A stretch of 64,000 bases of DNA from an uncultured Bacteroidota bacterium (GTDB lineage Bacteria > Bacteroidota > Bacteroidia > Flavobacteriales > Flavobacteriaceae): assembly GCA_902622595.1 (NCBI GenBank), contig CACNQM010000001.1, positions 372,001 through 436,000 on the forward strand. Direction: 5' to 3'. The notes beneath the pieces were generated by a model. The model ran no database searches. It was not told where the DNA came from and saw nothing but the letters and a program-made list of their open reading frames with translations. Position 1 is the first letter of the stretch. The number at the start of each line of letters is the position of its first letter. Positions 1 through 64,000 of this stretch are shown here, piece by piece. A program made the translations under genes and the position numbers.

Positions 1-363
1 CCATACAGAGGCATTAGCGTTTCTTGTCCACATAATAGTTCTTCCAGAGGAGTTGGACTTAATATATTTATCAACATTTTTTGACCAGTAATTTGCCTCT
101 TCTGGATTTAGTCCACCATCCATCATTTCAGGAGAACCAACTTGAACTCTAAAAATTTTACCTGTATCTGAACCAGACAGGATTTCAAAAGTAGAAAAAG
201 CAAAGTTGTCATCGCTATTGTTAAATTTCTGGGTTTTCTCACCAGCTGCTTTAACAAAATTTTCCATTTGACCAGGCTCAACCTCAATAATTCTAGATGT
301 ATAAATTTGACTAGAAGCTACAGAAAAGCTGAGGGTCAGTAAAAAAATAAGAATTTTTTTCAT
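1..363 (-). CDS. Partial exported protein (N-terminal 121 residues)
   Basis: Only the first 121 codons are inside the window; the gene runs off the left edge. The ATG at 363 opens a signal peptide of about 19 residues (MKKIL start, hydrophobic core, SVASSQ cleavage region), so the product is exported. The mature part has no motif I recognise. A weak resemblance to small dimeric alpha/beta-barrel proteins is only an impression. Function unknown; the reading frame and signal peptide make the gene itself convincing. Confidence 0.7.
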   Translation of the reverse strand, partial: MKKILIFLLTLSFSVASSQIYTSRIIEVEPGQMENFVKAAGEKTQKFNNSDDNFAFSTFEILSGSDTGKIFRVQVGSPEMMDGGLNPEEANYWSKNVDKYIKSNSSGRTIMWTRNANASVW

Positions 364-442
364 TTTAATCAGTTTAAGTTATAATAGATAAATATAAGTT
401 ATACAAATCATTTAGAATAACTCTAAATAGGAAAAATTAATC

Positions 443-526
443 TTAAAAAGTTAAAATGTTGATAATCAACATCAGAAATAAGATAATTAGTATAACTGAA
501 CTAAATTTTTTTACAGGTTCTCTCAT
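443..526 (-). CDS. Micro membrane protein, 27 residues
   Basis: Starts with MREPVKKF and then holds one unbroken hydrophobic segment (about residues 9-26, Val/Ile/Leu rich), so it would be a single-pass inner-membrane peptide with a basic cytoplasmic N-terminus. Its ATG overlaps the stop of the 36-residue frame upstream in an ATGA junction, an arrangement that usually reflects translational coupling. There is no family recognition. It could be chance in AT-rich DNA, where hydrophobic codons are common; the exact coupling is the main support. Confidence 0.3.
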   Translation of the reverse strand: MREPVKKFSSVILIILFLMLIINILTF

Positions 527-633
527 TTATTTAATCTTTTCTCAATTATAAATTTCCAAATTATTATAAAAATTAATGTAAAAATTAAAAACTTAATATC
601 AATTGAATCAACATAATTTTGAAAATCTCTCAT
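523..633 (-). CDS. Micro membrane protein, 36 residues
   Basis: A 36-residue frame beginning MRDFQNYVDS with one hydrophobic helix (about residues 13-28) and a basic tail ending EKRLNK. It starts one base after the stop codon of the 268-residue exported protein and its own stop overlaps the next micro frame. The charge pattern (acidic N-terminus, hydrophobic core, basic C-terminus) is what a real single-pass peptide would show. No family assigned. Confidence 0.38.
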   Translation of the reverse strand: MRDFQNYVDSIDIKFLIFTLIFIIIWKFIIEKRLNK

Positions 634-634
634 A

Positions 635-1441
635 TCAATCTTCAATTTTAAAAGTGGTTGTTTCCCTTTTGTTAAATTCTAAACCTTCCTTATCCAAATC
701 TATTTCTAGAGTGTTAAGAATAACTATTTTTTTTTCTAGATCTAAAATCAATGAAAATAAAGCTTTTTCTTTATAATCAATTCTACCTACAATTATTCCT
801 TTTCTTATATATTCAATATTTGAGTTCAATTCAGAATCATAAGTTCCAGTAAATTTAGTAAGTGTTGGAAGATTGGTCTCTATGACTATCCCTCTTCTGT
901 TTAGTTCAATGGTTCCTTTAATATTTAGATTAAAATAGTTTACACCATTACCTCTCAAGACTTTAATTTTATATTTCCCTAGTAAATTTTCATCATATAA
1001 ATAATCGCCAATAAACCTATCATTTCTAAGTTTTATATATTCACTTTCATCAACAAAATTAAAGTAGTCTTTAAAGTAACCTGAATAGATCCTGTCCGAT
1101 GCCAAAACTTCTAGCCTTTTATTAGAATATTCCCATTTAGCCAATTTTTGAACTTCTTTATATTCTCCTTTCAATATTAAGAATGATAAATATTTGTTTC
1201 TTTTTTCACTTTGTTGAAGAAGCCAATGAATACTATCACCCCTTATAACTGTATACCTGTTTCCATAAAATGAAATAATTTCTTCAACAGATCCTTTAAT
1301 ACTAAAATCTTGAAACTTAATATTTGCATGTCTATTGGAAAAGTCAATAAAATAATCTAAATCATTATAATCATAATATTTTTGGGAATAAGTAATTGAG
1401 GTAATGAGAAAAAAGAAAAGTGAATACTTAAAATTGTTCAT
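635..1441 (-). CDS. Exported protein of unknown function, 268 residues
   Basis: The ATG at 1441 overlaps the stop of the 55-residue frame upstream (TAATG). A signal peptide of about 19 residues ends in SITYSQ, the usual flavobacterial cleavage context, so the protein is periplasmic or outer-membrane associated. The mature part is rich in Tyr, Lys, Asn and Ile with alternating hydrophobic residues in its second half, suggesting beta strands, but no catalytic motif is visible and I do not recognise the family. It is the only full-size protein in a coupled run of four minus-strand frames. Confidence 0.75.
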   Translation of the reverse strand: MNNFKYSLFFFLITSITYSQKYYDYNDLDYFIDFSNRHANIKFQDFSIKGSVEEIISFYGNRYTVIRGDSIHWLLQQSEKRNKYLSFLILKGEYKEVQKLAKWEYSNKRLEVLASDRIYSGYFKDYFNFVDESEYIKLRNDRFIGDYLYDENLLGKYKIKVLRGNGVNYFNLNIKGTIELNRRGIVIETNLPTLTKFTGTYDSELNSNIEYIRKGIIVGRIDYKEKALFSLILDLEKKIVILNTLEIDLDKEGLEFNKRETTTFKIED

Positions 1442-1608
1442 TACTTCATGAAGTATTTAAATGCAACTATCAAAAATAATATAAAACCTATACCAAAAAG
1501 CAAGAAGGGATTAATAAAAGAATTGATTAGGTCAGAGATCATCATTAAACCAACTATGTTTAAAGTAATTGACATTAAAAGAATAATTGTAAAATAGAGA
1601 TCTTTCAA
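1441..1608 (-). CDS. Small membrane protein, 55 residues, probable TTG start
   Basis: The frame reads KDLYFTIILLMSI and ends VAFKYFMK, with two hydrophobic segments (about residues 4-22 and 30-50). An in-frame stop lies 15 bases before the TTG at 1608, so TTG is the best full-length start; an internal ATG about 11 codons later would leave a shortened first helix. Its stop overlaps the ATG of the next gene (TAATG). This suggests the first gene of a small operon that supplies an exported protein and two single-pass peptides. No family recognised. Confidence 0.45.
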   Translation of the reverse strand: MKDLYFTIILLMSITLNIVGLMMISDLINSFINPFLLFGIGFILFLIVAFKYFMK

Positions 1609-1778
1609 ATCTATAAATATTCAACAATTTAATAAATAAAAAATACTGTTTTTTAAGTTGAAAACACTTATTCCTATTGATCTTTTTTTAACAAACTTTA
1701 ATTAGTCAGTATTCGATAATTAATCATTCACTCAATTTAGTTTTTTAAAAAAAAACACAAAGTTTTATTTCATTAAGA

Positions 1779-1786
1779 TATATTTG
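1779..1786 (+). promoter_or_regulatory. Probable -7 box TATATTTG
   Basis: TATATTTG matches the Bacteroidota -7 consensus TAnnTTTG. It lies 19 bases before the oxygenase start at 1806, in the divergent gap between that gene and the minus-strand run. Transcription would start around 1791, giving a short leader. Confidence 0.5.
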
Positions 1787-1805
1787 TTAAAAATGAAATC
1801 TGAAT

Positions 1806-2585
1806 ATGTTACCAGCTTATTTAAAAGACATACTAGGGGACCAATATGATCAATACTTTTTTCAAAAAGGCAGTTCGTTTTCAAAAATACTTAAAAAAGA
1901 GGGTATATTAATATTTAACTCATTTATCAATAATAAAGGTTTAAAATTACTTAAGAAAGAAGCTGCTGATTTAAAAGATTTCTCTTATAAAAGTTCATCA
2001 CAATACAATGTATATGTCTCTGAGCATGATGACTCTTTTCCTGATGATAGCCCCAGAAATAGAATTATGAATACATCAAAAAAATGTATTCCTAACGATC
2101 TCATACCAAATAATTCACTTCTTCAGAAAATATATGATTCAAAAATAATTAGATCTTTTTTTATGAATTTGTTAAATAAGAAAGACCTATACCCATATTC
2201 AGATCCATTGTCTAGCATTAATATAAATTATTATGATGTAGGCGATGCTTTAGGTTGGCATTTTGATAATTCAGACTTTACAATAACATTACTTATTAAA
2301 AATTCTAATAAAGGGGGTATATATGAGTTTTTCAATGACATAAGATATAAAGATGGTAAAGAAGACTATAGTTTTGTAGAGAAAATATTAGATAATAAAG
2401 TAACCGGTACTAAAGTTGATAGTTATGAAGGAGACTTAATGATATTCAAAGGAAATAAATCCATCCACCAAGTAACTGCAGTTGAAGAAGGAGAAAGAAT
2501 ATTAGTTACATTTAATTATAATGAGTTTGAAGGCATACCACTCTCAGAACAATCTAGAAAGACATTCTTCGGAAGAATAAAATAA
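1806..2585 (+). CDS. 2-oxoglutarate/Fe(II)-dependent oxygenase
   Basis: Soluble 259-residue protein with the facial triad of the Fe(II)/2-oxoglutarate superfamily: H152 and D154 in GWHFDN, H221 in SIHQV, and R231 in GERILVTF as the likely 2-oxoglutarate binding residue. Context around the triad (GDALGWHFDNSDFTITLL) resembles the ArpA-like branch that also contains amino acid hydroxylases and the BesD-type radical halogenases. Halogenases replace the Asp with Gly; here the Asp is present, so hydroxylation is the expected chemistry. The substrate cannot be told. The gene is monocistronic and ends in a shared terminator. Confidence 0.8.
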   Translation: MLPAYLKDILGDQYDQYFFQKGSSFSKILKKEGILIFNSFINNKGLKLLKKEAADLKDFSYKSSSQYNVYVSEHDDSFPDDSPRNRIMNTSKKCIPNDLIPNNSLLQKIYDSKIIRSFFMNLLNKKDLYPYSDPLSSININYYDVGDALGWHFDNSDFTITLLIKNSNKGGIYEFFNDIRYKDGKEDYSFVEKILDNKVTGTKVDSYEGDLMIFKGNKSIHQVTAVEEGERILVTFNYNEFEGIPLSEQSRKTFFGRIK

Positions 2586-2611
2586 AAAAGACCTTCGAAG
2601 AGGTCTTTTTT
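2584..2611. terminator. Bidirectional intrinsic terminator
   Basis: An 11-bp perfect stem (AAAAAAGACCT / AGGTCTTTTTT) with a six-base loop, flanked by A and T runs. It sits between the convergent genes ending at 2585 and 2614, so it can serve both strands. Confidence 0.85.
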
Positions 2612-2613
2612 AA

Positions 2614-3129
2614 TTATTCACTGACAGCCCTTTGCTGTTCGTATACATTAAAGTTTATTATCTTCCCATCACTGATAACTGCATCATGGACTTGATAAAA
2701 AATAGTTTCTTCTCCATCAATAGTAAATGTCATTTGATGACCAGAAGTAACATAGTCGTTTAATTGACCTGTTTCAGTATTTTCTCCGGTATTATTAATG
2801 AACCATTGAGGTGTCCATTTTACATCAGTAGCTGCAACCCATTCTTTAAGAAACTCAATGTGAGCTTCACTTCCTTTGATGTATTGACCAGCAGGACCCC
2901 ATACTTCGATATTCTCTGAATTCATTTCAGATATTTTTGCATAGTCTCTGTCATTATGAGCGTTTAAATACTCTACCCACACATCAGCAACATCAGATTC
3001 TAATGTTATATCTGATCTTTCACCGTTTTCTCCAGTGCTGAATCCTATAACTATAGGAGAGTTATCCTGATTTTCACATGAGAATGAAATCATCCCAATT
3101 GATATTAATATTATAAATATTTTTTTCAT
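2614..3129 (-). CDS. NTF2/SnoaL-like lipoprotein
   Basis: 171 residues. A lipoprotein signal ends in SFSC with the acylated Cys at residue 18. The mature part carries an NTF2-like (SnoaL) fold pattern: a helix VWVEYLNAHNDRDYAKI, a strand around IEVWGPAG, and terminal strands including TIFYQVHDAVISDGKI. Such cone-shaped domains bind or act on small hydrophobic ligands, but no catalytic residues can be assigned. Two further lipoproteins of this general type lie at 42197 and 44306. Membrane anchoring is well supported, substrate unknown. Confidence 0.72.
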   Translation of the reverse strand: MKKIFIILISIGMISFSCENQDNSPIVIGFSTGENGERSDITLESDVADVWVEYLNAHNDRDYAKISEMNSENIEVWGPAGQYIKGSEAHIEFLKEWVAATDVKWTPQWFINNTGENTETGQLNDYVTSGHQMTFTIDGEETIFYQVHDAVISDGKIINFNVYEQQRAVSE

Positions 3130-3155
3130 AGTTAATTATTTTAGTTTCATTAAAG

Positions 3156-4388
3156 TTAATTATTTATTTTTTTGAATTTCAAACTTACATAAATTCCTAT
3201 TATAGACGACAACGCAAGAGTTAAATAAACTAATTGATGCCCTTTGACTCCTTTATATGTATCTAATAAATAACCGTATAAAGGAGTAGCAAAAATATCT
3301 GGTGTATATCCAATAATCGAGACTATACCTATTGCCGTTCCACTTAAAGCTAGTGGAATTCCACCATCTCTGAGTATGGAAAAATAAAGGCCTCTTATAA
3401 TATATGTACCAACAGCTAAAATAATTAGTGATAGTATAAATAATGAGTTTAGACCAGCAACAATAATACCACTAGCGAATAAGATTGCACCGATTAACAT
3501 TATTACAAAACCTGCTATAATTACATTAATATTACCAGATTTATCTGCAAAAAAAGCTACTGAAATGCACGCAAGTGGTCTAAGATACTGTTGGAGTGCT
3601 CCAACTCTTGCAGCTTCTATTTCGTCAAATAACATTATTTCTGATGCATATAGAGAGTATACATCAGTTATTTTATAACCCATGTATGCTGTTAAAATTA
3701 TTAATCCAATTAATATTACAGATTTTGATTTTACAAGATTTTTCATATCGCTAAAATCTCCAATATTAGCAACATCTTTAACCTTAATATTTAAAGAAAA
3801 ATATACAATAACTCCAGTTAAGAAAACAATTGCTGAGGATGCTGCAATTACATATCTAAATGCCTCTTGCTTCTCATTTATTGTTGAATCAGATATGTCA
3901 CCTATGACTACTAGAGAGAAGATTAAAACTCCTATTATACCAATTGATGAGGCGACAATTCCTCTTCCAGCATCTAAAAAGCTGAAAGTCTTTCCTTGTT
4001 TCTTTAGTCCCCCAATAACAGTAGTTGCTTTAATCATTGGAGCCCAAAAAAGAAAAACAGTGGTAAAACCCCAATAGGCGTATAGCAATTGGAGTGAAAA
4101 ATAAGATGGATAGCTCATCATATAAAAACCTCCAAAAGAGGTAAATATCAAAGAAAATGAAAGTAACTTTTTTGGAGAAAATTTGTCTGCTAAAACACCA
4201 CCAAATAAATAAGAAAGAAAGGCGACAGTCCCATATGTTGAAAATAATGTTCCGAGCTCTAGATTTGATAGGTCAAATACATCTAAAAAAGTTGGCCTAA
4301 AAACTCTAGCTAGAACATATGGTAATATGTATATTGATTCTGCTGCAAGAATTAATATTAGGAGATATTTATAATAATGATTCTTAAT
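3156..4388 (-). CDS. MFS transporter, probable ATT start
   Basis: About 410 residues and 12 hydrophobic segments, the normal size of a major facilitator superfamily permease. The first canonical start is a TTG at 4151, which would remove 79 residues including the first two helices. The frame is open upstream to 4394 and still reads as MFS protein: KNHYYKYLLILI, then LPYVLARVFRP, then FGGVLADKFSPKK, the family's GxLaDr-type loop between helices 2 and 3. No ATG, GTG or TTG lies in that stretch, so I place the start at ATT 4388, where a Met-Lys-Asn N-terminus would be expected. Substrate unknown. A mutated start is the alternative. Confidence 0.7.
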   Translation of the reverse strand: MKNHYYKYLLILILAAESIYILPYVLARVFRPTFLDVFDLSNLELGTLFSTYGTVAFLSYLFGGVLADKFSPKKLLSFSLIFTSFGGFYMMSYPSYFSLQLLYAYWGFTTVFLFWAPMIKATTVIGGLKKQGKTFSFLDAGRGIVASSIGIIGVLIFSLVVIGDISDSTINEKQEAFRYVIAASSAIVFLTGVIVYFSLNIKVKDVANIGDFSDMKNLVKSKSVILIGLIILTAYMGYKITDVYSLYASEIMLFDEIEAARVGALQQYLRPLACISVAFFADKSGNINVIIAGFVIMLIGAILFASGIIVAGLNSLFILSLIILAVGTYIIRGLYFSILRDGGIPLALSGTAIGIVSIIGYTPDIFATPLYGYLLDTYKGVKGHQLVYLTLALSSIIGIYVSLKFKKINN

Positions 4389-4432
4389 AATTAATTAGCT
4401 TTTTGTTAAGATATAATAATTTAATTTATTAA

Positions 4433-4440
4433 TAGTTTTG
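4433..4440 (+). promoter_or_regulatory. -7-like box TAGTTTTG three bases before ATG
   Basis: TAGTTTTG fits TAnnTTTG and ends three bases before the ATG at 4444. A start of transcription at or next to the A of ATG is implied, and this supports 4444 over the TTG at 4438, which overlaps the box. Confidence 0.5.
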
Positions 4441-4443
4441 GAG

Positions 4444-4980
4444 ATGCCTAAACTATATAATTCTTTTTTAACACTTATAATTGCTATAATTCTAATCTCT
4501 TGTTCAAAAGAAGACATTTCTTTGTTTTATGATCAGGTAGAAGGTAAGGTCTTTGTAAGAGTAGATATTATCGAGTCATCAAACAAATCAATTGATCAAG
4601 TTGATCCATCAGAATATTCTTTCGTAAAAAACTTTAGCCCTGATAAAGGCCATACTGTTATGTACTTTGTTGACAACACTGAAACTTGTACATTATTTAA
4701 TGCTTGGTTCAGTATGAATATTATTAAACATACTTCAAAAGTTGTTGAGGCAGATGTAAAATATGGTAAGGTCTACGACTTAAAAGATCACAAAGTCAAA
4801 TATGAAATTATTCAAAAAAATCCCCTTAGAGTAACATATAATCTAGCAAACGGAACTCAAATAGTAGTTGAGGAGGCTGAAAAAGACATTTTTTTTAAAG
4901 CAAAAGATAGTTGGTTATTTAAGTCACGGAACACTGTAGACACAACATTTTCAAAGTGCTCAAATTTAAATTTAGACTAA
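4444..4980 (+). CDS. Lipoprotein of unknown function, 178 residues
   Basis: The ATG at 4444 opens MPKLYNSFL, a hydrophobic stretch and a lipobox LISC, so the protein is an outer- or inner-membrane lipoprotein. The mature part alternates charged and hydrophobic residues (for example KVVEADVKYGKVYDL), suggesting a small beta-rich domain; two Cys near the middle and end (TETCTLF, FSKCSN) could pair. No family recognised. It lies 32 bases upstream of the sulfatase and may be co-transcribed with it. Confidence 0.7.
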   Translation: MPKLYNSFLTLIIAIILISCSKEDISLFYDQVEGKVFVRVDIIESSNKSIDQVDPSEYSFVKNFSPDKGHTVMYFVDNTETCTLFNAWFSMNIIKHTSKVVEADVKYGKVYDLKDHKVKYEIIQKNPLRVTYNLANGTQIVVEEAEKDIFFKAKDSWLFKSRNTVDTTFSKCSNLNLD

Positions 4981-5012
4981 CAATTTATAAATTTATTTAC
5001 TAAATTGTAATT

Positions 5013-6791
5013 ATGAGAAATAGCCTATTATGGTTCCTTACATTAACTTTATTTGTCTCATGCTCTAAGATAAGTGAAAGACCAAACTTTATTATTATCT
5101 TAACTGATGATCAAGGCTGGGGTGATTTGGAGTTAACAGGAAATCCTGTTTTAAAAACACCAAATTTAAATGATCTTGCAGATACAGGATCTCTTTTTAA
5201 TTCATTTTATGTAAGTCCTGTTTGTTCTCCTACAAGATCTGAGATTTTAACTGGTAATTATCATCCAAGAACAGGAGTTACAGATGTCTCAGAGGGAGGT
5301 GAGAGAATTAATCTTGATCAAAAGCTAATTTCAGATTATTTCAAAGAGAATAACTACAAAACAGCGTTTTTTGGTAAATGGCATAATGGGCAACAATATC
5401 CATATCATCCAAATTCAAGAGGTTTTGATGAATTTATAGGATATTGTTCTGGTCATATCGGTGAATATTTTAATGCAGAGTTGGAACATAATGGTGAATT
5501 TTTTAAAAGTGATGGGTATCTAACCGATTACATAACAGACAATACTATTGAATTTATAGAGATTAACGGTAACTCACCGTTCTTTGTTTTTTTATCAATA
5601 AATACTCCCCACAGCCCTATGCAGATTGGAGATGAGTGGTGGAATAGATTTGAAGATTTTGATGCAGAAAGTTTGTTCTTAAATGATTTAACCGCTAAAG
5701 AGTCTGATAAAGCATTTGGAGCATCTAATAATAACACTTTAGTTAATCATACAAAAGCTGCTTATGCTATGATAGAGAATATTGATTGGAATGTTGGAAG
5801 AATAATTAAGTCACTAAAAAAATCAAAAAAACATGATAATACAGTAATAATTTTTCTTGGGGATAATGGTCCAAATGGAAATCGATGGAATGATTCATTA
5901 AAAGGGAGGAAAGGTTCGACTGATGAGGGTGGAGTTAGATCGCCTTTAATTTTTAGTTATCCAAAAGTTAATAAACTTTTTGGCCAACAAATAAATTATC
6001 TTTCAAGCTCAATCGATATTCTTCCAACCTTATTAGATATTGCTGACATTGACTATGATAATTCAATTGATGGAATATCTCTAATGCCCCTATTAACGAA
6101 TGAGATCTCTGATGATGAAAGAATTATATACAGTCATTGGAAAGGCAACGTGAGTTTAAGATTTCAAGAATATAGATTAGATAAAGACAATAATTTATTT
6201 AATGTAGTCGATGATCAAAGTCAGATTTTTCCCGTAAAAAATGATTCAATAAAAAAATATTTAATTGAGAAGAAAAAAGATTGGGTTGATAAAGTGCTAA
6301 ATCCATCGTTTTCAGATAAAAAAAGACCCTTTACTATTTTAGGAAAATCAAATTTTAATAATGTCTTGCCAGCAAGAGATTCTTACTTTTCTGGTGGTTT
6401 AAAAAGATCAAATAGATATCCAAATGATTCATTTCTAACTAATTGGAGTGAAGCTGACTCTATTTACTGGCCTATTCAAGTTATGAGTGATGGTCTTTAT
6501 AGCATGAGAATATTTATCAATTCAGATAAAGAAAGTTTAAATAGTGTAATAATTGTTTCATCTAATAATGATAATGTAAAGGGAAAAGTTGAAAAAGTTT
6601 TTTTGTCAGATTTAAGAGGAATGGAAAACGATAGAGTACCAAGAATTGAATCTTATCTAAAGGATTTTCAAGCAATAGAGTTAGACCCAATATACCTTAC
6701 AGGGGAATCAAAATACCTCAGTATTAAAAGAGGAAATAATTCACTAGGAAACATAGACTTCAAAAGAATTATTTTAAATCCTACTAATTAA
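5013..6791 (+). CDS. Lipoprotein sulfatase (S1 family)
   Basis: 592 residues. A lipoprotein signal ends in FVSC (Cys 17), placing the enzyme on the cell surface or in the periplasm. The S1 sulfatase signature is intact: metal ligands in LTDDQGWGD (about residues 30-38), the CSPTR motif with Cys 71 to be converted to formylglycine, a GKWHNG segment, and FLGDNGPNG around residue 290. The C-terminal ~150 residues form an extra domain ending in a strand-rich segment. It would remove sulfate from an ester or algal glycan; the subfamily cannot be read by eye. No formylglycine-generating enzyme is in this window. Confidence 0.9.
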   Translation: MRNSLLWFLTLTLFVSCSKISERPNFIIILTDDQGWGDLELTGNPVLKTPNLNDLADTGSLFNSFYVSPVCSPTRSEILTGNYHPRTGVTDVSEGGERINLDQKLISDYFKENNYKTAFFGKWHNGQQYPYHPNSRGFDEFIGYCSGHIGEYFNAELEHNGEFFKSDGYLTDYITDNTIEFIEINGNSPFFVFLSINTPHSPMQIGDEWWNRFEDFDAESLFLNDLTAKESDKAFGASNNNTLVNHTKAAYAMIENIDWNVGRIIKSLKKSKKHDNTVIIFLGDNGPNGNRWNDSLKGRKGSTDEGGVRSPLIFSYPKVNKLFGQQINYLSSSIDILPTLLDIADIDYDNSIDGISLMPLLTNEISDDERIIYSHWKGNVSLRFQEYRLDKDNNLFNVVDDQSQIFPVKNDSIKKYLIEKKKDWVDKVLNPSFSDKKRPFTILGKSNFNNVLPARDSYFSGGLKRSNRYPNDSFLTNWSEADSIYWPIQVMSDGLYSMRIFINSDKESLNSVIIVSSNNDNVKGKVEKVFLSDLRGMENDRVPRIESYLKDFQAIELDPIYLTGESKYLSIKRGNNSLGNIDFKRIILNPTN

Positions 6792-7357
6792 GTCAAAAGT
6801 TCAAATAATTTTTTTGAACTAATTATTTTAGCAAATTCATCTTTCAGGTTAGCTATTGAGATGTTATAAATAATTTCACAATCAATTTCTTCTCCATCTT
6901 GTCCTATTGTATTAAAACATGCAGTTGAATCTGAAATTAAATAAGTTTCATATCCAAGATTACCGGACATTCTTACTGTTGTTGATATACAATGATTCGT
7001 TGTCATTCCTACAATTACTATTGTTTTGATTTTAAATTTTTTCAAAATCTCAGTTAATCCAGTTCCTATAAACGCACTATTCACATTTTTTGTTAATATC
7101 AATTCGTCACTTATTGGTCTTACATGGTCATTAAATTCAAAACCATACTTTGATTTATGAAGCATAGAATCTGGGTTAGTTGAGCTATGTCTTACATGAA
7201 TTACCTTTAAACCAAGCTCTCTCCATTTTTTTAAAATTTTGCCACAGATTAGTTCAGCAGTATGATTGTTTCTTTTCTTTCCAGGATAATCCTTGTGTAA
7301 GAATGCTTTCTGAATATCAACCAGTAATAAAACAGGATTTTTCTCGATAAATTCCAT
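6788..7357 (-). CDS. Isochorismatase-like cysteine hydrolase
   Basis: 189 residues, the usual length for the isochorismatase/nicotinamidase superfamily. The catalytic triad is visible: D14 in LLVDIQKAF, K90 in ILTKN, and C123 in GMTTNHCI, preceded by the typical cis-peptide context. Soluble and cytoplasmic. It overlaps the end of the sulfatase gene by four bases in convergent orientation and faces a tocopherol-cyclase-like gene across a 37-bp divergent gap. Members hydrolyse amides or vinyl ethers; the substrate is open. Confidence 0.85.
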   Translation of the reverse strand: MEFIEKNPVLLLVDIQKAFLHKDYPGKKRNNHTAELICGKILKKWRELGLKVIHVRHSSTNPDSMLHKSKYGFEFNDHVRPISDELILTKNVNSAFIGTGLTEILKKFKIKTIVIVGMTTNHCISTTVRMSGNLGYETYLISDSTACFNTIGQDGEEIDCEIIYNISIANLKDEFAKIISSKKLFELLT

Positions 7358-7394
7358 GATTGACTAAATTGTTTTTAACTTAAGACTAAATATA

Positions 7395-8375
7395 TTGAAA
7401 TTGAATCAATTACTTAAAATCCATGCAATTTGGAATCCACACGTATACCATGGATGGGGCAGAAGTAAAAAATTCTTTGAAGGATGGTATTATAAAATTG
7501 TTGATAATTCTCAAACAAATGCCTTTGCAATTATTCCAGGGATAGCTATGGATGAAAATGGTAATAAACAATCGTTTATTCAAGTTTTGGATGGAAAAAA
7601 CTTAAAAGCAGAATATTTTAAATTTGATTCAGAGGAATTTAAACCTACACCCAAAAAACATGACCTTTACATAGGTGAAAACCATTTCACTAAGACAACT
7701 TTATCTATAAACCTTCCAGGCCTTAAAGGAAATCTAACTTTTAAAAATTTATTTCCTTGGTCCAATACTTTTCTTTCTCCCGGAATAATGGGTCCATATT
7801 CTTTTGTTCCCTTTATGGAATGTTATCATGGAATTGTTAGTATGAATCATGATATTGAAGGTTCTCTATTTCAAAATCAAAAGGAAATATGTTTTGACAA
7901 TGGTAGAGGATACATCGAGAAAGACTGGGGTCATTCTTTTCCAGAGGCATATGTTTGGATGCAAAGTAACCATTTTTCTAAAAGCAGTATTTCATTTAAG
8001 TCCTCAATAGCTATCATACCTTGGTTAAAAAGTACATTTATAGGTCATATAGCAGGAGTTCTAATAGATGGTAAACTAATCGAATTTACTACCTATAATG
8101 GCACAAAACTAAACTCCTGTGATATATCTCAAGAGAACGTAAGCATCATAATGCAGAATAGATTATTTAAACTAAAAATTAATGCTATTAGAGAAAAGGC
8201 GACAACTCTTGCTGCTCCAATTAGTGGCTTTATGGATGGAAGAATTGATGAGAGTATGAAAGCACAAATCAAAGTTGAATTAATAGATAAAAAATCTAAT
8301 AAGATCATTTTAGATGATACTGGTAAATCAGCGGGTATTGAAGTAGCTGGTGACTACAAAAAATTAATAAAATAA
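7395..8375 (+). CDS. Tocopherol cyclase-like protein
   Basis: 326 residues matching the tocopherol cyclase-like family (PF14249): the N-terminal HGWGRSKKFFEGWYYK, the internal YIEKDWGHSFPEAYVWMQ and a beta-barrel-like alternation throughout. In plants and cyanobacteria the family closes the chromanol ring; in heterotrophic bacteria the role is not settled. No signal peptide. No ATG is available near the N-terminus, so translation probably begins at TTG 7395 or TTG 7401. The divergent neighbour is the isochorismatase-like hydrolase. Confidence 0.82.
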   Translation: MKLNQLLKIHAIWNPHVYHGWGRSKKFFEGWYYKIVDNSQTNAFAIIPGIAMDENGNKQSFIQVLDGKNLKAEYFKFDSEEFKPTPKKHDLYIGENHFTKTTLSINLPGLKGNLTFKNLFPWSNTFLSPGIMGPYSFVPFMECYHGIVSMNHDIEGSLFQNQKEICFDNGRGYIEKDWGHSFPEAYVWMQSNHFSKSSISFKSSIAIIPWLKSTFIGHIAGVLIDGKLIEFTTYNGTKLNSCDISQENVSIIMQNRLFKLKINAIREKATTLAAPISGFMDGRIDESMKAQIKVELIDKKSNKIILDDTGKSAGIEVAGDYKKLIK

Positions 8376-8376
8376 T

Positions 8377-8889
8377 TTAATCAATAATTAATCCACCTTC
8401 ACACTTATCGTTCTGCCATAATTGACCAATTTTATCAGTATATCTTTTACTGATCTCTTCTTCGCTAAAGAAATTTTTTTTAAGCAAGGCAAGTTTATTA
8501 TCTGGATTTGTAATGATTGATACAAAGAGAGGTTTTGTTTCATCAATAAATGCTACAAAATTTTTATACACCATATAGGTATTATTATAACCAACTTCTT
8601 TTAGATCAGCAACTCCTGAAGTCATTAAAATAAATGTCTTCCAATCGGCTAGTTGATTAAATTTAAGTATTCCAATATCCATTTTTTCTGGTTCGTTATC
8701 ATTTTTAAAGTACCATAGTATTTGTGAGTGGGAAAACTGATTACATGCATCCTCCTCACTCAATGTTACTTGTCTCAGTTCAAAAGGTTGACCCCAATAA
8801 GTTCCTTCAAGTAAAGTCTTATATACATCCTGACTGAAGCATTTATTAACTGAAATTAAAATTGACATTAAAATTATTAGTTTATCCAT
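8377..8889 (-). CDS. Exported protein of unknown function, 170 residues
   Basis: A signal peptide of about 20 residues ends in KCFSQ, so the protein is exported. The mature part includes a stretch of alternating hydrophobic residues (KPLFVSIITN) and three Cys. I do not recognise the family. It converges on the tocopherol-cyclase-like gene, whose stop is one base away, with no hairpin between them. Confidence 0.65.
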   Translation of the reverse strand: MDKLIILMSILISVNKCFSQDVYKTLLEGTYWGQPFELRQVTLSEEDACNQFSHSQILWYFKNDNEPEKMDIGILKFNQLADWKTFILMTSGVADLKEVGYNNTYMVYKNFVAFIDETKPLFVSIITNPDNKLALLKKNFFSEEEISKRYTDKIGQLWQNDKCEGGLIID

Positions 8890-8992
8890 AACTAATTTTA
8901 TGATTTAAGACTTGTTAAGAACTTATTTAACTATTTTTTCTAAAGTTATAAATTACTTAATAAATTTATTGCTTAACTACAAATAACTATAA

Positions 8993-9418
8993 ATGAACGA
9001 AATAGAAATTTTAAACTATGCTCAAATGAATTTCATTCAAAATGGATTATACATGGTCGCTTTTACTGCTTTTGTATTTATAACATTTAGACTTATGAGA
9101 TTTCAAAAAGAGCAGAATGCTAATATTTTTGGAAAAGTGTTGGTAACAATATTTGGACTTTGTACTGTTTTCTTTGGATACAATGTTTTCTCATTTTTAT
9201 ATGTTAACCAACTTGGGCAATCATATAGATTATCTGAACTTCAGTCCACTGGTGTTGAACTCTCTGCCTTATCACAAAACTGGGTTGATTACATTGGATA
9301 TACACTAAATGATGGACTTCCAATCCCATTTAGTCCAGAACCTGCAGCTTATGTATTTCTGATTACACTTGCAGTGATGGTTATAGCAGGAGTATGGGTA
9401 AATCTATCCAAGAATTAA
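8993..9418 (+). CDS. Membrane protein, three predicted helices
   Basis: 141 residues with hydrophobic segments at about 16-34, 46-68 and 118-136. A basic loop follows the first helix (RLMRFQKEQN), which would be cytoplasmic. A polar stretch of about 45 residues between helices 2 and 3 probably faces the periplasm. There is no signal peptide and no recognised family. The next element downstream is a hairpin with a T run, so the gene probably ends transcription there in part. Confidence 0.65.
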   Translation: MNEIEILNYAQMNFIQNGLYMVAFTAFVFITFRLMRFQKEQNANIFGKVLVTIFGLCTVFFGYNVFSFLYVNQLGQSYRLSELQSTGVELSALSQNWVDYIGYTLNDGLPIPFSPEPAAYVFLITLAVMVIAGVWVNLSKN

Positions 9419-9425
9419 ATAATTT

Positions 9426-9478
9426 CCTCTGACGAAGCAAAAAGCCAGAAATGGTAAACAGTAGTCAGAGGTTTTTTT
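9426..9478 (+). ncRNA. Candidate structured RNA/attenuator ending in T7
   Basis: A perfect 8-bp outer stem (CCTCTGAC at 9426-9433 with GTCAGAGG at 9464-9471) encloses 30 bases and is followed directly by seven T. Inside is a second hairpin, GCCA-GAAA-TGGT at 9444-9455, with a GNRA tetraloop, flanked by the unpaired stretches GAAGCAAAAA and AAACAGTA. A plain terminator rarely has an ordered 30-base interior. The T run ends 11 bases before the start of the zinc-ribbon gene, leaving no room for a new promoter, so it may attenuate that gene. Confidence 0.5.
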
Positions 9479-9489
9479 ATTCCCCTCTA

Positions 9490-9654
9490 ATGAAAAAAAA
9501 AGATTGTAAAAGATGTAAAAAATCTTTTACTAAAATGTATAGAGTAAGATACATTGAATCAGTAAAAAATTGGGTTTTTATGTGTGAATCTTGTTTACTA
9601 GAAGTAAAGCAAGACAATAAGTTTTATAAATACGGGGGGACCTGGAAAGGTTAA
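9490..9654 (+). CDS. Small zinc-ribbon protein, 54 residues
   Basis: Two CxxC pairs, C6-x2-C9 and C32-x2-C35, in a basic 54-residue protein indicate a single zinc ribbon. Translation from an ATG at 9451 would begin inside the RNA hairpin loop and add an unrelated leader, so the ATG at 9490 is preferred. The C-terminus is polar and aromatic (DNKFYKYGGTWKG). Likely a nucleic-acid or protein-binding adaptor; function unknown. It is preceded by the candidate attenuator and followed by the AMP nucleosidase gene. Confidence 0.6.
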   Translation: MKKKDCKRCKKSFTKMYRVRYIESVKNWVFMCESCLLEVKQDNKFYKYGGTWKG

Positions 9655-9660
9655 TTTGTC

Positions 9661-9668
9661 TAACTTTG
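9661..9668 (+). promoter_or_regulatory. -7 box TAACTTTG four bases before ATG
   Basis: TAACTTTG is a full match to TAnnTTTG and ends four bases before the AMP nucleosidase ATG at 9673, predicting a transcript that starts at or beside the start codon. Confidence 0.6.
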
Positions 9669-9672
9669 TAAC

Positions 9673-10377
9673 ATGAAGACAAAATCTGAAATTGTAGATA
9701 ACTGGCTTGTTAGGTATACTGGTTTAGAGCTAAACAACTTTGGAGAATACATATTACTAACAAATTTTGATAAGTATGTAAATATTTTTGCTGAAAGGTT
9801 AAATTGTGAGGTGCAAGGAGAAAATAAAAATATGATCTCTGCAACATCAAAAAATATTACAATTATAAATTTTGGTATGGGAAGTCCTAATGCAGCTACA
9901 ATCATGGACTTATTATCTGCTATTAACCCAAAAGCGGTTTTATTTCTTGGTAAGTGTGGCGGCTTAAAGAAAAGAATCAATATTGGTGATTTTGTTTTAC
10001 CAATTGGAGCTATCAGAGGAGATGGTACCTCTAATGATTACTTCCCTCCAGAGGTTCCTGCCATGCCCTCATTTTCCTTACAGAAAGCGATTTCTACAAC
10101 TATTAGAGAATTTAAAACAGATTATTGGACTGGAACTGTATATACCACAAACAGAAGGGTATGGGAATATGATAAAGGATTTAAGGCTTACATCAAAAAG
10201 ACAAGAGCATATGCTATAGATATGGAGACTGCTACTCTTTTTACTGTTGGATTCCACAATAAAATACCTGTTGGAGCTTTATTATTAGTATCTGATTCAC
10301 CAATGACCCCTGAAGGAGTAAAGACTCTTGAAAAAGATGAAATAAATTCAAGACAGTATGACGAAAAACATATTTAG
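9673..10377 (+). CDS. amn: AMP nucleosidase, C-terminally truncated
   Basis: Matches the short bacteroidete AMP nucleosidase of the purine nucleoside phosphorylase superfamily, which splits AMP to adenine and ribose 5-phosphate. Visible family blocks are FGEYILLTNF, ITIINFGMGSPNA, VLFLGKCGG, RGDGTSNDYFPPEVPA, TGTVYTTNRR and AIDMETATLF, whose Met-Glu pair binds the ribose. The frame stops at 234 residues, but the expected family tail continues in the same frame beyond the TAG at 10375 (see 10378-10443), so about 22 residues are lost. The core active site is intact; whether the truncated enzyme works is unknown. Confidence 0.88.
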   Translation: MKTKSEIVDNWLVRYTGLELNNFGEYILLTNFDKYVNIFAERLNCEVQGENKNMISATSKNITIINFGMGSPNAATIMDLLSAINPKAVLFLGKCGGLKKRINIGDFVLPIGAIRGDGTSNDYFPPEVPAMPSFSLQKAISTTIREFKTDYWTGTVYTTNRRVWEYDKGFKAYIKKTRAYAIDMETATLFTVGFHNKIPVGALLLVSDSPMTPEGVKTLEKDEINSRQYDEKHI

Positions 10378-10443
10378 ATAGGCGTGGATTCTTTATAAAA
10401 ATTAATGGATAACGCAGAAACCATAAGACACCTCAAGTTCTAA
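10378..10443 (+). pseudogene. Remnant of the AMP nucleosidase C-terminal tail
   Basis: Reading on in frame after the TAG at 10375-10377 gives IGVDSL, a TAA stop, then KLMDNAETIRHLKF and a final TAA at 10441-10443. This is the expected C-terminus of the family (IGIDSL..., TVKHLRF-like ending) as I remember it. Both internal stops are one substitution from a plausible sense codon (GAG to TAG; CAA, AAA or GAA to TAA). The next gene starts four bases after the old stop. Confidence 0.6.
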
Positions 10444-10446
10444 TAG

Positions 10447-11430
10447 ATGAGATTTACCCTTTTTTTTTTAGTTGTTATTTTAATAAGTTGCTCAAAAGAA
10501 GAAACTAGTTTACTAAAAAAATCTGACAATTATACTTCTTTAGCTAAAGGCAGCTACAATAGTTTTAGATTTTACGAAGGTCTTGAAACTTATTCCTTGA
10601 ACCACAATGGATTGAGAAGAGAATACATTATGTATATTCCACAAAGTGTTGAATCAAGGGATAATCTTCCGGTAATTTTTAATTTTCATGGGTATCAAGA
10701 TCGAGCAGATAATTTTTTTAATATGACAGAACTAACAGATATTGCCGATGAAAATGGAGTTGTATTAGTATATCCACAAGGAGCTCCTCTAAATGGAGGT
10801 CCCTCTCATTGGAATGCAGCTCCTTTTAACTCATCATCTTTTGTTAACAAAAGCAATGTAAATGACCTAGAGTTTTTTTTACGCTTACTAGATGAAGTAA
10901 ATCAGAATAATATCCTTGATTTAAATAGAGTTTATGCAATTGGTTATTCTAATGGAGGTATGCTTTCTCATTTTTTAGCATGTAACACAGAAAATGTTTT
11001 TGCAGCTATAGGTGATGTTGCTGGAACTATGCTTACAGATGCCTACAACAGTTGTAGACCCTCGTCACCTATACCACTTTTAAAAATACATGGAACAAAT
11101 GATGGTGTTGTCCCTTATGATGCAGAGGCTAGTTTTGACAATAATGTTCACGATCAATTTAAAACAGTGAACCAGGTAATTGATTTCTGGAAAAGAAATA
11201 ATAAATCAAATGATCAATTTACCCTAAATAATTATGTCAGTTCTTCATGGGAGGAATATATGGGTCCTGTAAACTATGAAAAGTACACATATGAATCTGA
11301 TGAAAATAATTCTCAGGTGGTTCTCTATAAAATGCTAGGTGGAAGACACTGGTGGGACTATAGCTCTGATCAAGATCTAAAGACCAGTACATTATTATGG
11401 AATTTCTTTTCAAAACACACTCGACAATAA
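10447..11430 (+). CDS. Lipoprotein esterase (PHB depolymerase/feruloyl esterase-like)
   Basis: 327 residues with a lipobox LISC (Cys 15). The alpha/beta-hydrolase core carries NFHGYQD (oxyanion region), the nucleophile elbow GYSNGG with Ser 168, an acidic residue in HGTNDGVVPY and a terminal His in GGRHWW. This layout is that of the LpqC-type esterases related to polyhydroxybutyrate depolymerases and feruloyl esterases. It is anchored outside the cytoplasm and would cleave ester bonds in polymers or side chains. Several Cys (AACNT, YNSCRP) may form a disulfide. Confidence 0.88.
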   Translation: MRFTLFFLVVILISCSKEETSLLKKSDNYTSLAKGSYNSFRFYEGLETYSLNHNGLRREYIMYIPQSVESRDNLPVIFNFHGYQDRADNFFNMTELTDIADENGVVLVYPQGAPLNGGPSHWNAAPFNSSSFVNKSNVNDLEFFLRLLDEVNQNNILDLNRVYAIGYSNGGMLSHFLACNTENVFAAIGDVAGTMLTDAYNSCRPSSPIPLLKIHGTNDGVVPYDAEASFDNNVHDQFKTVNQVIDFWKRNNKSNDQFTLNNYVSSSWEEYMGPVNYEKYTYESDENNSQVVLYKMLGGRHWWDYSSDQDLKTSTLLWNFFSKHTRQ

Positions 11431-11461
11431 CATATATTTACAACTATTATCCAAGCTTCAA

Positions 11462-11683
11462 ATGAATATTCCTGAAAAATTAAAACTAGAGTATCTACTT
11501 GCACTTGATGCACATATAGACACAGTTGGAAAAAAGAATAAGGAAGTAACAATGAAAAAAATATTTGAAATAACAAAAGAGATAGCTGATTTAGGCTTTG
11601 GTGAAAAAGATATTCATGAAATAGCAAAGGATGAGAAATTATATTTAAAATATGAACAGTGGAGAAAGGATAAGAAATTTTAA
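11462..11683 (+). CDS. Small soluble protein, first paralogue
   Basis: 73 charged, helical residues without signal peptide or membrane segment. It aligns along its whole length with the protein at 11845: shared positions include the IPxxLxxEYLLxL start, a central LTMK/VTMK, the LGFxxKDI block and the YxxWRKD ending, about 40% identity by eye. The two are therefore a tandem duplication. No family name can be given. The function may involve protein-protein contacts through the predicted helices. Confidence 0.7.
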   Translation: MNIPEKLKLEYLLALDAHIDTVGKKNKEVTMKKIFEITKEIADLGFGEKDIHEIAKDEKLYLKYEQWRKDKKF

Positions 11684-11707
11684 AGAACTAGTTAAAAAGT
11701 AATATCG

Positions 11708-11848
11708 ATGAGATTCCTTCAAATTATTCTTATATTTTCAATTCTATATGGTGTTTACTCAATTGTCATAAGTGACCTTAGTGGTTTAATATGGTTAATA
11801 GGCGGTTGCTCATTTCTTTTTTTAAGCAAAAAATGGATGAAAAAATGA
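11708..11848 (+). CDS. Small membrane protein, 46 residues
   Basis: Begins MRFLQIILIF and is hydrophobic through two segments (about 4-20 and 26-40), ending in the basic LSKKWMKK. Its TGA overlaps the ATG of the second 71-residue paralogue in an ATGA junction, which both supports the frame and fixes the start of the next gene. It lies between the two paralogues and may be their membrane partner. No family recognised. Confidence 0.5.
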   Translation: MRFLQIILIFSILYGVYSIVISDLSGLIWLIGGCSFLFLSKKWMKK

Positions 11849-12060
11849 AAATACCAAAAGAATTAATGTTTGAATACTTACTATCTCTTGAAAACTTCAG
11901 TGAGTCTCATCCAACCTTAAAAGATTTAACAATGAAAGAAGCTTTAGAATCTCAAAAAAAGATTATTGATCTAGGATTCACTGATAAGGATATATTAGAT
12001 ATGAAAAGTGAGGAATTGCTTTTAGAGTATAAAAAATGGAGAAAAGATACAGGTCAATAG
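11845..12060 (+). CDS. Small soluble protein, second paralogue
   Basis: 71 residues from the ATG at 11845. A longer frame from 11791 exists, but its extra residues are the out-of-frame image of the membrane micro protein, and the ATGA overlap points to 11845. It is homologous to the protein at 11462 across its full length, with a one-residue gap near each end of the middle section. Both copies keep the LGF-x2-KDI block and the WRKD terminus, so these are the likely functional positions. Confidence 0.72.
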   Translation: MKIPKELMFEYLLSLENFSESHPTLKDLTMKEALESQKKIIDLGFTDKDILDMKSEELLLEYKKWRKDTGQ

Positions 12061-12111
12061 CTATATTTCGCAAGTATGTATTAACTTTAACTTTATCCAT
12101 AAACCTATATT

Positions 12112-13038
12112 ATGAACAATTTATTATCAATTGATTCTGTCTCTAAGTATTACGGTAATTTTACAGCTTTAAATAATGTATCCCTGAATGTAAAAGAGGG
12201 TTCAATATTTGGTCTTTTAGGTCCTAATGGTGCTGGCAAGACAACTTTAATCAGAATTATTAATCAAATAACTCGACCAGATGAAGGTAAAATTTTGTTT
12301 AATAACGAACCCTTAAATATTAATCACATTAGGGACATTGGTTATTTACCTGAAGAGAGAGGTTTATACCCAAAGATGAATATTGGAGATCAAGCAGTGT
12401 ATCTTGCTCAACTTAAAGGTTTGCAAAGAGATGCTGCAAAATCTGAATTAAGAAAATGGTTTGACAAGTTTGGAATTGAGGATTGGTGGAATAGAAAAGT
12501 AACAGAACTTTCTAAAGGTATGGCTCAAAAAGTTCAATTTATTGTTACAGTCCTCCACAAACCAAAGCTTTTAATATTTGATGAACCATTTTCAGGTTTT
12601 GATCCAATAAATGCCAACATTATTAAAGACGAAATTCTTGATTTGAGAAATAAAGGTGCAACAATAATTTTTTCTACTCACAGAATGGAGTCTGTAGAGG
12701 AACTTTGTGAAGATATTGCATTAATTAATAAATCAAATAAAATTTTAGATGGTAATCTGGACGAGATAAAGACAAAATTCAAATCAAATATCTATGAAGT
12801 TGGAGTAAGTGCCAATAACCCTGATTTGCTTTATAAAGAATTAGAAAAAATCTTTAAAACTTTAAAACCATCGTTTAAAACAATAGGAGAAAATTTAAAA
12901 CTTAATGTAAAATTGAATGGCAAACAAAATTCAGACGAATTATTAAAGATTTTGAATCAAAATGCAAAAGTTATTCATTTCAAAGAAGTAATTCCTAGTG
13001 CAAATGAAATATTTATAAACTCTGTTAAAAATAATTAA
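12112..13038 (+). CDS. ABC transporter ATP-binding protein (NatA-like)
   Basis: 308 residues with Walker A GPNGAGKTT, a Q-loop region, the signature SKGMAQK, Walker B LLIFDEPFSG and the switch His in STHRME. A C-terminal extension of about 90 residues follows the nucleotide-binding domain, as in sodium-export/DrrA-type ATPases. One base separates it from the permease gene, so the two form one export system acting at the inner membrane. The substrate cannot be read from the sequence. Confidence 0.93.
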   Translation: MNNLLSIDSVSKYYGNFTALNNVSLNVKEGSIFGLLGPNGAGKTTLIRIINQITRPDEGKILFNNEPLNINHIRDIGYLPEERGLYPKMNIGDQAVYLAQLKGLQRDAAKSELRKWFDKFGIEDWWNRKVTELSKGMAQKVQFIVTVLHKPKLLIFDEPFSGFDPINANIIKDEILDLRNKGATIIFSTHRMESVEELCEDIALINKSNKILDGNLDEIKTKFKSNIYEVGVSANNPDLLYKELEKIFKTLKPSFKTIGENLKLNVKLNGKQNSDELLKILNQNAKVIHFKEVIPSANEIFINSVKNN

Positions 13039-13039
13039 T

Positions 13040-14347
13040 ATGGAACACTTCTCAATAATAACTACTAGAGAATTTATAAATAAGATTGGTAATAAGTCTT
13101 TTATACTAATGACCGTTCTTCTGCCTATTATTCTATCGGGAATAGGCTTTTTGTTAGCCTTCTTATCTTCAATAAATAATGATACAGCAAAGACAATATC
13201 TGTCATTGACAAGACTGGTTATATTTATGAAAAATTAGATTCATCTAACGATATAAAATATGAATTAATCGGAAAGAGTGGTTCGCTTGATGAAGCCAGG
13301 GATATATCTAAAAATAAATCTGATTATGGTCTGCTTTATATTGATTATTTTGATACACCTGATGAGATCGCTGAATCAATTGTTTTTATTACTGAAGATT
13401 CTCCATCATTTAGTGTAATAGATAGAATTGAATCTGAACTTGAAGTAATACTGACTAATGAAAACTATAGAATTCAAGGAATTGATATTAACCTAATAAA
13501 TTCATCAAGGGTTTTTATTAATTTATTTCAAGAAAGCTTTGATGGAGAAGAGACAAGTAGAATAGATGGTCTGGTTTCACTAATATTTGGTTTTTTTCTA
13601 GGGTTTCTTCTATACTTTTTCATTTTTGCATACGGCAGTATGATTATGATGAGTGTTATGGAGGAAAAGACTAACAGAATTATTGAAATTATTATTTCCT
13701 CCGTTAAGCCTTTTAACTTAATGACTGGAAAAATAATTGGCGTATCTCTAGCTGGATTAACCCAGGTGTTTATTTGGATGCTTATGTTCTTTGCTTTTTC
13801 ATTTATTTTCTCATCAATATTTGGAATCTCATCTTCTTATGACTCTGGTGAACTAATGTTATCGTCAAATAGTGGTGATGGTTTATCATCTTTTGCTCTT
13901 GAAATGATTTCAGCATTTTTAAATCTACCATTAATGAATATCTTCATTGCGTTTATTCTCTATTTCATCGGAGGATATCTTCTTTATGCTGCAATTTTTG
14001 CTTCAATAGGTGCCGCAATCGATAATCAAGCCGATGCTCAACAATTTATGATCCCAATAACTCTTTTGGTAATAATTGCACTATATGTTGGAATATTGAC
14101 AGTGCCAGAAGATCCTAATGGAATTGTTGCGCAAATTTTTTCATACATACCTTTTACATCTCCAATTGTCATGCTTATGAGAATTCCAAATGGTGTTTCA
14201 TTATATGAACAGATAATTTCAGTTACAATACTATTTTCATCAGTTGTGTTTATGATATGGGTAGGAGCTAAAATTTATAGAATAGGTATTTTAATGTATG
14301 GAAAGAAGGTTACATATGGTGAAATTATAAAATGGCTTAAATACTAA
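13040..14347 (+). CDS. ABC-2 type permease (NatB-like)
   Basis: 435 residues. One helix near the N-terminus (about 20-43) is followed by a large extracytoplasmic domain of about 135 residues, then five to six helices from residue 180 on. The motif SVMEEKTNRIIEIIISSVKP after helix 2 is characteristic of ABC-2/NatB permeases, where it couples to the ATPase. It pairs with the ATPase gene directly upstream. The probable function is efflux of an ion or small molecule. Confidence 0.9.
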   Translation: MEHFSIITTREFINKIGNKSFILMTVLLPIILSGIGFLLAFLSSINNDTAKTISVIDKTGYIYEKLDSSNDIKYELIGKSGSLDEARDISKNKSDYGLLYIDYFDTPDEIAESIVFITEDSPSFSVIDRIESELEVILTNENYRIQGIDINLINSSRVFINLFQESFDGEETSRIDGLVSLIFGFFLGFLLYFFIFAYGSMIMMSVMEEKTNRIIEIIISSVKPFNLMTGKIIGVSLAGLTQVFIWMLMFFAFSFIFSSIFGISSSYDSGELMLSSNSGDGLSSFALEMISAFLNLPLMNIFIAFILYFIGGYLLYAAIFASIGAAIDNQADAQQFMIPITLLVIIALYVGILTVPEDPNGIVAQIFSYIPFTSPIVMLMRIPNGVSLYEQIISVTILFSSVVFMIWVGAKIYRIGILMYGKKVTYGEIIKWLKY

Positions 14348-14353
14348 ATATTT

Positions 14354-14746
14354 GTGAGAAAACTTCTATTACTAATAATCTTACTTACCTCTTGTGATAA
14401 TTCTGATAATCATGGGAACTTATCAATCTTTGATGAACCTTCAGAAGAACAATTAAGTAAATGGATAGAAATTGACTCTGCTTACATAAATATGGTTCAG
14501 CCGATGGTTGATGTATACAGAGGGAGCGCTAAACTTAATTTCAACGGAAATCCATGGGAAAATAAAAAATTCCAGTCAAAATATTCTGACTTGACTTGGA
14601 GAGGGCTATATGATTATGTTAAATATTTTACAGAATTATATAATGATATAGGTTATCAAGATGGTGAGAAAGTTCTAGACTCTCTAAATAATAGATTTGA
14701 TCAAATGAGAGATGACCTGATAATATGGAAAGATATAGAGGACTAG
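14354..14746 (+). CDS. Lipoprotein, paralogue of the gene at 19601
   Basis: 130 residues from a GTG start six bases after the permease stop. A lipobox LTSC ends the signal. The mature protein shares with the lipoprotein at 19601 the block LSI-x-(D/Y)(E/-)P followed by KWIEIDS-x-Y, and the block LTW followed by a Y-x-K-x-(F/Y)-x-EL helix. Otherwise the two differ, so they are old paralogues. Strongly acidic and helical; no known family. It may be co-transcribed with the ABC exporter. Confidence 0.68.
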   Translation: MRKLLLLIILLTSCDNSDNHGNLSIFDEPSEEQLSKWIEIDSAYINMVQPMVDVYRGSAKLNFNGNPWENKKFQSKYSDLTWRGLYDYVKYFTELYNDIGYQDGEKVLDSLNNRFDQMRDDLIIWKDIED

Positions 14747-14756
14747 GTTTATTCTT

Positions 14757-15827
14757 CTATTTCCATACTTTTTTAAGAAATTCAACAAAATTTAGACTCA
14801 TAATCTTCTCTATGTCTTGATCTGAATATCCCTTTTTAGAAAGCATGATGGGTACTTTCTGAAGATCAGCTATTGTATCTAAATCATGAGGTGTTTGTTC
14901 TTTACCAAATGCACCATCTAAGTCAGAACCAATTCCAACATGATAAGCATTTCCAGCTAATTGACAAATATGATCAATATTATCTATCATTAGATCTAAA
15001 GTCACACCCATCTTTTCTGGAGTGGATTCACCTCTAATCCAATTTGGTACCATCATCCAAGCATCTAGAGGTATACCTATAACTGCATTTCTAGAAATTA
15101 GTTCAATAATTTGTTCATCAGAATATTGCCTATTATGATCTACAAATTTTCTACAGTTATTATGACTTGCCCATAATGGCCCATTATAAACTTCCAATGT
15201 TTCCCAGAAGCTTATATCACACAAATGCGTTGTGTCAAGTATCAGATTTAACTCTTCAATTTTTTTTAACAACTCTTTTCCTTTAGGTCCAATTCCTCCA
15301 ACTGAGTCTGTTCCGTGTGCATAAACACCAGGTCCATAATGAGCAGGACCTATAGCTCTTAATCCAGATTCGTATGATTTCTCTAAATAATCCATATTAA
15401 TAATTGAATCTGCTCCTTCTAGACTTAAAATATATCCTATTGGTTTTTTAGAGATTTTTTCATTATTCCAAAAGTCTAGATGTTTATTAAGTTCTTCAAT
15501 ATTTTTGATTTGGACCATTTCCCCAATTTTCTCCATTGATTTATACCATGCTAGCTGATTTTGAGTATGAGCCCAGGCTTCTTCCTGTGAATTCCACCCA
15601 GGTAATTTATTATTGACATTAACTCTAGCAATTTGAGTTGCGACACAAATTCCAATATTTCCTTTTCGCATTGCATCCAGAGATACCGTATTATTCTGTC
15701 TATCTGGCTTGTCACTCATTCCAGATTCACTCTTTCTGATATATTCAACACTTTTGGTTAAATCCCTATCCCATTCTATTGCATTCATTGCTAGGTCAAG
15801 GTGAGCATCAAGAATAAACATAGTCAT
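14757..15827 (-). CDS. Membrane dipeptidase-like zinc peptidase (M19)
   Basis: 356 residues, without signal peptide, matching peptidase family M19. Zinc-site elements are visible in order: HLD in LDAHLDLAM near residue 8, the bridging Glu in LSLEGADS, His in DTTHLCD and ASHNNCR, and the closing GSDLDGAFG. M19 enzymes cleave dipeptides, often with a D-residue at the C-terminal position. It is the last gene of a four-gene minus-strand operon after the PLP enzyme, five bases away, so release of D-amino acids from L,D-dipeptides fits the context. Confidence 0.88.
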   Translation of the reverse strand: MTMFILDAHLDLAMNAIEWDRDLTKSVEYIRKSESGMSDKPDRQNNTVSLDAMRKGNIGICVATQIARVNVNNKLPGWNSQEEAWAHTQNQLAWYKSMEKIGEMVQIKNIEELNKHLDFWNNEKISKKPIGYILSLEGADSIINMDYLEKSYESGLRAIGPAHYGPGVYAHGTDSVGGIGPKGKELLKKIEELNLILDTTHLCDISFWETLEVYNGPLWASHNNCRKFVDHNRQYSDEQIIELISRNAVIGIPLDAWMMVPNWIRGESTPEKMGVTLDLMIDNIDHICQLAGNAYHVGIGSDLDGAFGKEQTPHDLDTIADLQKVPIMLSKKGYSDQDIEKIMSLNFVEFLKKVWK

Positions 15828-15832
15828 CTAAT

Positions 15833-16936
15833 TTAATTATTATAATCTCTAGCAGCAACTAACCAATGTCCTGTTAATTCATTATCAACAACAGTTAATA
15901 CTTTTTTATACTTTGGAACTGTAGGGCAAATATGCATTGGAATAGCATAACAAACATCACCTACATTTAAATCATCCCCTTTATCACATTTACAAACAAG
16001 ATGTTCCTCGCTATGACTTATTTGTTTAAAATTTTTCATATTTAGAAGTTTCAGTCTTGGAAATTCCATTTCTGAAGCAACAGATTTATGTCCAAAATTT
16101 AAACAAATTATATCTCCACTAGGTCTACTTATAATTGACCCAACTAAAACTCCAGCATGCAAAAAGTTTAAATCTTTAAATAGCCCACCATATCTTTCAT
16201 CCCATAGTAGGGATGTTCCAGGACTAACTTCAATATTATCTCTTTTAGAATGTATAGGGAATGTAGGTGTTCCACCTGCAACAATTGTTTTGACCTCTAT
16301 TCCTAAAGATTCAATTTCTTCCTTTAGTTCAATAACTTTCTCAAATTGTAAATCACAATTTTCTCTTCTTAAATTGATATCTGAATCACGTATATGCCCA
16401 TCATAAACGTGAAGACCTTTAACAATTAAATTTGAGGACTGATGAATATCTCTATATAATAATGCAGCTTCATTTGTTGGTGATATGCCAGTTCTATTGT
16501 TTCCATTATTTATATCTAACCATAGGCTAGCTTTTATTCTACTTTTTTTTGATGCCTCATTAAACTTTACAATTGATTTCTTATTATCAACTATCGTTGA
16601 AAATTTTGTTTCAGGATATTTACTTACTAATTCAATGAAGTTATAAACACCAATACCGGTCATTTGCATTGCTAAGAGTACATCTTTGGCATTACATTTT
16701 GCAAGTAGTTCTGCCTCAGATAAAGTAGCACATTTAAATTTTGTGATACCATGATCTAATTGCATATTTATGATCTCTGCTATTTTATGGGTCTTTATAT
16801 GTGGCCTCAGTATATCGGTTCCTCCTGCAATCTTGATCATTAGCTTAATGTTTGCTTCAATTCTTTTAGGAAAAACTACAAGAGAAGGGGACAAGATATC
16901 CTCAACGTTGTTTATTCTATACCAATCTTTATCCAT
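15833..16936 (-). CDS. D-serine dehydratase/D-threonine aldolase-like PLP enzyme
   Basis: 367 residues of the fold-type III PLP family with an alanine-racemase-like barrel. K48 in RPHIKTHK is the expected Schiff-base lysine. A C-terminal His-x-Cys (H335, C337 in PMHICPT) matches the zinc ligands of eukaryotic-type D-serine dehydratases; D-threonine aldolases share the fold and metal. Either reaction consumes a D-hydroxy amino acid. Neighbours decide in favour of dehydration: a RidA protein, which clears 2-aminoacrylate made by serine dehydratases, and a GntP-family permease, the family of the D-serine carrier DsdX. Confidence 0.82.
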   Translation of the reverse strand: MDKDWYRINNVEDILSPSLVVFPKRIEANIKLMIKIAGGTDILRPHIKTHKIAEIINMQLDHGITKFKCATLSEAELLAKCNAKDVLLAMQMTGIGVYNFIELVSKYPETKFSTIVDNKKSIVKFNEASKKSRIKASLWLDINNGNNRTGISPTNEAALLYRDIHQSSNLIVKGLHVYDGHIRDSDINLRRENCDLQFEKVIELKEEIESLGIEVKTIVAGGTPTFPIHSKRDNIEVSPGTSLLWDERYGGLFKDLNFLHAGVLVGSIISRPSGDIICLNFGHKSVASEMEFPRLKLLNMKNFKQISHSEEHLVCKCDKGDDLNVGDVCYAIPMHICPTVPKYKKVLTVVDNELTGHWLVAARDYNN

Positions 16937-16942
16937 TTGTAA

Positions 16943-17407
16943 TTATTTTAACTCAAACATTGCTTCAATTTCGACAGGGATTCCACCTGGCAACATCATA
17001 CCTACCGCACTTCTAACACCAATGCCATTGTCACTCCCAAAGACATCAGCCATTAATTCACTAAAACCATTAATTACATATGGATGTTTTTTAAAGTCAG
17101 GAGAGCAATTTACCATTCCTAAAACTTTAACAACTCTTTCAATATTATCAAGGCTACCATAATGTGTTTGGATAGTTGACAGCATAGTTAATCCAACTTG
17201 TTTTGCTGCTAATTTTCCTTGATCTTCATTAATATCATCTCCAACTCTTCCCAACATTAATGAGCCATCTAAATTGACAGGCCCTTGACCTGATACATAT
17301 AGAGACTTGCCTACAATTAGTATTGGTTTATATACTCCTGCAGGTTTGGGTGCAGGTGGTAATTCAAGACCTAATTCTTCAATTATTTGTGATGGTAATT
17401 TTTTCAT
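16943..17407 (-). CDS. RidA family enamine/imine deaminase
   Basis: 154 residues, slightly longer than canonical RidA because of an N-terminal extension (about 20 residues), as in the YjgF/Rid subfamilies beyond RidA itself. Visible features are YVSGQGPVNLDG, the RVVKVLGMVN stretch and the substrate-binding Arg in GVRSAVG with the terminal PVEIEAMFEL. It hydrolyses reactive enamines released by PLP enzymes, which fits its place directly before the dehydratase-like gene. Confidence 0.88.
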   Translation of the reverse strand: MKKLPSQIIEELGLELPPAPKPAGVYKPILIVGKSLYVSGQGPVNLDGSLMLGRVGDDINEDQGKLAAKQVGLTMLSTIQTHYGSLDNIERVVKVLGMVNCSPDFKKHPYVINGFSELMADVFGSDNGIGVRSAVGMMLPGGIPVEIEAMFELK

Positions 17408-17408
17408 T

Positions 17409-18725
17409 TTATATAAATATATTTAAGATTAATACTCCGATTAGACCAGTAATTCCAACTATTGTTTCCATAACTGTCCAAGTTGAAAGAGTTTCTTTAA
17501 CAGTTAAATTAAAGTATTCTTTGAATAGCCAAAAACCAGCATCATTAACATGAGAAAGCATTAAGCTACCTGAGCCAATTGCTAACACTATCAATTCTGG
17601 ACTAACATCTGAACTAGAAATTAATGGTAAAACTATTCCTGCAGCAGTTAAACCTGCTACTGTAGCTGAGCCAACACAAACTCTAATTACTGTTGCTATC
17701 AACCATGCTAATATTAATGGTGATACTAGAGATCCTTCAAGTAAAGATCCAATATAGTTACTAACTCCACTATCAATTAAAATTTGTTTTAAAGCACCTG
17801 CTCCAGATATAATTAAAAGTACCATTGTTATACTAGAGACTGACATTGAAACAGAGTTCATTACGTCTTTCATCTCTTTACCTCTGGATATCCCTAGTGT
17901 ATATATTGCCACTAAAACGGAAATAAGCATTGCGATAACAGGGTTGCCAATAAATAAAACAATTTTTTTTATTAAGGATTCTGAAGGAAATACAATTGTA
18001 TATAGTGAAGAAAATATTATTAATATAACAGGTAATAATGCAGTAAATACACTTACTCCCATACTAGGCATCTCATTGTCTTTTAATATTACAGGATTAT
18101 AAAATTCTTTTAAAGGAGTTGCATTAATATTTTTAATAGTCCTTGTGAATATTGGACCTGCAATTATTATTGCAGGTATTGCGATTATAATTCCGTATAA
18201 GAGTGTCTTTCCAATATCGGCATTAAACATTGCAGATATTGCAGTGGGTGCAGGGTGGGGTGGTAAAAAACCGTGAGTTACAGAAAGAGAAGCTAGCATA
18301 GGTAAACCAACGTAAATAAGAGGTAGTCTTGAAGCAGCTGCTACAGTAAAAACTAATGGAATCAAAATAACAAATCCTACAGAGTAAAACATTGGAATAC
18401 CAACTATAAAACCAGCTATTACAACTGCCCATTGTATATTTTTAATACCAAAACTTAAAATAAGTTGAGAAGTAATTCTTTGAGCTGCTCCACTATCTGC
18501 TACAAGCTTTCCAAGCATCGCACCAAAACCTAATATTAATACCAAGAATCCAAGTGTATCGCCAATACCTTTTTGAATAGATTCAACAATTTTTAGTAAT
18601 TCCATTCCTTGAAAAAATCCAACAAATATGCAAACGCTAATAAAAGAAATAAAGGCGTTAAGCTTGAACCTCGCTATTAATATAAATAACAATAGAATTC
18701 CCGTAATAACAATCAATAAAGGCAT
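17409..18725 (-). CDS. GntP/DsdX-type permease
   Basis: 438 residues with about 12 hydrophobic segments and GntP-family blocks such as LVILGFGAMLGKLV, SVGFVILIPL, HGFLPPHPAPTA and GSLMLSHVNDAGFW. The family comprises proton symporters for gluconate and, in DsdX, D-serine. It is the first gene of the four-gene operon, which lacks any gluconate kinase or dehydratase but has D-amino-acid enzymes, so D-serine or a related compound is the likely cargo. Gene stops and starts in the operon are one to six bases apart. Confidence 0.9.
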   Translation of the reverse strand: MPLLIVITGILLLFILIARFKLNAFISFISVCIFVGFFQGMELLKIVESIQKGIGDTLGFLVLILGFGAMLGKLVADSGAAQRITSQLILSFGIKNIQWAVVIAGFIVGIPMFYSVGFVILIPLVFTVAAASRLPLIYVGLPMLASLSVTHGFLPPHPAPTAISAMFNADIGKTLLYGIIIAIPAIIIAGPIFTRTIKNINATPLKEFYNPVILKDNEMPSMGVSVFTALLPVILIIFSSLYTIVFPSESLIKKIVLFIGNPVIAMLISVLVAIYTLGISRGKEMKDVMNSVSMSVSSITMVLLIISGAGALKQILIDSGVSNYIGSLLEGSLVSPLILAWLIATVIRVCVGSATVAGLTAAGIVLPLISSSDVSPELIVLAIGSGSLMLSHVNDAGFWLFKEYFNLTVKETLSTWTVMETIVGITGLIGVLILNIFI

Positions 18726-18869
18726 ATTTTTCTATTTAATTTTTTTCTATTTAATAATTCTATTGTTTTAATGTCTCTTTCATATTCTATATAACACTCT
18801 AATATAATTACAATATTATTATGCTCCATAAATGTCTATATTAGATGTTTAAAACTATAATAATCCATA

Positions 18870-19040
18870 ATGATAAGAAGAGAATTTCAAGAGTATCTTG
18901 ATAAATTAGACTTGAGATCAAATGAAATTGAGGATTATTGGATTTTATATGATAGAATTTTTGAACCAAATTCTCCTTTGACTTATAAACAGAAAGCAAA
19001 TTTATTATTATTTGAGTTAAGAAAAATGAAATTAAACTAA
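18870..19040 (+). CDS. Small soluble protein, 56 residues
   Basis: Frame from ATG 18870: MIRREFQEYLDK, then DYWILYDRIF and a basic end LRKMKLN. The composition (balanced charges, Tyr/Trp in the middle, helical periodicity) looks like a real helical mini-protein rather than translated spacer. It ends nine bases before the nitroreductase ATG. It stands where a gene for a regulator of the divergent D-amino-acid operon could be, but it shows no DNA-binding signature. Unknown. Confidence 0.45.
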   Translation: MIRREFQEYLDKLDLRSNEIEDYWILYDRIFEPNSPLTYKQKANLLLFELRKMKLN

Positions 19041-19045
19041 ATTTT
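19038..19045 (+). promoter_or_regulatory. -7-like box TAAATTTT four bases before ATG
   Basis: TAAATTTT ends four bases before the nitroreductase ATG at 19050. It departs from TAnnTTTG in the last base, but the spacing is the one seen at other genes in the window. The box overlaps the stop codon of the 56-residue frame. Confidence 0.35.
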
Positions 19046-19049
19046 TACC

Positions 19050-19604
19050 ATGAGTACAGAGTCCCTAAATAAAATAATTAGAAATAGAAAAACTATCTAT
19101 CCTACTCAGTTTTCAGAAAAAGAAATACCAGAAAATATTATAAATGAAATTCTAGAAAATGCAATACACGCACCTACTCATAGAATGACTCAGCCATGGT
19201 TTTTTAGAGTATATAAAGGGAAATCGAAAGATGTTTTATGTCAAATTATAGAGAAAATTGATAAAGAAAAATACTCATCTATAAAAATTAACAAGTTTAT
19301 TGAAAAAGTTAAACTGTCAGATACTATTCTTTCTGTATGTATGACTCGTGACAAGAATGATCGAGTTCCAGAGTGGGAAGAGATAGCTGCTGTTTCAATG
19401 GCAGTTCAAAATATTTGGTTATCATGTTATGTAAATAATATTGGCTCATACTGGAGTACTCCATCTCTTAAAGAAGAATACGCAAAACACGCAGGGTTGA
19501 ATAAAAACCAGAAATCACTTGGATTCTTTTTTATGGGAAGTTATGTGCATCATGAGACTCCTAAATTAAGAGAGGGACTTGACAGTAAAGTTAAATGGGT
19601 ATGA
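19050..19604 (+). CDS. Nitroreductase family protein
   Basis: 184 residues, the compact type of FMN-dependent nitroreductase (YdjA-like). The N-terminus carries the flavin-binding RNRKTIYP and the APTHRMTQPW segment; AAVSMAVQNIWLSC is the typical helix, followed by a GFFFMG strand. Cytoplasmic NAD(P)H-dependent reductase, natural substrate unknown. Its TGA overlaps the ATG of the following lipoprotein. Confidence 0.87.
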   Translation: MSTESLNKIIRNRKTIYPTQFSEKEIPENIINEILENAIHAPTHRMTQPWFFRVYKGKSKDVLCQIIEKIDKEKYSSIKINKFIEKVKLSDTILSVCMTRDKNDRVPEWEEIAAVSMAVQNIWLSCYVNNIGSYWSTPSLKEEYAKHAGLNKNQKSLGFFFMGSYVHHETPKLREGLDSKVKWV

Positions 19605-20008
19605 AAAAAGCCTTAGTTGTATTTTTTTTATTTTTAGCGTGTGGCGGGAATTATCAACCAAATGATGTTGGAAGCCTTTCTATACTTGAATATCCGGATA
19701 ACAAAGACTTAAATAAGTGGATTGAAATAGATTCACAATATGCCAAAGTATATCAAGTTAGGAGATACTTTGAAAATTTTGTTAAAGATGATTTTTTTGA
19801 AGAGGAAGAAAATAAAATCGAATTTGGTAATCTTACTTGGTCTGACATGTCAGAATATCAAAAAAAATATTCGGAGTTATTAAATAAATACCAGAAAAAT
19901 TATAAAGACAATAAAGAGTTAACTAGATTTGTTGATTCTGTTATTATGATTGAATATCCAATTATAGATGACTTTGTCAATAAGATTTTTAAATTCGGTT
20001 ATGATTAA
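19601..20008 (+). CDS. Lipoprotein, paralogue of the gene at 14354
   Basis: 135 residues. The ATG at 19601 overlaps the nitroreductase stop (ATGA) and directly starts MKKALVV with a lipobox LACG; a start at 19595 would add only two residues. It shares the KWIEIDS-x-Y and LTW...Y-x-K-x-Y-x-EL blocks with the lipoprotein at 14354. Highly acidic and helical after the lipid anchor. The paralogues flank the D-amino-acid operon on either side, in the opposite orientation to it. Function unknown. Confidence 0.68.
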   Translation: MKKALVVFFLFLACGGNYQPNDVGSLSILEYPDNKDLNKWIEIDSQYAKVYQVRRYFENFVKDDFFEEEENKIEFGNLTWSDMSEYQKKYSELLNKYQKNYKDNKELTRFVDSVIMIEYPIIDDFVNKIFKFGYD

Positions 20009-20017
20009 AATTTGCAC

Positions 20018-22144
20018 ATGAAAAAAATAATATTAACAATATGTATAATTTCCCTTTATAGCTGTAATAATATGAATGTAAACCCCCCAATTGCAAAGAA
20101 AGTTGAAAAGAAACTAGAGATTCATGACGATGTAAGAATTGATAACTATTATTGGTTAAATCAAAGGGAAAACCCAGAGGTTATTTCTTACCTAGCTGAG
20201 GAAAATAAATACAAAGAGTCAAAACTTAAGTCTACAAAAAAACTTCAAAATAACTTATTTAAAGAAATGAAGAGTAGAATAAAAGAAGATGATATCACAG
20301 TTCCATATTTTTTAAATGATTATTGGTATATAACTAAATATGAAAAAAACAAAGAGTATCCGATATACACTAGAAAATATATGAATCTTGAAGCAGAAGA
20401 GGAAACATTAATAGATGTAAACGAATTGGCAAAAAACTACGATTACTATCAAGTTTCTGGAATTAGTATAAGTCCAGATAATAAAAAAATGGCCTTTGGG
20501 GTGGACACTTTATCACGAAGAATATATACTATTAAGGTAAAAGATTTAACAACTGGTAAAATGTATCCAGATAAAATTGATGGTGTTAATTCATCTACAA
20601 CGTGGGCATCAGATAGCAAAACAATGTTTTATACAGGGAAAGACTTACAGACCTTAAGATCAGATAAAATTTTTAGACATTCTCTTGGTGAAAGTCAAGA
20701 TGATGACATACTTGTATACGAGGAAAAAGATGAAACCTTTTCAACATTTGTATATCCATCAAAGTCGAGAGAATATATAATGATTGGCTCAAGTAGTACT
20801 ATGTCTACAGAATATAGGTTTTTATCAAGTAAAACCCCTTTGGAGCCTTTTAAAATTATTCAAAAGAGAGAAAGAGGACTTGAATATAGTCCTTCTCATG
20901 TTGGTGATATGTTTTACATATCAACTAATATTGATGAAAGCACAAATTTTAAACTAGTTAAAACCCCTATATCATCAACTGAAAAATCAAATTGGAAGGA
21001 TGTAATTCCTCATAGAGAAGATGTATTATTAGAGGATACTGACTTTTTTAACGATTTTATGGTAATTGGTGAAAGGTTGAATGGATTACTCAAAATAAGA
21101 ATTAAAAGTTGGGATGGTAAAGAAGATTACTATCTAGACTTAAGTGGTCAATTTGATTTTGATAATGAGACTTATTCTGCTTCAATAGGATATAACCCCA
21201 ATTTTCAAACTAACATATTAAGATATAATTTTACATCTCTTACAACACCTTTTAGTGTCATAGATTATAATTTAATTACCAAAGATGAAGAGGTACAGAA
21301 ACAACAAGAAGTACTAGGTGGCTCTTTTAATTCTAAAAATTATACCTCTGAGAGAGTTTTTGCTACTGCTCATGATGGAGTTCAAATTCCAATTTCTATT
21401 GTTAAACACATTGATACTGAATTAAATCCTAACACCCCTTTACTTCAGTATGGTTATGGATCATATGGTTATACTAGAGATCCCTCATTTTCATCAATTA
21501 GGCTAAGCTTGCTAGATAGAGGCTTTGTGTTTGCAATAGCTCATGTTAGAGGAGGGGAGTACCTTGGAAGACCATGGTATGAAAATGGTAGAATGCTAAG
21601 TAAAAAAAATACATTTAAAGATTTTATCAGCTCTTCAAAATTCCTAATTGAAAAGGGATATACTTCAAGTGAGCATCTATACGCTGAAGGAGGTTCAGCA
21701 GGGGGACTGCTTATGGGCGCAATAATGAACATGGCTCCTGATCTCTATAATGGAGTAATTGCTGCAGTTCCATTTGTCGATGTTATTACCACAATGTTAG
21801 ATGATACGATCCCCTTAACATCAGGTGAATGGGATGAGTGGGGTAATCCGAATGATAAAGAATATTATGAATACATTAAATCATACTCACCTTATGATAA
21901 TCTTTTAGAGACAGAGTATCCAAATACACTTGTAACAACTGGTTTACATGATTCTCAAGTTCAGTATTGGGAACCTGCTAAGTGGGTTGCAAAACTTAGG
22001 CAATATCACAAAGGAGACAACTTAATCTTATTACATACAAATATGGATACCGGACATAGTGGTTCATCAGGTAGATTTGAGGCACTTAAAGAGGTTGCAA
22101 TGGAATATGCATTTCTGTTTATGTTAGAAGGTATAACTAAATAA
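20018..22144 (+). CDS. Prolyl oligopeptidase-type lipoprotein (S9A, oligopeptidase B-like)
   Basis: 708 residues from the ATG at 20018 (a TTG two codons earlier is less likely). Lipobox SLYSC. An N-terminal beta-propeller spans about residues 80-430; the alpha/beta-hydrolase domain carries the nucleophile in EGGSAGGLLMG, the acid in GLHDSQV and the His in DTGHSG. Members cleave short peptides after basic or prolyl residues. Surface or periplasmic anchoring suggests processing of peptides on entry. The next gene, a metallopeptidase, follows 11 bases later. Confidence 0.92.
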   Translation: MKKIILTICIISLYSCNNMNVNPPIAKKVEKKLEIHDDVRIDNYYWLNQRENPEVISYLAEENKYKESKLKSTKKLQNNLFKEMKSRIKEDDITVPYFLNDYWYITKYEKNKEYPIYTRKYMNLEAEEETLIDVNELAKNYDYYQVSGISISPDNKKMAFGVDTLSRRIYTIKVKDLTTGKMYPDKIDGVNSSTTWASDSKTMFYTGKDLQTLRSDKIFRHSLGESQDDDILVYEEKDETFSTFVYPSKSREYIMIGSSSTMSTEYRFLSSKTPLEPFKIIQKRERGLEYSPSHVGDMFYISTNIDESTNFKLVKTPISSTEKSNWKDVIPHREDVLLEDTDFFNDFMVIGERLNGLLKIRIKSWDGKEDYYLDLSGQFDFDNETYSASIGYNPNFQTNILRYNFTSLTTPFSVIDYNLITKDEEVQKQQEVLGGSFNSKNYTSERVFATAHDGVQIPISIVKHIDTELNPNTPLLQYGYGSYGYTRDPSFSSIRLSLLDRGFVFAIAHVRGGEYLGRPWYENGRMLSKKNTFKDFISSSKFLIEKGYTSSEHLYAEGGSAGGLLMGAIMNMAPDLYNGVIAAVPFVDVITTMLDDTIPLTSGEWDEWGNPNDKEYYEYIKSYSPYDNLLETEYPNTLVTTGLHDSQVQYWEPAKWVAKLRQYHKGDNLILLHTNMDTGHSGSSGRFEALKEVAMEYAFLFMLEGITK

Positions 22145-22155
22145 AAATTAGAATT

Positions 22156-24258
22156 ATGAAAAATTTATACACATTACTAATTATTTCTTTTTTTTCTACA
22201 CAAAGTTTAATTTCACAAATTGAGGGTTATTCCACAAATCAATGGGAAAAGCAACTTGAAGTCGAAGAGTCATTTTTAGGTTTGATTGATAAAACTTCTT
22301 TTAAGAAGCATCTTATGAAGCTTACTGAACGTCCACATGTAGTTGGAAGTGAGGGAAATGAAGAAGTTATTAGATACATTGGTAAAGTAATGAAAGACGC
22401 AGGGCTTGACATTACTAATTATCCATATGATGTATACCTTCCTAATAAACCTGGTAGCTCGATGGTTGAGATTGTTACTCCCTCAAGAAAAGTTCTTAAT
22501 CAAAAAGAAGATATTATTTATGATGATCCCTACACTCAAAACCCTGAGCTTTGGAAAGGTTGGAATGCATTTTCAGGGAGTGGTGATGTTACAGCAGAAA
22601 TTGTTTATGCTAATTATGGTCTTAAGGAAGATTTTGAGACTTTAAATTCTTTGGGAATTGATATTAAAGGGAAAATTATAATTGCGAGATATGGAGGAAA
22701 CTTCAGAGGTTATAAAGCTAAGTTTGCTGAAGCAAATGGTGCAGCTGGATTAATCATATACACTGATCCAAAAGATAGTGGCTTTACAAGAGGTCTTGTT
22801 TATCCAGAAGGTCCGTATTATAATTCATCTACTATACAAAGAGGTTCATTGTTAACAACAGATTTTACAGGTGATCCATTGACCCCCTTCGAGCCTGCCT
22901 TACCATTAAATGGAAAAAAGAAAATTAAACGTCTCGATCCTAAAGATGCTCAATTGCATACAATTCCAGTTACACCAATATCTTATGGTGAGGCTGAAAA
23001 AATACTAAGTCAGATGAAAGGCCAACCTGTTCCTCAATCTTGGCAAGGAGGTCTTCCATTTACATACAGAGTTGAAGGTGGTTCATCTTTGACTGTAAGA
23101 TTAAAAGTAGATCAAAAGATTGATTTTGTTCGTGCTACAAACGTCATTGGTATGTTAAAAGGAAGTGAGGCTCCAAATGAATGGATTATTTTAGGTTGTC
23201 ATCTAGATTCATGGGGTTATGGGGCCACAGATCCAAGTAGTGGTACAGCAATGTTATTAAGTCTTAGTGAAACTTTGGGTAAACTAAAAGAAAATGGATA
23301 TGCTCCTAAAAGATCAATTTTGATTGCACACTGGGATGCTGAAGAGCATGGAGTTATTGGTTCAACAGAGTGGGTAGAGCAGATGAGAGATGAATTAAAT
23401 GCTAAGGGTATTGTATACATGAATTTTGACGGGGCTGTATCTGGTAAGGGTTTTGGTGCATCTTCAGCACCTACTCTTAAGAAATTACTGGTTGAAACAT
23501 CAAAGAATGTGAAATACCCCTATACAGATCAGACTTTATTTGAGTTTTGGAATAAAAATGATCAAAGTGAAGAACCTCCAATTGGAAATCTAGGAGGTGG
23601 CTCTGATCATATAGCATTTTACATGCATGTTGGTGTACCATCTCTAAGCGGAGGTGCAGGTGGTCCTAACCTGTATCATTCAAATTATGATAGTTTTAGA
23701 TTTTACGAAAAATTTGTAGATCCTGAATTTCAAATGGGACCTATGGTAGAGCATATGGCAGGATTAATGACACTTAGGATGGCAAATGCAGAATTGATCC
23801 CTTATAATCTAAATCGATACTCACAAGATTTAAAAATGCATTTTGAGAATGCTGTAAAAAAAATAAATAGTTATGATAAAAATTTTCAAGGTTTTCAAGC
23901 TACTAATATCGCTATAAAGTCTTTAGATGAAACTTCAACAATACTTACATCAAAAATACAGTCCTATTTAGAGGGTGGTGAAATTTCTAGAAAAAATTTA
24001 AAAAAATTAAATAAACAATTAATTGCACTAGAAAAGAGTTTTATATCAGACAAAGGAATGTATTTTGGAGCTTGGTATAAATCTATTTATGCATCTTCAG
24101 ATCCATTTAGTGGTTATGGAGCTTGGATTCTTCCTGGATTAGAGTATGAAATAGCATTAAAATCATCTGAAAGACTTAAAGAATGGGATTCAAGATATTC
24201 TGATGCAATTAATTCATTAGAATCAAAAATGAAAAATTTAATTCAAGAAATTAATTAA
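22156..24258 (+). CDS. M28 metallopeptidase (glutamate carboxypeptidase II-like)
   Basis: 700 residues with a signal peptide ending near SLISQ. Layout: N-terminal segment, PA insertion domain (about 110-260), M28 zinc domain with HLDSWGYGATDPSSG, the Glu pair in WDAEEHGVIGS, Asp in NFDGA and His in LYHSNYDSF, then a transferrin-receptor-like helical dimerisation domain. This is the layout of glutamate carboxypeptidase II/PSMA. It removes C-terminal or N-terminal residues from peptides in the periplasm and probably acts after the S9 peptidase encoded directly upstream. Confidence 0.92.
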   Translation: MKNLYTLLIISFFSTQSLISQIEGYSTNQWEKQLEVEESFLGLIDKTSFKKHLMKLTERPHVVGSEGNEEVIRYIGKVMKDAGLDITNYPYDVYLPNKPGSSMVEIVTPSRKVLNQKEDIIYDDPYTQNPELWKGWNAFSGSGDVTAEIVYANYGLKEDFETLNSLGIDIKGKIIIARYGGNFRGYKAKFAEANGAAGLIIYTDPKDSGFTRGLVYPEGPYYNSSTIQRGSLLTTDFTGDPLTPFEPALPLNGKKKIKRLDPKDAQLHTIPVTPISYGEAEKILSQMKGQPVPQSWQGGLPFTYRVEGGSSLTVRLKVDQKIDFVRATNVIGMLKGSEAPNEWIILGCHLDSWGYGATDPSSGTAMLLSLSETLGKLKENGYAPKRSILIAHWDAEEHGVIGSTEWVEQMRDELNAKGIVYMNFDGAVSGKGFGASSAPTLKKLLVETSKNVKYPYTDQTLFEFWNKNDQSEEPPIGNLGGGSDHIAFYMHVGVPSLSGGAGGPNLYHSNYDSFRFYEKFVDPEFQMGPMVEHMAGLMTLRMANAELIPYNLNRYSQDLKMHFENAVKKINSYDKNFQGFQATNIAIKSLDETSTILTSKIQSYLEGGEISRKNLKKLNKQLIALEKSFISDKGMYFGAWYKSIYASSDPFSGYGAWILPGLEYEIALKSSERLKEWDSRYSDAINSLESKMKNLIQEIN

Positions 24259-24273
24259 TTAACAAAAAGTTAG

Positions 24274-24645
24274 ATGGAAAAAAATGTTTTTGGAGAAAAA
24301 CTGCATATATGTTGCACAAGCCCAATGACTGGATACTTTAGAGATGGATCATGTAGAACCATAAGTGAGGATACAGGGACACACACTGTATGTGCTGTAA
24401 TGACAGATGAGTTCCTAAGATTCTCCTCATCAAGAGGAAATGATTTAATCACTCCAGCACCTTACTATCAATTTCCAGGATTAAAGGCTGGAGATAAGTG
24501 GTGTTTATGCGTATCAAGGTGGATAGAAGCAGAAAAAGCTAATAAAGCTCCAAAACTGATCCTAGAAGCCACACATGAGAAAACACTAGATTATACTTCT
24601 TTGGATGTTCTGGTAAAACATGCATTTATAAGAAGTTCTGATTGA
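24274..24645 (+). CDS. DUF2237 family protein
   Basis: 123 residues matching DUF2237 (PF09996): the start NVFGEKLHICCTSPMTGYFR, THTVCAVMTDEFL, SSSRGNDL, GDKWCLCVSRW and LEATHEKTL are all family blocks. Conserved Cys (CCTS, RDGSC, HTVC, WCLC) suggest a metal or redox site, but no biochemical role is established that I know of. Cytoplasmic. It follows the M28 peptidase by 15 bases and may end that operon. Confidence 0.9.
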   Translation: MEKNVFGEKLHICCTSPMTGYFRDGSCRTISEDTGTHTVCAVMTDEFLRFSSSRGNDLITPAPYYQFPGLKAGDKWCLCVSRWIEAEKANKAPKLILEATHEKTLDYTSLDVLVKHAFIRSSD

Positions 24646-24654
24646 CATTTATTA

Positions 24655-24780
24655 CTATTTTATGGAATCTATTTTCTTTTCAATCCTCTCTAACCTACTT
24701 AAAATATTTTCAAAATAATTTTTAGCCTCAACAGGACAATTATTAAGGAAATGGTCTAATATGTCTTTTTCATTTTTCAT
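24655..24780 (-). CDS. Small helical protein, 41 residues
   Basis: Starts MKNEKDILDHF and continues as a strongly amphipathic helix ending LSRLERIEKKIDSIK, a heptad-like pattern that could form a coiled coil. A TAATTTTA box lies exactly four bases upstream of its ATG, the spacing seen at other genes in the window. It faces another micro gene across a 57-base divergent gap. No family recognised; the promoter spacing and clean charge pattern support it. Confidence 0.42.
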   Translation of the reverse strand: MKNEKDILDHFLNNCPVEAKNYFENILSRLERIEKKIDSIK

Positions 24781-24784
24781 ATAG

Positions 24785-24792
24785 TAAAATTA
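24785..24792 (-). promoter_or_regulatory. -7-like box TAATTTTA four bases before ATG
   Basis: TAATTTTA (read on the minus strand) ends four bases before the ATG of the 41-residue gene. The last base deviates from the TAnnTTTG consensus. Confidence 0.38.
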
Positions 24793-24825
24793 AAAATCCT
24801 CATTTAATTCAACTAGGTTTTTTAT

Positions 24826-24833
24826 TATATTAG
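24826..24833 (+). promoter_or_regulatory. -7-like box TATATTAG four bases before ATG
   Basis: TATATTAG ends four bases before the ATG of the 42-residue gene at 24838, matching the TAnnTT(T/A)G pattern and spacing of larger genes such as those at 35542 and 37859. Confidence 0.45.
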
Positions 24834-24837
24834 AAAT

Positions 24838-24966
24838 ATGAGAAAGGATAATACAATCGCTGAATTATTAGAAAGGTTAGATAAAGAAATTCAAAACCCA
24901 AAAGATTCTGTCCACAAAATTGTATTAAAAATTACAATAGATAATATTAATAAGTTACTAAAATAG
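24838..24966 (+). CDS. Small helical protein, 42 residues
   Basis: Begins MRKDNTIAELLERLDKE and ends with ITIDNINKLLK: two short amphipathic helices separated by QNPKD. A -7-like box with the local leaderless spacing lies immediately upstream. Its last 20 bases overlap the 3' end of the convergent EEP-family gene, so expression of the two could interfere. No family recognised. Confidence 0.42.
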   Translation: MRKDNTIAELLERLDKEIQNPKDSVHKIVLKITIDNINKLLK

Positions 24967-25774
24967 GCAGGTGATCAGATGGCCAAAGTCCATTGGGTAA
25001 TTTTTTGTCAATATGTCTATAATCTATAATCTTTATGTTCTTAGTAAATACATAATCTATTCTATCTGAAAGTTTGCTATTTATATCAAAACCATTAAAT
25101 GTTCCAATAGAATCTTTTAAAGGGATAATTTTAAAAGAATCCTCAAGTTTTTCTGATAATAATTTTATTGGTGGCTCGTCAGTATTTGCATTTAAATCTC
25201 CCATAACTACTAATGACTTATCAAGATAATTATTTTTAGTAATGTGATTAAGAATCATTATGGCTGATTTTTCTCTAGCAACTTTACCAATATGATCAAA
25301 ATGAGTATTGTAGACTATTAATTCTTTTTTTGAATTTTTTATATAAAAAACCCCAAGAGTTACAATCCTTTTTATTGCTGCATCCCAACCAATAGAGGGA
25401 ACTCTTGGTGTTTGTGATAACCAAAAAGTTTCTTCTTCTTTTAGTGATATCTTTTTACTATTAAAATAGATTGCAGAATATTCTCCGCTATTCCCACCAT
25501 TTCTTCCTTCACCGATATAATTATAATCTTTTAGTTGATTAGATAAATACTCAATTTGGTCAGGAAGTGCCTCTTGAATTCCTAAAATATCTACATCCTC
25601 ATTTTTAATCAAAGAAACAATTCCTTCTTTTCTATTATCCCACTTGTTGATACCGTCAGCATCTGTGTTTAATCTAATATTATATGTCATTATTTTGATC
25701 TTTTCCTTATAATCTGTACAAGAGTTTAAAAAAAGAAATAAAGCATGTAATATGAGTATTAACGGTTTTTTCAT
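24947..25774 (-). CDS. Endonuclease/exonuclease/phosphatase-family lipoprotein
   Basis: 275 residues. A signal ends in the lipobox LNSC. The EEP fold is recognised by its ordered motifs: MTYNIRLNT at the start, GIQEALPDQ with the catalytic Glu, NTHFDHIG, VMGDLNANTDEPP, and the terminal WPSDHLPI with Asp-His. Extracytoplasmic members of this group act as phosphodiesterases or nucleases on nucleic acid, phospholipid or sugar phosphates. It stands alone on the minus strand. Confidence 0.88.
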   Translation of the reverse strand: MKKPLILILHALFLFLNSCTDYKEKIKIMTYNIRLNTDADGINKWDNRKEGIVSLIKNEDVDILGIQEALPDQIEYLSNQLKDYNYIGEGRNGGNSGEYSAIYFNSKKISLKEEETFWLSQTPRVPSIGWDAAIKRIVTLGVFYIKNSKKELIVYNTHFDHIGKVAREKSAIMILNHITKNNYLDKSLVVMGDLNANTDEPPIKLLSEKLEDSFKIIPLKDSIGTFNGFDINSKLSDRIDYVFTKNIKIIDYRHIDKKLPNGLWPSDHLPILVTY

Positions 25775-25854
25775 AATTAATTAACACTGGTTTATTATCT
25801 TTAAAATATGGATTATCTAGAAAAATAAGCCAATTTTAATTAAAAATAAATATT

Positions 25855-26274
25855 ATGAAAAGAAAGGTAAATGCAATTTGGAAAGGAGATGGTGCAGATG
25901 GAAAGGGTTTTCTAACAGCTCAAAGTGGAGCGTTTGATAAAATGCCTTATAGTTTTAAAACAAGATTTGAGAATGATGAAGGGAAGCTTGGAACAAATCC
26001 AGAAGAGCTAATTGCTGCCGCACATGCAGGATGTTTTAATATGAAATTAAGTTTTGTCCTAAATGAGGCAGGTTATAATCCAGTGGATCTAAATACAGAT
26101 GCAGTATTAACTTTTGTAGATGGAAAAATCATTTCTATTGAGCTTAATCTTAGCGCAAATGTACCAGGAGTATCTGAAGAAGAATTTAAAGAATTAACTG
26201 AGGATGCGAAGAAAAATTGTCCTATTTCAGGAGCTCTTAATTGTGATATAACTTTAAACCCATCATTAATTTAA
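25855..26274 (+). CDS. OsmC-type peroxiredoxin
   Basis: 139 residues, the full length of OsmC. The two redox Cys are present: C60 in AHAGCFNM and C122 in [10 protein letters not shown]. The N-terminal [10 protein letters not shown] strand and [13 protein letters not shown] helix are typical. It reduces organic hydroperoxides in the cytoplasm. It lies 22 bases before the COG0523 GTPase gene in the same direction, so both may respond to metal or oxidative stress together. Confidence 0.9.
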
Positions 26275-26296
26275 ATACAATAAAACAAATTTTATT

Positions 26297-27502
26297 ATGA
26301 AAAAATTACCAGTAACAGTATTAAGTGGATTTCTAGGTGCAGGAAAGACAACCTTACTAAACCATATTTTACATAACAAAGATGGTATGAAAGCAGCTGT
26401 AATAGTAAATGATATGAGTGAGGTTAATGTTGATGCTAATCTTGTTAAAAGTGAAAATACACTTTCAAGAACAGAAGAGAAGTTAGTTGAAATGAGTAAT
26501 GGATGTATTTGTTGTACTCTGCGTGAAGATCTAATGATTGAGGTTGAAAAATTAGCAAAAGCTCAAAAATTTGATTATTTAATTATTGAGAGTACTGGTA
26601 TTTCAGAACCAATACCTGTTGCTCAGACATTTAGCTTTGAAAGCGAGGATGGAAGTATTGATCTAAGTAAATTTAGCTATGTTGATACTATGGTAACTGT
26701 TGTTGATGCATATAATTTTATAAAAGATTTTTCTAGTCCAGAGTTTTTAAAGGATAGAGATTTAACTGATATAGAGGGAGATGAGAGGACAATTGTAAAT
26801 CTTCTAACTGACCAAGTAGAATTTGCAAATGTTATTCTTTTAAATAAAGTTGATTTAGTTAATGAAAGTGATCTTAGAAACTTATATGATATATTAAATA
26901 AATTAAATCCAGAGGCTAAAATTATACCAACCAATCACTCAAATGTTAATTTTAACGAAGTCATTAATACTGGAATGTTTGATTTTGAAAAGGCTGAATC
27001 ATCAGCTGGGTGGATTAAAGAGCTTGAGAATGAACATATTCCAGAAACAGAAGAATATGGTATTGGTTCATTCGTCTACAGAAGAAAAGAGCCATTCCAT
27101 CCTGATCGTTTTCTTGATTTTGTAAATAATAAATTTCCTGCTAATGTAATTAGAAGTAAAGGGCTGTTTTGGCTAGGGTCTAGATCTGACCAAGCACTTA
27201 TATGGAGTACAGCAGGAGGATCAGCTAAAACTGATCCTGCAGGCGTTTGGTGGGCTTCAATGAGTTTCTCTGAAAGGATTAATTATTCAAATTTTGTAGA
27301 GAATCAGTCTCAAATCGAGTCCAATTGGTCACCAATATTTGGCGACAGAAAAATTGAGCTTGTTTTTATTGGTCAAATGCTTAATGTTGATAAGATTACA
27401 GAAGAACTTGATAAATGTCTATTAAATACAGAAGAACTTGATAAATGGAAAAATGATAAATTTAAAAAAGAAGATAGTTGGCCAATCGCCAGTTTAGTTT
27501 AA
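26297..27502 (+). CDS. CobW/COG0523 GTPase, putative zinc chaperone
   Basis: 401 residues. Walker [12 protein letters not shown] at the N-terminus, the metal-binding GCICCTL (CxCC) after residue 70, an ESTGISEP switch and NKVDL as the guanine-specific motif identify the COG0523 G3E GTPases. A C-terminal CobW_C domain follows (about 255-370). The long form with this domain resembles the ZigA/YciC group that inserts zinc into client enzymes under zinc limitation. No Zur box could be recognised by eye upstream. Confidence 0.88.
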
Positions 27503-27519
27503 AACTATAAATTTAGAAT

Positions 27520-28509
27520 ATGAAAACTATTTTAGTAACTGGAGGCTCATCCTTTATTGGTAAACATTGTATTGCTGAGCTTATAAAATCTAATTATCAA
27601 GTAAGGACAACAATAAGAGATATTAATAGATCAGATGAAATTAAATTAGAAATTGAAAAGTTCTTGAAAAAAAAAGTTAGTTTAGATTTTTATCAAACCG
27701 ACTTAAATAAAGACGAAGGATGGAATGACTCAATTAGAGGTTGTGACGCTATCCTACATGTAGCAGGTCCATTTCCACTTTCATTTCAAGGCGATGAAAA
27801 TGATCTTATATCACCACATGAAAAAGGAACACTTCGAATTTTAGAATATGCAAAAAAAAATTCTGTTTCAAGAATTATCATGACTTCTTCCGTTGCATCT
27901 GTATATATGACAAAAAATTTAGATACAGAAATTGATGAATCATGTTGGACTGACACTTCAAATAAAGATTTAGATGCATATACAAAAAGTAAAACATTAG
28001 CTGAAAGATCTGCTTGGGATTATGTTTCAAAATTTAATTCAATTAAATTAACAACTATACTTCCTCCAGTTGTTTTAGGTCCAGGTATTGGAAAGTATAT
28101 AAAGAGAGGTTCTCTTGAATTCTTTTCAATGATGATTAACAGAGAAATGCCAGTAGCTCCTCCATTCAAGATGGGAATAGTTGATGTAAGGGATGTTGCT
28201 AAAATGCATGTAGCAGCTTTAAAGAACGATAATTCCATAGGAAAAAGATTTATTGTTTGTGAGAATACATATTGGGTTAAGGACTTTTGTAGAATGGTAA
28301 ATAATTATGGCCATAAGGCACCGACCTTGAGTCCACCAGTCTTTTTAGTTAAGTTTTTGGCAAATTTTGACAAAACAATCAAACCTATAAGAAATTTACT
28401 TGGACTTGATATAAACATTGATTCTAGTCTTGCAAAAAAAATATTGAATTATAATCCAATTCCAATTGAAAAAACAATAGAGGATACTTCAAATTATTTT
28501 AAAACTTAA
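27520..28509 (+). CDS. NAD(P)-dependent epimerase/dehydratase (extended SDR)
   Basis: 329 residues. The Rossmann start VTGGSSFIGKHC binds the dinucleotide; the active site YTKSK (Tyr-x3-Lys) follows the MTSSVASVY strand. The LHVAGPFP segment and overall length match the dihydroflavonol-4-reductase-like branch, which reduces or oxidises varied ketones and aldehydes. Cytoplasmic. It lies 17 bases after the COG0523 gene. Confidence 0.88.
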   Translation: MKTILVTGGSSFIGKHCIAELIKSNYQVRTTIRDINRSDEIKLEIEKFLKKKVSLDFYQTDLNKDEGWNDSIRGCDAILHVAGPFPLSFQGDENDLISPHEKGTLRILEYAKKNSVSRIIMTSSVASVYMTKNLDTEIDESCWTDTSNKDLDAYTKSKTLAERSAWDYVSKFNSIKLTTILPPVVLGPGIGKYIKRGSLEFFSMMINREMPVAPPFKMGIVDVRDVAKMHVAALKNDNSIGKRFIVCENTYWVKDFCRMVNNYGHKAPTLSPPVFLVKFLANFDKTIKPIRNLLGLDINIDSSLAKKILNYNPIPIEKTIEDTSNYFKT

Positions 28510-28555
28510 TTTAGTATTTAACTTTTTATTAGATTATTGAGTCATTTATACTTTA

Positions 28556-28563
28556 TAATTTTA
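28556..28563 (+). promoter_or_regulatory. -7-like box TAATTTTA four bases before GTG
   Basis: TAATTTTA ends four bases before the GTG at 28568 that opens a 51-residue frame. The spacing matches that of other genes here. Confidence 0.3.
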
Positions 28564-28567
28564 TTGT

Positions 28568-28723
28568 GTGAGTATTAAAAGGCGTTACACATATTTATTA
28601 AGTCGAAGTAATATCCTTCAAAAGCTTTCATATTCCAAAACATACATGTTTTACACAATTAAAATTATGTATTACAAATTTGGTTGGCTTATTAAATTTG
28701 CAAAGAAGTTTCTTGTAAAATAA
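28568..28723 (+). CDS. Possible basic, Tyr-rich protein, 51 residues
   Basis: From GTG 28568 the frame reads SIKRRYTYLLSRSN, passes a Tyr-rich middle (MYYKFGW) and ends LIKFAKKFLVK. It is strongly basic and amphipathic, the profile of a membrane-associating or nucleic-acid-binding peptide. It fills most of the 240-base gap after the SDR gene and has a suitably placed -7-like box. Without homologues this remains a candidate only. Confidence 0.3.
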   Translation: MSIKRRYTYLLSRSNILQKLSYSKTYMFYTIKIMYYKFGWLIKFAKKFLVK

Positions 28724-28748
28724 ACTGTTAAGGTCTTTCTTTCTAACT

Positions 28749-29132
28749 TTAACTTATTCCACCAACATAGGTTTTAATTATTGGATTCATTGGTTGTATC
28801 TTTTCTCTGAATGAATCGTTAATATCTCCAAGAACAGTAAGCTTTTCTATTTCAAATAACTCTCTAAATCTTATGTTAATAGGAGATCCAATAACCTTAT
28901 TTCCAAGTTCCTCCCATACATCTGAGTTTTTAAATACTTCAATAAGAGTAGCGGTATTATCCTCTTCATTTAAGAACCACTCAAATTTAATTATACCGTC
29001 ATCATTAAAACTATAAAAGAGAGGGCATTGTTCTTCTCTAATGTAGTGTTTTACATTTTCAATATTATCTTTAAATGAAACATCGATAACAACTGTTACA
29101 ACATCACTTTTTTTATTTAATTCTTTTTTCAT
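28749..29132 (-). CDS. Possible antibiotic biosynthesis monooxygenase-like protein
   Basis: 127 residues, cytoplasmic. The pattern of a beta strand at VVTVVIDVSF, a helix with REEQCPLFYSF, then IIKFEWFLNEEDNTATLIEVFKN and a helix around VWEELGNKV is that of the dimeric alpha/beta-barrel (ABM) fold, whose members include small monooxygenases. No catalytic residue can be assigned. A TAAATTAG box lies four bases upstream of the ATG. The fold assignment is an inference from pattern only. Confidence 0.6.
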   Translation of the reverse strand: MKKELNKKSDVVTVVIDVSFKDNIENVKHYIREEQCPLFYSFNDDGIIKFEWFLNEEDNTATLIEVFKNSDVWEELGNKVIGSPINIRFRELFEIEKLTVLGDINDSFREKIQPMNPIIKTYVGGIS

Positions 29133-29136
29133 ACTC

Positions 29137-29144
29137 CTAATTTA
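29137..29144 (-). promoter_or_regulatory. -7-like box TAAATTAG four bases before ATG
   Basis: On the minus strand TAAATTAG is followed by GAGT and the ATG at 29132. The identical octamer with the same spacing occurs before the genes at 34003, 35542 and 37859. Confidence 0.5.
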
Positions 29145-29169
29145 AAGTATAATTTTTTATATTGAAAAC

Positions 29170-29343
29170 ATGAAAAAAGATAAAGAACCTTTCCTTATTT
29201 ATGCAAGTCCCGCAATTCTGGCAATTGGCATTATGGGTTTTCTATTATACTTTGAGGTAGATTATTTAGATATTGGTTTCACTGCATTAGGTTTATGGGG
29301 AGTAGTTGGATTATGGAACATTGAGAGGAACAAGAAGAAGTAA
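29170..29343 (+). CDS. Small membrane protein, 57 residues
   Basis: Starts MKKDKEPFLIYAS, with two hydrophobic segments (about 8-26 and 34-49) separated by EVDYLDIG, and a basic end NIERNKKK; both ends would be cytoplasmic. Its TAA abuts the ATG of the phosphoribosyltransferase (TAAATG), so the genes are likely co-translated. A TATATTGA sequence lies four bases before its ATG. No family recognised, but topology and context make it a convincing gene. Confidence 0.6.
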   Translation: MKKDKEPFLIYASPAILAIGIMGFLLYFEVDYLDIGFTALGLWGVVGLWNIERNKKK

Positions 29344-29808
29344 ATGGAAAAAATTTGTTTTACAATCGAAGAAATGATTGACTCAATCAAAAAAATTTCT
29401 GTACAATTGGTCGACTCAAATTATGATCCTGAAGTAATAATTAGTGTAAATAGAGGAGGATGTATTCCAGGTATTTATCTTTCACACTATCTCAATAAAC
29501 CTCATGAGGTAATTAACATTGAATTGAGAGACTCAAATTCAGAGCCTGATTTAATAAGTATTAAAGAAAAAATTAAAAAGTTTAATTCAGTGCTAATAAT
29601 TGATGATATAAATGATTCAGGCAATACTATTAGAATTATTAAAGATATAAGTAAACATCTTACAACTAAAATACATTTTGCTGTGTTGATTAATAAATCA
29701 GAGAGTAAATCAAAAGTTGAATATTATGGTAAAACAGTTAATACAAAACTTCATGATTACTGGTATGTTTTTCCTTGGGAAAATTGGTGGAAAATAGATG
29801 AAAAATAG
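29344..29808 (+). CDS. Purine-type phosphoribosyltransferase
   Basis: 154 residues. The PRPP-binding signature is VLIIDDINDSGNTIR at about residues 80-94; the N-terminal VNRGGCIPG loop is the pyrophosphate-binding loop seen in Gpt/Xpt-like enzymes, and DYWYVFPWENWW near the end resembles the base-contacting hood of Gpt. It would join a purine base to PRPP in the cytoplasm. Its stop overlaps the start of a YhhQ-family transporter by 11 bases, linking base uptake and salvage. Confidence 0.82.
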   Translation: MEKICFTIEEMIDSIKKISVQLVDSNYDPEVIISVNRGGCIPGIYLSHYLNKPHEVINIELRDSNSEPDLISIKEKIKKFNSVLIIDDINDSGNTIRIIKDISKHLTTKIHFAVLINKSESKSKVEYYGKTVNTKLHDYWYVFPWENWWKIDEK

Positions 29809-30394
29809 AAAATTATTAAAGTTTCTTGTTTTACTGCACATAGTTATAATAACGATATCTAATTTCCTTGTATCGATACCTATTGAAATTTTTGGAATTA
29901 AGTTAACTTGGGCAGCCTTTAGCTTTCCATTAGTTGTTGTAGCTACAGATTTGACAGTAAGACTAGTTGGTAAGTCAATCGCAACAAAAACTATTTCATT
30001 TGCTTTCCCATTTGCAATCATTTCTTCATTCTTAATTATATACTATGAACAGAATCTAATTTCAATTGCATTAAGAATAAGTCTTGCAAGCTCCATTGCC
30101 TATGCTTTAAGTATACTAATTGATATAAATGCTTTTCAATATTTTAGAGATAAATACTCTTATTGGTGGGTAGCGCCATCTCTTTCAACTTTTGTTTCGA
30201 ATATTATTGATACATATTCGTTCTTTTTTAGTGCTTTTTACAATTCTGAAGACATATATATGTCAAATAATTGGTTTGAAATTGCAACAAATCAACTTAT
30301 TATAAAAATTATTATTGGATTTATCTTTTTTCTCCCTGTTTATGGGGTTTTGTTAAACTACTTAAAAAAGAAAATTCATATTTATAAAAAATAA
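29798..30394 (+). CDS. Queuosine precursor transporter family (YhhQ/VUT) protein
   Basis: 198 residues with six hydrophobic segments. Family blocks are SIPIEIFGIKLTWAAFSFP, VVVATDLTVRLVGK and the WWVAPSLSTFVSNIIDTYSF stretch. E. coli YhhQ carries preQ0/preQ1 across the inner membrane. The overlapping upstream gene encodes a purine-type phosphoribosyltransferase, so here the cargo could equally be a purine base. No queuosine enzymes are visible in the window. Confidence 0.83.
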   Translation: MKNRKLLKFLVLLHIVIITISNFLVSIPIEIFGIKLTWAAFSFPLVVVATDLTVRLVGKSIATKTISFAFPFAIISSFLIIYYEQNLISIALRISLASSIAYALSILIDINAFQYFRDKYSYWWVAPSLSTFVSNIIDTYSFFFSAFYNSEDIYMSNNWFEIATNQLIIKIIIGFIFFLPVYGVLLNYLKKKIHIYKK

Positions 30395-30395
30395 T

Positions 30396-30403
30396 TAATT
30401 TTG
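30396..30403 (+). promoter_or_regulatory. -7 box TAATTTTG four bases before ATG
   Basis: TAATTTTG matches TAnnTTTG fully and ends four bases before the ATG at 30408, predicting a leaderless transcript of the exported protein gene. Confidence 0.6.
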
Positions 30404-30407
30404 GTAT

Positions 30408-30860
30408 ATGAAAAAACCATTCATTGCATTAATTGCTATTTTTGCATGTACTTTTTCTTATGCCCAAAATGATCAAAGCTCCTCTGGGTATTCAATTGAA
30501 ACAGTTGGAAAAGTCTCATCTATGTACAAATATATTGAGCTGTCAAAACAGGTTATAAATGAAGAAATCGTTTATAATTTAAAATATCATAATTTAGAAT
30601 TTCCACAAATGAATGACATGACAAATGTAAGGTTTAAAGCTACTGATGAGGAATTAGATAATATTTATAATACTATTTTAATGGGCTCAAAAATGAAAAG
30701 GAATGATCCAATAAAGTATATAAATTTAGACAGAGGAAAATTAGGTGTTACAAGATTAACTTCTGGACAGGTCAAAATACTATATACTGCATCTGGTTCT
30801 GACGAAGTTAAATGGACTTGGCTCTCTAAGGGTCAATTAAAGAAAGTTTTTGGAAAATAA
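30408..30860 (+). CDS. Exported protein of unknown function, 150 residues
   Basis: A signal peptide ends in SYAQ, cut before NDQSSSG. The mature 130 residues are polar, with a central helical stretch (TDEELDNIYNTILMGSKM) flanked by strands such as KLGVTRL and QVKILYT. The pattern is compact and soluble, but I recognise no family. A well-matched -7 box lies just upstream, so it probably has its own promoter although the YhhQ-family gene ends only 13 bases before it. Confidence 0.68.
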   Translation: MKKPFIALIAIFACTFSYAQNDQSSSGYSIETVGKVSSMYKYIELSKQVINEEIVYNLKYHNLEFPQMNDMTNVRFKATDEELDNIYNTILMGSKMKRNDPIKYINLDRGKLGVTRLTSGQVKILYTASGSDEVKWTWLSKGQLKKVFGK

Positions 30861-30881
30861 TTATCACTTTGGCATTTGATT

Positions 30882-31622
30882 ATGAAGTTAGCTTTATTTT
30901 TTATTAATTTTTTGTTATTTCCATTTGATATTGACATTAATTGTCTAAACTGCTCATACCAGAACTCATTTTCAGTTCTTTTAATAACAGAAACTAAAGG
31001 TTGGGTTCATGATTCAATTGAATCTGGAATTGACCTAATTGTCGACATTGGAGATAAAAAAAATTTTAATGTTTATCACTCTGATGATTCTAAAGTAATT
31101 ACTACTGAAAATTTAAAAGAGTTCAATTCAATTATATTCCTTAATACCACAGGTGATATTTTGAATAATTATGAGCAAAAAGTCATGGAAAACTTCATTA
31201 AAAATGGTAAAGGTTTTGTTGGGGTGCATGCTGCCTCAGATACAGAGTATGAATGGCAATGGTATGGTGATTTAGTGGGAGCATATTTTATGAATCACTC
31301 AGGTATTATTGATAGAAAAATTTTTACAGTTGATAATACAAATATAATGACTGAACATTTAAATCAAGAATGGAATATTGTAGATGAATGGTATAACTTT
31401 AAATATATAAGTGACAATATTAATGTTTTATTGAAGCTTGACGAAACCTATTATGAGGGAGGAGAGCATCCTCATAATCAACCTGTAACTTGGTATCAAG
31501 AATATGATGGAGGAAGATCGTTCTATACAGCTCTTGGACACGCAAAAGAAGTATTTAAAGATGAAAGATTTATTGAGCTACTAGAAAAAGGTATTCTTTA
31601 TGCTTCTGACGAAGATTATTAA
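30882..31622 (+). CDS. ThuA-like (trehalose utilisation) domain protein
   Basis: 246 residues from the ATG at 30882; a TTG two codons earlier is less likely. An N-terminal hydrophobic segment may act as a signal. The ThuA/glutamine-amidotransferase-like fold shows in VLLITETKGWVHDSI, FNSIIFLNTTGDIL, GKGFVGVHAASDTEYEW and the final GRSFYTALGHAKE. The class-I amidotransferase Cys is absent, as usual for the family. Such proteins act on sugars or sugar-derived compounds; substrate unknown. Confidence 0.85.
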   Translation: MKLALFFINFLLFPFDIDINCLNCSYQNSFSVLLITETKGWVHDSIESGIDLIVDIGDKKNFNVYHSDDSKVITTENLKEFNSIIFLNTTGDILNNYEQKVMENFIKNGKGFVGVHAASDTEYEWQWYGDLVGAYFMNHSGIIDRKIFTVDNTNIMTEHLNQEWNIVDEWYNFKYISDNINVLLKLDETYYEGGEHPHNQPVTWYQEYDGGRSFYTALGHAKEVFKDERFIELLEKGILYASDEDY

Positions 31623-31627
31623 TCACT

Positions 31628-31993
31628 TTAAGACTCATACATATTAGAAAGTATTTTTACAGCTTTAAGTCTTTTTTTGTATGGAACAAAAATATGATCA
31701 TTATGATATGCAGCAATAACATTACAGCTAATTCCAGCTTTAGTTAGCTCTCTAGAAAAGGACGAAGTTAAACCCACAGAATCAAGTGTTGAATCTATAT
31801 TTAGAGTTATCCAGGCAGAAATAAAATAAAAGGGTAAATTATTACTTGTTGCTTCTTCTTTTGAGATTATAACTGAATATCCTTTAGACTCTTTAAAAGA
31901 ACAAATAATATTGTTCATACTAATTTTATTAATGTCCATAATTGAACAGAATACATATTCTCCTTTATTTAGAATAACTTTTTTTTTATCCAT
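31628..31993 (-). CDS. ACT-domain protein
   Basis: 121 residues, cytoplasmic. The sequence fits the two-part ACT arrangement of small COG3603-like proteins: an N-terminal strand block (EYVFCSI) and a C-terminal ACT core with WITLNIDSTLDSVGLTSSFS, the helix ELTKAGISCNV and the strand DHIFVPY. ACT domains bind amino acids. No enzyme domain is attached, so a sensor or accessory role is likely. Confidence 0.78.
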   Translation of the reverse strand: MDKKKVILNKGEYVFCSIMDINKISMNNIICSFKESKGYSVIISKEEATSNNLPFYFISAWITLNIDSTLDSVGLTSSFSRELTKAGISCNVIAAYHNDHIFVPYKKRLKAVKILSNMYES

Positions 31994-32019
31994 ATTTTAG
32001 AAATGCAATTATTAAGGCT

Positions 32020-32427
32020 TTAATATTTCCAAAAAATAAAGATAGAAAAATTCATAAGTAAGGTTATTATTGTCAATATTATACTGCCTAAATGAAGAAA
32101 CATAAAAAGACTTTCGTTAAGAGAATCTTTCGCTTGATTCATTGAAGGAATAGCTAAATAACAGATTAACATCAAAACGGTTGATAAAATTGAAAAAATT
32201 TTAGCTGTACTCTGGTTTGAGTTAAATAAAGAAATACAGACAAAACACAAAAGTGATAATACCCCAATAATTATGAAAAATTTAGGCCAGATATATCTTA
32301 GATATAAACTAGCATCTTGACCACTAAGCAACTTATTTATCGATGGAGCAATCATAAGAGACTGATAAATAATAATTCCTGATATAAATCCTGATAAGAC
32401 TAGAGGAAAAAACTTTAGTATTTGCAT
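32020..32427 (-). CDS. Four-helix membrane protein (DUF4149-like)
   Basis: 135 residues with four hydrophobic segments at about 7-27, 47-66, 74-92 and 108-131. The conserved spacing, a polar segment between helices 1 and 2 containing SGQDAS and LRYIWPKFF, and PSMNQAKDSL before helix 4 resemble DUF4149/TMEM205-like proteins. No function is known. The next gene upstream is divergent at 32504. Confidence 0.62.
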   Translation of the reverse strand: MQILKFFPLVLSGFISGIIIYQSLMIAPSINKLLSGQDASLYLRYIWPKFFIIIGVLSLLCFVCISLFNSNQSTAKIFSILSTVLMLICYLAIPSMNQAKDSLNESLFMFLHLGSIILTIITLLMNFSIFIFWKY

Positions 32428-32503
32428 TTTTTTTGAGATTTGGGTTAAAAATTTACTACTTTAATTAAGTTAATAAATAAGTTACAAATATATAGGTTTA
32501 ATT

Positions 32504-32725
32504 ATGGAATTCCTTTTTTATGTTTGGTTCCTTGTAAAACTTACAGCATTAATCTTTAGTATAATAGCAATGAGATACTTTCTTAGGTCTTATTGGCATT
32601 TAAAAGCCTCAGACTGGATTGGCCCAATTGGACTTAATAGAAAAGGAACAATAATTTGGATTATATATTCAACTGTAATTTTGATTATGATATCTCAACT
32701 AGATTGGTTCATATTTGGTTTTTAA
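32504..32725 (+). CDS. Small membrane protein, 73 residues
   Basis: Two hydrophobic segments (about 3-22 and 46-66) flank a polar, aromatic middle with RYFLRSYWHLKASDWIGP and a basic NRKGT loop. No signal peptidase site is visible, so both segments should stay in the membrane. The next gene starts four bases after its stop, giving a two-gene unit of small membrane proteins. No family recognised. Confidence 0.6.
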   Translation: MEFLFYVWFLVKLTALIFSIIAMRYFLRSYWHLKASDWIGPIGLNRKGTIIWIIYSTVILIMISQLDWFIFGF

Positions 32726-32729
32726 AATA

Positions 32730-32996
32730 ATGAAAGGAAAAGGGTGTCTTAGGTTTTTTTTGTACGCATTTCTGTTGGCATTTGCCAATGGCTTTATAGA
32801 AGATTTTTTAAACATTGATCTTAATGGAGTTACAAAAATTATCTCGATAATAATTATTGCAGGGTCAATAGAGTTCATTATCGATCAGTTATTTAATTAC
32901 TTTTCCAGAAATTCACAAACTAATATTTTTGAAAATATTAAGAACATGATACTACCTGGAAAAAAAGAACGAAAAAAAGGAGATCCTTTTTTATAA
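32730..32996 (+). CDS. Small membrane protein, 88 residues
   Basis: Start taken at ATG 32730, after the stop of the upstream gene; an in-frame TTG at 32715 lies inside that gene. Hydrophobic segments at about 8-24 and 36-56 are followed by a cytoplasmic tail rich in Lys (LPGKKERKKGDPF). The stop codon lies inside a long A/T hairpin that could end transcription. No family recognised. Confidence 0.58.
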   Translation: MKGKGCLRFFLYAFLLAFANGFIEDFLNIDLNGVTKIISIIIIAGSIEFIIDQLFNYFSRNSQTNIFENIKNMILPGKKERKKGDPFL

Positions 32997-33020
32997 ACTA
33001 TAATTCAGTTTATAGAAAAA
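32987..33020. terminator. A/T-rich hairpin, possible terminator
   Basis: TATAAACT at 32992-32999 pairs perfectly with AGTTTATA at 33007-33014 around a seven-base loop, and flanking T5 and A5 tracts extend the stem past a single bulged G. It contains the stop codon of the upstream gene. With no G/C-rich core it would be a weak terminator. Confidence 0.4.
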
Positions 33021-33056
33021 TTTTTAATTTAGAAATTAATCTTAAATCCAATTAAA

Positions 33057-33488
33057 ATGAAAAAATTAATATTTACTCTATCTTTTGCATTCATAGGAAC
33101 ATTCATAACTTATTCTCAAGACTTATCTAATCCTCAAGGAGGAGGAGTTCTTAATATAGAATCTGTTACTCCAGGTGATGGTTATTCTAAGATGAGCTTT
33201 GAAGGAGAAATTACTGGTTATGGGAAAGTTTTTGCCTCAATCAAACTCATATCTGGAGATAGTTCTAAAACAAGCGGAACTCTAGATGGTCAGGCAAGAA
33301 CTATTCTTAATGATGGCACACTCTTATCATCACCTCTTAATGGGAGTTGGAAAAGAGACGGTGCCTTAATAAAATTTTATTTTATTGATGATGTAAGCAA
33401 TGGTGCAATGAACTTTGTAATGTGGGATGTAGATATACTCGGAGAAACTGCAGATGTTAAATATTATGAACTACACTCTGGTAATTAA
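33057..33488 (+). CDS. Exported protein of unknown function, 143 residues
   Basis: A signal peptide ends in ITYSQ. The mature part is about 120 residues with evenly spaced glycines and alternating hydrophobic residues (YSKMSFEGEITGYGKVFASIKLI), the look of a small beta-barrel or jelly roll, comparable to allene-oxide-cyclase-like or calycin folds, but I cannot name the family. A strong terminator follows 18 bases after the stop. Confidence 0.7.
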   Translation: MKKLIFTLSFAFIGTFITYSQDLSNPQGGGVLNIESVTPGDGYSKMSFEGEITGYGKVFASIKLISGDSSKTSGTLDGQARTILNDGTLLSSPLNGSWKRDGALIKFYFIDDVSNGAMNFVMWDVDILGETADVKYYELHSGN

Positions 33489-33506
33489 TATTAACAGTAA
33501 ACTCAT

Positions 33507-33533
33507 AAAAAGCCCTAATTAAGGGCTTTTTTT
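33507..33533. terminator. Bidirectional intrinsic terminator
   Basis: AAAAAGCCCT pairs with AGGGCTTTTT around a five-base loop, followed by a T run, between the convergent genes ending at 33488 and 33536. Confidence 0.85.
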
Positions 33534-33535
33534 GT

Positions 33536-34003
33536 TTAATATGAGAATACTAGGTCTGCTTCCGAGCTTACTTGAATTAATTGTTTTGGATAGCTCCAAT
33601 TAATATTATTTATATTAATTAGAACATCTTTCGAGTTGTTTTGATTAACTCCATATGTAATAAATGAGCCCTCGGAAACATGTATAACTCCTCCATTTGT
33701 AGAAAAATCTATTAAAAGTTTTTCAGCTCTTTTGCTAATATTATTTGTGTTTCCTCCGTGAAATGTTACTGTGTGTAAATTACTTATGACGTCTTTCATA
33801 AGAATTTTCACTCCATCACCTGCTGCAAAGAATACAACACTATGTCCTTGAGCTAATGCTTCTGATGCTGTATTAATTGACATGATGGCAGCTGAGGGGT
33901 TTACCAGTGGGTCAGAAGTTAAAAGAACAAAATAATCTTTACTCTGTTGAGAGAAAACAATTTGACTAAAAAATAGTAACGATAGAAATAATAATTTTTT
34001 CAT
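33536..34003 (-). CDS. Exported DsrE-family protein
   Basis: 155 residues. A signal peptide ends in IVFSQ. The mature part follows the DsrE/DsrF-like pattern: FVLLTSDPLVNPSAAIMSINTA, a helix EALAQGHSVVFFAAGDGV, and a C-terminal stretch with GGVIHVSEGSF. No Cys is present at the usual active position, so sulfur relay is unlikely; exported DsrE-like proteins have no settled role. A TAAATTAG box lies four bases before the ATG. Confidence 0.75.
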   Translation of the reverse strand: MKKLLFLSLLFFSQIVFSQQSKDYFVLLTSDPLVNPSAAIMSINTASEALAQGHSVVFFAAGDGVKILMKDVISNLHTVTFHGGNTNNISKRAEKLLIDFSTNGGVIHVSEGSFITYGVNQNNSKDVLININNINWSYPKQLIQVSSEADLVFSY

Positions 34004-34007
34004 GGGT

Positions 34008-34015
34008 CTAATTTA
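34008..34015 (-). promoter_or_regulatory. -7-like box TAAATTAG four bases before ATG
   Basis: On the minus strand TAAATTAG, then ACCC, then the ATG at 34003. Same octamer and spacing as at 29132, 35542 and 37859. Confidence 0.5.
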
Positions 34016-34068
34016 TAAAAACGTTTTAATAAAAATGAAGATTTATAAATTAGTTGTAAATTATTTAA

Positions 34069-34740
34069 ATGCAATTAATACCAAAAAACACAATTAGTTT
34101 TTTAAAAGAACTTAAGCTAAATAATAACAGGGACTGGTTTAACAAGAATAAAGATCAGTTTAAGTCTATTCAAGCAGATATAAAAACGTTTGCCCATGAG
34201 GTAAAAGACTCTTTAAACCTCTCAGATGATATTGAAAAACTAAAAATTTTTAGGATATATAGAGATTTAAGGTTCTCTAAAGATAAAACACCATTTAAAA
34301 AAAATATTGGGATGGCATTTCATAGAGCAAAGCCTGAGCTTAGAGGAGGCTATTATCTTGAAATATCAGCAGATGAGAGTTTTGTGGCAGTCGGTTTTTG
34401 GAATCCGAATAAAGAGGATTTGCTCAGAATAAGAAAAGAAATAGAAATAGATGGTCAAGAATTCAAGAGCATTATAAATCAAAAGAAAATTAAAGATGTA
34501 TGGGGAGAGATAAAAGGAGAAGAGGTGAAAACATCACCGAAAGGTTTTGATAGAGATCATGAGCATATTGACATGATTAAAAAGAAGCAGTTCATATTTG
34601 TTAGAAAGTTAAATGAAGAAGATATTTTAGATGAAAACTTTCATCAAGAACTTGTTGGTTTTTTTCTTTCAATCAGACCTTTTTTTGATTATATGTCTGA
34701 AATTCTTACAACAAATCTAAACGGAGAATCAATTATTTAG
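34069..34740 (+). CDS. DUF2461 family protein
   Basis: 223 residues matching DUF2461/TIGR02453: the start ISFLKELKLNNNRDWFNKNK, IFRIYRDLRFSKDKTPFK and RGGYYLEIS are family hallmarks. Cytoplasmic, role unknown; it is widespread in Bacteroidota. Three bases separate it from the nitrilase-type gene, so they are one operon. Confidence 0.9.
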   Translation: MQLIPKNTISFLKELKLNNNRDWFNKNKDQFKSIQADIKTFAHEVKDSLNLSDDIEKLKIFRIYRDLRFSKDKTPFKKNIGMAFHRAKPELRGGYYLEISADESFVAVGFWNPNKEDLLRIRKEIEIDGQEFKSIINQKKIKDVWGEIKGEEVKTSPKGFDRDHEHIDMIKKKQFIFVRKLNEEDILDENFHQELVGFFLSIRPFFDYMSEILTTNLNGESII

Positions 34741-34743
34741 TAA

Positions 34744-35520
34744 ATGTCAAAGAAAATAAACATAGCAATTGTTCAGACAAGTATTAAGTGGGAAGATACT
34801 CAGGGAAATTTAGATAAGTACAATAATATAATTAATTCAATAAATCCAGGGGTTGACATTATTTTCTTTCCTGAGATGTTTAATACTGGTTTTAGCATGA
34901 ATGTTAAGAAAATTGCCGAGACAATGGATGGAAATACTGTTTCATGGCTTCGTCAAGTAGCTTTAACAAAAAAACTATCAGTTGTAGCTAGTCTTGCAAT
35001 AGAAGAGAATAAAAATTTCTATAATAGATTGGTATGGGTTTTTTCGAACGGGGAAATTACCTTTTATGACAAAAGACATACATTTACTTTAGCCGGAGAG
35101 GGTAAAGTTTATACAAAAGGGAAGACAAAAAGAATAATAAAATATAAAGGGTGGAAGTTCCTTCCCCAAATATGTTATGATTTGAGGTTTCCTGTTTGGT
35201 CTAGGAATGACTCAGGCTATGATGTTCTTTTTTATTTAGCCAATTGGCCAACACCAAGAATATCTCATTGGAAAAACCTTCTTATTTCAAGAGCAATAGA
35301 AAACTTGTCATATTGTATAGGAGTAAATATAGTTGGATCTGACCCAGAGAATAAATATAATGGGTACTCTTGTATAATTGATCCCTATGGTAAAAACTGT
35401 GTGGAAATGACAGAAGATGAGACAATTATTTATTATCAATTAAACAAATCAAAAATTATTGATATTAGAGATTCTTTAAATTTTCTAAATGACAAAGATG
35501 ATTTTACTTTAAAATTTTGA
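34744..35520 (+). CDS. Nitrilase-superfamily omega-amidase (YafV-like)
   Basis: 258 residues. The Glu-Lys-Cys triad is visible: E44 in FFPEMFNTGF, K110 in FYDKRHTF and C144 in PQICYDLRFP. Length and the RHTF and FPVWSRN segments match YafV/Nit2-type omega-amidases, which hydrolyse 2-oxoglutaramate or 2-oxosuccinamate to recover 2-oxo acids after glutamine transamination. Cytoplasmic. Encoded after the DUF2461 gene. Confidence 0.9.
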   Translation: MSKKINIAIVQTSIKWEDTQGNLDKYNNIINSINPGVDIIFFPEMFNTGFSMNVKKIAETMDGNTVSWLRQVALTKKLSVVASLAIEENKNFYNRLVWVFSNGEITFYDKRHTFTLAGEGKVYTKGKTKRIIKYKGWKFLPQICYDLRFPVWSRNDSGYDVLFYLANWPTPRISHWKNLLISRAIENLSYCIGVNIVGSDPENKYNGYSCIIDPYGKNCVEMTEDETIIYYQLNKSKIIDIRDSLNFLNDKDDFTLKF

Positions 35521-35529
35521 TTTATTATT

Positions 35530-35537
35530 TAAATTAG
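35530..35537 (+). promoter_or_regulatory. -7-like box TAAATTAG four bases before ATG
   Basis: TAAATTAG ends four bases before the amidase ATG at 35542, predicting a transcript beginning at the start codon. Confidence 0.55.
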
Positions 35538-35541
35538 ACAT

Positions 35542-37170
35542 ATGAGAAACTTTGCTTTATCTTTCTTTATTTTTATATTATCGTGCTCTGATACTTCGAT
35601 AATTGTATGGGAAAACTATGATGAGAGTAAAGAAATTGAGGAAAACTCTAATCATGAAATAAGTAGGATGAGATATAAAAGACTTCAGTCTTTAACAAAA
35701 GACAGAAATGAAATTTTTAAACCTTTTCATGGCTTTTTGAAATCCTACGATGTATCATACCATAATTCAATAAAAGATTTAATTATAAATCAGGATATTA
35801 CATCAATTCAGTCTTATATAAAAAAAGGTAAATTTAATTATGAGGATTTAGCGAAGTTTTACTTATACAGAATTTACAAATTTGAGATGGATAAAGATCT
35901 ATATCTAAACTCCATAATATCATTAAATCCAGAAATAATTAACGAGGCTAAAGAGCTTGATAGAAATAATAATCCAGATAATCTTCTCTATGGTATTCCT
36001 ATTTTAGTAAAAGATAATATTAATGTTGAAGGAATGGTTACATCAGCAGGTGCAAGTGTATTTAAAGATAACTTCGTTGATAATAATGCCATAGTTATAA
36101 AAAATTTAAAAATTAATAATGCTCTAATTCTTGGGAAATTAAACATGAGTGAATGGGCTTATTATTTCTGTAGACCATGTCCTGTTGGATATAGCTCTCT
36201 AGGAGGGCAAACTCTTAATCCATATGGTCGTAAAGTTTTTGAATCTGGAGGGTCAAGCTCTGGAAGTGGAGTCTCAATTGCAGCTAACTTTGCAGCTGCT
36301 TCAATTGGTTCAGAAACCTCTGGTTCGATTTTATCTCCTTCATCTAAAAATTCATTAGTGGGATTAAAACCAACTATTGGGAGTATTAGCAGGTCAGGTA
36401 TTGTGCCAATATCGAGTTTCTTTGATACTTCAGGACCAATGACTACAAATGTTTATGATAATGCAATACTTTACAATTCTATGATTGGTTTTGATGATAA
36501 AGATGAATTAAGTTATAACGCTGATAAGATTGATTTAGAAGAAATGAAAAGTTTTGATCCTAGAAATATTGCTGTAGGTATATCATCAAATGTTCTAAAA
36601 GATTCATTAATAACAATTGCTCTTAATGATTTAGAGATTACAGGTATCACAAATACTATTTATAATCCTGAAAAGTATTCATTGCCATCGTTTAGATCTA
36701 TTCTAACGTCAGATATGAAAAGAGACTTGCCAAAGTATATTTCTGATTACGCCAATAAGGATATTCAATTTTACAATGTAACAGATATAGTAGAATTTAA
36801 TAATAAAGATACATTAACACATGCACCCTATGGTCAGTATATATTTAATGAAATCAAAAAAGATAAAGTTTCTGACTCAGAATTGGAACAAATGAAAATA
36901 AAAACAAAATCTCAAGCAACTAATTATTTAAATAAGATTATGACTAATAATGATTTTGATATTTTTATATCAGTCGATAATAGTATGGCTGGTATTGCTG
37001 CAGCTGCACATTTCCCAGCTTTGACAATACCAATGGGGTATAGAAGTGATGGTCAGCCATCAAATATAACATTTATAGCTAAATCAAAAAATGAACAATT
37101 ATTATATAATATAGCCTATAGATATGAAAAACAATCAAAAAGAAGAGTTGCACCAAAAAAATATAATTAA
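35542..37170 (+). CDS. Lipoprotein amidase (amidase signature family)
   Basis: 542 residues with lipobox LSC (Cys 15) and about 120 extra N-terminal residues before the amidase-signature core. The Ser-cisSer-Lys triad is present: Lys in GIPILVKDNI, the glycine/serine stretch ESGGSSSGSG, and the nucleophile region SIGSETSGSI. The enzyme would hydrolyse amides outside the cytoplasm, possibly peptide amides, so it is not the GatA subunit. It sits in its own leaderless-type transcription unit. Confidence 0.9.
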   Translation: MRNFALSFFIFILSCSDTSIIVWENYDESKEIEENSNHEISRMRYKRLQSLTKDRNEIFKPFHGFLKSYDVSYHNSIKDLIINQDITSIQSYIKKGKFNYEDLAKFYLYRIYKFEMDKDLYLNSIISLNPEIINEAKELDRNNNPDNLLYGIPILVKDNINVEGMVTSAGASVFKDNFVDNNAIVIKNLKINNALILGKLNMSEWAYYFCRPCPVGYSSLGGQTLNPYGRKVFESGGSSSGSGVSIAANFAAASIGSETSGSILSPSSKNSLVGLKPTIGSISRSGIVPISSFFDTSGPMTTNVYDNAILYNSMIGFDDKDELSYNADKIDLEEMKSFDPRNIAVGISSNVLKDSLITIALNDLEITGITNTIYNPEKYSLPSFRSILTSDMKRDLPKYISDYANKDIQFYNVTDIVEFNNKDTLTHAPYGQYIFNEIKKDKVSDSELEQMKIKTKSQATNYLNKIMTNNDFDIFISVDNSMAGIAAAAHFPALTIPMGYRSDGQPSNITFIAKSKNEQLLYNIAYRYEKQSKRRVAPKKYN

Positions 37171-37193
37171 ACATCATAAATGACAAATAGAAT

Positions 37194-37823
37194 ATGCTAA
37201 AATTATTGACACGTTTAAGAAATTACCTTATTTCGGGACTTCTTTTTTGGATACCTTTGATTCTAACTATTATCGTCATTAAGTTCTTTTTAGAATTTAT
37301 AAATAGTCTTGTTCCGCAAGAATATCTTCCTGAAGCTATATTTAATTTAGATACCTCTATACCAGGGTCTGGAATAATCCTGCTTTTTTTGATTATACTT
37401 ATCACAGGTATATTAGTTACTAATATATTAGGAAGAAGGTTAGTAGCTCTATGGGAGAAGTTACTCAACAGAATTCCAGGTTTTCGAAACATATACAACA
37501 TATTAAAAAAAGTCTCTGATACTATATTAAACACATCATCTCAAAGTTTTAAAAAGGCATTTTTAATCCAATATCCCAGTAAGGGAATTTGGGTAATTGC
37601 ATTTCAATCTGGAGATTATAGGGGTGAGGCAGAATCAATTATAGGTGAAGAAACTATCAACCTCTTTGTACCAACCACACCTAATCCAACCTCAGGTTTT
37701 TTTGTTTTGATCCCAAAAAAAGATGCATTTGAACTAGATATTAGTGTTGAAGACGCATTTAAGCTTGTAATTTCAGCAGGTGTTGTAACCCCTAATTCTG
37801 TTAAAATTAAGGATAAAATATGA
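37194..37823 (+). CDS. DUF502 family membrane protein
   Basis: 209 residues matching DUF502: LRNYLISGLLFWIPLILTI at the N-terminus, a second helix ending GRRLVALWEKLLNRIPGFRNIY, and a C-terminal beta-rich cytoplasmic domain with TTPNPTSGFF. Two membrane helices, then a soluble domain. The family is common in bacteria and has no settled function. It starts 23 bases after the amidase. Confidence 0.9.
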   Translation: MLKLLTRLRNYLISGLLFWIPLILTIIVIKFFLEFINSLVPQEYLPEAIFNLDTSIPGSGIILLFLIILITGILVTNILGRRLVALWEKLLNRIPGFRNIYNILKKVSDTILNTSSQSFKKAFLIQYPSKGIWVIAFQSGDYRGEAESIIGEETINLFVPTTPNPTSGFFVLIPKKDAFELDISVEDAFKLVISAGVVTPNSVKIKDKI

Positions 37824-37846
37824 TGCGTAACAAGTGTATAAAATCT

Positions 37847-37854
37847 TAAATTAG
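37847..37854 (+). promoter_or_regulatory. -7-like box TAAATTAG four bases before ATG
   Basis: TAAATTAG ends four bases before the ATG of the M20 peptidase at 37859, the same octamer and spacing as before the amidase gene. Confidence 0.55.
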
Positions 37855-37858
37855 AGTT

Positions 37859-39172
37859 ATGAAAAAAATATTAGTATTAGTTACAAGTTTAATTATATCA
37901 AATCACTCCTATTCGCAGAATAATGATGTGATTGTTGATAAAATTTATTCTGAAAGTATTGAAAAGCTAAGTGCTAATTCAAAAGTTAAAAAAGCATTTA
38001 AATACATAATTGATATTGAAGAAAAAACAATGAAGAATCTAATTGAGCTGACTGAAATTGAGGCACCTCCATTCAAGGAGGAAAAAAGAGCACTGGAGTT
38101 TGCGGAAAGGCTAAAATTAGCAGGAATAGAGAATGTGTGGATTGATTCAATTGGTAATGTGATAGGTTTGCTAAAAGGGACAGTTGGAAATAAAAATATT
38201 GCAATTGATGCACATATGGATACGGTTTTCCCAGAGGGTACTGATGTTAAAGTCAAAATAAAAAATGATACTCTTTACGCTCCTGGGGTAGGTGATGATA
38301 CAAGGGGACTTGCAATGATTCTTACTATAGCTGAAACTATTAAGAAGAATGGTATTCAACCTATAAATAACATTTTATTTATTGGTACTGTAGGTGAAGA
38401 AGGCTTAGGGAATCTTAGAGGAGTCAGGCATCTATTTGAAAATAATAATCCAAAAATAGATTCATGGATTGCCATTGACGGTGGTTCTATAGGGAGAGTA
38501 AATAATCAAGCGCTTGGTTCATATAGATATGAAGTAGTTTTTGATGGTCCTGGTGGTCATTCATGGGGAGCTTTTGGACTTGTGAATCCACACCACGCTT
38601 TAGGATATGGTATTAAGGATTTTATTGAAAAAGCAGATGAATATACCTCATCTGGACCAAGGACATCTTATAATGTAGGAATCATTAGTGGAGGAACTTC
38701 TATTAATTCAATACCTTTTAAATCATCAATGCAAATTGATATTAGATCAGTTGAGCCGTATAGGCTTGATGATATGGAGAAAATACTTTTTAGTTCAATG
38801 CAATCTGCTTTAAAAGATCAAAATGAAATGAAAAGGAGTGGTCCTGACCTTAAGCTAACCATTAATAAAATTGGTAATAGACCCTCAGGAAAAGTAGATG
38901 AATCAGTTCCACTGATTCAAAGAACGATTGCCGCTACTCAACACATGGGTGTTGAACCTCGCTTAACGATTGGTTCCACAAATTCAAATATACCGATTTC
39001 TTTAGGTGTACCTTCTGTTACAATTGGTAGGGGTGGAGATGGAGCAGGCGCACACTCTTTGGATGAATGGTGGCTTAATAAAGATGGATATAAATCCATA
39101 CAACTAGCACTCTTAATATTATTATCTGAAACTGGAATTAATAGTCTTGACTTAAAGAACTTTTTAGATTAG
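37859..39172 (+). CDS. Exported M20 metallopeptidase
   Basis: 437 residues. A signal peptide ends in NHSYSQ. M20 motifs are in order: EIEAPPFKE near residue 65, AIDAHMDTVFP with the first His and Asp, GVGDDTRGLA with the bridging Asp, TVGEEGLGNLRG with the catalytic Glu pair, and a dimerisation domain with GPGGHSWGAFG; the final zinc His lies in GAGAHSLDEWW. It acts in the periplasm on dipeptides or tripeptides (PepT/CPG2-like). Confidence 0.92.
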   Translation: MKKILVLVTSLIISNHSYSQNNDVIVDKIYSESIEKLSANSKVKKAFKYIIDIEEKTMKNLIELTEIEAPPFKEEKRALEFAERLKLAGIENVWIDSIGNVIGLLKGTVGNKNIAIDAHMDTVFPEGTDVKVKIKNDTLYAPGVGDDTRGLAMILTIAETIKKNGIQPINNILFIGTVGEEGLGNLRGVRHLFENNNPKIDSWIAIDGGSIGRVNNQALGSYRYEVVFDGPGGHSWGAFGLVNPHHALGYGIKDFIEKADEYTSSGPRTSYNVGIISGGTSINSIPFKSSMQIDIRSVEPYRLDDMEKILFSSMQSALKDQNEMKRSGPDLKLTINKIGNRPSGKVDESVPLIQRTIAATQHMGVEPRLTIGSTNSNIPISLGVPSVTIGRGGDGAGAHSLDEWWLNKDGYKSIQLALLILLSETGINSLDLKNFLD

Positions 39173-39201
39173 GATTTAAAAACAATTGTATTTCCATAGT
39201 A

Positions 39202-39402
39202 CTACAAAAAGTTGTTTACAATTAGGTTTATTACGTAGCCAGAGCAAAAAATTCCTATACCATAGGCAGTATATCTTAATATTGCAGGAATGTAATTAAG
39301 TTTCTTTTTAGCATATTCTTCAGCTGCAAATAAATTATAAATACTACCAAAAAAGACAAGCAAAATGCTTAATATTCCAATTATTTTCCATAATAAATCC
39401 AT
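39202..39402 (-). CDS. Small membrane protein, 66 residues
   Basis: Two hydrophobic segments (about 4-26 and 44-62) flank a basic, cytoplasmic loop with EEYAKKKLNYIP. Starts four bases after the stop of the 59-residue frame at 39407. It is the last gene of a minus-strand run: VOC protein, exported protein, then two small membrane proteins. No family recognised. Confidence 0.58.
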   Translation of the reverse strand: MDLLWKIIGILSILLVFFGSIYNLFAAEEYAKKKLNYIPAILRYTAYGIGIFCSGYVINLIVNNFL

Positions 39403-39406
39403 ATTC

Positions 39407-39586
39407 TTATTTTTTTTGTTTTATTAATTTTAAAACTTCCTTAATCATATCGGGAATAGCTATTGACATTGCCAATACTGGAAATAAATATTCCCACCAA
39501 TCCATACTTCCTGTATAAAACTTATCTATTGTCCAAATCCAAACACCAACATATAGTATGAACCAAATAATTGTAAATGTTCTCAT
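39407..39586 (-). CDS. Small membrane protein, 59 residues
   Basis: The frame starts MRTFTIIWFILYVGVW, one clear helix, then TIDKFYTGSMDWWEY, a second hydrophobic stretch (FPVLAMSIAI) and a Lys-rich end KLIKQKK. Its ATG overlaps the stop of the exported protein gene upstream (ATGA), pointing to translational coupling. Trp-rich helix borders are typical of real membrane proteins. No family recognised. Confidence 0.58.
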   Translation of the reverse strand: MRTFTIIWFILYVGVWIWTIDKFYTGSMDWWEYLFPVLAMSIAIPDMIKEVLKLIKQKK

Positions 39587-39966
39587 TTGTTTTTATTTAA
39601 CTTTTTAAACTCTATAAACTCTTTTCTGCCAACATACATTTTACTAACTAACGTGATAAGTTCATCAGTCAAATCTTTAGCATTTTTGGATGAAAGATTG
39701 AATTTAGTACCATCCATACTAATTAATTCATTTTTATTAGAACTTAAATTAATTGAGGTATAAAAATGATACCTAATAACGTAATTAAGTGTCAATTTAG
39801 TATCATTATAGTATTGATCAAACAAAGATTTATCAGATATTGTCGTATTTAAAACTCTGTATGGTTTTGAAAAACTGTCACTGAGTCTTAGTGCAGGTAA
39901 TTCTCCCTCTTGAGAATATGAACTGAAGGATAAAATAATAGCTATTGCTAGAATAACATATCTCAT
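39583..39966 (-). CDS. Exported protein of unknown function, 127 residues
   Basis: A frame is open from 40005, but the signal peptide starts at the ATG at 39966 (MRYVILAIAIILSFSSYSQ), after the VOC gene stop at 39974, so 39966 is the start. The mature part is about 105 residues with strands such as LTLNYVIRYHFYTSI and a helical end. It resembles small periplasmic proteins of unknown role. It overlaps the next small membrane gene by four bases. Confidence 0.65.
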   Translation of the reverse strand: MRYVILAIAIILSFSSYSQEGELPALRLSDSFSKPYRVLNTTISDKSLFDQYYNDTKLTLNYVIRYHFYTSINLSSNKNELISMDGTKFNLSSKNAKDLTDELITLVSKMYVGRKEFIEFKKLNKNK

Positions 39967-39973
39967 AATTATA

Positions 39974-40435
39974 TCACTGTGAGTCTGGTTTAGAGTGGAT
40001 ATCATTAATCTCTATCCAATATCCTTGAGGATCTTTAATCCATATTTGTCTTTGACCATCAACTCTTTCCTGGATTGTATTTAACTCACCTTCCCAATTA
40101 GAATAATCAATTTTATTTTTCTTAAGATTGTCAATAAATGATTCAAAATTTGTGGGACTAAATGCCATATGAATAGACTTTGGTAATTCATTAATTTCAG
40201 ATGTTGATTGGATTAAATGTATTTCCTTGCCATTACTGGTTTTAAACCATCTTTTAGGTGGATTTTGACCGGCACCTACAGGTATTTCCTCCAATCCTAG
40301 AATATCTATATAAAAGTCACCTGACTCTTGTAAATTATTTACTATTAATGCTTGATGATCGAAATAAAGATAATTCTCTTGTGACATAGACTTCATATTT
40401 ATTAAAAGAATAGTTATTACAACTAAGTTTTTCAT
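39974..40435 (-). CDS. Exported VOC-family (glyoxalase-like) protein
   Basis: 153 residues with a signal peptide ending KSMSQ. The vicinal-oxygen-chelate fold shows as two beta-alpha-beta-beta-beta repeats: FDHQALIVNNLQESGDFYIDILG and later SIHMAFSPTNFESFIDNL, ending RQIWIKDPQGYWIEIND with the final metal-type Glu. His in FDHQ, His in SIHMAF and Glu in WIEI could bind a metal. Export of a VOC protein is unusual; substrate unknown. Confidence 0.8.
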   Translation of the reverse strand: MKNLVVITILLINMKSMSQENYLYFDHQALIVNNLQESGDFYIDILGLEEIPVGAGQNPPKRWFKTSNGKEIHLIQSTSEINELPKSIHMAFSPTNFESFIDNLKKNKIDYSNWEGELNTIQERVDGQRQIWIKDPQGYWIEINDIHSKPDSQ

Positions 40436-40439
40436 TTTA

Positions 40440-40447
40440 TAAATTTA
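40440..40447 (-). promoter_or_regulatory. -7-like box TAAATTTA four bases before ATG
   Basis: TAAATTTA ends four bases before the VOC gene ATG at 40435 on the minus strand. The last base differs from the consensus G. Confidence 0.35.
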
Positions 40448-40502
40448 GTTAAATTAATTTCTAAATTAGAATGTGAAAAAAACAAAATAAGCTGTAATTA
40501 AT

Positions 40503-41366
40503 ATGGACGCAACAACGATTATCACACAAATCTTCTTACCAATTTCTTTAGCAATTATTATGTTTGGTATGGGTCTAACACTTGTAGTCAACGATTTTAA
40601 GAGACTTTTTGCTTATCCAAAGGAAGTTATTATTGGTCTATCTAATCAGCTAGTTTTTCTTCCATTAATTGGTTTTTTAATTATCCTTTTGTTTGATCTA
40701 AACTCATCAATGGCTATTGGGATTATGATACTCTCTCTTTGTCCTGGAGGACCTACCAGCAACCTAATTACACAAGTTGCTAGAGGAAATATTGGTCTTT
40801 CTGTTACTTTAACAGCTTTAGCAAGTTTAATCACTGTTTTTACAATTCCGATTATTTTATCAAAGGCAATTACATATTTTACAGGTGAGACAGATATTGT
40901 AATAGAGCTTCCAATAGTTCAAACTATGATTCAAATTTTAGTAATTACAGTAATTCCTGTATCAATAGGTATGTTAATTCGTAAAAAAAATGAGGCTTTT
41001 GCCGCAAGAATGGAAAGACCTATGAGGATCGCTTCTACAGTGTTATTTATTATTATTTTTTTACTTGTCATGTTTGCTAATAAAGATTTAATTGTCCAGG
41101 CAATGAAAGAAGTTGGCATTGCAACATTACTTTTAAATTTATCAACTATGGCACTTGGATACCTAACTGCTAAAGTTTTTGGTATAAAAGGCAAAAGTCA
41201 AATTTCAATTACAATTGAAAGTGGAATTCAAAATGGAACATTAGCTTTTGTTATTGCCACAACTATTCTTAATAATGTCGAGATGGGTCTTCCAACTGGA
41301 GCCTATTCAATATGGATGTTTATAACTGGAGGGATTCTTATGTGGCGATTAGGAGTTTCAAAATAA
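40503..41366 (+). CDS. Bile acid:sodium symporter family (BASS) protein
   Basis: 287 residues with nine to ten hydrophobic segments. Family motifs are GMGLTLVVNDFKR near the start, LCPGGPTSNLITQVARGN (the sodium-site signature, about residues 79-96) and the crossing helix ESGIQNGTLAF. Bacterial BASS proteins import organic anions such as 2-oxo acids, pantoate or taurocholate-like compounds. The last 29 bases overlap a convergent small membrane gene. Confidence 0.9.
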   Translation: MDATTIITQIFLPISLAIIMFGMGLTLVVNDFKRLFAYPKEVIIGLSNQLVFLPLIGFLIILLFDLNSSMAIGIMILSLCPGGPTSNLITQVARGNIGLSVTLTALASLITVFTIPIILSKAITYFTGETDIVIELPIVQTMIQILVITVIPVSIGMLIRKKNEAFAARMERPMRIASTVLFIIIFLLVMFANKDLIVQAMKEVGIATLLLNLSTMALGYLTAKVFGIKGKSQISITIESGIQNGTLAFVIATTILNNVEMGLPTGAYSIWMFITGGILMWRLGVSK

Positions 41367-41532
41367 ACTTCACGTTATTTTTTTCTAATAGTACAACTAT
41401 TATAAAAAATAAAATGCTGAAAATAAGTATATAAATTGTCTTTCCATCTGAAAAGTCAGTAAATCCATTGATCAGTCCTACAAAGACAGCGATTGGAAAG
41501 ATATACCAGTTGTCTTTTAACCACTTTCTCAT
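41338..41532 (-). CDS. Small membrane protein, 64 residues
   Basis: Starts MRKWLKDNWYIFPIAVFVG; two hydrophobic segments (about 9-22 and 31-48) and a short basic tail. The gene overlaps the 3' end of the BASS gene by 29 bases in convergent orientation. It is the last of four small membrane genes in a row on this strand. No family recognised. Confidence 0.55.
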   Translation of the reverse strand: MRKWLKDNWYIFPIAVFVGLINGFTDFSDGKTIYILIFSILFFIIVVLLEKNNVKFILKLLIAT

Positions 41533-41565
41533 GTTATCTTTCCATAATTTATTGTGATTCCAACA

Positions 41566-41730
41566 TTATTTCTCTTTAAAAATAACTGGGATTATCCACA
41601 AAATTATAAATACTAATGAAAATGAAAAAGCATTCTCCCAGTCTCCATCAATAAAAAATAGTATTATAACAACAATCAATAATATACCTAAAACAAGCCT
41701 TACAAGTTTTGTTAGCTTTTCTTTATTCAT
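41566..41730 (-). CDS. Small membrane protein, 54 residues
   Basis: Frame MNKEKLTKLVRLVLGI with a basic N-terminus, two hydrophobic segments (about 10-26 and 35-49) separated by the acidic IDGDWENA turn, and the end FKEK. Both termini would be cytoplasmic. It lies 12 bases after the 46-residue frame and 33 before the next. Charge placement follows the positive-inside rule, which argues for a real protein. Confidence 0.52.
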   Translation of the reverse strand: MNKEKLTKLVRLVLGILLIVVIILFFIDGDWENAFSFSLVFIILWIIPVIFKEK

Positions 41731-41742
41731 GTATATAATGAA

Positions 41743-41883
41743 TTAAAAGATTAAATTTCCTAACCACTCACCAAATTCACGTCCTATATTATAAAAAAAT
41801 CCACTAAAAAGTCTTTCACCAAATATTAAACCGATAGCAACACCAATTAAAATTGGCCAGTATTTTTTTAAAAATTTTTTCAT
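41743..41883 (-). CDS. Small membrane protein, 46 residues
   Basis: Frame MKKFLKKYWPILIGVAIG: five Lys precede a glycine-zipper-like helix, followed by FGERLFSGFFYNIGREFGEWLG, an amphipathic segment. It starts 10 bases after the stop of the 72-residue gene. TAAATTTAG lies just before the ATG. No family recognised. Confidence 0.5.
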   Translation of the reverse strand: MKKFLKKYWPILIGVAIGLIFGERLFSGFFYNIGREFGEWLGNLIF

Positions 41884-41893
41884 ACCTCTAAAT

Positions 41894-42112
41894 TTAAAAA
41901 AAGTCAAAATATCCATTTACCCATAAGTAATAACCCATGAAAAATCCAATAAAGACACCAATTATAGTGCCAATTTTTTTTCCTCTTTTAATATTAATTT
42001 CTTTACTCTCCATCATTAAATCTTTTGGAATTAAAGGATGTATTATTGTTACCAATATTGCAAAAACCCCAATTATAACGCATAATAAAAATATGTAATC
42101 AATTGTTTCCAT
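41894..42112 (-). CDS. Small membrane protein, 72 residues
   Basis: Two hydrophobic segments (about 5-30 and 48-66) with a charged cytoplasmic loop MMESKEINIKRGKKIG between them and an aromatic end GYFDFF. A full TAnnTTTG box (TAATTTTG) ends four bases before the ATG, so this is the promoter-proximal gene of the four-gene minus-strand run. No family recognised. Confidence 0.6.
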   Translation of the reverse strand: METIDYIFLLCVIIGVFAILVTIIHPLIPKDLMMESKEINIKRGKKIGTIIGVFIGFFMGYYLWVNGYFDFF

Positions 42113-42116
42113 AATT

Positions 42117-42124
42117 CAAAATTA
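42117..42124 (-). promoter_or_regulatory. -7 box TAATTTTG four bases before ATG
   Basis: On the minus strand TAATTTTG, then AATT, then the ATG at 42112: a full match to TAnnTTTG with the leaderless spacing. It would drive the small membrane protein operon. Confidence 0.58.
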
Positions 42125-42196
42125 AAAAACCCCCAATTTTCATATTCTCCAATTTAAGAAATTTCATATATTGATTTAATTATAAAATAATTAACT

Positions 42197-42700
42197 ATGA
42201 AAAATAAAATTAAAGTTTTACTGAATATTTCAATTTTTGCAATTTTTGGATTAATATTTATTGGCTGCCAGACTAATCAGGAAAGTGATCAATTATCTCA
42301 AAATTTGGAGACTTATGAAGAGGTTTGGTCAAAGTTTTTTAATGACAGGGACATGGATGTAATAAATAGTGAATACTTCACAGATGAAGTAACTGTAGTT
42401 ATACCAGGTGATAATATAGTTGGAATTGAAGGACTGAAAAATTATTATGGAAATTATTTAACTGGATTTTCTGATGCTGAGTTTACTTTTATTGATTTAT
42501 TTGGTCAAGGTGATAAACTCGTAAAACACTGGAATTTCAAAGGTACACATGATGGTAATTTTGCAGGAATACCAGCAACTGGTAAAAAATTAAACCTTTA
42601 TGGTACAACACTAATTCTAATGGAGAATGGTAAAATTAAACAAGAGCAAGATTTCTTTGATAACCTGGATTTCTTAACACAGTTAGGGCTAATGGAATAA
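42197..42700 (+). CDS. SnoaL-like lipoprotein
   Basis: 167 residues; signal ends IFIGC (lipobox). The mature domain is an NTF2-like/SnoaL ester-cyclase pattern: TYEEVWSKFFNDRDMDVI helix, TDEVTVVIPG, IVGIEGLKNYYGNYLTGF, then KLVKHWNFKGTHDGNFAGIPATGKKL and IKQEQDFFDNLDFL. The HxGxFxGIPxTGK stretch is typical of SnoaL-like proteins. It is membrane anchored and ends in a strong terminator, 25 bases on. Ligand unknown. Confidence 0.82.
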   Translation: MKNKIKVLLNISIFAIFGLIFIGCQTNQESDQLSQNLETYEEVWSKFFNDRDMDVINSEYFTDEVTVVIPGDNIVGIEGLKNYYGNYLTGFSDAEFTFIDLFGQGDKLVKHWNFKGTHDGNFAGIPATGKKLNLYGTTLILMENGKIKQEQDFFDNLDFLTQLGLME

Positions 42701-42724
42701 AATTTAATAGTCTTTATTAAATTT

Positions 42725-42753
42725 AAACCCTCATGAAAATGAGGGTTTTTTTT
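42725..42753 (+). terminator. Intrinsic terminator of the SnoaL-like gene
   Basis: AAACCCTCAT and ATGAGGGTTT form a perfect 10-bp stem closed by a GAAA tetraloop, followed by a T run (eight T including three in the stem). Confidence 0.9.
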
Positions 42754-42812
42754 ATAACTAAATATTCATATTTTTTTAATGTATAGATAACACTATTAAA
42801 CTATAAAAACTT

Positions 42813-42820
42813 CAAGTTTG
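42813..42820 (+). promoter_or_regulatory. -7-like box CAAGTTTG of small RNA A
   Basis: CAAGTTTG is TAnnTTTG with one change. Applying the four-base spacing seen at the leaderless genes puts the transcript start on G42825, the first paired base of the RNA hairpin. No TTG element was evident about 20 bases upstream. Confidence 0.45.
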
Positions 42821-42824
42821 TTAT

Positions 42825-42900
42825 GCTTTTATTCTTGAAAGCTTTTCGTATTTAGTTTTGTTTATAATTAACCCTCTTTTAATTAAGGGGGTTTTTTTTT
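42825..42900 (+). ncRNA. Candidate small RNA A
   Basis: Predicted transcript of about 70-75 bases. It begins with a hairpin, GCTTT (42825-42829) with AAAGC (42838-42842), whose loop contains TATTCTT. A single-stranded stretch of about 27 bases follows, then the terminator AACCCTCTT/AAGGGGGTT (42870-42878 with 42885-42893, one T-G wobble) and a long T run. The parts correspond one to one with those of RNA B downstream. No start codon with a reasonable frame is present. Target and function are unknown. Confidence 0.55.
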
Positions 42901-42956
42901 ACTATTTATTCATCGTTTTTTAATGTACAGATAACACAAACAAACTAATAAATTCT

Positions 42957-42964
42957 CAAATTTG
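42957..42964 (+). promoter_or_regulatory. -7-like box CAAATTTG of small RNA B
   Basis: CAAATTTG differs from TAnnTTTG only at the first base. The four-base spacing puts the start of transcription on G42969, again the first base of the hairpin, just as in unit A. Confidence 0.45.
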
Positions 42965-42968
42965 TAAC

Positions 42969-43033
42969 GCTTCGTATTCTTGAAGGCAATAGTTTTGAAG
43001 TAACCCTCGAGGGAATAATCGGGGGTTTTTTTT
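42969..43033 (+). ncRNA. Candidate small RNA B
   Basis: Predicted transcript of about 65 bases. GCTTC (42969-42973) pairs with GAAGGC (42982-42987, one bulged G) around the loop GTATTCTT; compared with RNA A the pair T-A at the loop end has become C-G, a compensatory change. After about 14 bases comes the terminator AACCCTCGA/TCGGGGGTT (43002-43010 with 43019-43027, one T-G wobble) and a T run to 43033. The serine hydrolase promoter begins right behind it. Confidence 0.55.
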
Positions 43034-43034
43034 C

Positions 43035-43042
43035 TAAATTAG
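43035..43042 (+). promoter_or_regulatory. -7-like box TAAATTAG five bases before ATG
   Basis: TAAATTAG lies between the T run of small RNA B and the ATG at 43048, so the hydrolase gene has its own start of transcription. Confidence 0.5.
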
Positions 43043-43047
43043 TTACT

Positions 43048-44286
43048 ATGAAAAAATTATTTGTACTTATATCTATATGCATTATATCTCTTTCTTGTAA
43101 TAGTAATGTTGAGATTGATATGGAAACAGAATTTAATAAAACTGACTTACCCTCTGCTGTTATGGGTAAGATCTCAAAAGATGGAACAATGAAGTTTTAT
43201 TCATTTGGTAATGAAAAATGGGACAATGACACTAAAAAAGCTGACGAAAATACAATCTTTAACATAGCTTCTATGACTAAAGCTATAACATCTGTTGCTA
43301 TTCTTCAATTAGTTGAAAAAGAAAAAATATCTCTTGATAGTCCAGTTTCAGATTATATTCCTGAGATAAATCAACTTAAAACACTAACCAATGATTCATT
43401 TGAGGTATCACTTCAACCAATTACTATTAGAAATTTGTTGACTCATACATCAGGTATTGGATACTGGTTTACAAATCAAGCTATAGCTAATGATATTCAA
43501 AATGACATAGAAGATGATTTCTGGCCAAAGGATGACGTGATAAAAGATGGAGAATATGACTGGAAGTTTGGCACTCAGCCAAGACAAGTTTTTGAAGCAA
43601 ATCAAAGATGGTTATATGGAAGGAATCTTGATATTGCAAGTAGAGTAATTGAAAAAATATCTGGCCAGAGTTTGGAATCATACTTTATTGAAAATATATT
43701 TAATCCACTGGGAATGCACAGTACAAGGTTTAATTTAACGGAAGAATTGTTTGAAAGAAAAGCATCAAGAGGTTATAGGGATTCATCAACTGGAAAAATA
43801 ATTGAAAATCTTGATTGGCGTTTACCAGAGTTTAGCGAGAACCCAAATGGAGGAGGAGGTTTAAAAAGTTCAGCAAAAGACTATGGTACTTTTCTACTAT
43901 GCCTTCTAAATAAAGGAATACTCAATAATAGTAGAATATTAAGTGAAGATAGTGTTGAGCTATTAATGGAAAAGCAATTAGATAATTTTAATATACAATG
44001 GGATTCTGTATCCTCTGCAGCTGCATCTGATTCAAATTTGCAGATGAGTTTCTTAGATAACAACGATAATCATTCTTTAGCATGGGCTCTTGAAACTAAT
44101 CCTAATGAAAAAATTAGACCTCAAAATACTGGATATTGGGCTGGAATTTTCAACTCATATTATACATTTGATCCAGAAAATGAATTAGCCATTGTTTACT
44201 TTAGTCAATTTTTACCTTTTAATGATGAAACATCCTTTACTTTGTATAAGAAATTTGAAGAAAAGGTTTACAATGAAATTAAATGA
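43048..44286 (+). CDS. Serine hydrolase lipoprotein (beta-lactamase class C/esterase family)
   Basis: 412 residues with lipobox LSC. The Ser-x2-Lys catalytic motif is in ASMTKAIT (about residue 75), the helper Tyr is in LYGRNLD, and the domain has the NPNGGGGLKSSAKDYGTF stretch typical of beta-lactamase-type esterases and D-aminopeptidases (PF00144). It works outside the cytoplasm on esters, peptides or beta-lactams; true beta-lactamase activity cannot be claimed. A second lipoprotein gene follows 19 bases later. Confidence 0.9.
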   Translation: MKKLFVLISICIISLSCNSNVEIDMETEFNKTDLPSAVMGKISKDGTMKFYSFGNEKWDNDTKKADENTIFNIASMTKAITSVAILQLVEKEKISLDSPVSDYIPEINQLKTLTNDSFEVSLQPITIRNLLTHTSGIGYWFTNQAIANDIQNDIEDDFWPKDDVIKDGEYDWKFGTQPRQVFEANQRWLYGRNLDIASRVIEKISGQSLESYFIENIFNPLGMHSTRFNLTEELFERKASRGYRDSSTGKIIENLDWRLPEFSENPNGGGGLKSSAKDYGTFLLCLLNKGILNNSRILSEDSVELLMEKQLDNFNIQWDSVSSAAASDSNLQMSFLDNNDNHSLAWALETNPNEKIRPQNTGYWAGIFNSYYTFDPENELAIVYFSQFLPFNDETSFTLYKKFEEKVYNEIK

Positions 44287-44305
44287 GTTTGAAAAGGTTA
44301 ATTAT

Positions 44306-44767
44306 ATGAAAAGACTATTATTAATATCGTTTCTATTTATTGGATGTCAGAACATATCAACTGAAATTATTGTAGATCCTGATGTTGAAGATATGTATAT
44401 AAGGTATAATAAAGCGTGGAGTGATGGTGACTTTGAAACTATTACAAACGAAATCTACAGTGTACCATTTTCCTTATATCTTCAGGACTCAACAGTTATT
44501 TTAAACTCTTCAGAAGACATTAAAAGCTTTCTTATTATGACATTTAATGAATTGGAGAGTAATAATTATGGTTATTCCATTAGAAATTCATGGGAAAGTT
44601 ATAAAATAGATGATAATCTTGTAATCGTAGAGCAAAATTTTACAAGGTTTTTAAAAGATAGTACTATTATGGGGCCAGAGGAAAGAACAGCATCATATAT
44701 ATTAAGAAAATCTGAAGGTAAATTTCAAATTAGTGGTATGGTTCCACATACAACTATTGCAGAGTAA
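44306..44767 (+). CDS. NTF2-like lipoprotein
   Basis: 153 residues from ATG 44306, which directly opens the signal MKRLLLISFLFIGC; an in-frame ATG at 44273 would lie inside the hydrolase gene and spoil the signal. The mature domain has the NTF2/SnoaL pattern: VEDMYIRYNKAWSDGDFETI helix, a strand VPFSLYLQDSTVIL, then LVIVEQNFTRFL and TASYILRKSEGKFQISGM. Third protein of this kind in the window. Ligand unknown. Confidence 0.75.
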   Translation: MKRLLLISFLFIGCQNISTEIIVDPDVEDMYIRYNKAWSDGDFETITNEIYSVPFSLYLQDSTVILNSSEDIKSFLIMTFNELESNNYGYSIRNSWESYKIDDNLVIVEQNFTRFLKDSTIMGPEERTASYILRKSEGKFQISGMVPHTTIAE

Positions 44768-46165
44768 TCATTTACCAATACAGAACTTAGAGAAGATAGA
44801 TCCAAGGATATCTTGATCAATATCTATCTTTCCGGTAATTATAGAGATGTTTATGATGGCATCATTAAGGTCAATACTAATTAAATCACCTGATAATCCT
44901 TCTTTTAGCCCTTTCTTTACAGACTCAATTGCTTTTAAAGAATTATTTAAAGCTTCTAGATGTCTTGAATTTGTGATAATTATATTGCTTTGAGATGATA
45001 GTTTTAGATTCTTAGAAATCAATTCCTTTAATCCTGATACTAAATCACTATCTAAAGCTGAAATTCTATAAAAATAAATATTTTCTTCATTAATTAAAGA
45101 CTTTATTTTGTCTTTGTAAGTGTCTGTATTAGAATTATTTAATAAATCGATTTTATTTTCAACTAGATAAACTTGAAGATCTTCTCTTAAATAGGATTTC
45201 ACCTCATTTATTAGCTCTTTTTCTGTTATATCTAACCTATCAAATAGATAAATTAGTATCCTTGAGGAGTCAATTTTACTTTTTGCTCTTGCAACACCTA
45301 TTGATTCTATCTCATCTGATGTTTCTCGAATACCTGCAGTATCAATAAATCTGAATTTGATCCCATTAATTGTCGTTACATCTTCTATTGCATCCCTTGT
45401 TGTTCCTGGGATATCCGATACTATTGCTTTATCTTCATTAACTATAGCATTTAAAAGTGATGACTTACCAGCGTTAGGCTTTCCTGCTATTGTTACTGTG
45501 ACACCTTCTTTAATTACATTACCATATGAGAAAGATTCAATAAGACTTGATAATTTACTCTCTAATTCATTTAAGAGTGATTTTAAGTCACTTCTATCAG
45601 CAAATTCAACATCTTCCTCAGAGAAATCTAGTTCTAACTCAATCAATGACTTAAAATGTATTAGTTTCTCCCTTAAAACCTCTATTTCATCAGAGTATCC
45701 TCCTCTCATCTGCTCCATGGCAATTCTATGAGCCTCTTTTGATTCTGATGCAATTAAATCACTTACTGCCTCTGCTTGTGATAAATCCTTCTTATTGTTA
45801 AGATATGCTCTAAGTGTAAATTCACCTGGATTTGCAAGTCTTACCCCAGAATTTGTAAATAACGAAATAATCCTTTGTTGTATATAATTAGATCCATGGC
45901 AAGATATCTCAATAATATTTTCACCAGTGTAGGAGTGAGGGGCCTTGTATACACTTACTACTACCTCATCTATTACCTCATCACCTTCAACTAAATCACC
46001 ATAGCTTATTGAATATCCATCACTCTGTTTTAATTTCTTTCCTGATTTAGATTTAAAGAATATATCAGTTTTACTAATTGCCTCTTCACCTGATAACCTA
46101 ATAATAGCAATAGCCCCCGAGCCAGGAGGAGTTGATAGAGCTATAATAGTTCCCTCATTATACAT
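44768..46165 (-). CDS. mnmE: tRNA modification GTPase MnmE
   Basis: 465 residues, full length. An N-terminal tetrahydrofolate-binding domain precedes the helical domain, into which the G domain is inserted: G1 GKPNAGKSSLLN, G2/G3 with DIPGTTRD and DTAGI, G4 with NKIDLL. The invariant C-terminal FCIGK provides the catalytic Cys. With MnmG it installs the cmnm5 group on U34 of several tRNAs. The stop lies two bases before... the divergent-free neighbour upstream on the same strand is the acyltransferase-like gene, which ends at 46168. Confidence 0.97.
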   Translation of the reverse strand: MYNEGTIIALSTPPGSGAIAIIRLSGEEAISKTDIFFKSKSGKKLKQSDGYSISYGDLVEGDEVIDEVVVSVYKAPHSYTGENIIEISCHGSNYIQQRIISLFTNSGVRLANPGEFTLRAYLNNKKDLSQAEAVSDLIASESKEAHRIAMEQMRGGYSDEIEVLREKLIHFKSLIELELDFSEEDVEFADRSDLKSLLNELESKLSSLIESFSYGNVIKEGVTVTIAGKPNAGKSSLLNAIVNEDKAIVSDIPGTTRDAIEDVTTINGIKFRFIDTAGIRETSDEIESIGVARAKSKIDSSRILIYLFDRLDITEKELINEVKSYLREDLQVYLVENKIDLLNNSNTDTYKDKIKSLINEENIYFYRISALDSDLVSGLKELISKNLKLSSQSNIIITNSRHLEALNNSLKAIESVKKGLKEGLSGDLISIDLNDAIINISIITGKIDIDQDILGSIFSKFCIGK

Positions 46166-46167
46166 TT

Positions 46168-47307
46168 TTATATCTCTTTTGTAAAAGTGGCTCTGTTTTT
46201 ATGCTGATTATTTTCATAATTTTTCCAGAGCTGCTGTATTGCAGTATTTTCAATAAGTTCAGGATTCGTCTCAACCTCTGTTATTCCGAACTTATTATAA
46301 AACTTCTGAAGTTCATTGAAGAGTATAGCAATCACACCTTTGTTCTGAAAGTCAGGTCTAACACCAATTAAGTAAAGCGATCCTTTATGATTAAAGTTTT
46401 TGGCATGTAAGAGTCTTAACTTTCCAAAAAAATCAACCTTTCCATTAATCTTTTTTAGTGCATTGGAAAAAGATGGCATTGTGATAGCAAATGCAACCAA
46501 TTCATCATTCTCATCTGTTACACACTTAATAAAACCTGGATTAATATATTTTAGAAATTTATTTTTATAATAATCTATTTGGTATTCTTGAATCGGAACA
46601 AATGTTTGAAGCTTATCATAAGTTTTTCCTAGTAAATAAAACATTTGATCAACATAAGGTACAATCTGTTCTGTCTTTGTAAAGTTTAATTTTTTGAGTT
46701 TATATCTTTTTAAAATAAGATCAGAGAATTTCTTGACTTTTTCAGGAGAATCCTCATAATTAGCAATTTTAAGTTCATATTCTACCCACTCAGCAAGTTT
46801 TTTGTATCCATGTGCAATCATATGATCTTGATAATAAGAGTGATTATAAAGAGTAATCATTGTATTCTTTTTCTCAAATCCTTTGATTAACATACCAGCC
46901 TTGTCCATATTAGAGAATCCAACAGGTCCTTCAATAAATTCTAGATTATTATCATTCCCTATCTTGATTACTTCATTAAGTAGAGACTTGGATACCTCTT
47001 TATTATCAACGAAATCAAACCACCCAAATCTTACTTTTTTCTTTTTAAGATCTTTGACTTCAACCCAGTTGATAAGAGCAGCAATTCTACCTACTATTTC
47101 TCCATTTATAAGAGCCAAGAAATAATGTGCATCTGCATTCTTAAAAACAGGGTTAATTTCCTTATTCAATACCTCTAACTCTTCTTTTATAATGGGTGCT
47201 ACCCAATACTTTGAATCTTTATAGAGTTTGTGTGGAAACATGACAAATTCTTTTAATTCATCATCATCTTTTACTTCTCTTACAGTAATATTTGAGTTGA
47301 TTTTCAT
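46168..47307 (-). CDS. GNAT-like acyltransferase family protein
   Basis: 379 residues from the ATG at 47307; a TTG four codons earlier is less likely. The N-terminus (VREVKDDDELKEFVMFPHKLYKD) and YFLALINGEIVGRIAALIN give one GNAT-type half; the second half has the acetyl-CoA loop region GSLYLIGVRPDFQNKGVIAILF with the R-x-x-x-x-K/G pattern. Similar proteins are common in Bacteroidota beside housekeeping genes, with unknown acyl acceptor. Encoded two bases upstream of mnmE. Confidence 0.82.
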   Translation of the reverse strand: MKINSNITVREVKDDDELKEFVMFPHKLYKDSKYWVAPIIKEELEVLNKEINPVFKNADAHYFLALINGEIVGRIAALINWVEVKDLKKKKVRFGWFDFVDNKEVSKSLLNEVIKIGNDNNLEFIEGPVGFSNMDKAGMLIKGFEKKNTMITLYNHSYYQDHMIAHGYKKLAEWVEYELKIANYEDSPEKVKKFSDLILKRYKLKKLNFTKTEQIVPYVDQMFYLLGKTYDKLQTFVPIQEYQIDYYKNKFLKYINPGFIKCVTDENDELVAFAITMPSFSNALKKINGKVDFFGKLRLLHAKNFNHKGSLYLIGVRPDFQNKGVIAILFNELQKFYNKFGITEVETNPELIENTAIQQLWKNYENNQHKNRATFTKEI

Positions 47308-47376
47308 TTGAAAATACAAGTTACCAATAAATAGTTATTTTTCAAGATTTCACTAAATTTGGTAAAGCCACATAAT

Positions 47377-47571
47377 ATGAAGGTTCTATTAATATTTCTT
47401 GCTATCTATCTCCTTGTGAGGTATTTTATTCCTTCGCTTCTTAGAATGCTTTTTTTAAATACTTTCAATAGTCATAACAAAAAATCAAATTCAGATAATT
47501 CATCAAAGAAAAGAGAATCTAAAACCAATGAAAAATATGGTGAATATATAGACTATGAAGATATCGATTAA
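47377..47571 (+). CDS. DUF4834 family small membrane protein
   Basis: 64 residues from ATG 47377. One N-terminal helix (MKVLLIFLAIYLLVRYFIPSL) is followed by a Ser/Lys-rich cytoplasmic linker and the terminal KYGEYIDYEDID, the family signature of DUF4834. It precedes and overlaps the YfhO gene by 17 bases, the usual flavobacterial arrangement, which suggests a functional link. A TAAATTTG box lies at 47354-47361. Confidence 0.8.
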   Translation: MKVLLIFLAIYLLVRYFIPSLLRMLFLNTFNSHNKKSNSDNSSKKRESKTNEKYGEYIDYEDID

Positions 47572-49960
47572 TAAAGTTCAGATAAGGAAATCACTAATTC
47601 ATTTGTATACTGCAATTGGTTTTGCAATAGTCTCATTATTATTTTACAGTCCATTACTGGATGGAAAAAAGTTATATCAATCAGATATAAACCAATATGA
47701 AGGAATGTCTAGGGAGATATTGGAAAATAGAAAGAATTTTCCAGACGAAATATATTGGATTGACAATGCATTTGGTGGAATGCCAACTTTTCAACTAGGA
47801 GCAAAGTTTGCTTATGACATACTATCACCTTTTCATATGTTATTCCGGTTTATTCCAAGGCCTGCTCATACTCTTTTTCTATACCTACTAACTATGTATA
47901 TTTTACTGATGGTATTGAAAATACCATGGAGAATTGCGATACTCGGATCAATTGCTTTTGCTTTTTCAACATACTTACTTATAATACTTCAGGTAGGACA
48001 TAATACCAAGGCCCTTGCAATTTCGTACATACCACTTGTGGTTGCAGGATTAGTTCTTTTAAGGCAACATAAATTACTTCCAGGATTTTTAGTAAGTCTG
48101 ATAGCTATTTCGCTTCAAATTAGAGCTAATCATTATCAAATGACATATTATATGTTGATTCTGCTGCTAATTTACTTTATCGTATACCTAATTGACTCAT
48201 ACAGAAAGAATGACCTAAAAGACTACTTAAAATATATAAGTATTTTTACTCTTGCTGGTATTCTATCTCTAGGACTAAATGCACCTAACATTCTAACAAC
48301 TTATGATTATTCAAAATTTTCAACAAGATCTCAGAGTGAATTAACTATTAATCCGGACGGAAGTGAGAAAGAAAAAACAACTGGCCTTAACTATGACTAT
48401 ATTACTCAATACAGTTATGGAATTTTTGAAAGTCTTAATCTTGTTGCACCAAGAGTTCAAGGTGGAGCCTCATCTGAAGAACTAGGCAAGAATAGTGATC
48501 TTTACAAATTTTTGATTGATAATAACATACCTAGAAAACAAGCAGATTCATTTATTAGCTCAGTTCCTACTTATTGGGGAAATCAACCAATACTAGAAGC
48601 GCCAGCATATGTTGGTGCATCAATAATGTTCTTATTTATTCTTGCACTTTTTGTTGTAAAAGGACCATTTAAGTGGTGGATATTAATTTCTTTTATTCTA
48701 TCACTAACATTATCATGGGGAAAAAACTTTCCACTCTTGACTAATCTATTTATTGATTATTTTCCTTTTTATAATAAATTTCGAGCAGTATCCTCAATTC
48801 AGATAATACTTGAGTTTGTTGTACCACTATTATCAGTAATAGGTCTTCACAAATTTTTAGCTGATGCTAACCTTAAAAATATCAGAAGATCATTTGCTGT
48901 TTACTCAGTTCCACTTATTATACTATTAGTTTTTGGAGGATCTTTAAGTTACTCTGGTTTATATGATGATTATTATTCTAATGGATACGGTCAAGAAATT
49001 TTTAATCAAATTATAGAAGAAAGAAAGAATATATTTAATTCTGATGTGATAAGAGCATTAGTTTTTGGTTTGCTAGTTTTTTTAACTCTCAGGTTTTCAA
49101 AGCTATTGGGAAGAAACTTTACCTATGCAATTGTACTAGCAATAGTTTTTTTTGATTTATTTAATATCAATAATAGATATATAGATAAGGACTTATTCAT
49201 AGATAAAACTATTAATACATATCGGGCAACAGAAATAGATAATGATATTCTTGCGGATACCTTAGATTTTAGAGTATTTAATATTTCAGCAGGACTGTCT
49301 AATGCTAATACATCATATTTTCATAATTCAGTTAATGGTTATCATGCAGCAAAACTTAAAAGATTTCAAGAATATTATGACTTTTTATCATTCCATGATA
49401 ATCAAAAACTCTTTAACACATTGAATGTTAAATACCTAATTGGTAAGGATGAAAATAATCAGGATCAATTATATCAAAATCCAGACGCTTATGGTAATGC
49501 ATGGGCCATTGATTCATTAGCATTAATTGATAATTATGATAACCTTTTGAATCAAATGAAAGATGCTAATTTAAAAAAAGTTGGATTTGTTTTAGAAAAA
49601 TCATTACCGATTGAAACTTCAAGAAACTATAATTCATCAGATTTAATTAAAATAGAGAAAATTAAAAATTCTTCGTCTCATATATCCTATAATTTTGAGT
49701 CTTTGTCTAAACAACTTTTAGTTTTTTCCGAGATATATTATCCATCTGGTTGGCAAGTTTATTTGAATGGAGAAAAAAATAATTATTTTGATGTAAATTA
49801 TTTGTTAAGAGGTATGGTTGTTCCAAAAGGAAATCATTTAATTGAATTTGTTTTTTCACCAAAAATTGTAAAAACTGGAATTAACATTAGAATAATCACA
49901 ATAATAATTACCTTTAGTATTATAGCTCTTTTGCTTTATAGAAAAAATAAATGGGTATAG
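47555..49960 (+). CDS. YfhO family membrane protein
   Basis: 801 residues with about 12-14 hydrophobic segments and a large soluble domain at about 530-770. The N-terminal loop FYSPLLDGKKLYQSDINQYEG and the DNAFGGMPTFQLGAKF motif match the flavobacterial YfhO proteins, which belong to the GT-C glycosyltransferase-like fold; Gram-positive YfhO glycosylates lipoteichoic acid. Here a lipid-linked sugar transferase role in envelope polymers is inferred, fitting the flippase gene that overlaps it by 10 bases. Confidence 0.9.
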   Translation: MKISINKVQIRKSLIHLYTAIGFAIVSLLFYSPLLDGKKLYQSDINQYEGMSREILENRKNFPDEIYWIDNAFGGMPTFQLGAKFAYDILSPFHMLFRFIPRPAHTLFLYLLTMYILLMVLKIPWRIAILGSIAFAFSTYLLIILQVGHNTKALAISYIPLVVAGLVLLRQHKLLPGFLVSLIAISLQIRANHYQMTYYMLILLLIYFIVYLIDSYRKNDLKDYLKYISIFTLAGILSLGLNAPNILTTYDYSKFSTRSQSELTINPDGSEKEKTTGLNYDYITQYSYGIFESLNLVAPRVQGGASSEELGKNSDLYKFLIDNNIPRKQADSFISSVPTYWGNQPILEAPAYVGASIMFLFILALFVVKGPFKWWILISFILSLTLSWGKNFPLLTNLFIDYFPFYNKFRAVSSIQIILEFVVPLLSVIGLHKFLADANLKNIRRSFAVYSVPLIILLVFGGSLSYSGLYDDYYSNGYGQEIFNQIIEERKNIFNSDVIRALVFGLLVFLTLRFSKLLGRNFTYAIVLAIVFFDLFNINNRYIDKDLFIDKTINTYRATEIDNDILADTLDFRVFNISAGLSNANTSYFHNSVNGYHAAKLKRFQEYYDFLSFHDNQKLFNTLNVKYLIGKDENNQDQLYQNPDAYGNAWAIDSLALIDNYDNLLNQMKDANLKKVGFVLEKSLPIETSRNYNSSDLIKIEKIKNSSSHISYNFESLSKQLLVFSEIYYPSGWQVYLNGEKNNYFDVNYLLRGMVVPKGNHLIEFVFSPKIVKTGINIRIITIIITFSIIALLLYRKNKWV

Positions 49961-51411
49961 TAGTTAGACAATCTTTCCTAAACTTAATAAGTATAGGAGT
50001 TGCATTTTTTATTGGAGCAATTAATACTTTATATCTATATCCGACTTTTTTAGGAAGTAAATTTCAAGGACTTGTAATTGCTCTACTTGCAATTTCAAAC
50101 TTAATTCAACCATTTATTTCATTTGGTACACAACACGCTGTAATTAGATATTATTCAAAATATTCAAAAAAGAATGATAAAGACGGATTACTTACATTGT
50201 CAATATTAATACCACTAGTTATAGTATTATTATTTGTGCCTCTATTTTTAGTTTATTACGATGATATTAGACAATACCTTTTTCAAAGTGATCAAAGCCT
50301 CTCTAGATATGCTTACGTAATTCTTTTCATCGCAATTTCTACATCTTTTTTTGAAGTTTTTTATTCCTGGCTAAGGGTAAAGCTTAAATCTGTATTTGGA
50401 AACTTTTTAAAAGAATTATATCCTAGGCTTCTTATTGCTTTTTTATTAATTTTTTATTCGATAGGACTTTTAAATTTTGAGAGTTTTGTCATGTTCTTAA
50501 TCTATGGATATTACTTAAGATTATTTATTGTAATAGTCTATTCATTTTACGTTAATAAGCCGAAGCTTAATTTGAACTTTAAAAATGACTTCAATGAGAT
50601 ATTTAAATACTGCCTATTAATTTTTTTATCTGGAGCTGCTTCAAGTATAATCTTAGATATCGATAAATCTATGCTTTCTTCGATATTAACTGTTGAAAAT
50701 GTAGCTTATTATTCTGTAGCTGTATTTATTGCAGCAGTCATCGAGATACCAGGAAGAGCAATGTTTCAAATTTTAAGTCCGGTAGTAGCTAGTGCCATTA
50801 ATAAAAACCAAATGAAAAAGCTTGAAGATTTGTTAAAAAAAAGCTCTACTAATTTAGTATTAGTAGCTAGTTTATTTTTCTTATTAATAAATCTAAATAT
50901 TGATGACTTCTATAATATGTTAAATCAAGATGGCTATTCTATAGGTATACCCATAGTCATCATTGTTTCTTTTGGAAAATTATATTCTATGTCGATTGGC
51001 TGTATTAATAATATAATATCTAATTCTAAATACTATTATTATACTTTTTGGTTCTCATTATTCTCATCAGTATTAGCAGTTATATTAAATATATACCTCA
51101 TAACAGAATTTGGTATTATTGGCGCTGCTTACGCAACACTTATTGTTTTAGCTATAATGAATTCACTAAAGATATACCTGGTAAAGATCAAATTTAACAT
51201 TCATCCCTACAGCAGAGACACAATCAAAATCATAATTCTTAGTGTCCTTACTTATTTTGTTTTTTCAAATCTTCAATTAGGGTTTCAACCTGTTATTAAT
51301 ATAATTGTAAAATCTAGTTTAGTGTTAATTCTTTATACATTATCAGCTTATATATTTAAATTAAGTGATGATGTAAATATATTTATTGATAAATTCAATA
51401 AAAATTGGTAA
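49951..51411 (+). CDS. Polysaccharide flippase (Wzx-like, MOP superfamily)
   Basis: 486 residues with about 13-14 hydrophobic segments. The N-terminal QSFLNLISIGVAFFIGAINTLYLYP and the SFGTQHAVIRYYSKY loop are typical of polysaccharide biosynthesis flippases. It would move lipid-linked glycan units across the inner membrane. The start overlaps the end of the YfhO gene by 10 bases. Its stop directly adjoins that of uvrA on the other strand, with no hairpin between. Confidence 0.88.
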   Translation: MGIVVRQSFLNLISIGVAFFIGAINTLYLYPTFLGSKFQGLVIALLAISNLIQPFISFGTQHAVIRYYSKYSKKNDKDGLLTLSILIPLVIVLLFVPLFLVYYDDIRQYLFQSDQSLSRYAYVILFIAISTSFFEVFYSWLRVKLKSVFGNFLKELYPRLLIAFLLIFYSIGLLNFESFVMFLIYGYYLRLFIVIVYSFYVNKPKLNLNFKNDFNEIFKYCLLIFLSGAASSIILDIDKSMLSSILTVENVAYYSVAVFIAAVIEIPGRAMFQILSPVVASAINKNQMKKLEDLLKKSSTNLVLVASLFFLLINLNIDDFYNMLNQDGYSIGIPIVIIVSFGKLYSMSIGCINNIISNSKYYYYTFWFSLFSSVLAVILNIYLITEFGIIGAAYATLIVLAIMNSLKIYLVKIKFNIHPYSRDTIKIIILSVLTYFVFSNLQLGFQPVINIIVKSSLVLILYTLSAYIFKLSDDVNIFIDKFNKNW

Positions 51412-54192
51412 TTAAGCTATCTTTTTCTTTAGGTACTTGCCAGTGTAAGACCTTTTGTTTTTGATAATGTCCTCTGGGCTTCCTTCGGCTATAATCATAC
51501 CCCCTTTATCACCTCCTTCTGGGCCAAGATCAATAACATGATCAGCACAAGAGATCATGTCCAGGTTATGCTCAATGACCAATATTGAATGTCCCATTCT
51601 AATTAATTTATCAAATGTATTTAATAATTTTTTTACATCATGAAAATGAAGCCCTGTAGTAGGTTCATCAAAAATGAAGAATGTTTTATCAATTTGATCG
51701 CCTTTACCAATAAATGAAGCTAATTTAATTCTTTGAGCTTCACCTCCAGATAGTGTATTTGATGATTGTCCTAGTGAAACGTAACCTAATCCTACTGACT
51801 GAAGTGGTAAAAGTTTATTTACAATTTTAGTCTGATTATACTTTCTAAAAAATTTAATTGAATCATCTACAGTCATATTTAATAACATATCGATACTTAC
51901 ACCATTATATTTAATTGCTGTTATCTCATCCTTAAATCTCTTTCCTTTGCAAATTTCACACTCTAATTCAACATCAGCCATAAACTGCATTTCTATTCTT
52001 ACAACTCCCTCACCTTTACATTCATCACATCTTCCACCATCTGTATTAAATGAAAAGAATTTTGATTTAAATCCTTTTGAAATCGATTGAGGAATTTTTG
52101 AATACAGATTACGTATATCATCATAAACTTTAAGATATGTGACAGGATTTGATCTGGATGATCTACCGATTGGATTTTGATCAATAAATTGAACAGATTT
52201 TATTTTACTTAAGTTACCTGATATATCAGAGAATTTCCCAGGTTTTTGAGAGTAATCTCTAAAATAATTAAGAAGGGCAGGGTATATAATCTTTTTAACT
52301 AATGTTGATTTTCCACTTCCAGATACTCCAGTTATCATTGTTAAACATCCAAGAGGTATCTTTACGGTAATATTTTTTAAATTATTTTCTTGTGCACCAT
52401 TTATATTAATATAATAACTGGATTTTCTCCTTGATCCTGGTGACTCAATTTTTTCAACCTTTCTCAAGTATTTTGAAGTAAGTGTATCAATTTTTAATAA
52501 TTCTTCTACATTCCCTTGACCAACAATTTCTCCTCCTAAAGTTCCAGCCATTGGACCTATATCAATAATATGATCTGCTGATAAAATTATTTCTTCATCA
52601 TGTTCGACAACTATAACAGTGTTTCCTATATCCTTCAAATTCTTTAAAATTTTAATCAGGTTATCATTATCTCGTGAGTGAAGACCAATTGATGGCTCAT
52701 CAAGTATATAAGTAGACCCAACTAAACTACTTCCTAGTGAAGAAGCTAAGTTGATTCTTTGTGTTTCTCCACCTGACAGTGTATTAGCTTTTCTATTTAA
52801 TGTTAGGTAACTAAGCCCTACATTCATTAAATAATCAACTCTATTATTGATTTCCTTTAAAATCCTTTCAGATACTTCTTTTTCAGTCTTACTTAATTTT
52901 ATTTTTTTAAAAAAATCACTCAATTTGTCGATTGACATCGATAATATTTCAGGTAGATTTTTATCATTTATTTTAACATAATATGACTCTTGTCTTAGTC
53001 TACTTCCCTTACATTGACTACAAAGTGTTTTACCACGGTATCTTGATAGAAGAACTCTGTTTTGAATTTTATAATTTTTTTTCTCTAAGTATTTGAAGAA
53101 CTTATTAATTCCACTGAAGTATTCATTTCCCTCCCAAAGAATATTTAATTCATTTTTTGAAAGCTGATTATATGGCTTATAAATAGGAAAATTAAATTTG
53201 TCAGCATTATCAATTAGTTTTACGTAGTATTTTCTCAAGCCGGTACCTCTCCAAGGTGCAATTGCATCGTCATACACAGATAATGCTTTATTTGGTATTA
53301 CAAGTTCTTCATCAATCCCTATTGTCTCTCCAAATCCATCACAATTTTTACATGCTCCAAATGGATTGTTAAAACTAAATAAGTGAACCGATGGTTCGAT
53401 AAAATTAATTCCATCTGCCTCAAACTTATTTGAAAAGATAATTTCTTTATCGGTCTCCATATTGACAATAGAGCAAATACCTTTTCCTTCATAAAATGCA
53501 AGTTCCACTGAATCAGCAACTCTAGATTTAAACTCTTTATTATCATTTACAACAAATCTATCAACAACTAATTTAAAGTCAAGTATTACATTTTTATCTA
53601 TATCATTAATGTTTATAATTTCACCATTTTTGTATATTCTAACAAAACCCTGTTTTTTTAGAATTTCTATTTTTTCTTGTGATATTTTTTTTGTTGATGA
53701 TTCTATTGGGCATAATAATAAAAGCTTTGACTTTGGATCATTTTTTACAACTATGTCAACCACATCTGATGTAGAATCTTTTTTTACAACCTTATTTGAT
53801 TTTGGAGAGTATGTAATTCCAATTCGTGCAAATAATAGTTTTAGATAATCATAAATTTCTGTCTTTGTCCCAACTGTAGATCTTGGATTTGAAGTATTAA
53901 TTTTTTGCTCAACAGCAATAGCTGGTGATATTCCCTTAATGTAATCAACTTTGGGTTTATTTAATTTACCCATAAATTGTCTTGCATAAGAAGATAGACT
54001 TTCTACATATCTTCTCTGGCCCTCAGCATAAAGTGTATCGTAAGCTAGGGAAGATTTACCAGAACCCGATAAACCAGTTATAACAGTAAACTTATTTCTA
54101 GGGATAACAACATCAACATCTTTAAGGTTATGGAGTTTCGCACCTTTTATAATAATGTTATGTTTGGGATCAATTTTAGAGAGATCTTTCAT
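51412..54192 (-). CDS. uvrA: Excinuclease ABC subunit A
   Basis: 926 residues, full length. Two ABC modules: Walker A GLSGSGKSSLAY and GVSGSGKSTLVK, two LSGGE(T/A)QRI signatures, and DEPSIGLH and DEPTTGLH Walker B boxes. Zinc modules are visible as CKNCDGFGE with a downstream CSQCKG pair, and CDECKGEGV with CEICKGKRF. It scans DNA for bulky damage with UvrB. The downstream gene on the window is convergent; upstream is nth, 21 bases away on the same strand, giving a small DNA repair cluster. Confidence 0.98.
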   Translation of the reverse strand: MKDLSKIDPKHNIIIKGAKLHNLKDVDVVIPRNKFTVITGLSGSGKSSLAYDTLYAEGQRRYVESLSSYARQFMGKLNKPKVDYIKGISPAIAVEQKINTSNPRSTVGTKTEIYDYLKLLFARIGITYSPKSNKVVKKDSTSDVVDIVVKNDPKSKLLLLCPIESSTKKISQEKIEILKKQGFVRIYKNGEIININDIDKNVILDFKLVVDRFVVNDNKEFKSRVADSVELAFYEGKGICSIVNMETDKEIIFSNKFEADGINFIEPSVHLFSFNNPFGACKNCDGFGETIGIDEELVIPNKALSVYDDAIAPWRGTGLRKYYVKLIDNADKFNFPIYKPYNQLSKNELNILWEGNEYFSGINKFFKYLEKKNYKIQNRVLLSRYRGKTLCSQCKGSRLRQESYYVKINDKNLPEILSMSIDKLSDFFKKIKLSKTEKEVSERILKEINNRVDYLMNVGLSYLTLNRKANTLSGGETQRINLASSLGSSLVGSTYILDEPSIGLHSRDNDNLIKILKNLKDIGNTVIVVEHDEEIILSADHIIDIGPMAGTLGGEIVGQGNVEELLKIDTLTSKYLRKVEKIESPGSRRKSSYYININGAQENNLKNITVKIPLGCLTMITGVSGSGKSTLVKKIIYPALLNYFRDYSQKPGKFSDISGNLSKIKSVQFIDQNPIGRSSRSNPVTYLKVYDDIRNLYSKIPQSISKGFKSKFFSFNTDGGRCDECKGEGVVRIEMQFMADVELECEICKGKRFKDEITAIKYNGVSIDMLLNMTVDDSIKFFRKYNQTKIVNKLLPLQSVGLGYVSLGQSSNTLSGGEAQRIKLASFIGKGDQIDKTFFIFDEPTTGLHFHDVKKLLNTFDKLIRMGHSILVIEHNLDMISCADHVIDLGPEGGDKGGMIIAEGSPEDIIKNKRSYTGKYLKKKIA

Positions 54193-54213
54193 TAAAGCTG
54201 TAAAAATGCAAAA

Positions 54214-54861
54214 TTACTTAATAAGTTTATTAATAATAGACTTCCTACCAATAGTTTTTGTTATAATGTCATTGTTAATATCCCAACCTCTAGCAGGACA
54301 GTAGTCTCTTCCGTAAAAAATTATTCTTAGGTGTAATTCATTCCATTTTGATTTGGGAAATAATCTTTTTGCATCTAACTCAGTTTTAATTACATTTTTT
54401 CCAGTAGATAAACCCCATCTATACATAAGTCTATGAATATGAGTGTCAACTGGGAATGCAGGTTGACCAAAACCCTGAGAAACAACTACACTAGCAGTTT
54501 TATGACCAACTGAGGGTAGTTCTTCTAACTTTTGAATATCATTTGGGACATTTCCATCATATTTATCAATTAAGATTTTTGATAAGTTCCAAATGCCTTT
54601 AGATTTTGTTGGTGATAAGCCAACAGGTTTAATAATATTTCTAATCTCATCAACAGAAAGTTTAATCATATCATAGGGATTATCAGCTTTACTGAAAAGA
54701 ATTGGAGTTACCTCATTGACTTTTTTATCAGTGCTTTGAGCCGACATAAGAACAGCAATGAGTAACGTATATGGGTCTTTATGATCTAAGGGAATATCTA
54801 AAACTGGATAAATCTCTTCTAATTTATTAATTATGAAATCAACTTTTTCTTTTAGTTTCAT
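54214..54861 (-). CDS. nth: Endonuclease III, lacking the iron-sulfur site
   Basis: 215 residues. Helix-hairpin-helix ELPSVGHKTASVV with the catalytic Lys, and the catalytic Asp in PVDTHIHRLMYRWG. It removes oxidised pyrimidines from DNA. The C-terminal loop YCPARGWDINNDIITK holds only one Cys, so the four-Cys 4Fe-4S site of E. coli Nth is absent; this seems usual in flavobacteria. A 24-base gap separates it from the divergent peroxiredoxin gene. Confidence 0.93.
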   Translation of the reverse strand: MKLKEKVDFIINKLEEIYPVLDIPLDHKDPYTLLIAVLMSAQSTDKKVNEVTPILFSKADNPYDMIKLSVDEIRNIIKPVGLSPTKSKGIWNLSKILIDKYDGNVPNDIQKLEELPSVGHKTASVVVSQGFGQPAFPVDTHIHRLMYRWGLSTGKNVIKTELDAKRLFPKSKWNELHLRIIFYGRDYCPARGWDINNDIITKTIGRKSIINKLIK

Positions 54862-54884
54862 TTACTTACTTTTGAAAAAAAAAT

Positions 54885-55331
54885 ATGTTAAAAATAGGAG
54901 ATAAGATACCAAATATAAATGTAACAACACATACAGGTGAAACTATAAATCTTGGAGACTTAAAAGGCAAAAAAATTGTTTTATTCTTTTATCCTCGTGC
55001 AAATACACCTGGGTGTACAGCTCAAAGTTGCAACTTAAATGATAACTATAATAGATTAACTGCTGAAGGCTATGAGGTAATTGGTGTAAGCCCAGACACA
55101 GTTGATAAACAAAACAAATTTGCACAGAAGTACGGTTTTAAATATAATCTCTTGGCTGATGATTCAAAAGAAATTATAAAAGCATTTGGTGTTTGGGGTT
55201 TGAAGAAATTTAGAGGAAATGAATATGAAGGTGTTTTAAGAACAACCTTCCTCATTAATGAGGATGGTGTTATAGATAAAGTTATTGATAAAGTAAAAAC
55301 AAAGGAGCATACAGATCAAATACTAGAATAG
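54885..55331 (+). CDS. bcp: Thioredoxin-dependent thiol peroxidase (Bcp/PrxQ)
   Basis: 148 residues, the length of Bcp. The peroxidatic Cys is in RANTPGCTAQSC (about residue 45), with the resolving Cys five residues later as in PrxQ. FFYPRANTPG, GVSPD and the RTTFLINEDG strand are family blocks. It reduces hydroperoxides in the cytoplasm using thioredoxin. A TACTTTTG box (54867-54874) lies 10 bases upstream of the ATG. Confidence 0.95.
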   Translation: MLKIGDKIPNINVTTHTGETINLGDLKGKKIVLFFYPRANTPGCTAQSCNLNDNYNRLTAEGYEVIGVSPDTVDKQNKFAQKYGFKYNLLADDSKEIIKAFGVWGLKKFRGNEYEGVLRTTFLINEDGVIDKVIDKVKTKEHTDQILE

Positions 55332-56759
55332 TTATTTATATCCAAACATTTTATTTTTGACAATCATTTTAGATATAGCTTTTGGAACTTTATCTTGCCA
55401 TCCTTTTTCATTATTCTTAATTTTTTTTAGAATATCTTTTGAAAATATTTCAAGAAAGTCATGATTAAACTCTAAATCACGGATTTTATTATTAACCTTG
55501 AAATATTTATAAAACTCTTTCATCTTATTATCAAGTTTAAGATTATCTGAATTAATTATCTCTCCTGTATTTTTATCAAGTAAAGGATATAAATAGATCT
55601 TCATATTATTTTTAAAAATATTACCAAAAGCCTCTAAAATTCCTCCCTTAAGATTATCGTAATACTGCTCATCAAATATTTCTATGAAATTACTTACCCC
55701 CATTGTAAGTCCTAATTGTTTTTTTGTGTATCTAGTTAAATATTGAACTAGTTTATAGTATTCAGAAAAGTTTGAGATCATTACCATATGTCCCATTGAA
55801 CACAGTAATTTTGCTCTATCCAAATAGTCACTATCTTCAATATTACCTGATGACCTTAGGTTTGATAAGGTTATCTCAAATACAACTAAAGTATCTTCTT
55901 TTTTTACTTTTTTTTCTTTTAGAAATTCTTCAAGAGATTTTTTAAACATTTCTTCATTAACATTTGTCATTGGTCTATAACTACCTCTTAGAGTTAATAT
56001 GTTCTTTTTGTATAGAACTTGAGCAGGAAGAACATTTGTTCCATTTTCGTCAAAAATTACAGCATCGGTCATCCCTAATCTAACTAATTCAAGACTTATT
56101 AATCTATTATCAACATTTTTAAATAAAGGTCCACTAAAATTAATTGTATCAATCTCAATAGATTCATCATCAATATGATCGTATAAGTATTTCATTAATT
56201 TTAAAGGTTCATTATGTTTGTAAAAAGCGCCATATATAAGATTCACTCCCATTATTCCGAGAGACTCTTGCTGAAGCTTAGCTTCATTTTGATGAAATCT
56301 TACATGAAGTTTAATTTCTGAATATTCATCGTTTGGATTTGTTTGAAATCTTATCCCCATCCATCCATGACCCTTAAATTTTTTTACAAAGTCAATTGTA
56401 GCAACTGTATTGGCATATACAAAGAAAAACTTATTTGGAAATTCATCTCTTGAGATTCTTTGCTCTAATAAATTCATTTCATGATCAAGCATTTGATCTA
56501 GACGATTCTGTGTAACATATCTTTTCTCACCATCTTTACCATATATGCTATCACTAAAACTTCTATCATAGGCACTCATCGATTTAGCAATTGTCCCAGA
56601 TGCGCCTCCAACTCTATAAAAGCCTCTTACAACCTCTTGCCCAGCACCAATTTCAACAAAAGTACCGTATATATTTTCATTTAAATTAATCCTTAGAATT
56701 TTATTCTCAATTGAAGGTCTTGCTTCATATTCTTTATCACCGGGTAGAGATATATTCAT
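55332..56759 (-). CDS. Conserved protein, often misnamed TonB-dependent receptor
   Basis: About 475 residues. The sequence (LNENIYGTFVEIGAGQEVVR, VGGASGTIAKSMSAYD, GWMGIRFQTNP) is that of a conserved cytoplasmic family found in Bacteroidota and some other phyla whose automatic names (TonB-dependent receptor, nicotinate nucleotide adenylyltransferase) have no visible basis: there is no signal peptide, plug or barrel. I prefer the ATG at 56759 over 56813, because the latter would leave only 10 bases to the divergent gene. Role unknown. Confidence 0.75.
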   Translation of the reverse strand: MNISLPGDKEYEARPSIENKILRINLNENIYGTFVEIGAGQEVVRGFYRVGGASGTIAKSMSAYDRSFSDSIYGKDGEKRYVTQNRLDQMLDHEMNLLEQRISRDEFPNKFFFVYANTVATIDFVKKFKGHGWMGIRFQTNPNDEYSEIKLHVRFHQNEAKLQQESLGIMGVNLIYGAFYKHNEPLKLMKYLYDHIDDESIEIDTINFSGPLFKNVDNRLISLELVRLGMTDAVIFDENGTNVLPAQVLYKKNILTLRGSYRPMTNVNEEMFKKSLEEFLKEKKVKKEDTLVVFEITLSNLRSSGNIEDSDYLDRAKLLCSMGHMVMISNFSEYYKLVQYLTRYTKKQLGLTMGVSNFIEIFDEQYYDNLKGGILEAFGNIFKNNMKIYLYPLLDKNTGEIINSDNLKLDNKMKEFYKYFKVNNKIRDLEFNHDFLEIFSKDILKKIKNNEKGWQDKVPKAISKMIVKNKMFGYK

Positions 56760-56823
56760 GATATTTTTTGTAAAATTACAAAGTTTGTTCGATAAATAAG
56801 AATAAATTATCATAGATTTATAT

Positions 56824-57594
56824 GTGATTAAAATAACTTTTTTAGGTACGGGAACATCTCAAGGTATCCCTGTTATTGGAAGTGATCATCCTGTTTCTTT
56901 TAGCAATGATCCTCGAGATAAAAGACTCAGATCTTCAATATTAATTGAACATGAAAATTTATGTTTTACAGTTGATTGTGGTCCAGATTTTAGGCAACAA
57001 ATGTTAAAAGCTAATTGTAAAAAGTTAGATGGTATAATTTTTACACACGAACATGCTGATCACACGACTGGAATTGATGATGTAAGACCATTTTTTTTTA
57101 GACAAGGAAAGATTCCTATTTATTTAAACAAAAGAGTTCTAGATTCACTTAAAGAAAGGTTTGCATATATTTTTGATCCTGAAAAAAAATATCCTGGTTC
57201 TCCAGATTTTGATATAAATATTATTGAAAATAACAAAAGTTTTCAAATATCAGATCTTGAAATCACGCCGATTGAATCAATGCATTTCAAATTACCAGTT
57301 TATGGCTATAGAATTAAGGACTTTGCCTATTTAACAGATGTTAAAACCATTTCGAAATTAGAACTTAATAAATTAATTGGACTTGATTCATTAGTAATAA
57401 ATGCATTAAGATTTGAACCACACCCATCTCATTTAAATGTTGACGAGGCAATTGAAATCGTTAATTTAATAAATCCTAAGAAAACTTATTTTACTCACAT
57501 AAGTCATAATATGGGCTTTCATCAAGAGGTATGTAAAAAATTACCTAAAAATGTAACTTTAGCATATGATGGTTTAGTCTTAGAAATTAACTAA
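56824..57594 (+). CDS. MBL-fold metal-dependent hydrolase
   Basis: 256 residues from a GTG start. ITFLGTGTSQGIPVIG at the N-terminus, the zinc motif THEHADHTTGIDD (HxHxDH), LTDVKTISK and TYFTHISHNMGFH at the end define the metallo-beta-lactamase fold close to PhnP-type cyclic phosphodiesterases and tRNase Z relatives. Cytoplasmic phosphodiesterase activity is likely; substrate open. It overlaps the convergent esterase gene by four bases. Confidence 0.9.
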   Translation: MIKITFLGTGTSQGIPVIGSDHPVSFSNDPRDKRLRSSILIEHENLCFTVDCGPDFRQQMLKANCKKLDGIIFTHEHADHTTGIDDVRPFFFRQGKIPIYLNKRVLDSLKERFAYIFDPEKKYPGSPDFDINIIENNKSFQISDLEITPIESMHFKLPVYGYRIKDFAYLTDVKTISKLELNKLIGLDSLVINALRFEPHPSHLNVDEAIEIVNLINPKKTYFTHISHNMGFHQEVCKKLPKNVTLAYDGLVLEIN

Positions 57595-58235
57595 AGGTTA
57601 GTCATATCAATCCACTTAACTAGTTTAATAAGATTCATCTCTGAAATAGTATGGCCGGTATCAAATTTATCAAATACCAGTTTATTGTTTTTTGCTAACG
57701 ACTCAATGTAGTTTTCAACAAGACTAATAGGTATGACATCGTCAAGGGTTCCGTGAGAGCTATAGATTTCAAGATCTTTGTAATAATTTAAATCTTCATT
57801 CAAATATGACGGATGAATAAACGAGCTTAGAGGCATTATTCTTCTAAATCTATTGCTGAAATCAAGTCCTAATTTCCAACATATACTTCCTCCTTGACTA
57901 AAGCCAAGTATACTAACATCTTTCTCATTTAAATTTTCACTTTGAATATGTTTGTCTATGTTAAAAAGAAGACTGTCAATACTTTCATTAATTTCTTTAT
58001 ATCTTTTATCTAAGTTATTTTCAATAACATCAGAATAATCAATATCAAACCATGAAAACCCACCAAAAGGTAATTTAAGTGGAGCCTCAAGTGAAATGAT
58101 AGTATGAGATTTTGGTAGATACTGTTCTAAAGAGAATAAGTCCTCTTTATTGCTTCCATATCCATGAAACATAAAAATACATCCAGCTTTTCTATCTGTA
58201 TTATTTGATCTTCTAATTAGGAAGTCTAAGTCCAT
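57591..58235 (-). CDS. Phospholipase/carboxylesterase-type alpha/beta hydrolase
   Basis: 214 residues, no signal peptide. FMFHGYGSNKEDLF is the oxyanion region, LGFSQGGSICW carries the nucleophile, SSHGTLDDVIP the acid and DTGHTISE the His. This is the YpfH/carboxylesterase type acting on short acyl esters. Its start overlaps the end of the dihydroorotase-like gene by 10 bases. Confidence 0.88.
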   Translation of the reverse strand: MDLDFLIRRSNNTDRKAGCIFMFHGYGSNKEDLFSLEQYLPKSHTIISLEAPLKLPFGGFSWFDIDYSDVIENNLDKRYKEINESIDSLLFNIDKHIQSENLNEKDVSILGFSQGGSICWKLGLDFSNRFRRIMPLSSFIHPSYLNEDLNYYKDLEIYSSHGTLDDVIPISLVENYIESLAKNNKLVFDKFDTGHTISEMNLIKLVKWIDMTNL

Positions 58236-59489
58236 AACTTATTAAGAGTAAAACTTTTACCATTGATTGAGCCATAAACAATGCCTTTATGTTTGCTATC
58301 TATAAATGCACAGTTTTTAGATGTTGAGAGTATATGATTTTCTGAAAAATTATAATTTTTATCTGGGTTAAATAATGACAAATCAGCCAATGATCCAATT
58401 TCAATCGGATGGTCATCTACTTCAAATATTATTTTTTTCCTTGTTAAGATATCAATTGTCTTTTCAAGCGTAAATTGGTTACTCATTAAACCAAACATAG
58501 ATTCCAAACCTATTGAACCTGATGAAGCATTATCAAAAATAATTTTTTTATTATCAGCATCAAAAGGCTCATGCATACTAGTTAAGTAGTCTAAAGTTCC
58601 ATCAACTAATCCTTCTTTTAAGGAATTTAAATCTGACTCCGATCTTAAAGGAGGAATTAATTTATAATTAGTATCAAACTCGGGAATATCTTTTTCGGAA
58701 AAAGTAATATGTGCAAGACTTACACTAGCGGTTATATCAAGATTATTTTTTTTTGCCTCTCTAATTAAATCGACCCCCTTAGAAGTAGTTACATAAGGAA
58801 TATGAATTTTACCACCTGAATAGCGAAGTATTTCAATATCCCTATACATATTTATTGACTCAGATATATTTGGTATTCCCTTTAAGCCTAATTCAGTACT
58901 TACAATACTTTCGTTAAGAACTCCTTTTTTTGCTAAGAATTCATCTTGACAAAAAGAGATTACTCTACCACCAAAAGTTTTAGTGTACTCAAGAGCAATC
59001 TTCAAAATTGAGGAATCTACTATAGATTTCTTATAATCTCCAAATCCTACAGCTCCTGCAAGTTTCATATCATATAAAGATGCTAAATCTGAACCGTTAG
59101 AATTAATAGTTAGATTGGCAATAGGATAGATATTGGTTGTAGTATTTAATGATTTTTTTCTTAAGAATTCAACTGATGAATGATTATCAACCAAGGGATA
59201 ACAATCAGGATTTAAAAGTATTGATGTAAAACCAGAAGAGGCAGCAGTTTCTAATCCATTTGAAATATTTTCTCTTTCTTCATAACCAGGCTCTCCAAAG
59301 CTAACCGAAGTATCCATCCAACCTCTGGATACATGCAGGTTTTCAAGTATAATCTTATTTTCTGATTTACTATTTATAGAGTCAGCTATATCAATTATAA
59401 CTCCATCTTTAATATAAATATCTTTTTTTTTTGAAATTGAAATTACTCTTGCTATCTACTATTATTGCGGACTTTATGAGTATACTCAT
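58226..59489 (-). pseudogene. Dihydroorotase-like protein split by a frameshift in A10
   Basis: The 363-residue frame from the ATG at 59317 lacks the usual N-terminus. Upstream, frame +0 still encodes the family sequence (KDGVIIDIAD) back to a run of ten A (T10 at 59423-59432 on the plus strand). The missing start is in another frame: ATG 59489 gives MSILIKSAIIVDSKSNFNF up to the run. Removing one base restores a 420-residue protein. The metal motif DxHxH is SxS here (MDTSVSFGEPG) and HxxHVST is HIPYVTT, so it is a non-catalytic PyrC-type partner. Transcriptional slippage, decay or sequencing error are all possible. Confidence 0.8.
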
Positions 59490-59547
59490 TTAGAAAAGAA
59501 TTTAACAAAATTAACTAAACTTATTGAATTCTAATATTATAATTAAA

Positions 59548-60327
59548 TTAAAATTTTTCATAGACACCAAGACCAAATAAAGCATAATCATATTTGACTG
59601 GATCAATAGGATCCATTTCTCTTAGTTTTAAATCAATTTCCTGTACTGATTTTGAATCATTTTGATTTCTAGACAATAATCCTAAATCTCTAGCTATTCT
59701 GCCTGTATGGACATCTAAGGGAAGTGATAATTCTGATTTATTTATTTTTTTCCATAAACCAAAATCAACACCCTTTTCATTGCTTCTAACCATCCATCTT
59801 AAATACATATTGAATCTTTTGGCACTTGATCCATCTTTTGGAGAGGGAAGATGTTTCTTTGATCTGTCTGGATGGCTTAAACTGAAAAATATTTTTTTAA
59901 ATGTTGAAATTCGTTCTTGGATATTTAAGCCATTATTTTTATCAGAAATTATATTTTCAATTCCTCCATAGTTTTCATATATATTTTTCAAGGAGACAAT
60001 AAAGTAATTTAAATCAATTAAATTAAAAGTTCTATGAATTGATTTATTTATGTAAGCTAGATCTTTTTCATTGTGATTCATAACAAATTCGTATGGTGAA
60101 TTATCCATATAGGCCATAATATTCCTGCTACTTTTAATTATTGATTTTCTATTTCCCCATGAAATAATTGATGTTATAAATGCTGAAATCTCAATATCTT
60201 GAGTATTTGAGAATTGGTGTGGAATTATTATTGGATCATCATTGATAAATGATGGTGACTCATACTTTAAAGCTTTTTCATCTAAAAATTCTTTTAGATC
60301 AGGAATTTTAATTTTTAATTTTCCCAT
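59548..60327 (-). CDS. DUF2400 (TIGR02757) family protein
   Basis: 259 residues from ATG 60327; a TTG two codons upstream is less likely. Family blocks are the DPIIIPHQFSNTQDIEISAFI stretch, SWGNRKSI, the KRFNMYLRWMVR segment and LPLDVHTGRIARDLGLL near the end, which resembles the helix-hairpin-helix glycosylase fold with its catalytic-type Asp. Common in Bacteroidota and Proteobacteria; function unknown. It overlaps the ATPase gene upstream by 20 bases. Confidence 0.9.
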   Translation of the reverse strand: MGKLKIKIPDLKEFLDEKALKYESPSFINDDPIIIPHQFSNTQDIEISAFITSIISWGNRKSIIKSSRNIMAYMDNSPYEFVMNHNEKDLAYINKSIHRTFNLIDLNYFIVSLKNIYENYGGIENIISDKNNGLNIQERISTFKKIFFSLSHPDRSKKHLPSPKDGSSAKRFNMYLRWMVRSNEKGVDFGLWKKINKSELSLPLDVHTGRIARDLGLLSRNQNDSKSVQEIDLKLREMDPIDPVKYDYALFGLGVYEKF

Positions 60328-60973
60328 CGACAATTAATAATTTTCTATCACATTTATTAGCACTGTTTTCATCATGTGTAACAATTACAACAGAACAATC
60401 ATAATCATCTCGTAATTTAAAAAATAGATCAAAAAGTATTTTTGAATTTTTAGAGTCCAAATTACCAGTAGGTTCGTCAGCAAAAATAATTTTAGGATTA
60501 TTGATAAGAGACCTGGCTATTGCAACTCTCTGTTTTTCTCCACCAGATAGAGTTAATGGTTTTTTATCTGCAAAATCTTGTAATCCAAAGTATTCTAATA
60601 ATTTTTTAGCCTTAATTTTAACATCAATATCTTTTTTAATCCAACCTGGTAGACATATATTTTCTATAACATTTAGTTCAGGAATTAACTCATGAAATTG
60701 AAAAACAAAGCCAATTTTTTGGTTTCTAAAATTTGCAAGATCATTTTTTTTTAAATCAAAAACTTCATGATTATCAATGAATAAGGAAGAGGAATTATTT
60801 TCGTCTGGTTTGTCAAGTGTACTTAAAATATTGAGCAGAGTTGTCTTGCCTGCTCCAGAAGCACCAGATATTGCTACAATCTCAGCTTTACTTATTTCAA
60901 TATTGATTTTTTCAAGAACTCTCTTCTTATTAAAAGTTTTTGAAATATTTTTAGCTGATAGTAAGATTTCCAT
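60308..60973 (-). CDS. LolD/MacB-type ABC ATPase without adjacent permease
   Basis: 221 residues. Walker [13 protein letters not shown]-loop FVFQFHELIPELNV, signature LSGGEKQRVAIARSL, Walker B IIFADEPTGNLDS and the switch His in VTHDE. The HELIPE Q-loop and length are those of LolD, which powers lipoprotein release with LolC/LolE. No permease gene is near, so its partner is encoded elsewhere. The many lipoproteins in the window make the Lol role plausible. Confidence 0.88.
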   Translation of the reverse strand: MEILLSAKNISKTFNKKRVLEKINIEISKAEIVAISGASGAGKTTLLNILSTLDKPDENNSSSLFIDNHEVFDLKKNDLANFRNQKIGFVFQFHELIPELNVIENICLPGWIKKDIDVKIKAKKLLEYFGLQDFADKKPLTLSGGEKQRVAIARSLINNPKIIFADEPTGNLDSKNSKILFDLFFKLRDDYDCSVVIVTHDENSANKCDRKLLIVDGKIKN

Positions 60974-61011
60974 ACTTTTACAATATATATCTTTTAGTTT
61001 AAATTCTAAAA

Positions 61012-61539
61012 ATGAATAGTATTATATATTTAGGTGGAGGTTGTTTTTGGTGTACCGAATCTGTATACAAGAATATCAATGGAGTAATATCTATAACTCC
61101 TGGTTACATGGGTGGTAATAATCCCAATCCTACATACGAAGAAGTATGCGAAGGGTATACTAATCATGTTGAAGTAATAAAAGTTAAATATGATCATAGT
61201 TTAAGTTTAGATCAAGTTCTTTCAATATTCTTTTCTACTCATGATCCAACATCTATAAATAGACAAGGAGCAGATGTTGGTACTCAATATAGATCTGCTG
61301 TTTTCTGTAATCAGGATGAAAGAAAGGCAGTTATTGATTTTATTAAAAATCTTGAGACCAAAAATATCTTTGAAGATAAAATTGTCACTGAGGTTAATGA
61401 TATTGTACCATTCTATGAAGCCGAAAATTATCATCATGATTTTTTTAAAAAAAATCCACAAAATCCCTATTGTCAGGCTGTTATAAACCCAAAACTAAAA
61501 AAACTAAGGTCAAATTTTAGTGATTTAATTTCTGAATAG
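61012..61539 (+). CDS. msrA: Peptide methionine sulfoxide reductase A
   Basis: 175 residues. The active site GGGCFWCTESV lies at the N-terminus (Cys 10 or 11 as nucleophile), with GVISITPGYMGG, YTNHVEVIKVKYD, FFSTHDPTSINRQGADVGTQYRSAV and the C-terminal YCQAVINPK, whose Cys can resolve. It repairs methionine-S-sulfoxide in proteins in the cytoplasm. Its last 15 bases overlap the convergent DUF6787 gene. Confidence 0.95.
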   Translation: MNSIIYLGGGCFWCTESVYKNINGVISITPGYMGGNNPNPTYEEVCEGYTNHVEVIKVKYDHSLSLDQVLSIFFSTHDPTSINRQGADVGTQYRSAVFCNQDERKAVIDFIKNLETKNIFEDKIVTEVNDIVPFYEAENYHHDFFKKNPQNPYCQAVINPKLKKLRSNFSDLISE

Positions 61540-61833
61540 AAAACCACATCCAAGAAAGCTCATAAATTTTTTTACAAAATTGTAAAAGAATCTATATTGA
61601 AAAAAGATATATCCAAATAACAGAAGTAATACTTGATATATTGGAGTTAGAACTAAAATTCTGATTAATAATTTTATTAACCAATGAATGTCACTTTCAC
61701 CTACTAAAAAATCAGTTAAAGGACCAGAAATATATGCACTTACTGTTCCTGTTATTCCAAATACGATAAAAATTATAACTATTTGAAAGTTGGAAGTAAT
61801 TCCCCACCTTTCCTTAAGTTTCTTGAATATCAT
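61525..61833 (-). CDS. DUF6787 family membrane protein
   Basis: 102 residues. KLKERWGITSNFQIVIIFIVF followed by GITGTVSAYISGPLTDFLG-type text is the DUF6787 pattern. Two or three hydrophobic segments (about 18-37, 58-78). The ATG overlaps the serA stop (ATGA), so it is the last gene of the serine operon. Function unknown; its link with serA appears to be recurrent in flavobacteria. Confidence 0.82.
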   Translation of the reverse strand: MIFKKLKERWGITSNFQIVIIFIVFGITGTVSAYISGPLTDFLVGESDIHWLIKLLIRILVLTPIYQVLLLLFGYIFFQYRFFYNFVKKFMSFLGCGFLFRN

Positions 61834-62780
61834 GCTAAAATATCATTAATTTTTTCTGCTAACTCAATTCCAATTCTATCTTGAGCTTCGTTTGTTGCTG
61901 CTCCAATATGAGGTGTTAATGAAATACTAGAATTCATTAAAATTTTGATACTAGGATTTGGTTCTCCTTCAAAAGTATCTATAGCTGCAAAAGATATTTT
62001 TCCTGTCTCGATATTTTTAATTAATTCTTCTTCATTAATGATCCCACCCCTTGAAAGATTAAGAATACCTGAACCATCCTTCATCATTTTAAACTCATTT
62101 GAATCAATTATATATTTGTCAGAGGCTGGAATATGAATTGTTATAAAGTCAGAATTGGATAGAACTTCTTTAAAGGATGATGAATTTAATTTAAAAGTAA
62201 GATTTTGACCATCAAAGAAATCTAACTTTAAATCTGCCTCTTGAATAAATTTATCATAAAAAATTACATTCATTCGAACCCCAATCGCAATTTTTGCGAC
62301 TTCTTGTCCAATTCTTCCAAATCCAATTATACCAATGGTTTTTCCGGCTAACTCAGTACCTTTTGCATAAGACTTCTTTAAATCTTTAAATTTTGAGTCA
62401 CCATCAAGTGGCATAGATCTATTTGACTCATGAAGAAACCTAACACAACCAAAAAGGTGTGAAAAAACTAACTCCGCAACTGATTTTGAGGATGCAGCAG
62501 GAGTATTAATAACATTAATGCCTTTAGACTTCGCATAATCTACATCAATATTATCCATGCCAACACCACCTCGTCCAATAATTTTTATTGAAGGGCAGTT
62601 GTCAATTATATCAGCTCTTACCTGAGTAGCACTTCTAACTAGTATTACAGCTATTTGATTATCATTAATGTATTTAATAAGTTGTTCTTGAGAAACTTTT
62701 GTAAGATCTACTTCAAAGCCATATTCTTCAAGTTTATTTTTCCCAGATTCAGATATACCGTCATTTGCTAAAATCTTCAT
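61830..62780 (-). CDS. serA: D-3-phosphoglycerate dehydrogenase
   Basis: 316 residues, the short form without the C-terminal regulatory ACT domain. IIGRGGVGMDNIDVDYAKSKG and VINTPAASSKSVAELVFSHL are typical of SerA; the NAD-binding motif is GIIGFGRIGQEVA, the catalytic Arg lies in NLSRGGIINEEEL, Glu in IDTFEGEPNPS and His in LTPHIGAAT. It oxidises 3-phosphoglycerate in the first step of serine synthesis; serC, the next step, is two genes upstream. Confidence 0.93.
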   Translation of the reverse strand: MKILANDGISESGKNKLEEYGFEVDLTKVSQEQLIKYINDNQIAVILVRSATQVRADIIDNCPSIKIIGRGGVGMDNIDVDYAKSKGINVINTPAASSKSVAELVFSHLFGCVRFLHESNRSMPLDGDSKFKDLKKSYAKGTELAGKTIGIIGFGRIGQEVAKIAIGVRMNVIFYDKFIQEADLKLDFFDGQNLTFKLNSSSFKEVLSNSDFITIHIPASDKYIIDSNEFKMMKDGSGILNLSRGGIINEEELIKNIETGKISFAAIDTFEGEPNPSIKILMNSSISLTPHIGAATNEAQDRIGIELAEKINDILA

Positions 62781-62784
62781 ACAA

Positions 62785-63240
62785 TTAATTTAAATTTGAA
62801 AAAATAGTAGGAGATAAAAAAACTTGTTCAATTTCTTTTACAATTGGTCCATCTTTTCTGCTCTCTTCGAAAACTTTAACCCATTCAGGATCATTAATAA
62901 AGTTATCCCATGATTCATCCCTTGTTTCCATATCCTTGAATGATACAATATATACCAATGCTTCTTTCCCATTGTTTTGAAAGATAAATTCATCAGCAAA
63001 TGATAATGAATCTTTTCTTAAAGTTGTCCAATAACCAACATTATTAAAACCATGCTTCTCAAATAATTTGGTTGTATAATTTTCAAATCTTGAAATTATA
63101 TCATTAAATTTTCCATCATAAGTATAATAAACTCTCATTTCATAAATTTCATGATCAATCGTATTAATAGACTCTTTATTATCACTATTACAAGAAATTA
63201 AAATAAAACCCATTAAAAAAAACAATTTTATACTTTTCAT
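62785..63240 (-). CDS. NIPSNAP-family lipoprotein
   Basis: 151 residues. Lipobox LISC. The mature domain starts IYEMRVYYTYDGKFNDIISRFENYTTKLFEKHGF, the NIPSNAP dimeric alpha/beta-barrel signature, and includes VGYWTTLRKDSL and VYIVSFKDMETRDESWDNF. The ATG abuts the serC stop (TAAATG), so this exported lipoprotein is co-transcribed with cytoplasmic serine biosynthesis genes. Function unknown. Confidence 0.85.
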   Translation of the reverse strand: MKSIKLFFLMGFILISCNSDNKESINTIDHEIYEMRVYYTYDGKFNDIISRFENYTTKLFEKHGFNNVGYWTTLRKDSLSFADEFIFQNNGKEALVYIVSFKDMETRDESWDNFINDPEWVKVFEESRKDGPIVKEIEQVFLSPTIFSNLN

Positions 63241-64000
63241 TTATTCTTGACTTAATTCAAACTCTTTCATTGAGTCAACTAATACATTTAAACTTTCAAG
63301 TGGAAGAGCATTATAAATTGAGGCTCTGTATCCTCCAACTGATCTATGACCATTAATTCCAGATATATTATTGTTAGAGCATATATTGTTAAACAATTCA
63401 CTGTCAAAGCCTTCATTCATATTAAATGTTGCATTCATATGACTTCTATCTGAAACCTGAGAGAATCCAGAAAAACATTTGTTTCTATCAATTTCACTAT
63501 ATATTAACTCAGACTTAATTTTATTTTTCTCACTTATACTATCTAAACCTTCTTGTTTTATTAGTCTTAGGTTTAATAGAATACAGTATATTGGGAAAAC
63601 AGGTGGAGTATTGAAAGAACTATCCTTTTCAATGTGAACCTTGTAGCTCATCATTGATGGAACATTTCTTTGAACTTTATCTAATAATTCTTTATTAATA
63701 ATTACCATCGTTGCACCTGCAGGACCTAGATTTTTTTGTGCTCCTGCATAAATAAGATCAAACTTGGAAAAATCTATCTTTCTTGAAAAAATATCTGAAC
63801 TCATATCGACTATTAGAGGACAATTAGATACTGGGAATGAATGAAATTGTGTTCCAAAAATTGTATTATTCGAGGTTATGTGTAAATAATCATAATCTTC
63901 ATTTATGATAAAATCTTTAGGTATGTAATTAAAATTTTTATCTGATGATGAGGCAATTTCAGTAACATTTCCAAATAATTTAGCCTCTTTAATTGCCTTT
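63241..64000 (-). CDS. serC: Phosphoserine aminotransferase, partial
   Basis: The C-terminal ~252 residues; the N-terminus lies beyond the right edge. The frame is open to base 64000 and includes LHITSNNTIFGTQ, PLIVDMSSDIFSRKID, and YAGAQKNLGPAG with the PLP-binding Lys, followed by the C-terminal domain with RSHMNATFNM and GHRSVGGYRASIYNALP, all diagnostic of SerC. It transaminates 3-phosphohydroxypyruvate, the product of SerA, to phosphoserine. Confidence 0.94.
   Translation of the reverse strand, partial: KAIKEAKLFGNVTEIASSSDKNFNYIPKDFIINEDYDYLHITSNNTIFGTQFHSFPVSNCPLIVDMSSDIFSRKIDFSKFDLIYAGAQKNLGPAGATMVIINKELLDKVQRNVPSMMSYKVHIEKDSSFNTPPVFPIYCILLNLRLIKQEGLDSISEKNKIKSELIYSEIDRNKCFSGFSQVSDRSHMNATFNMNEGFDSELFNNICSNNNISGINGHRSVGGYRASIYNALPLESLNVLVDSMKEFELSQE

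Follow-up and report, generated by a model that had tools for sequence, protein, structure and literature searches.

What do two similar, adjoining stretches of DNA do between a SnoaL-like gene (42197-42700; SnoaL PF07366, E 5.6e-25) and a beta-lactamase-fold gene (43048-44286)? The window, by which we mean the whole 64-kb stretch of DNA that was analysed, is a piece of a 1.34-Mb genome (G000) in 9 contigs that is 85.7% complete and has a G+C content of about 30% (364 kb sampled). A terminator scan of positions 42600-43150 on both strands gave five sites, against 0.1 expected from shuffles. The + strand holds four of these five, at three places, and there are three terminators in a row between the flanking genes: that of the SnoaL-like gene, which sets this gene apart from the first unit (u1), that of u1 itself, and that of the second unit (u2). 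The T run of u2 reaches to 43033, and the next gene opens with its start codon at 43048. The 14 bases between them (43034-43047) are too few for a promoter, and a transcript of the beta-lactamase-fold gene that began upstream must therefore cross the u2 terminator. The locus is laid out as follows.

42725-42748, + strand: terminator of the upstream SnoaL-like gene (terminator scan)
42757-42900, + strand: u1, whole unit, 144 bases
42763-42820, + strand: u1 upstream block, 58 bases (gapless alignment of eight units)
42783-42792, + strand: u1 upstream element ATAGATAACA (family RYARRYAACA)
42813-42820, + strand: u1 -7-like box CAAGTTTG
42825-42900, + strand: u1 predicted RNA, about 76 nt, putative start (box spacing, terminator, conservation)
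42825-42842, + strand: u1 predicted 5' hairpin, 7 pairs, loop UUCU (pair probabilities 0.93 to 1.0)
42843-42857, + strand: u1 unpaired segment UUUUCGUAUUUAGUU, candidate pairing region (mean unpaired probability 0.92)
42870-42893, + strand: u1 intrinsic terminator stem-loop, followed by a T run (terminator scan)
42901-43033, + strand: u2, whole unit, 133 bases
42907-42964, + strand: u2 upstream block, 58 bases (gapless alignment of eight units)
42927-42936, + strand: u2 upstream element ACAGATAACA
42957-42964, + strand: u2 -7-like box CAAATTTG
42969-43033, + strand: u2 predicted RNA, about 65 nt, putative start (box spacing, terminator)
42970-42985, + strand: u2 predicted 5' hairpin, 5 pairs (full-length pair probabilities about 0.3 to 0.56)
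43002-43027, + strand: u2 intrinsic terminator, T run to 43033 (terminator scan)

A DNA search located a third copy of the unit in the same genome (C2:235255-235389), and among 60 genomes (this one and 59 relatives) there were near-full-unit matches in G005 (two), G008 and G022. Six listed matches from that search span most of one or both units; 15 others are short and were left uncounted, many of them lying over terminator letters (query 114-147). A covariance model built from seven units found an eighth copy that was absent from its seeds (G005:C13:12662-12812, 144 bits). Across the 25 genomes of the genus, only two of which are at least 90% complete, the model gave eight matches of 115 to 149 bits over its full length, in 4/25 genomes. 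Because the seven seeds match the model by construction, the real tests of the family are the eighth copy and a scan for the upstream block pattern. The latter found four stretches in 84,980 genomes, against a chance expectation of 0.05 at a uniform 30% G+C, and the three uncultured Bacteroidetes in which they lie (AG-894-I17, AG-893-B06 and AG-912-I19) are the same genomes as the unit carriers G005, G022 and G008. The initial annotation had suggested that u1 and u2 could be sibling regulators and had named a lack of copies in related genomes as a refutation; the copies are there, and the sibling relationship of the units is likewise supported.

At greater distances, the model matched the own genome alone among 149 genomes of the family, and four genomes among 395 of the order: the own genome and three, from other families, with weak matches of 34.6 to 43.5 bits. 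The weak matches were rejected by eye as not unit-like, except for one doubtful candidate (L107, in G240) that sits between two terminator-like stem-loops. In the covariance searches only part of the candidates was scored (124 per genome for the genus, 20 for the family and 7 for the order), and distant members could thus be missed. Matches to the 3' part of the model alone, in G024 and G011, are terminators beside tRNA genes and were not accepted as units. A search for a degenerate unit beside the G005 copy that is the positional orthologue of u1 (G005C3) gave only chance-level scores (unfiltered; best other 16.7 bits, E 0.11), as did one between a 250-residue gene and the phytase gene in G000 (best other 16.4 bits, E 0.027).

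The promoter side of the two units had been described as sharing 32 of 37 bases. Aligned in register, u1 and u2 are indeed identical at 32 of 37 upstream positions, a match reached by none of 500 dinucleotide-shuffled pairs, the best of which gave 27/37. The conserved segment was, however, stated too short, since a block of 58 bases aligns gaplessly across all eight units. In this block a RYARRYAACA element is followed, 20 bases on, by a [C/G]AA[A/G]TTT[G/A] box, with T-rich stretches and a TATAAAAATCT-like stretch also inside it; the (C)AAnTTTG box claimed for both units is found as CAAGTTTG at 42813-42820 and CAAATTTG at 42957-42964. A looser form of the block pattern, allowing up to three mismatches, occurs in the own genome at the three units and nowhere else, and its backward control gave no match there; both the pattern and the finding that it is confined to the units here are computed directly. 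A palindromic operator, TGT-N7-ACA, was recognised by eye only in u1, u2 and G005C3 and is therefore no feature of the family.

The first base of the box sets it apart from the box that is enriched upstream of genes in this genome. In the available part of PMC9723704, TAnnTTTG is given as the sigma-A box in Flavobacterium. Among 314 genes of the own genome (364 kb out of 1.34 Mb), TAnnTTTG lies upstream of 70, as against 26 in shuffles, whereas boxes starting with C or with G show no enrichment (11 and 5, versus 9 and 9 in shuffles). All eight units, unlike TAnnTTTG, have C or G at this position, and their box is thus atypical. From these sequence patterns, the simplest account would be an activator that binds upstream of the box, or else a different sigma factor. 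The atypical box also means that the spacing seen at leaderless genes, by which the transcript starts had been placed at 42825 and 42969, gives these positions only approximately.

Downstream of the block, the predicted fold of u1 has a hairpin at the 5' end, then an open linker, then a terminator (z -4.15); for u2 the z value is -2.88 and a competing fold is predicted in the 5' half. The loop core TATTCTT noted earlier is present in the hairpins of both units, and their terminators are alike, both with AACCCT.../...GGGGGTT and the same U.G pair. A stem-loop also stands at the terminator position in the five other copies that were folded. The change between a T-A and a C-G pair in the stem, reported from the two units, is real, and a second stem pair covaries across the family: in the eight copies taken together, two of the seven stem pairs show changes in both partners, and standard pairs fill 48 of 56 cells (8 copies x 7 pairs) with the structure placed by hand. 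In the G008 copy the 5' stem is lost. G005C3 has a mismatch in the stem, and the hairpin is absent from its predicted fold (probability 0.01). The stems of G022 and G005a are one pair shorter, with the outer pair missing, and the hairpin is retained in the full-length folds of C2, G005a and G005b. These statements draw on full-length pair probabilities for u1, G005C3 and u2, with G022 folded as a stem only. A conserved 5' hairpin, as initially proposed, thus has two covarying pairs in its favour but is broken or disfavoured in three of the eight copies, u2 being weak, and from the predicted folds it appears less secure than the upstream block and the terminators.

In a comparison of one species pair, with segments picked after viewing the alignment, u1 and its syntenic copy in G005 are identical at 32 of the first 33 RNA bases, at 26 of 26 terminator positions and at 47 of 58 positions of the upstream block, while 65 of 87 fourfold sites are identical in three neighbouring genes of the same two species. 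The segment UUUUCGUAUUUAGUU that follows the u1 hairpin is unchanged in this orthologue. Like the units, the family and the terminators, the conservation of the RNA between the two species is computed directly, and on these alignments the RNA is kept better in its sequence than in its predicted structure. A small peptide as the product was considered and rejected. The 10-codon ATG frame of u1 opens two bases ahead of the predicted RNA start, neither u2 nor the G005C3 orthologue has its start codon (by eye), and the ATG frame of the C2 copy meets a stop after one codon; no conserved ORF was seen by eye in the eight-unit alignment.

The C2 and G022 copies lie after a DUF975 gene, and the next ORF beyond the C2 copy (38 codons) begins about 170 bases downstream. 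In G005, a 3'-end fragment of a DUF975 gene (G005:C13:12825-12965, L075) stands just upstream of a unit, and the same contig carries the full-length DUF975 gene, with no unit beside it, at a distance of about 6.4 kb. The spread of the units was probably aided by segmental duplication. The G008 copy and one of the G005 copies (G005a) are each convergent with a phytase gene, the 3' end of which lies towards the unit; in this arrangement the unit cannot be the gene's leader. The G005 and G008 copies are near phytase and TonB-receptor genes (the receptor named by eye), and the G005 copies are also near a PhoD-like phosphatase gene. Because of the phytase and PhoD-like neighbours, we asked whether the units contain a Pho box. 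No 11-base repeat shared by all eight units was seen by eye; the block pattern occurs nowhere else in the own genome, and the immediate neighbours of the two window copies are no phosphate genes. We therefore did not assign the units to a Pho regulon, and we keep this link as a weak lead.

Some observations on the same neighbourhoods stand apart from the units. Phosphate uptake may differ in the genus: PstS (PF12849) passes its cut-off in none of the 25 genomes and has weak matches below it in 11, despite the phytase and PhoD-like genes near the units. The 250-residue gene near the units, which in G000 has no Pfam match, has a shorter open frame in G005 (181 residues; L034:5794-6339) than in G000 and G008. 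A further conserved non-coding element, at G000:C2:236599-236789 (L003:4600-4790), is 84% identical to G008:C5:8385-8566. A TAnnTTTG box, a core of GCTTTTCATATTAATTAAGAATATGACACTTGCCC and an end resembling a terminator were recognised in it by eye, and no Rfam family matches it at gathering score. A stretch 83% identical to its first 60 bases lies at G008:C1:41355-41414, there ahead of a different terminator pair.

In our judgement u1 and u2 are probably members of a lineage-specific, multicopy family of trans-acting small RNAs of about 65-80 nt. We infer transcription, its start points and a regulator, and, with much the same confidence as this reading as a whole, the action of the predicted RNAs in trans. 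Each unit would carry its own promoter, in the 58-base block, and its own terminator, and a polymerase that depends on an activator or carries an alternative sigma factor would read the promoter. Base-pairing of the conserved stretch behind the 5' hairpin with mRNAs, perhaps close to their start codons, would lower the translation of those mRNAs. As tandem siblings, the two RNAs would share a signal and reach partly different mRNAs; since the bodies of u1 and u2 differ, separate targets are possible.

The linkers that follow the hairpin are UUUUCGUAUUUAGUU in u1, UUUUCAUGCAUUCGG in G005b and UUUUUAUAAGUAAGG in G005a, and u2 is without such a linker. When G.U pairs are counted, the linker is antisense to AUGAAAA start contexts, and ATGAAAA opens 62 of the 314 sampled genes. 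A nine-base window of the u1 linker matched 18 start regions, where counts taken elsewhere predict 4.4, a result equalled on both count and ratio by 5 of 300 shuffled 9-mers; for the G005b and G005a windows, tried on G000 genes, 2 of 300 shuffles each were as good. The C2 and G008 windows were unremarkable on start-region counts (68 and 51 of 300 shuffles as good). Over the same 314 start regions, the mean duplex energy of the u1 linker was -9.35 kcal/mol, versus -8.01 for its shuffles (0/60 as good) and -8.28 for a stretch deeper in the same genes, and the values for u2 and C2 were no better than those of shuffles (9/60 and 24/60 as good). A U-rich RNA pairs readily with A-rich start regions, and this result is thus a lead only; we put forward pairing near start codons, clearest for u1, as a tentative proposal. 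A bolder version, which we regard as speculative and hold with low confidence, is a private circuit in which a dedicated activator or sigma factor would have the three sRNA promoters as its sole sites in the genome, and one signal would lower a set of exported proteins. The conserved RNA segment would be antisense to start-codon contexts (NNAUGAAAAGC), and the C/U and A/G changes between copies would keep the pairing through G.U.

These proposals have to be weighed against readings in which the units are not independent regulators. For u2, the distance of only 14 bases from T run to start codon, the terminator that any upstream transcript must cross and the competing fold in the 5' half are compatible with an attenuated leader of the beta-lactamase-fold gene, at which a signal would decide between stop and read-through of polymerase that had started at the u2 promoter or farther upstream. 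However, u1 has the same anatomy and precedes u2 rather than a gene, the copies in G008 and at G005a are convergent with the neighbouring gene, and the C2 copy has its next ORF about 170 bases away. The beta-lactamase-fold gene that matches best in the genus (G013, 47% identity) is without a significant unit, and no antiterminator was recognised by eye. The position of u1 and the convergent copies led us to reject a riboswitch or attenuator leader for the family as a whole; for u2 alone the leader reading persists, and we think it unlikely. It is also quite unlikely, in our view, that the units are repeats or passengers that segmental duplication has spread and that have no regulatory role of their own. 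Such a history would fit their patchy occurrence (4/25 genomes), the paralogues at unrelated places and the G005 copy next to a truncated DUF975 copy with the full copy some 6.4 kb off, but it is at odds with an upstream block and spacing that stay gapless while the linkers vary, and with an RNA part that is better conserved between two species than fourfold sites. The exact block pattern had no match in viral contigs and there was none in phage records, and so a phage origin was rejected; no transposase was recognised by eye in the ORF lists.

The well-conserved upstream block, with a pattern confined to the units in the own genome, might also belong to promoter-terminator cassettes that act as DNA, either as a decoy for a regulator or as an insulator between genes. 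Yet a conserved 5' part of the RNA and a terminator would both be superfluous in a decoy, the RNA segment of 33 bases in u1 is more conserved than the predicted promoter in the comparison with its orthologue, and the own genome has no further pattern site where a soaked-up regulator could act. We rate this as very unlikely. That the units are diverged forms of a known RNA (6S RNA, RteR or a cis-regulatory RNA) seems barely credible. Rfam 15 gave no match at gathering score in the window, in line with the earlier remark that no described flavobacterial RNA of such a form was known, and the sub-threshold matches in 42700-43100 number 19, many of them over terminators. One of these, to RteR (RF04181), runs across all 84 model positions at u2. 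RteR, a Bacteroides RNA, shares with the units the character of a small sRNA family and this weak full-length alignment, but the match was rejected: its 22.6 bits are far below the gathering score of 72 and, with an E value of 0.34, at chance level. 6S-Flavo (RF01685) is likewise a small RNA gene in flavobacteria; its sole match in the genome is at a separate locus (G000:C3:67733-67837, 106.1 bits) and the units are unmatched, which led us to set 6S RNA aside.

Seen as a family of trans-acting small RNAs, the units can be likened, by description and not by sequence, to FopS and GibS of Bacteroides thetaiotaomicron, which are multicopy sRNAs of about 65-70 nt in Bacteroidota and which, in the available parts of the source papers, are described as binding near the start codon of target mRNAs and repressing translation (PMC11697453; PMC7366714). 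The targets of the units, by comparison, are predicted. According to the same parts, FopS has 14 members, 9 of them intergenic, with canonical sigma-ABfr promoters and an R1' seed, and the GibS promoter is a non-canonical motif, PM2 (PMC11697453; PMC7366714). In contrast to these 14 members, the units have three copies in their own genome, two of them in tandem, and the canonical TAnnTTTG of FopS differs from a box with C or G as its first base in 8/8 units and with an upstream element besides. The atypical box and PM2 are alike in being non-canonical, a likeness of description rather than of letters.

Among the Rfp RNAs, Rfp18 of Flavobacterium psychrophilum affects metalloprotease mRNAs, as reported in the available part of PMC9723704. 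The units would resemble these RNAs as independently transcribed small RNAs in Flavobacteriaceae. As described there, Rfp18 is strongly structured, pairs through its third stem-loop and is widely conserved in its genus (PMC9723704), whereas the units have at most one 5' hairpin and a terminator and occur in 4/25 genomes of another genus; this distinction, too, is one of description and not of sequence. Among the matches listed in literature searches on flavobacterial and marine Bacteroidetes small RNAs, and on conserved RNA motifs and paralogous sRNAs, none evidently describes the family.

As intergenic sRNAs, the family would be of an already known kind; what is unusual is a predicted promoter pattern that seemingly serves it alone. 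What is known of small RNAs in the Bacteroidota comes largely from Bacteroides and from fish-pathogenic Flavobacterium. If our reading of u1 and u2 is true, and uncultured marine flavobacteria with small genomes have a multicopy sRNA family, even streamlined ocean bacteria keep dedicated RNA regulation, and the upstream pattern would offer a way to search ocean metatranscriptomes for the signal.
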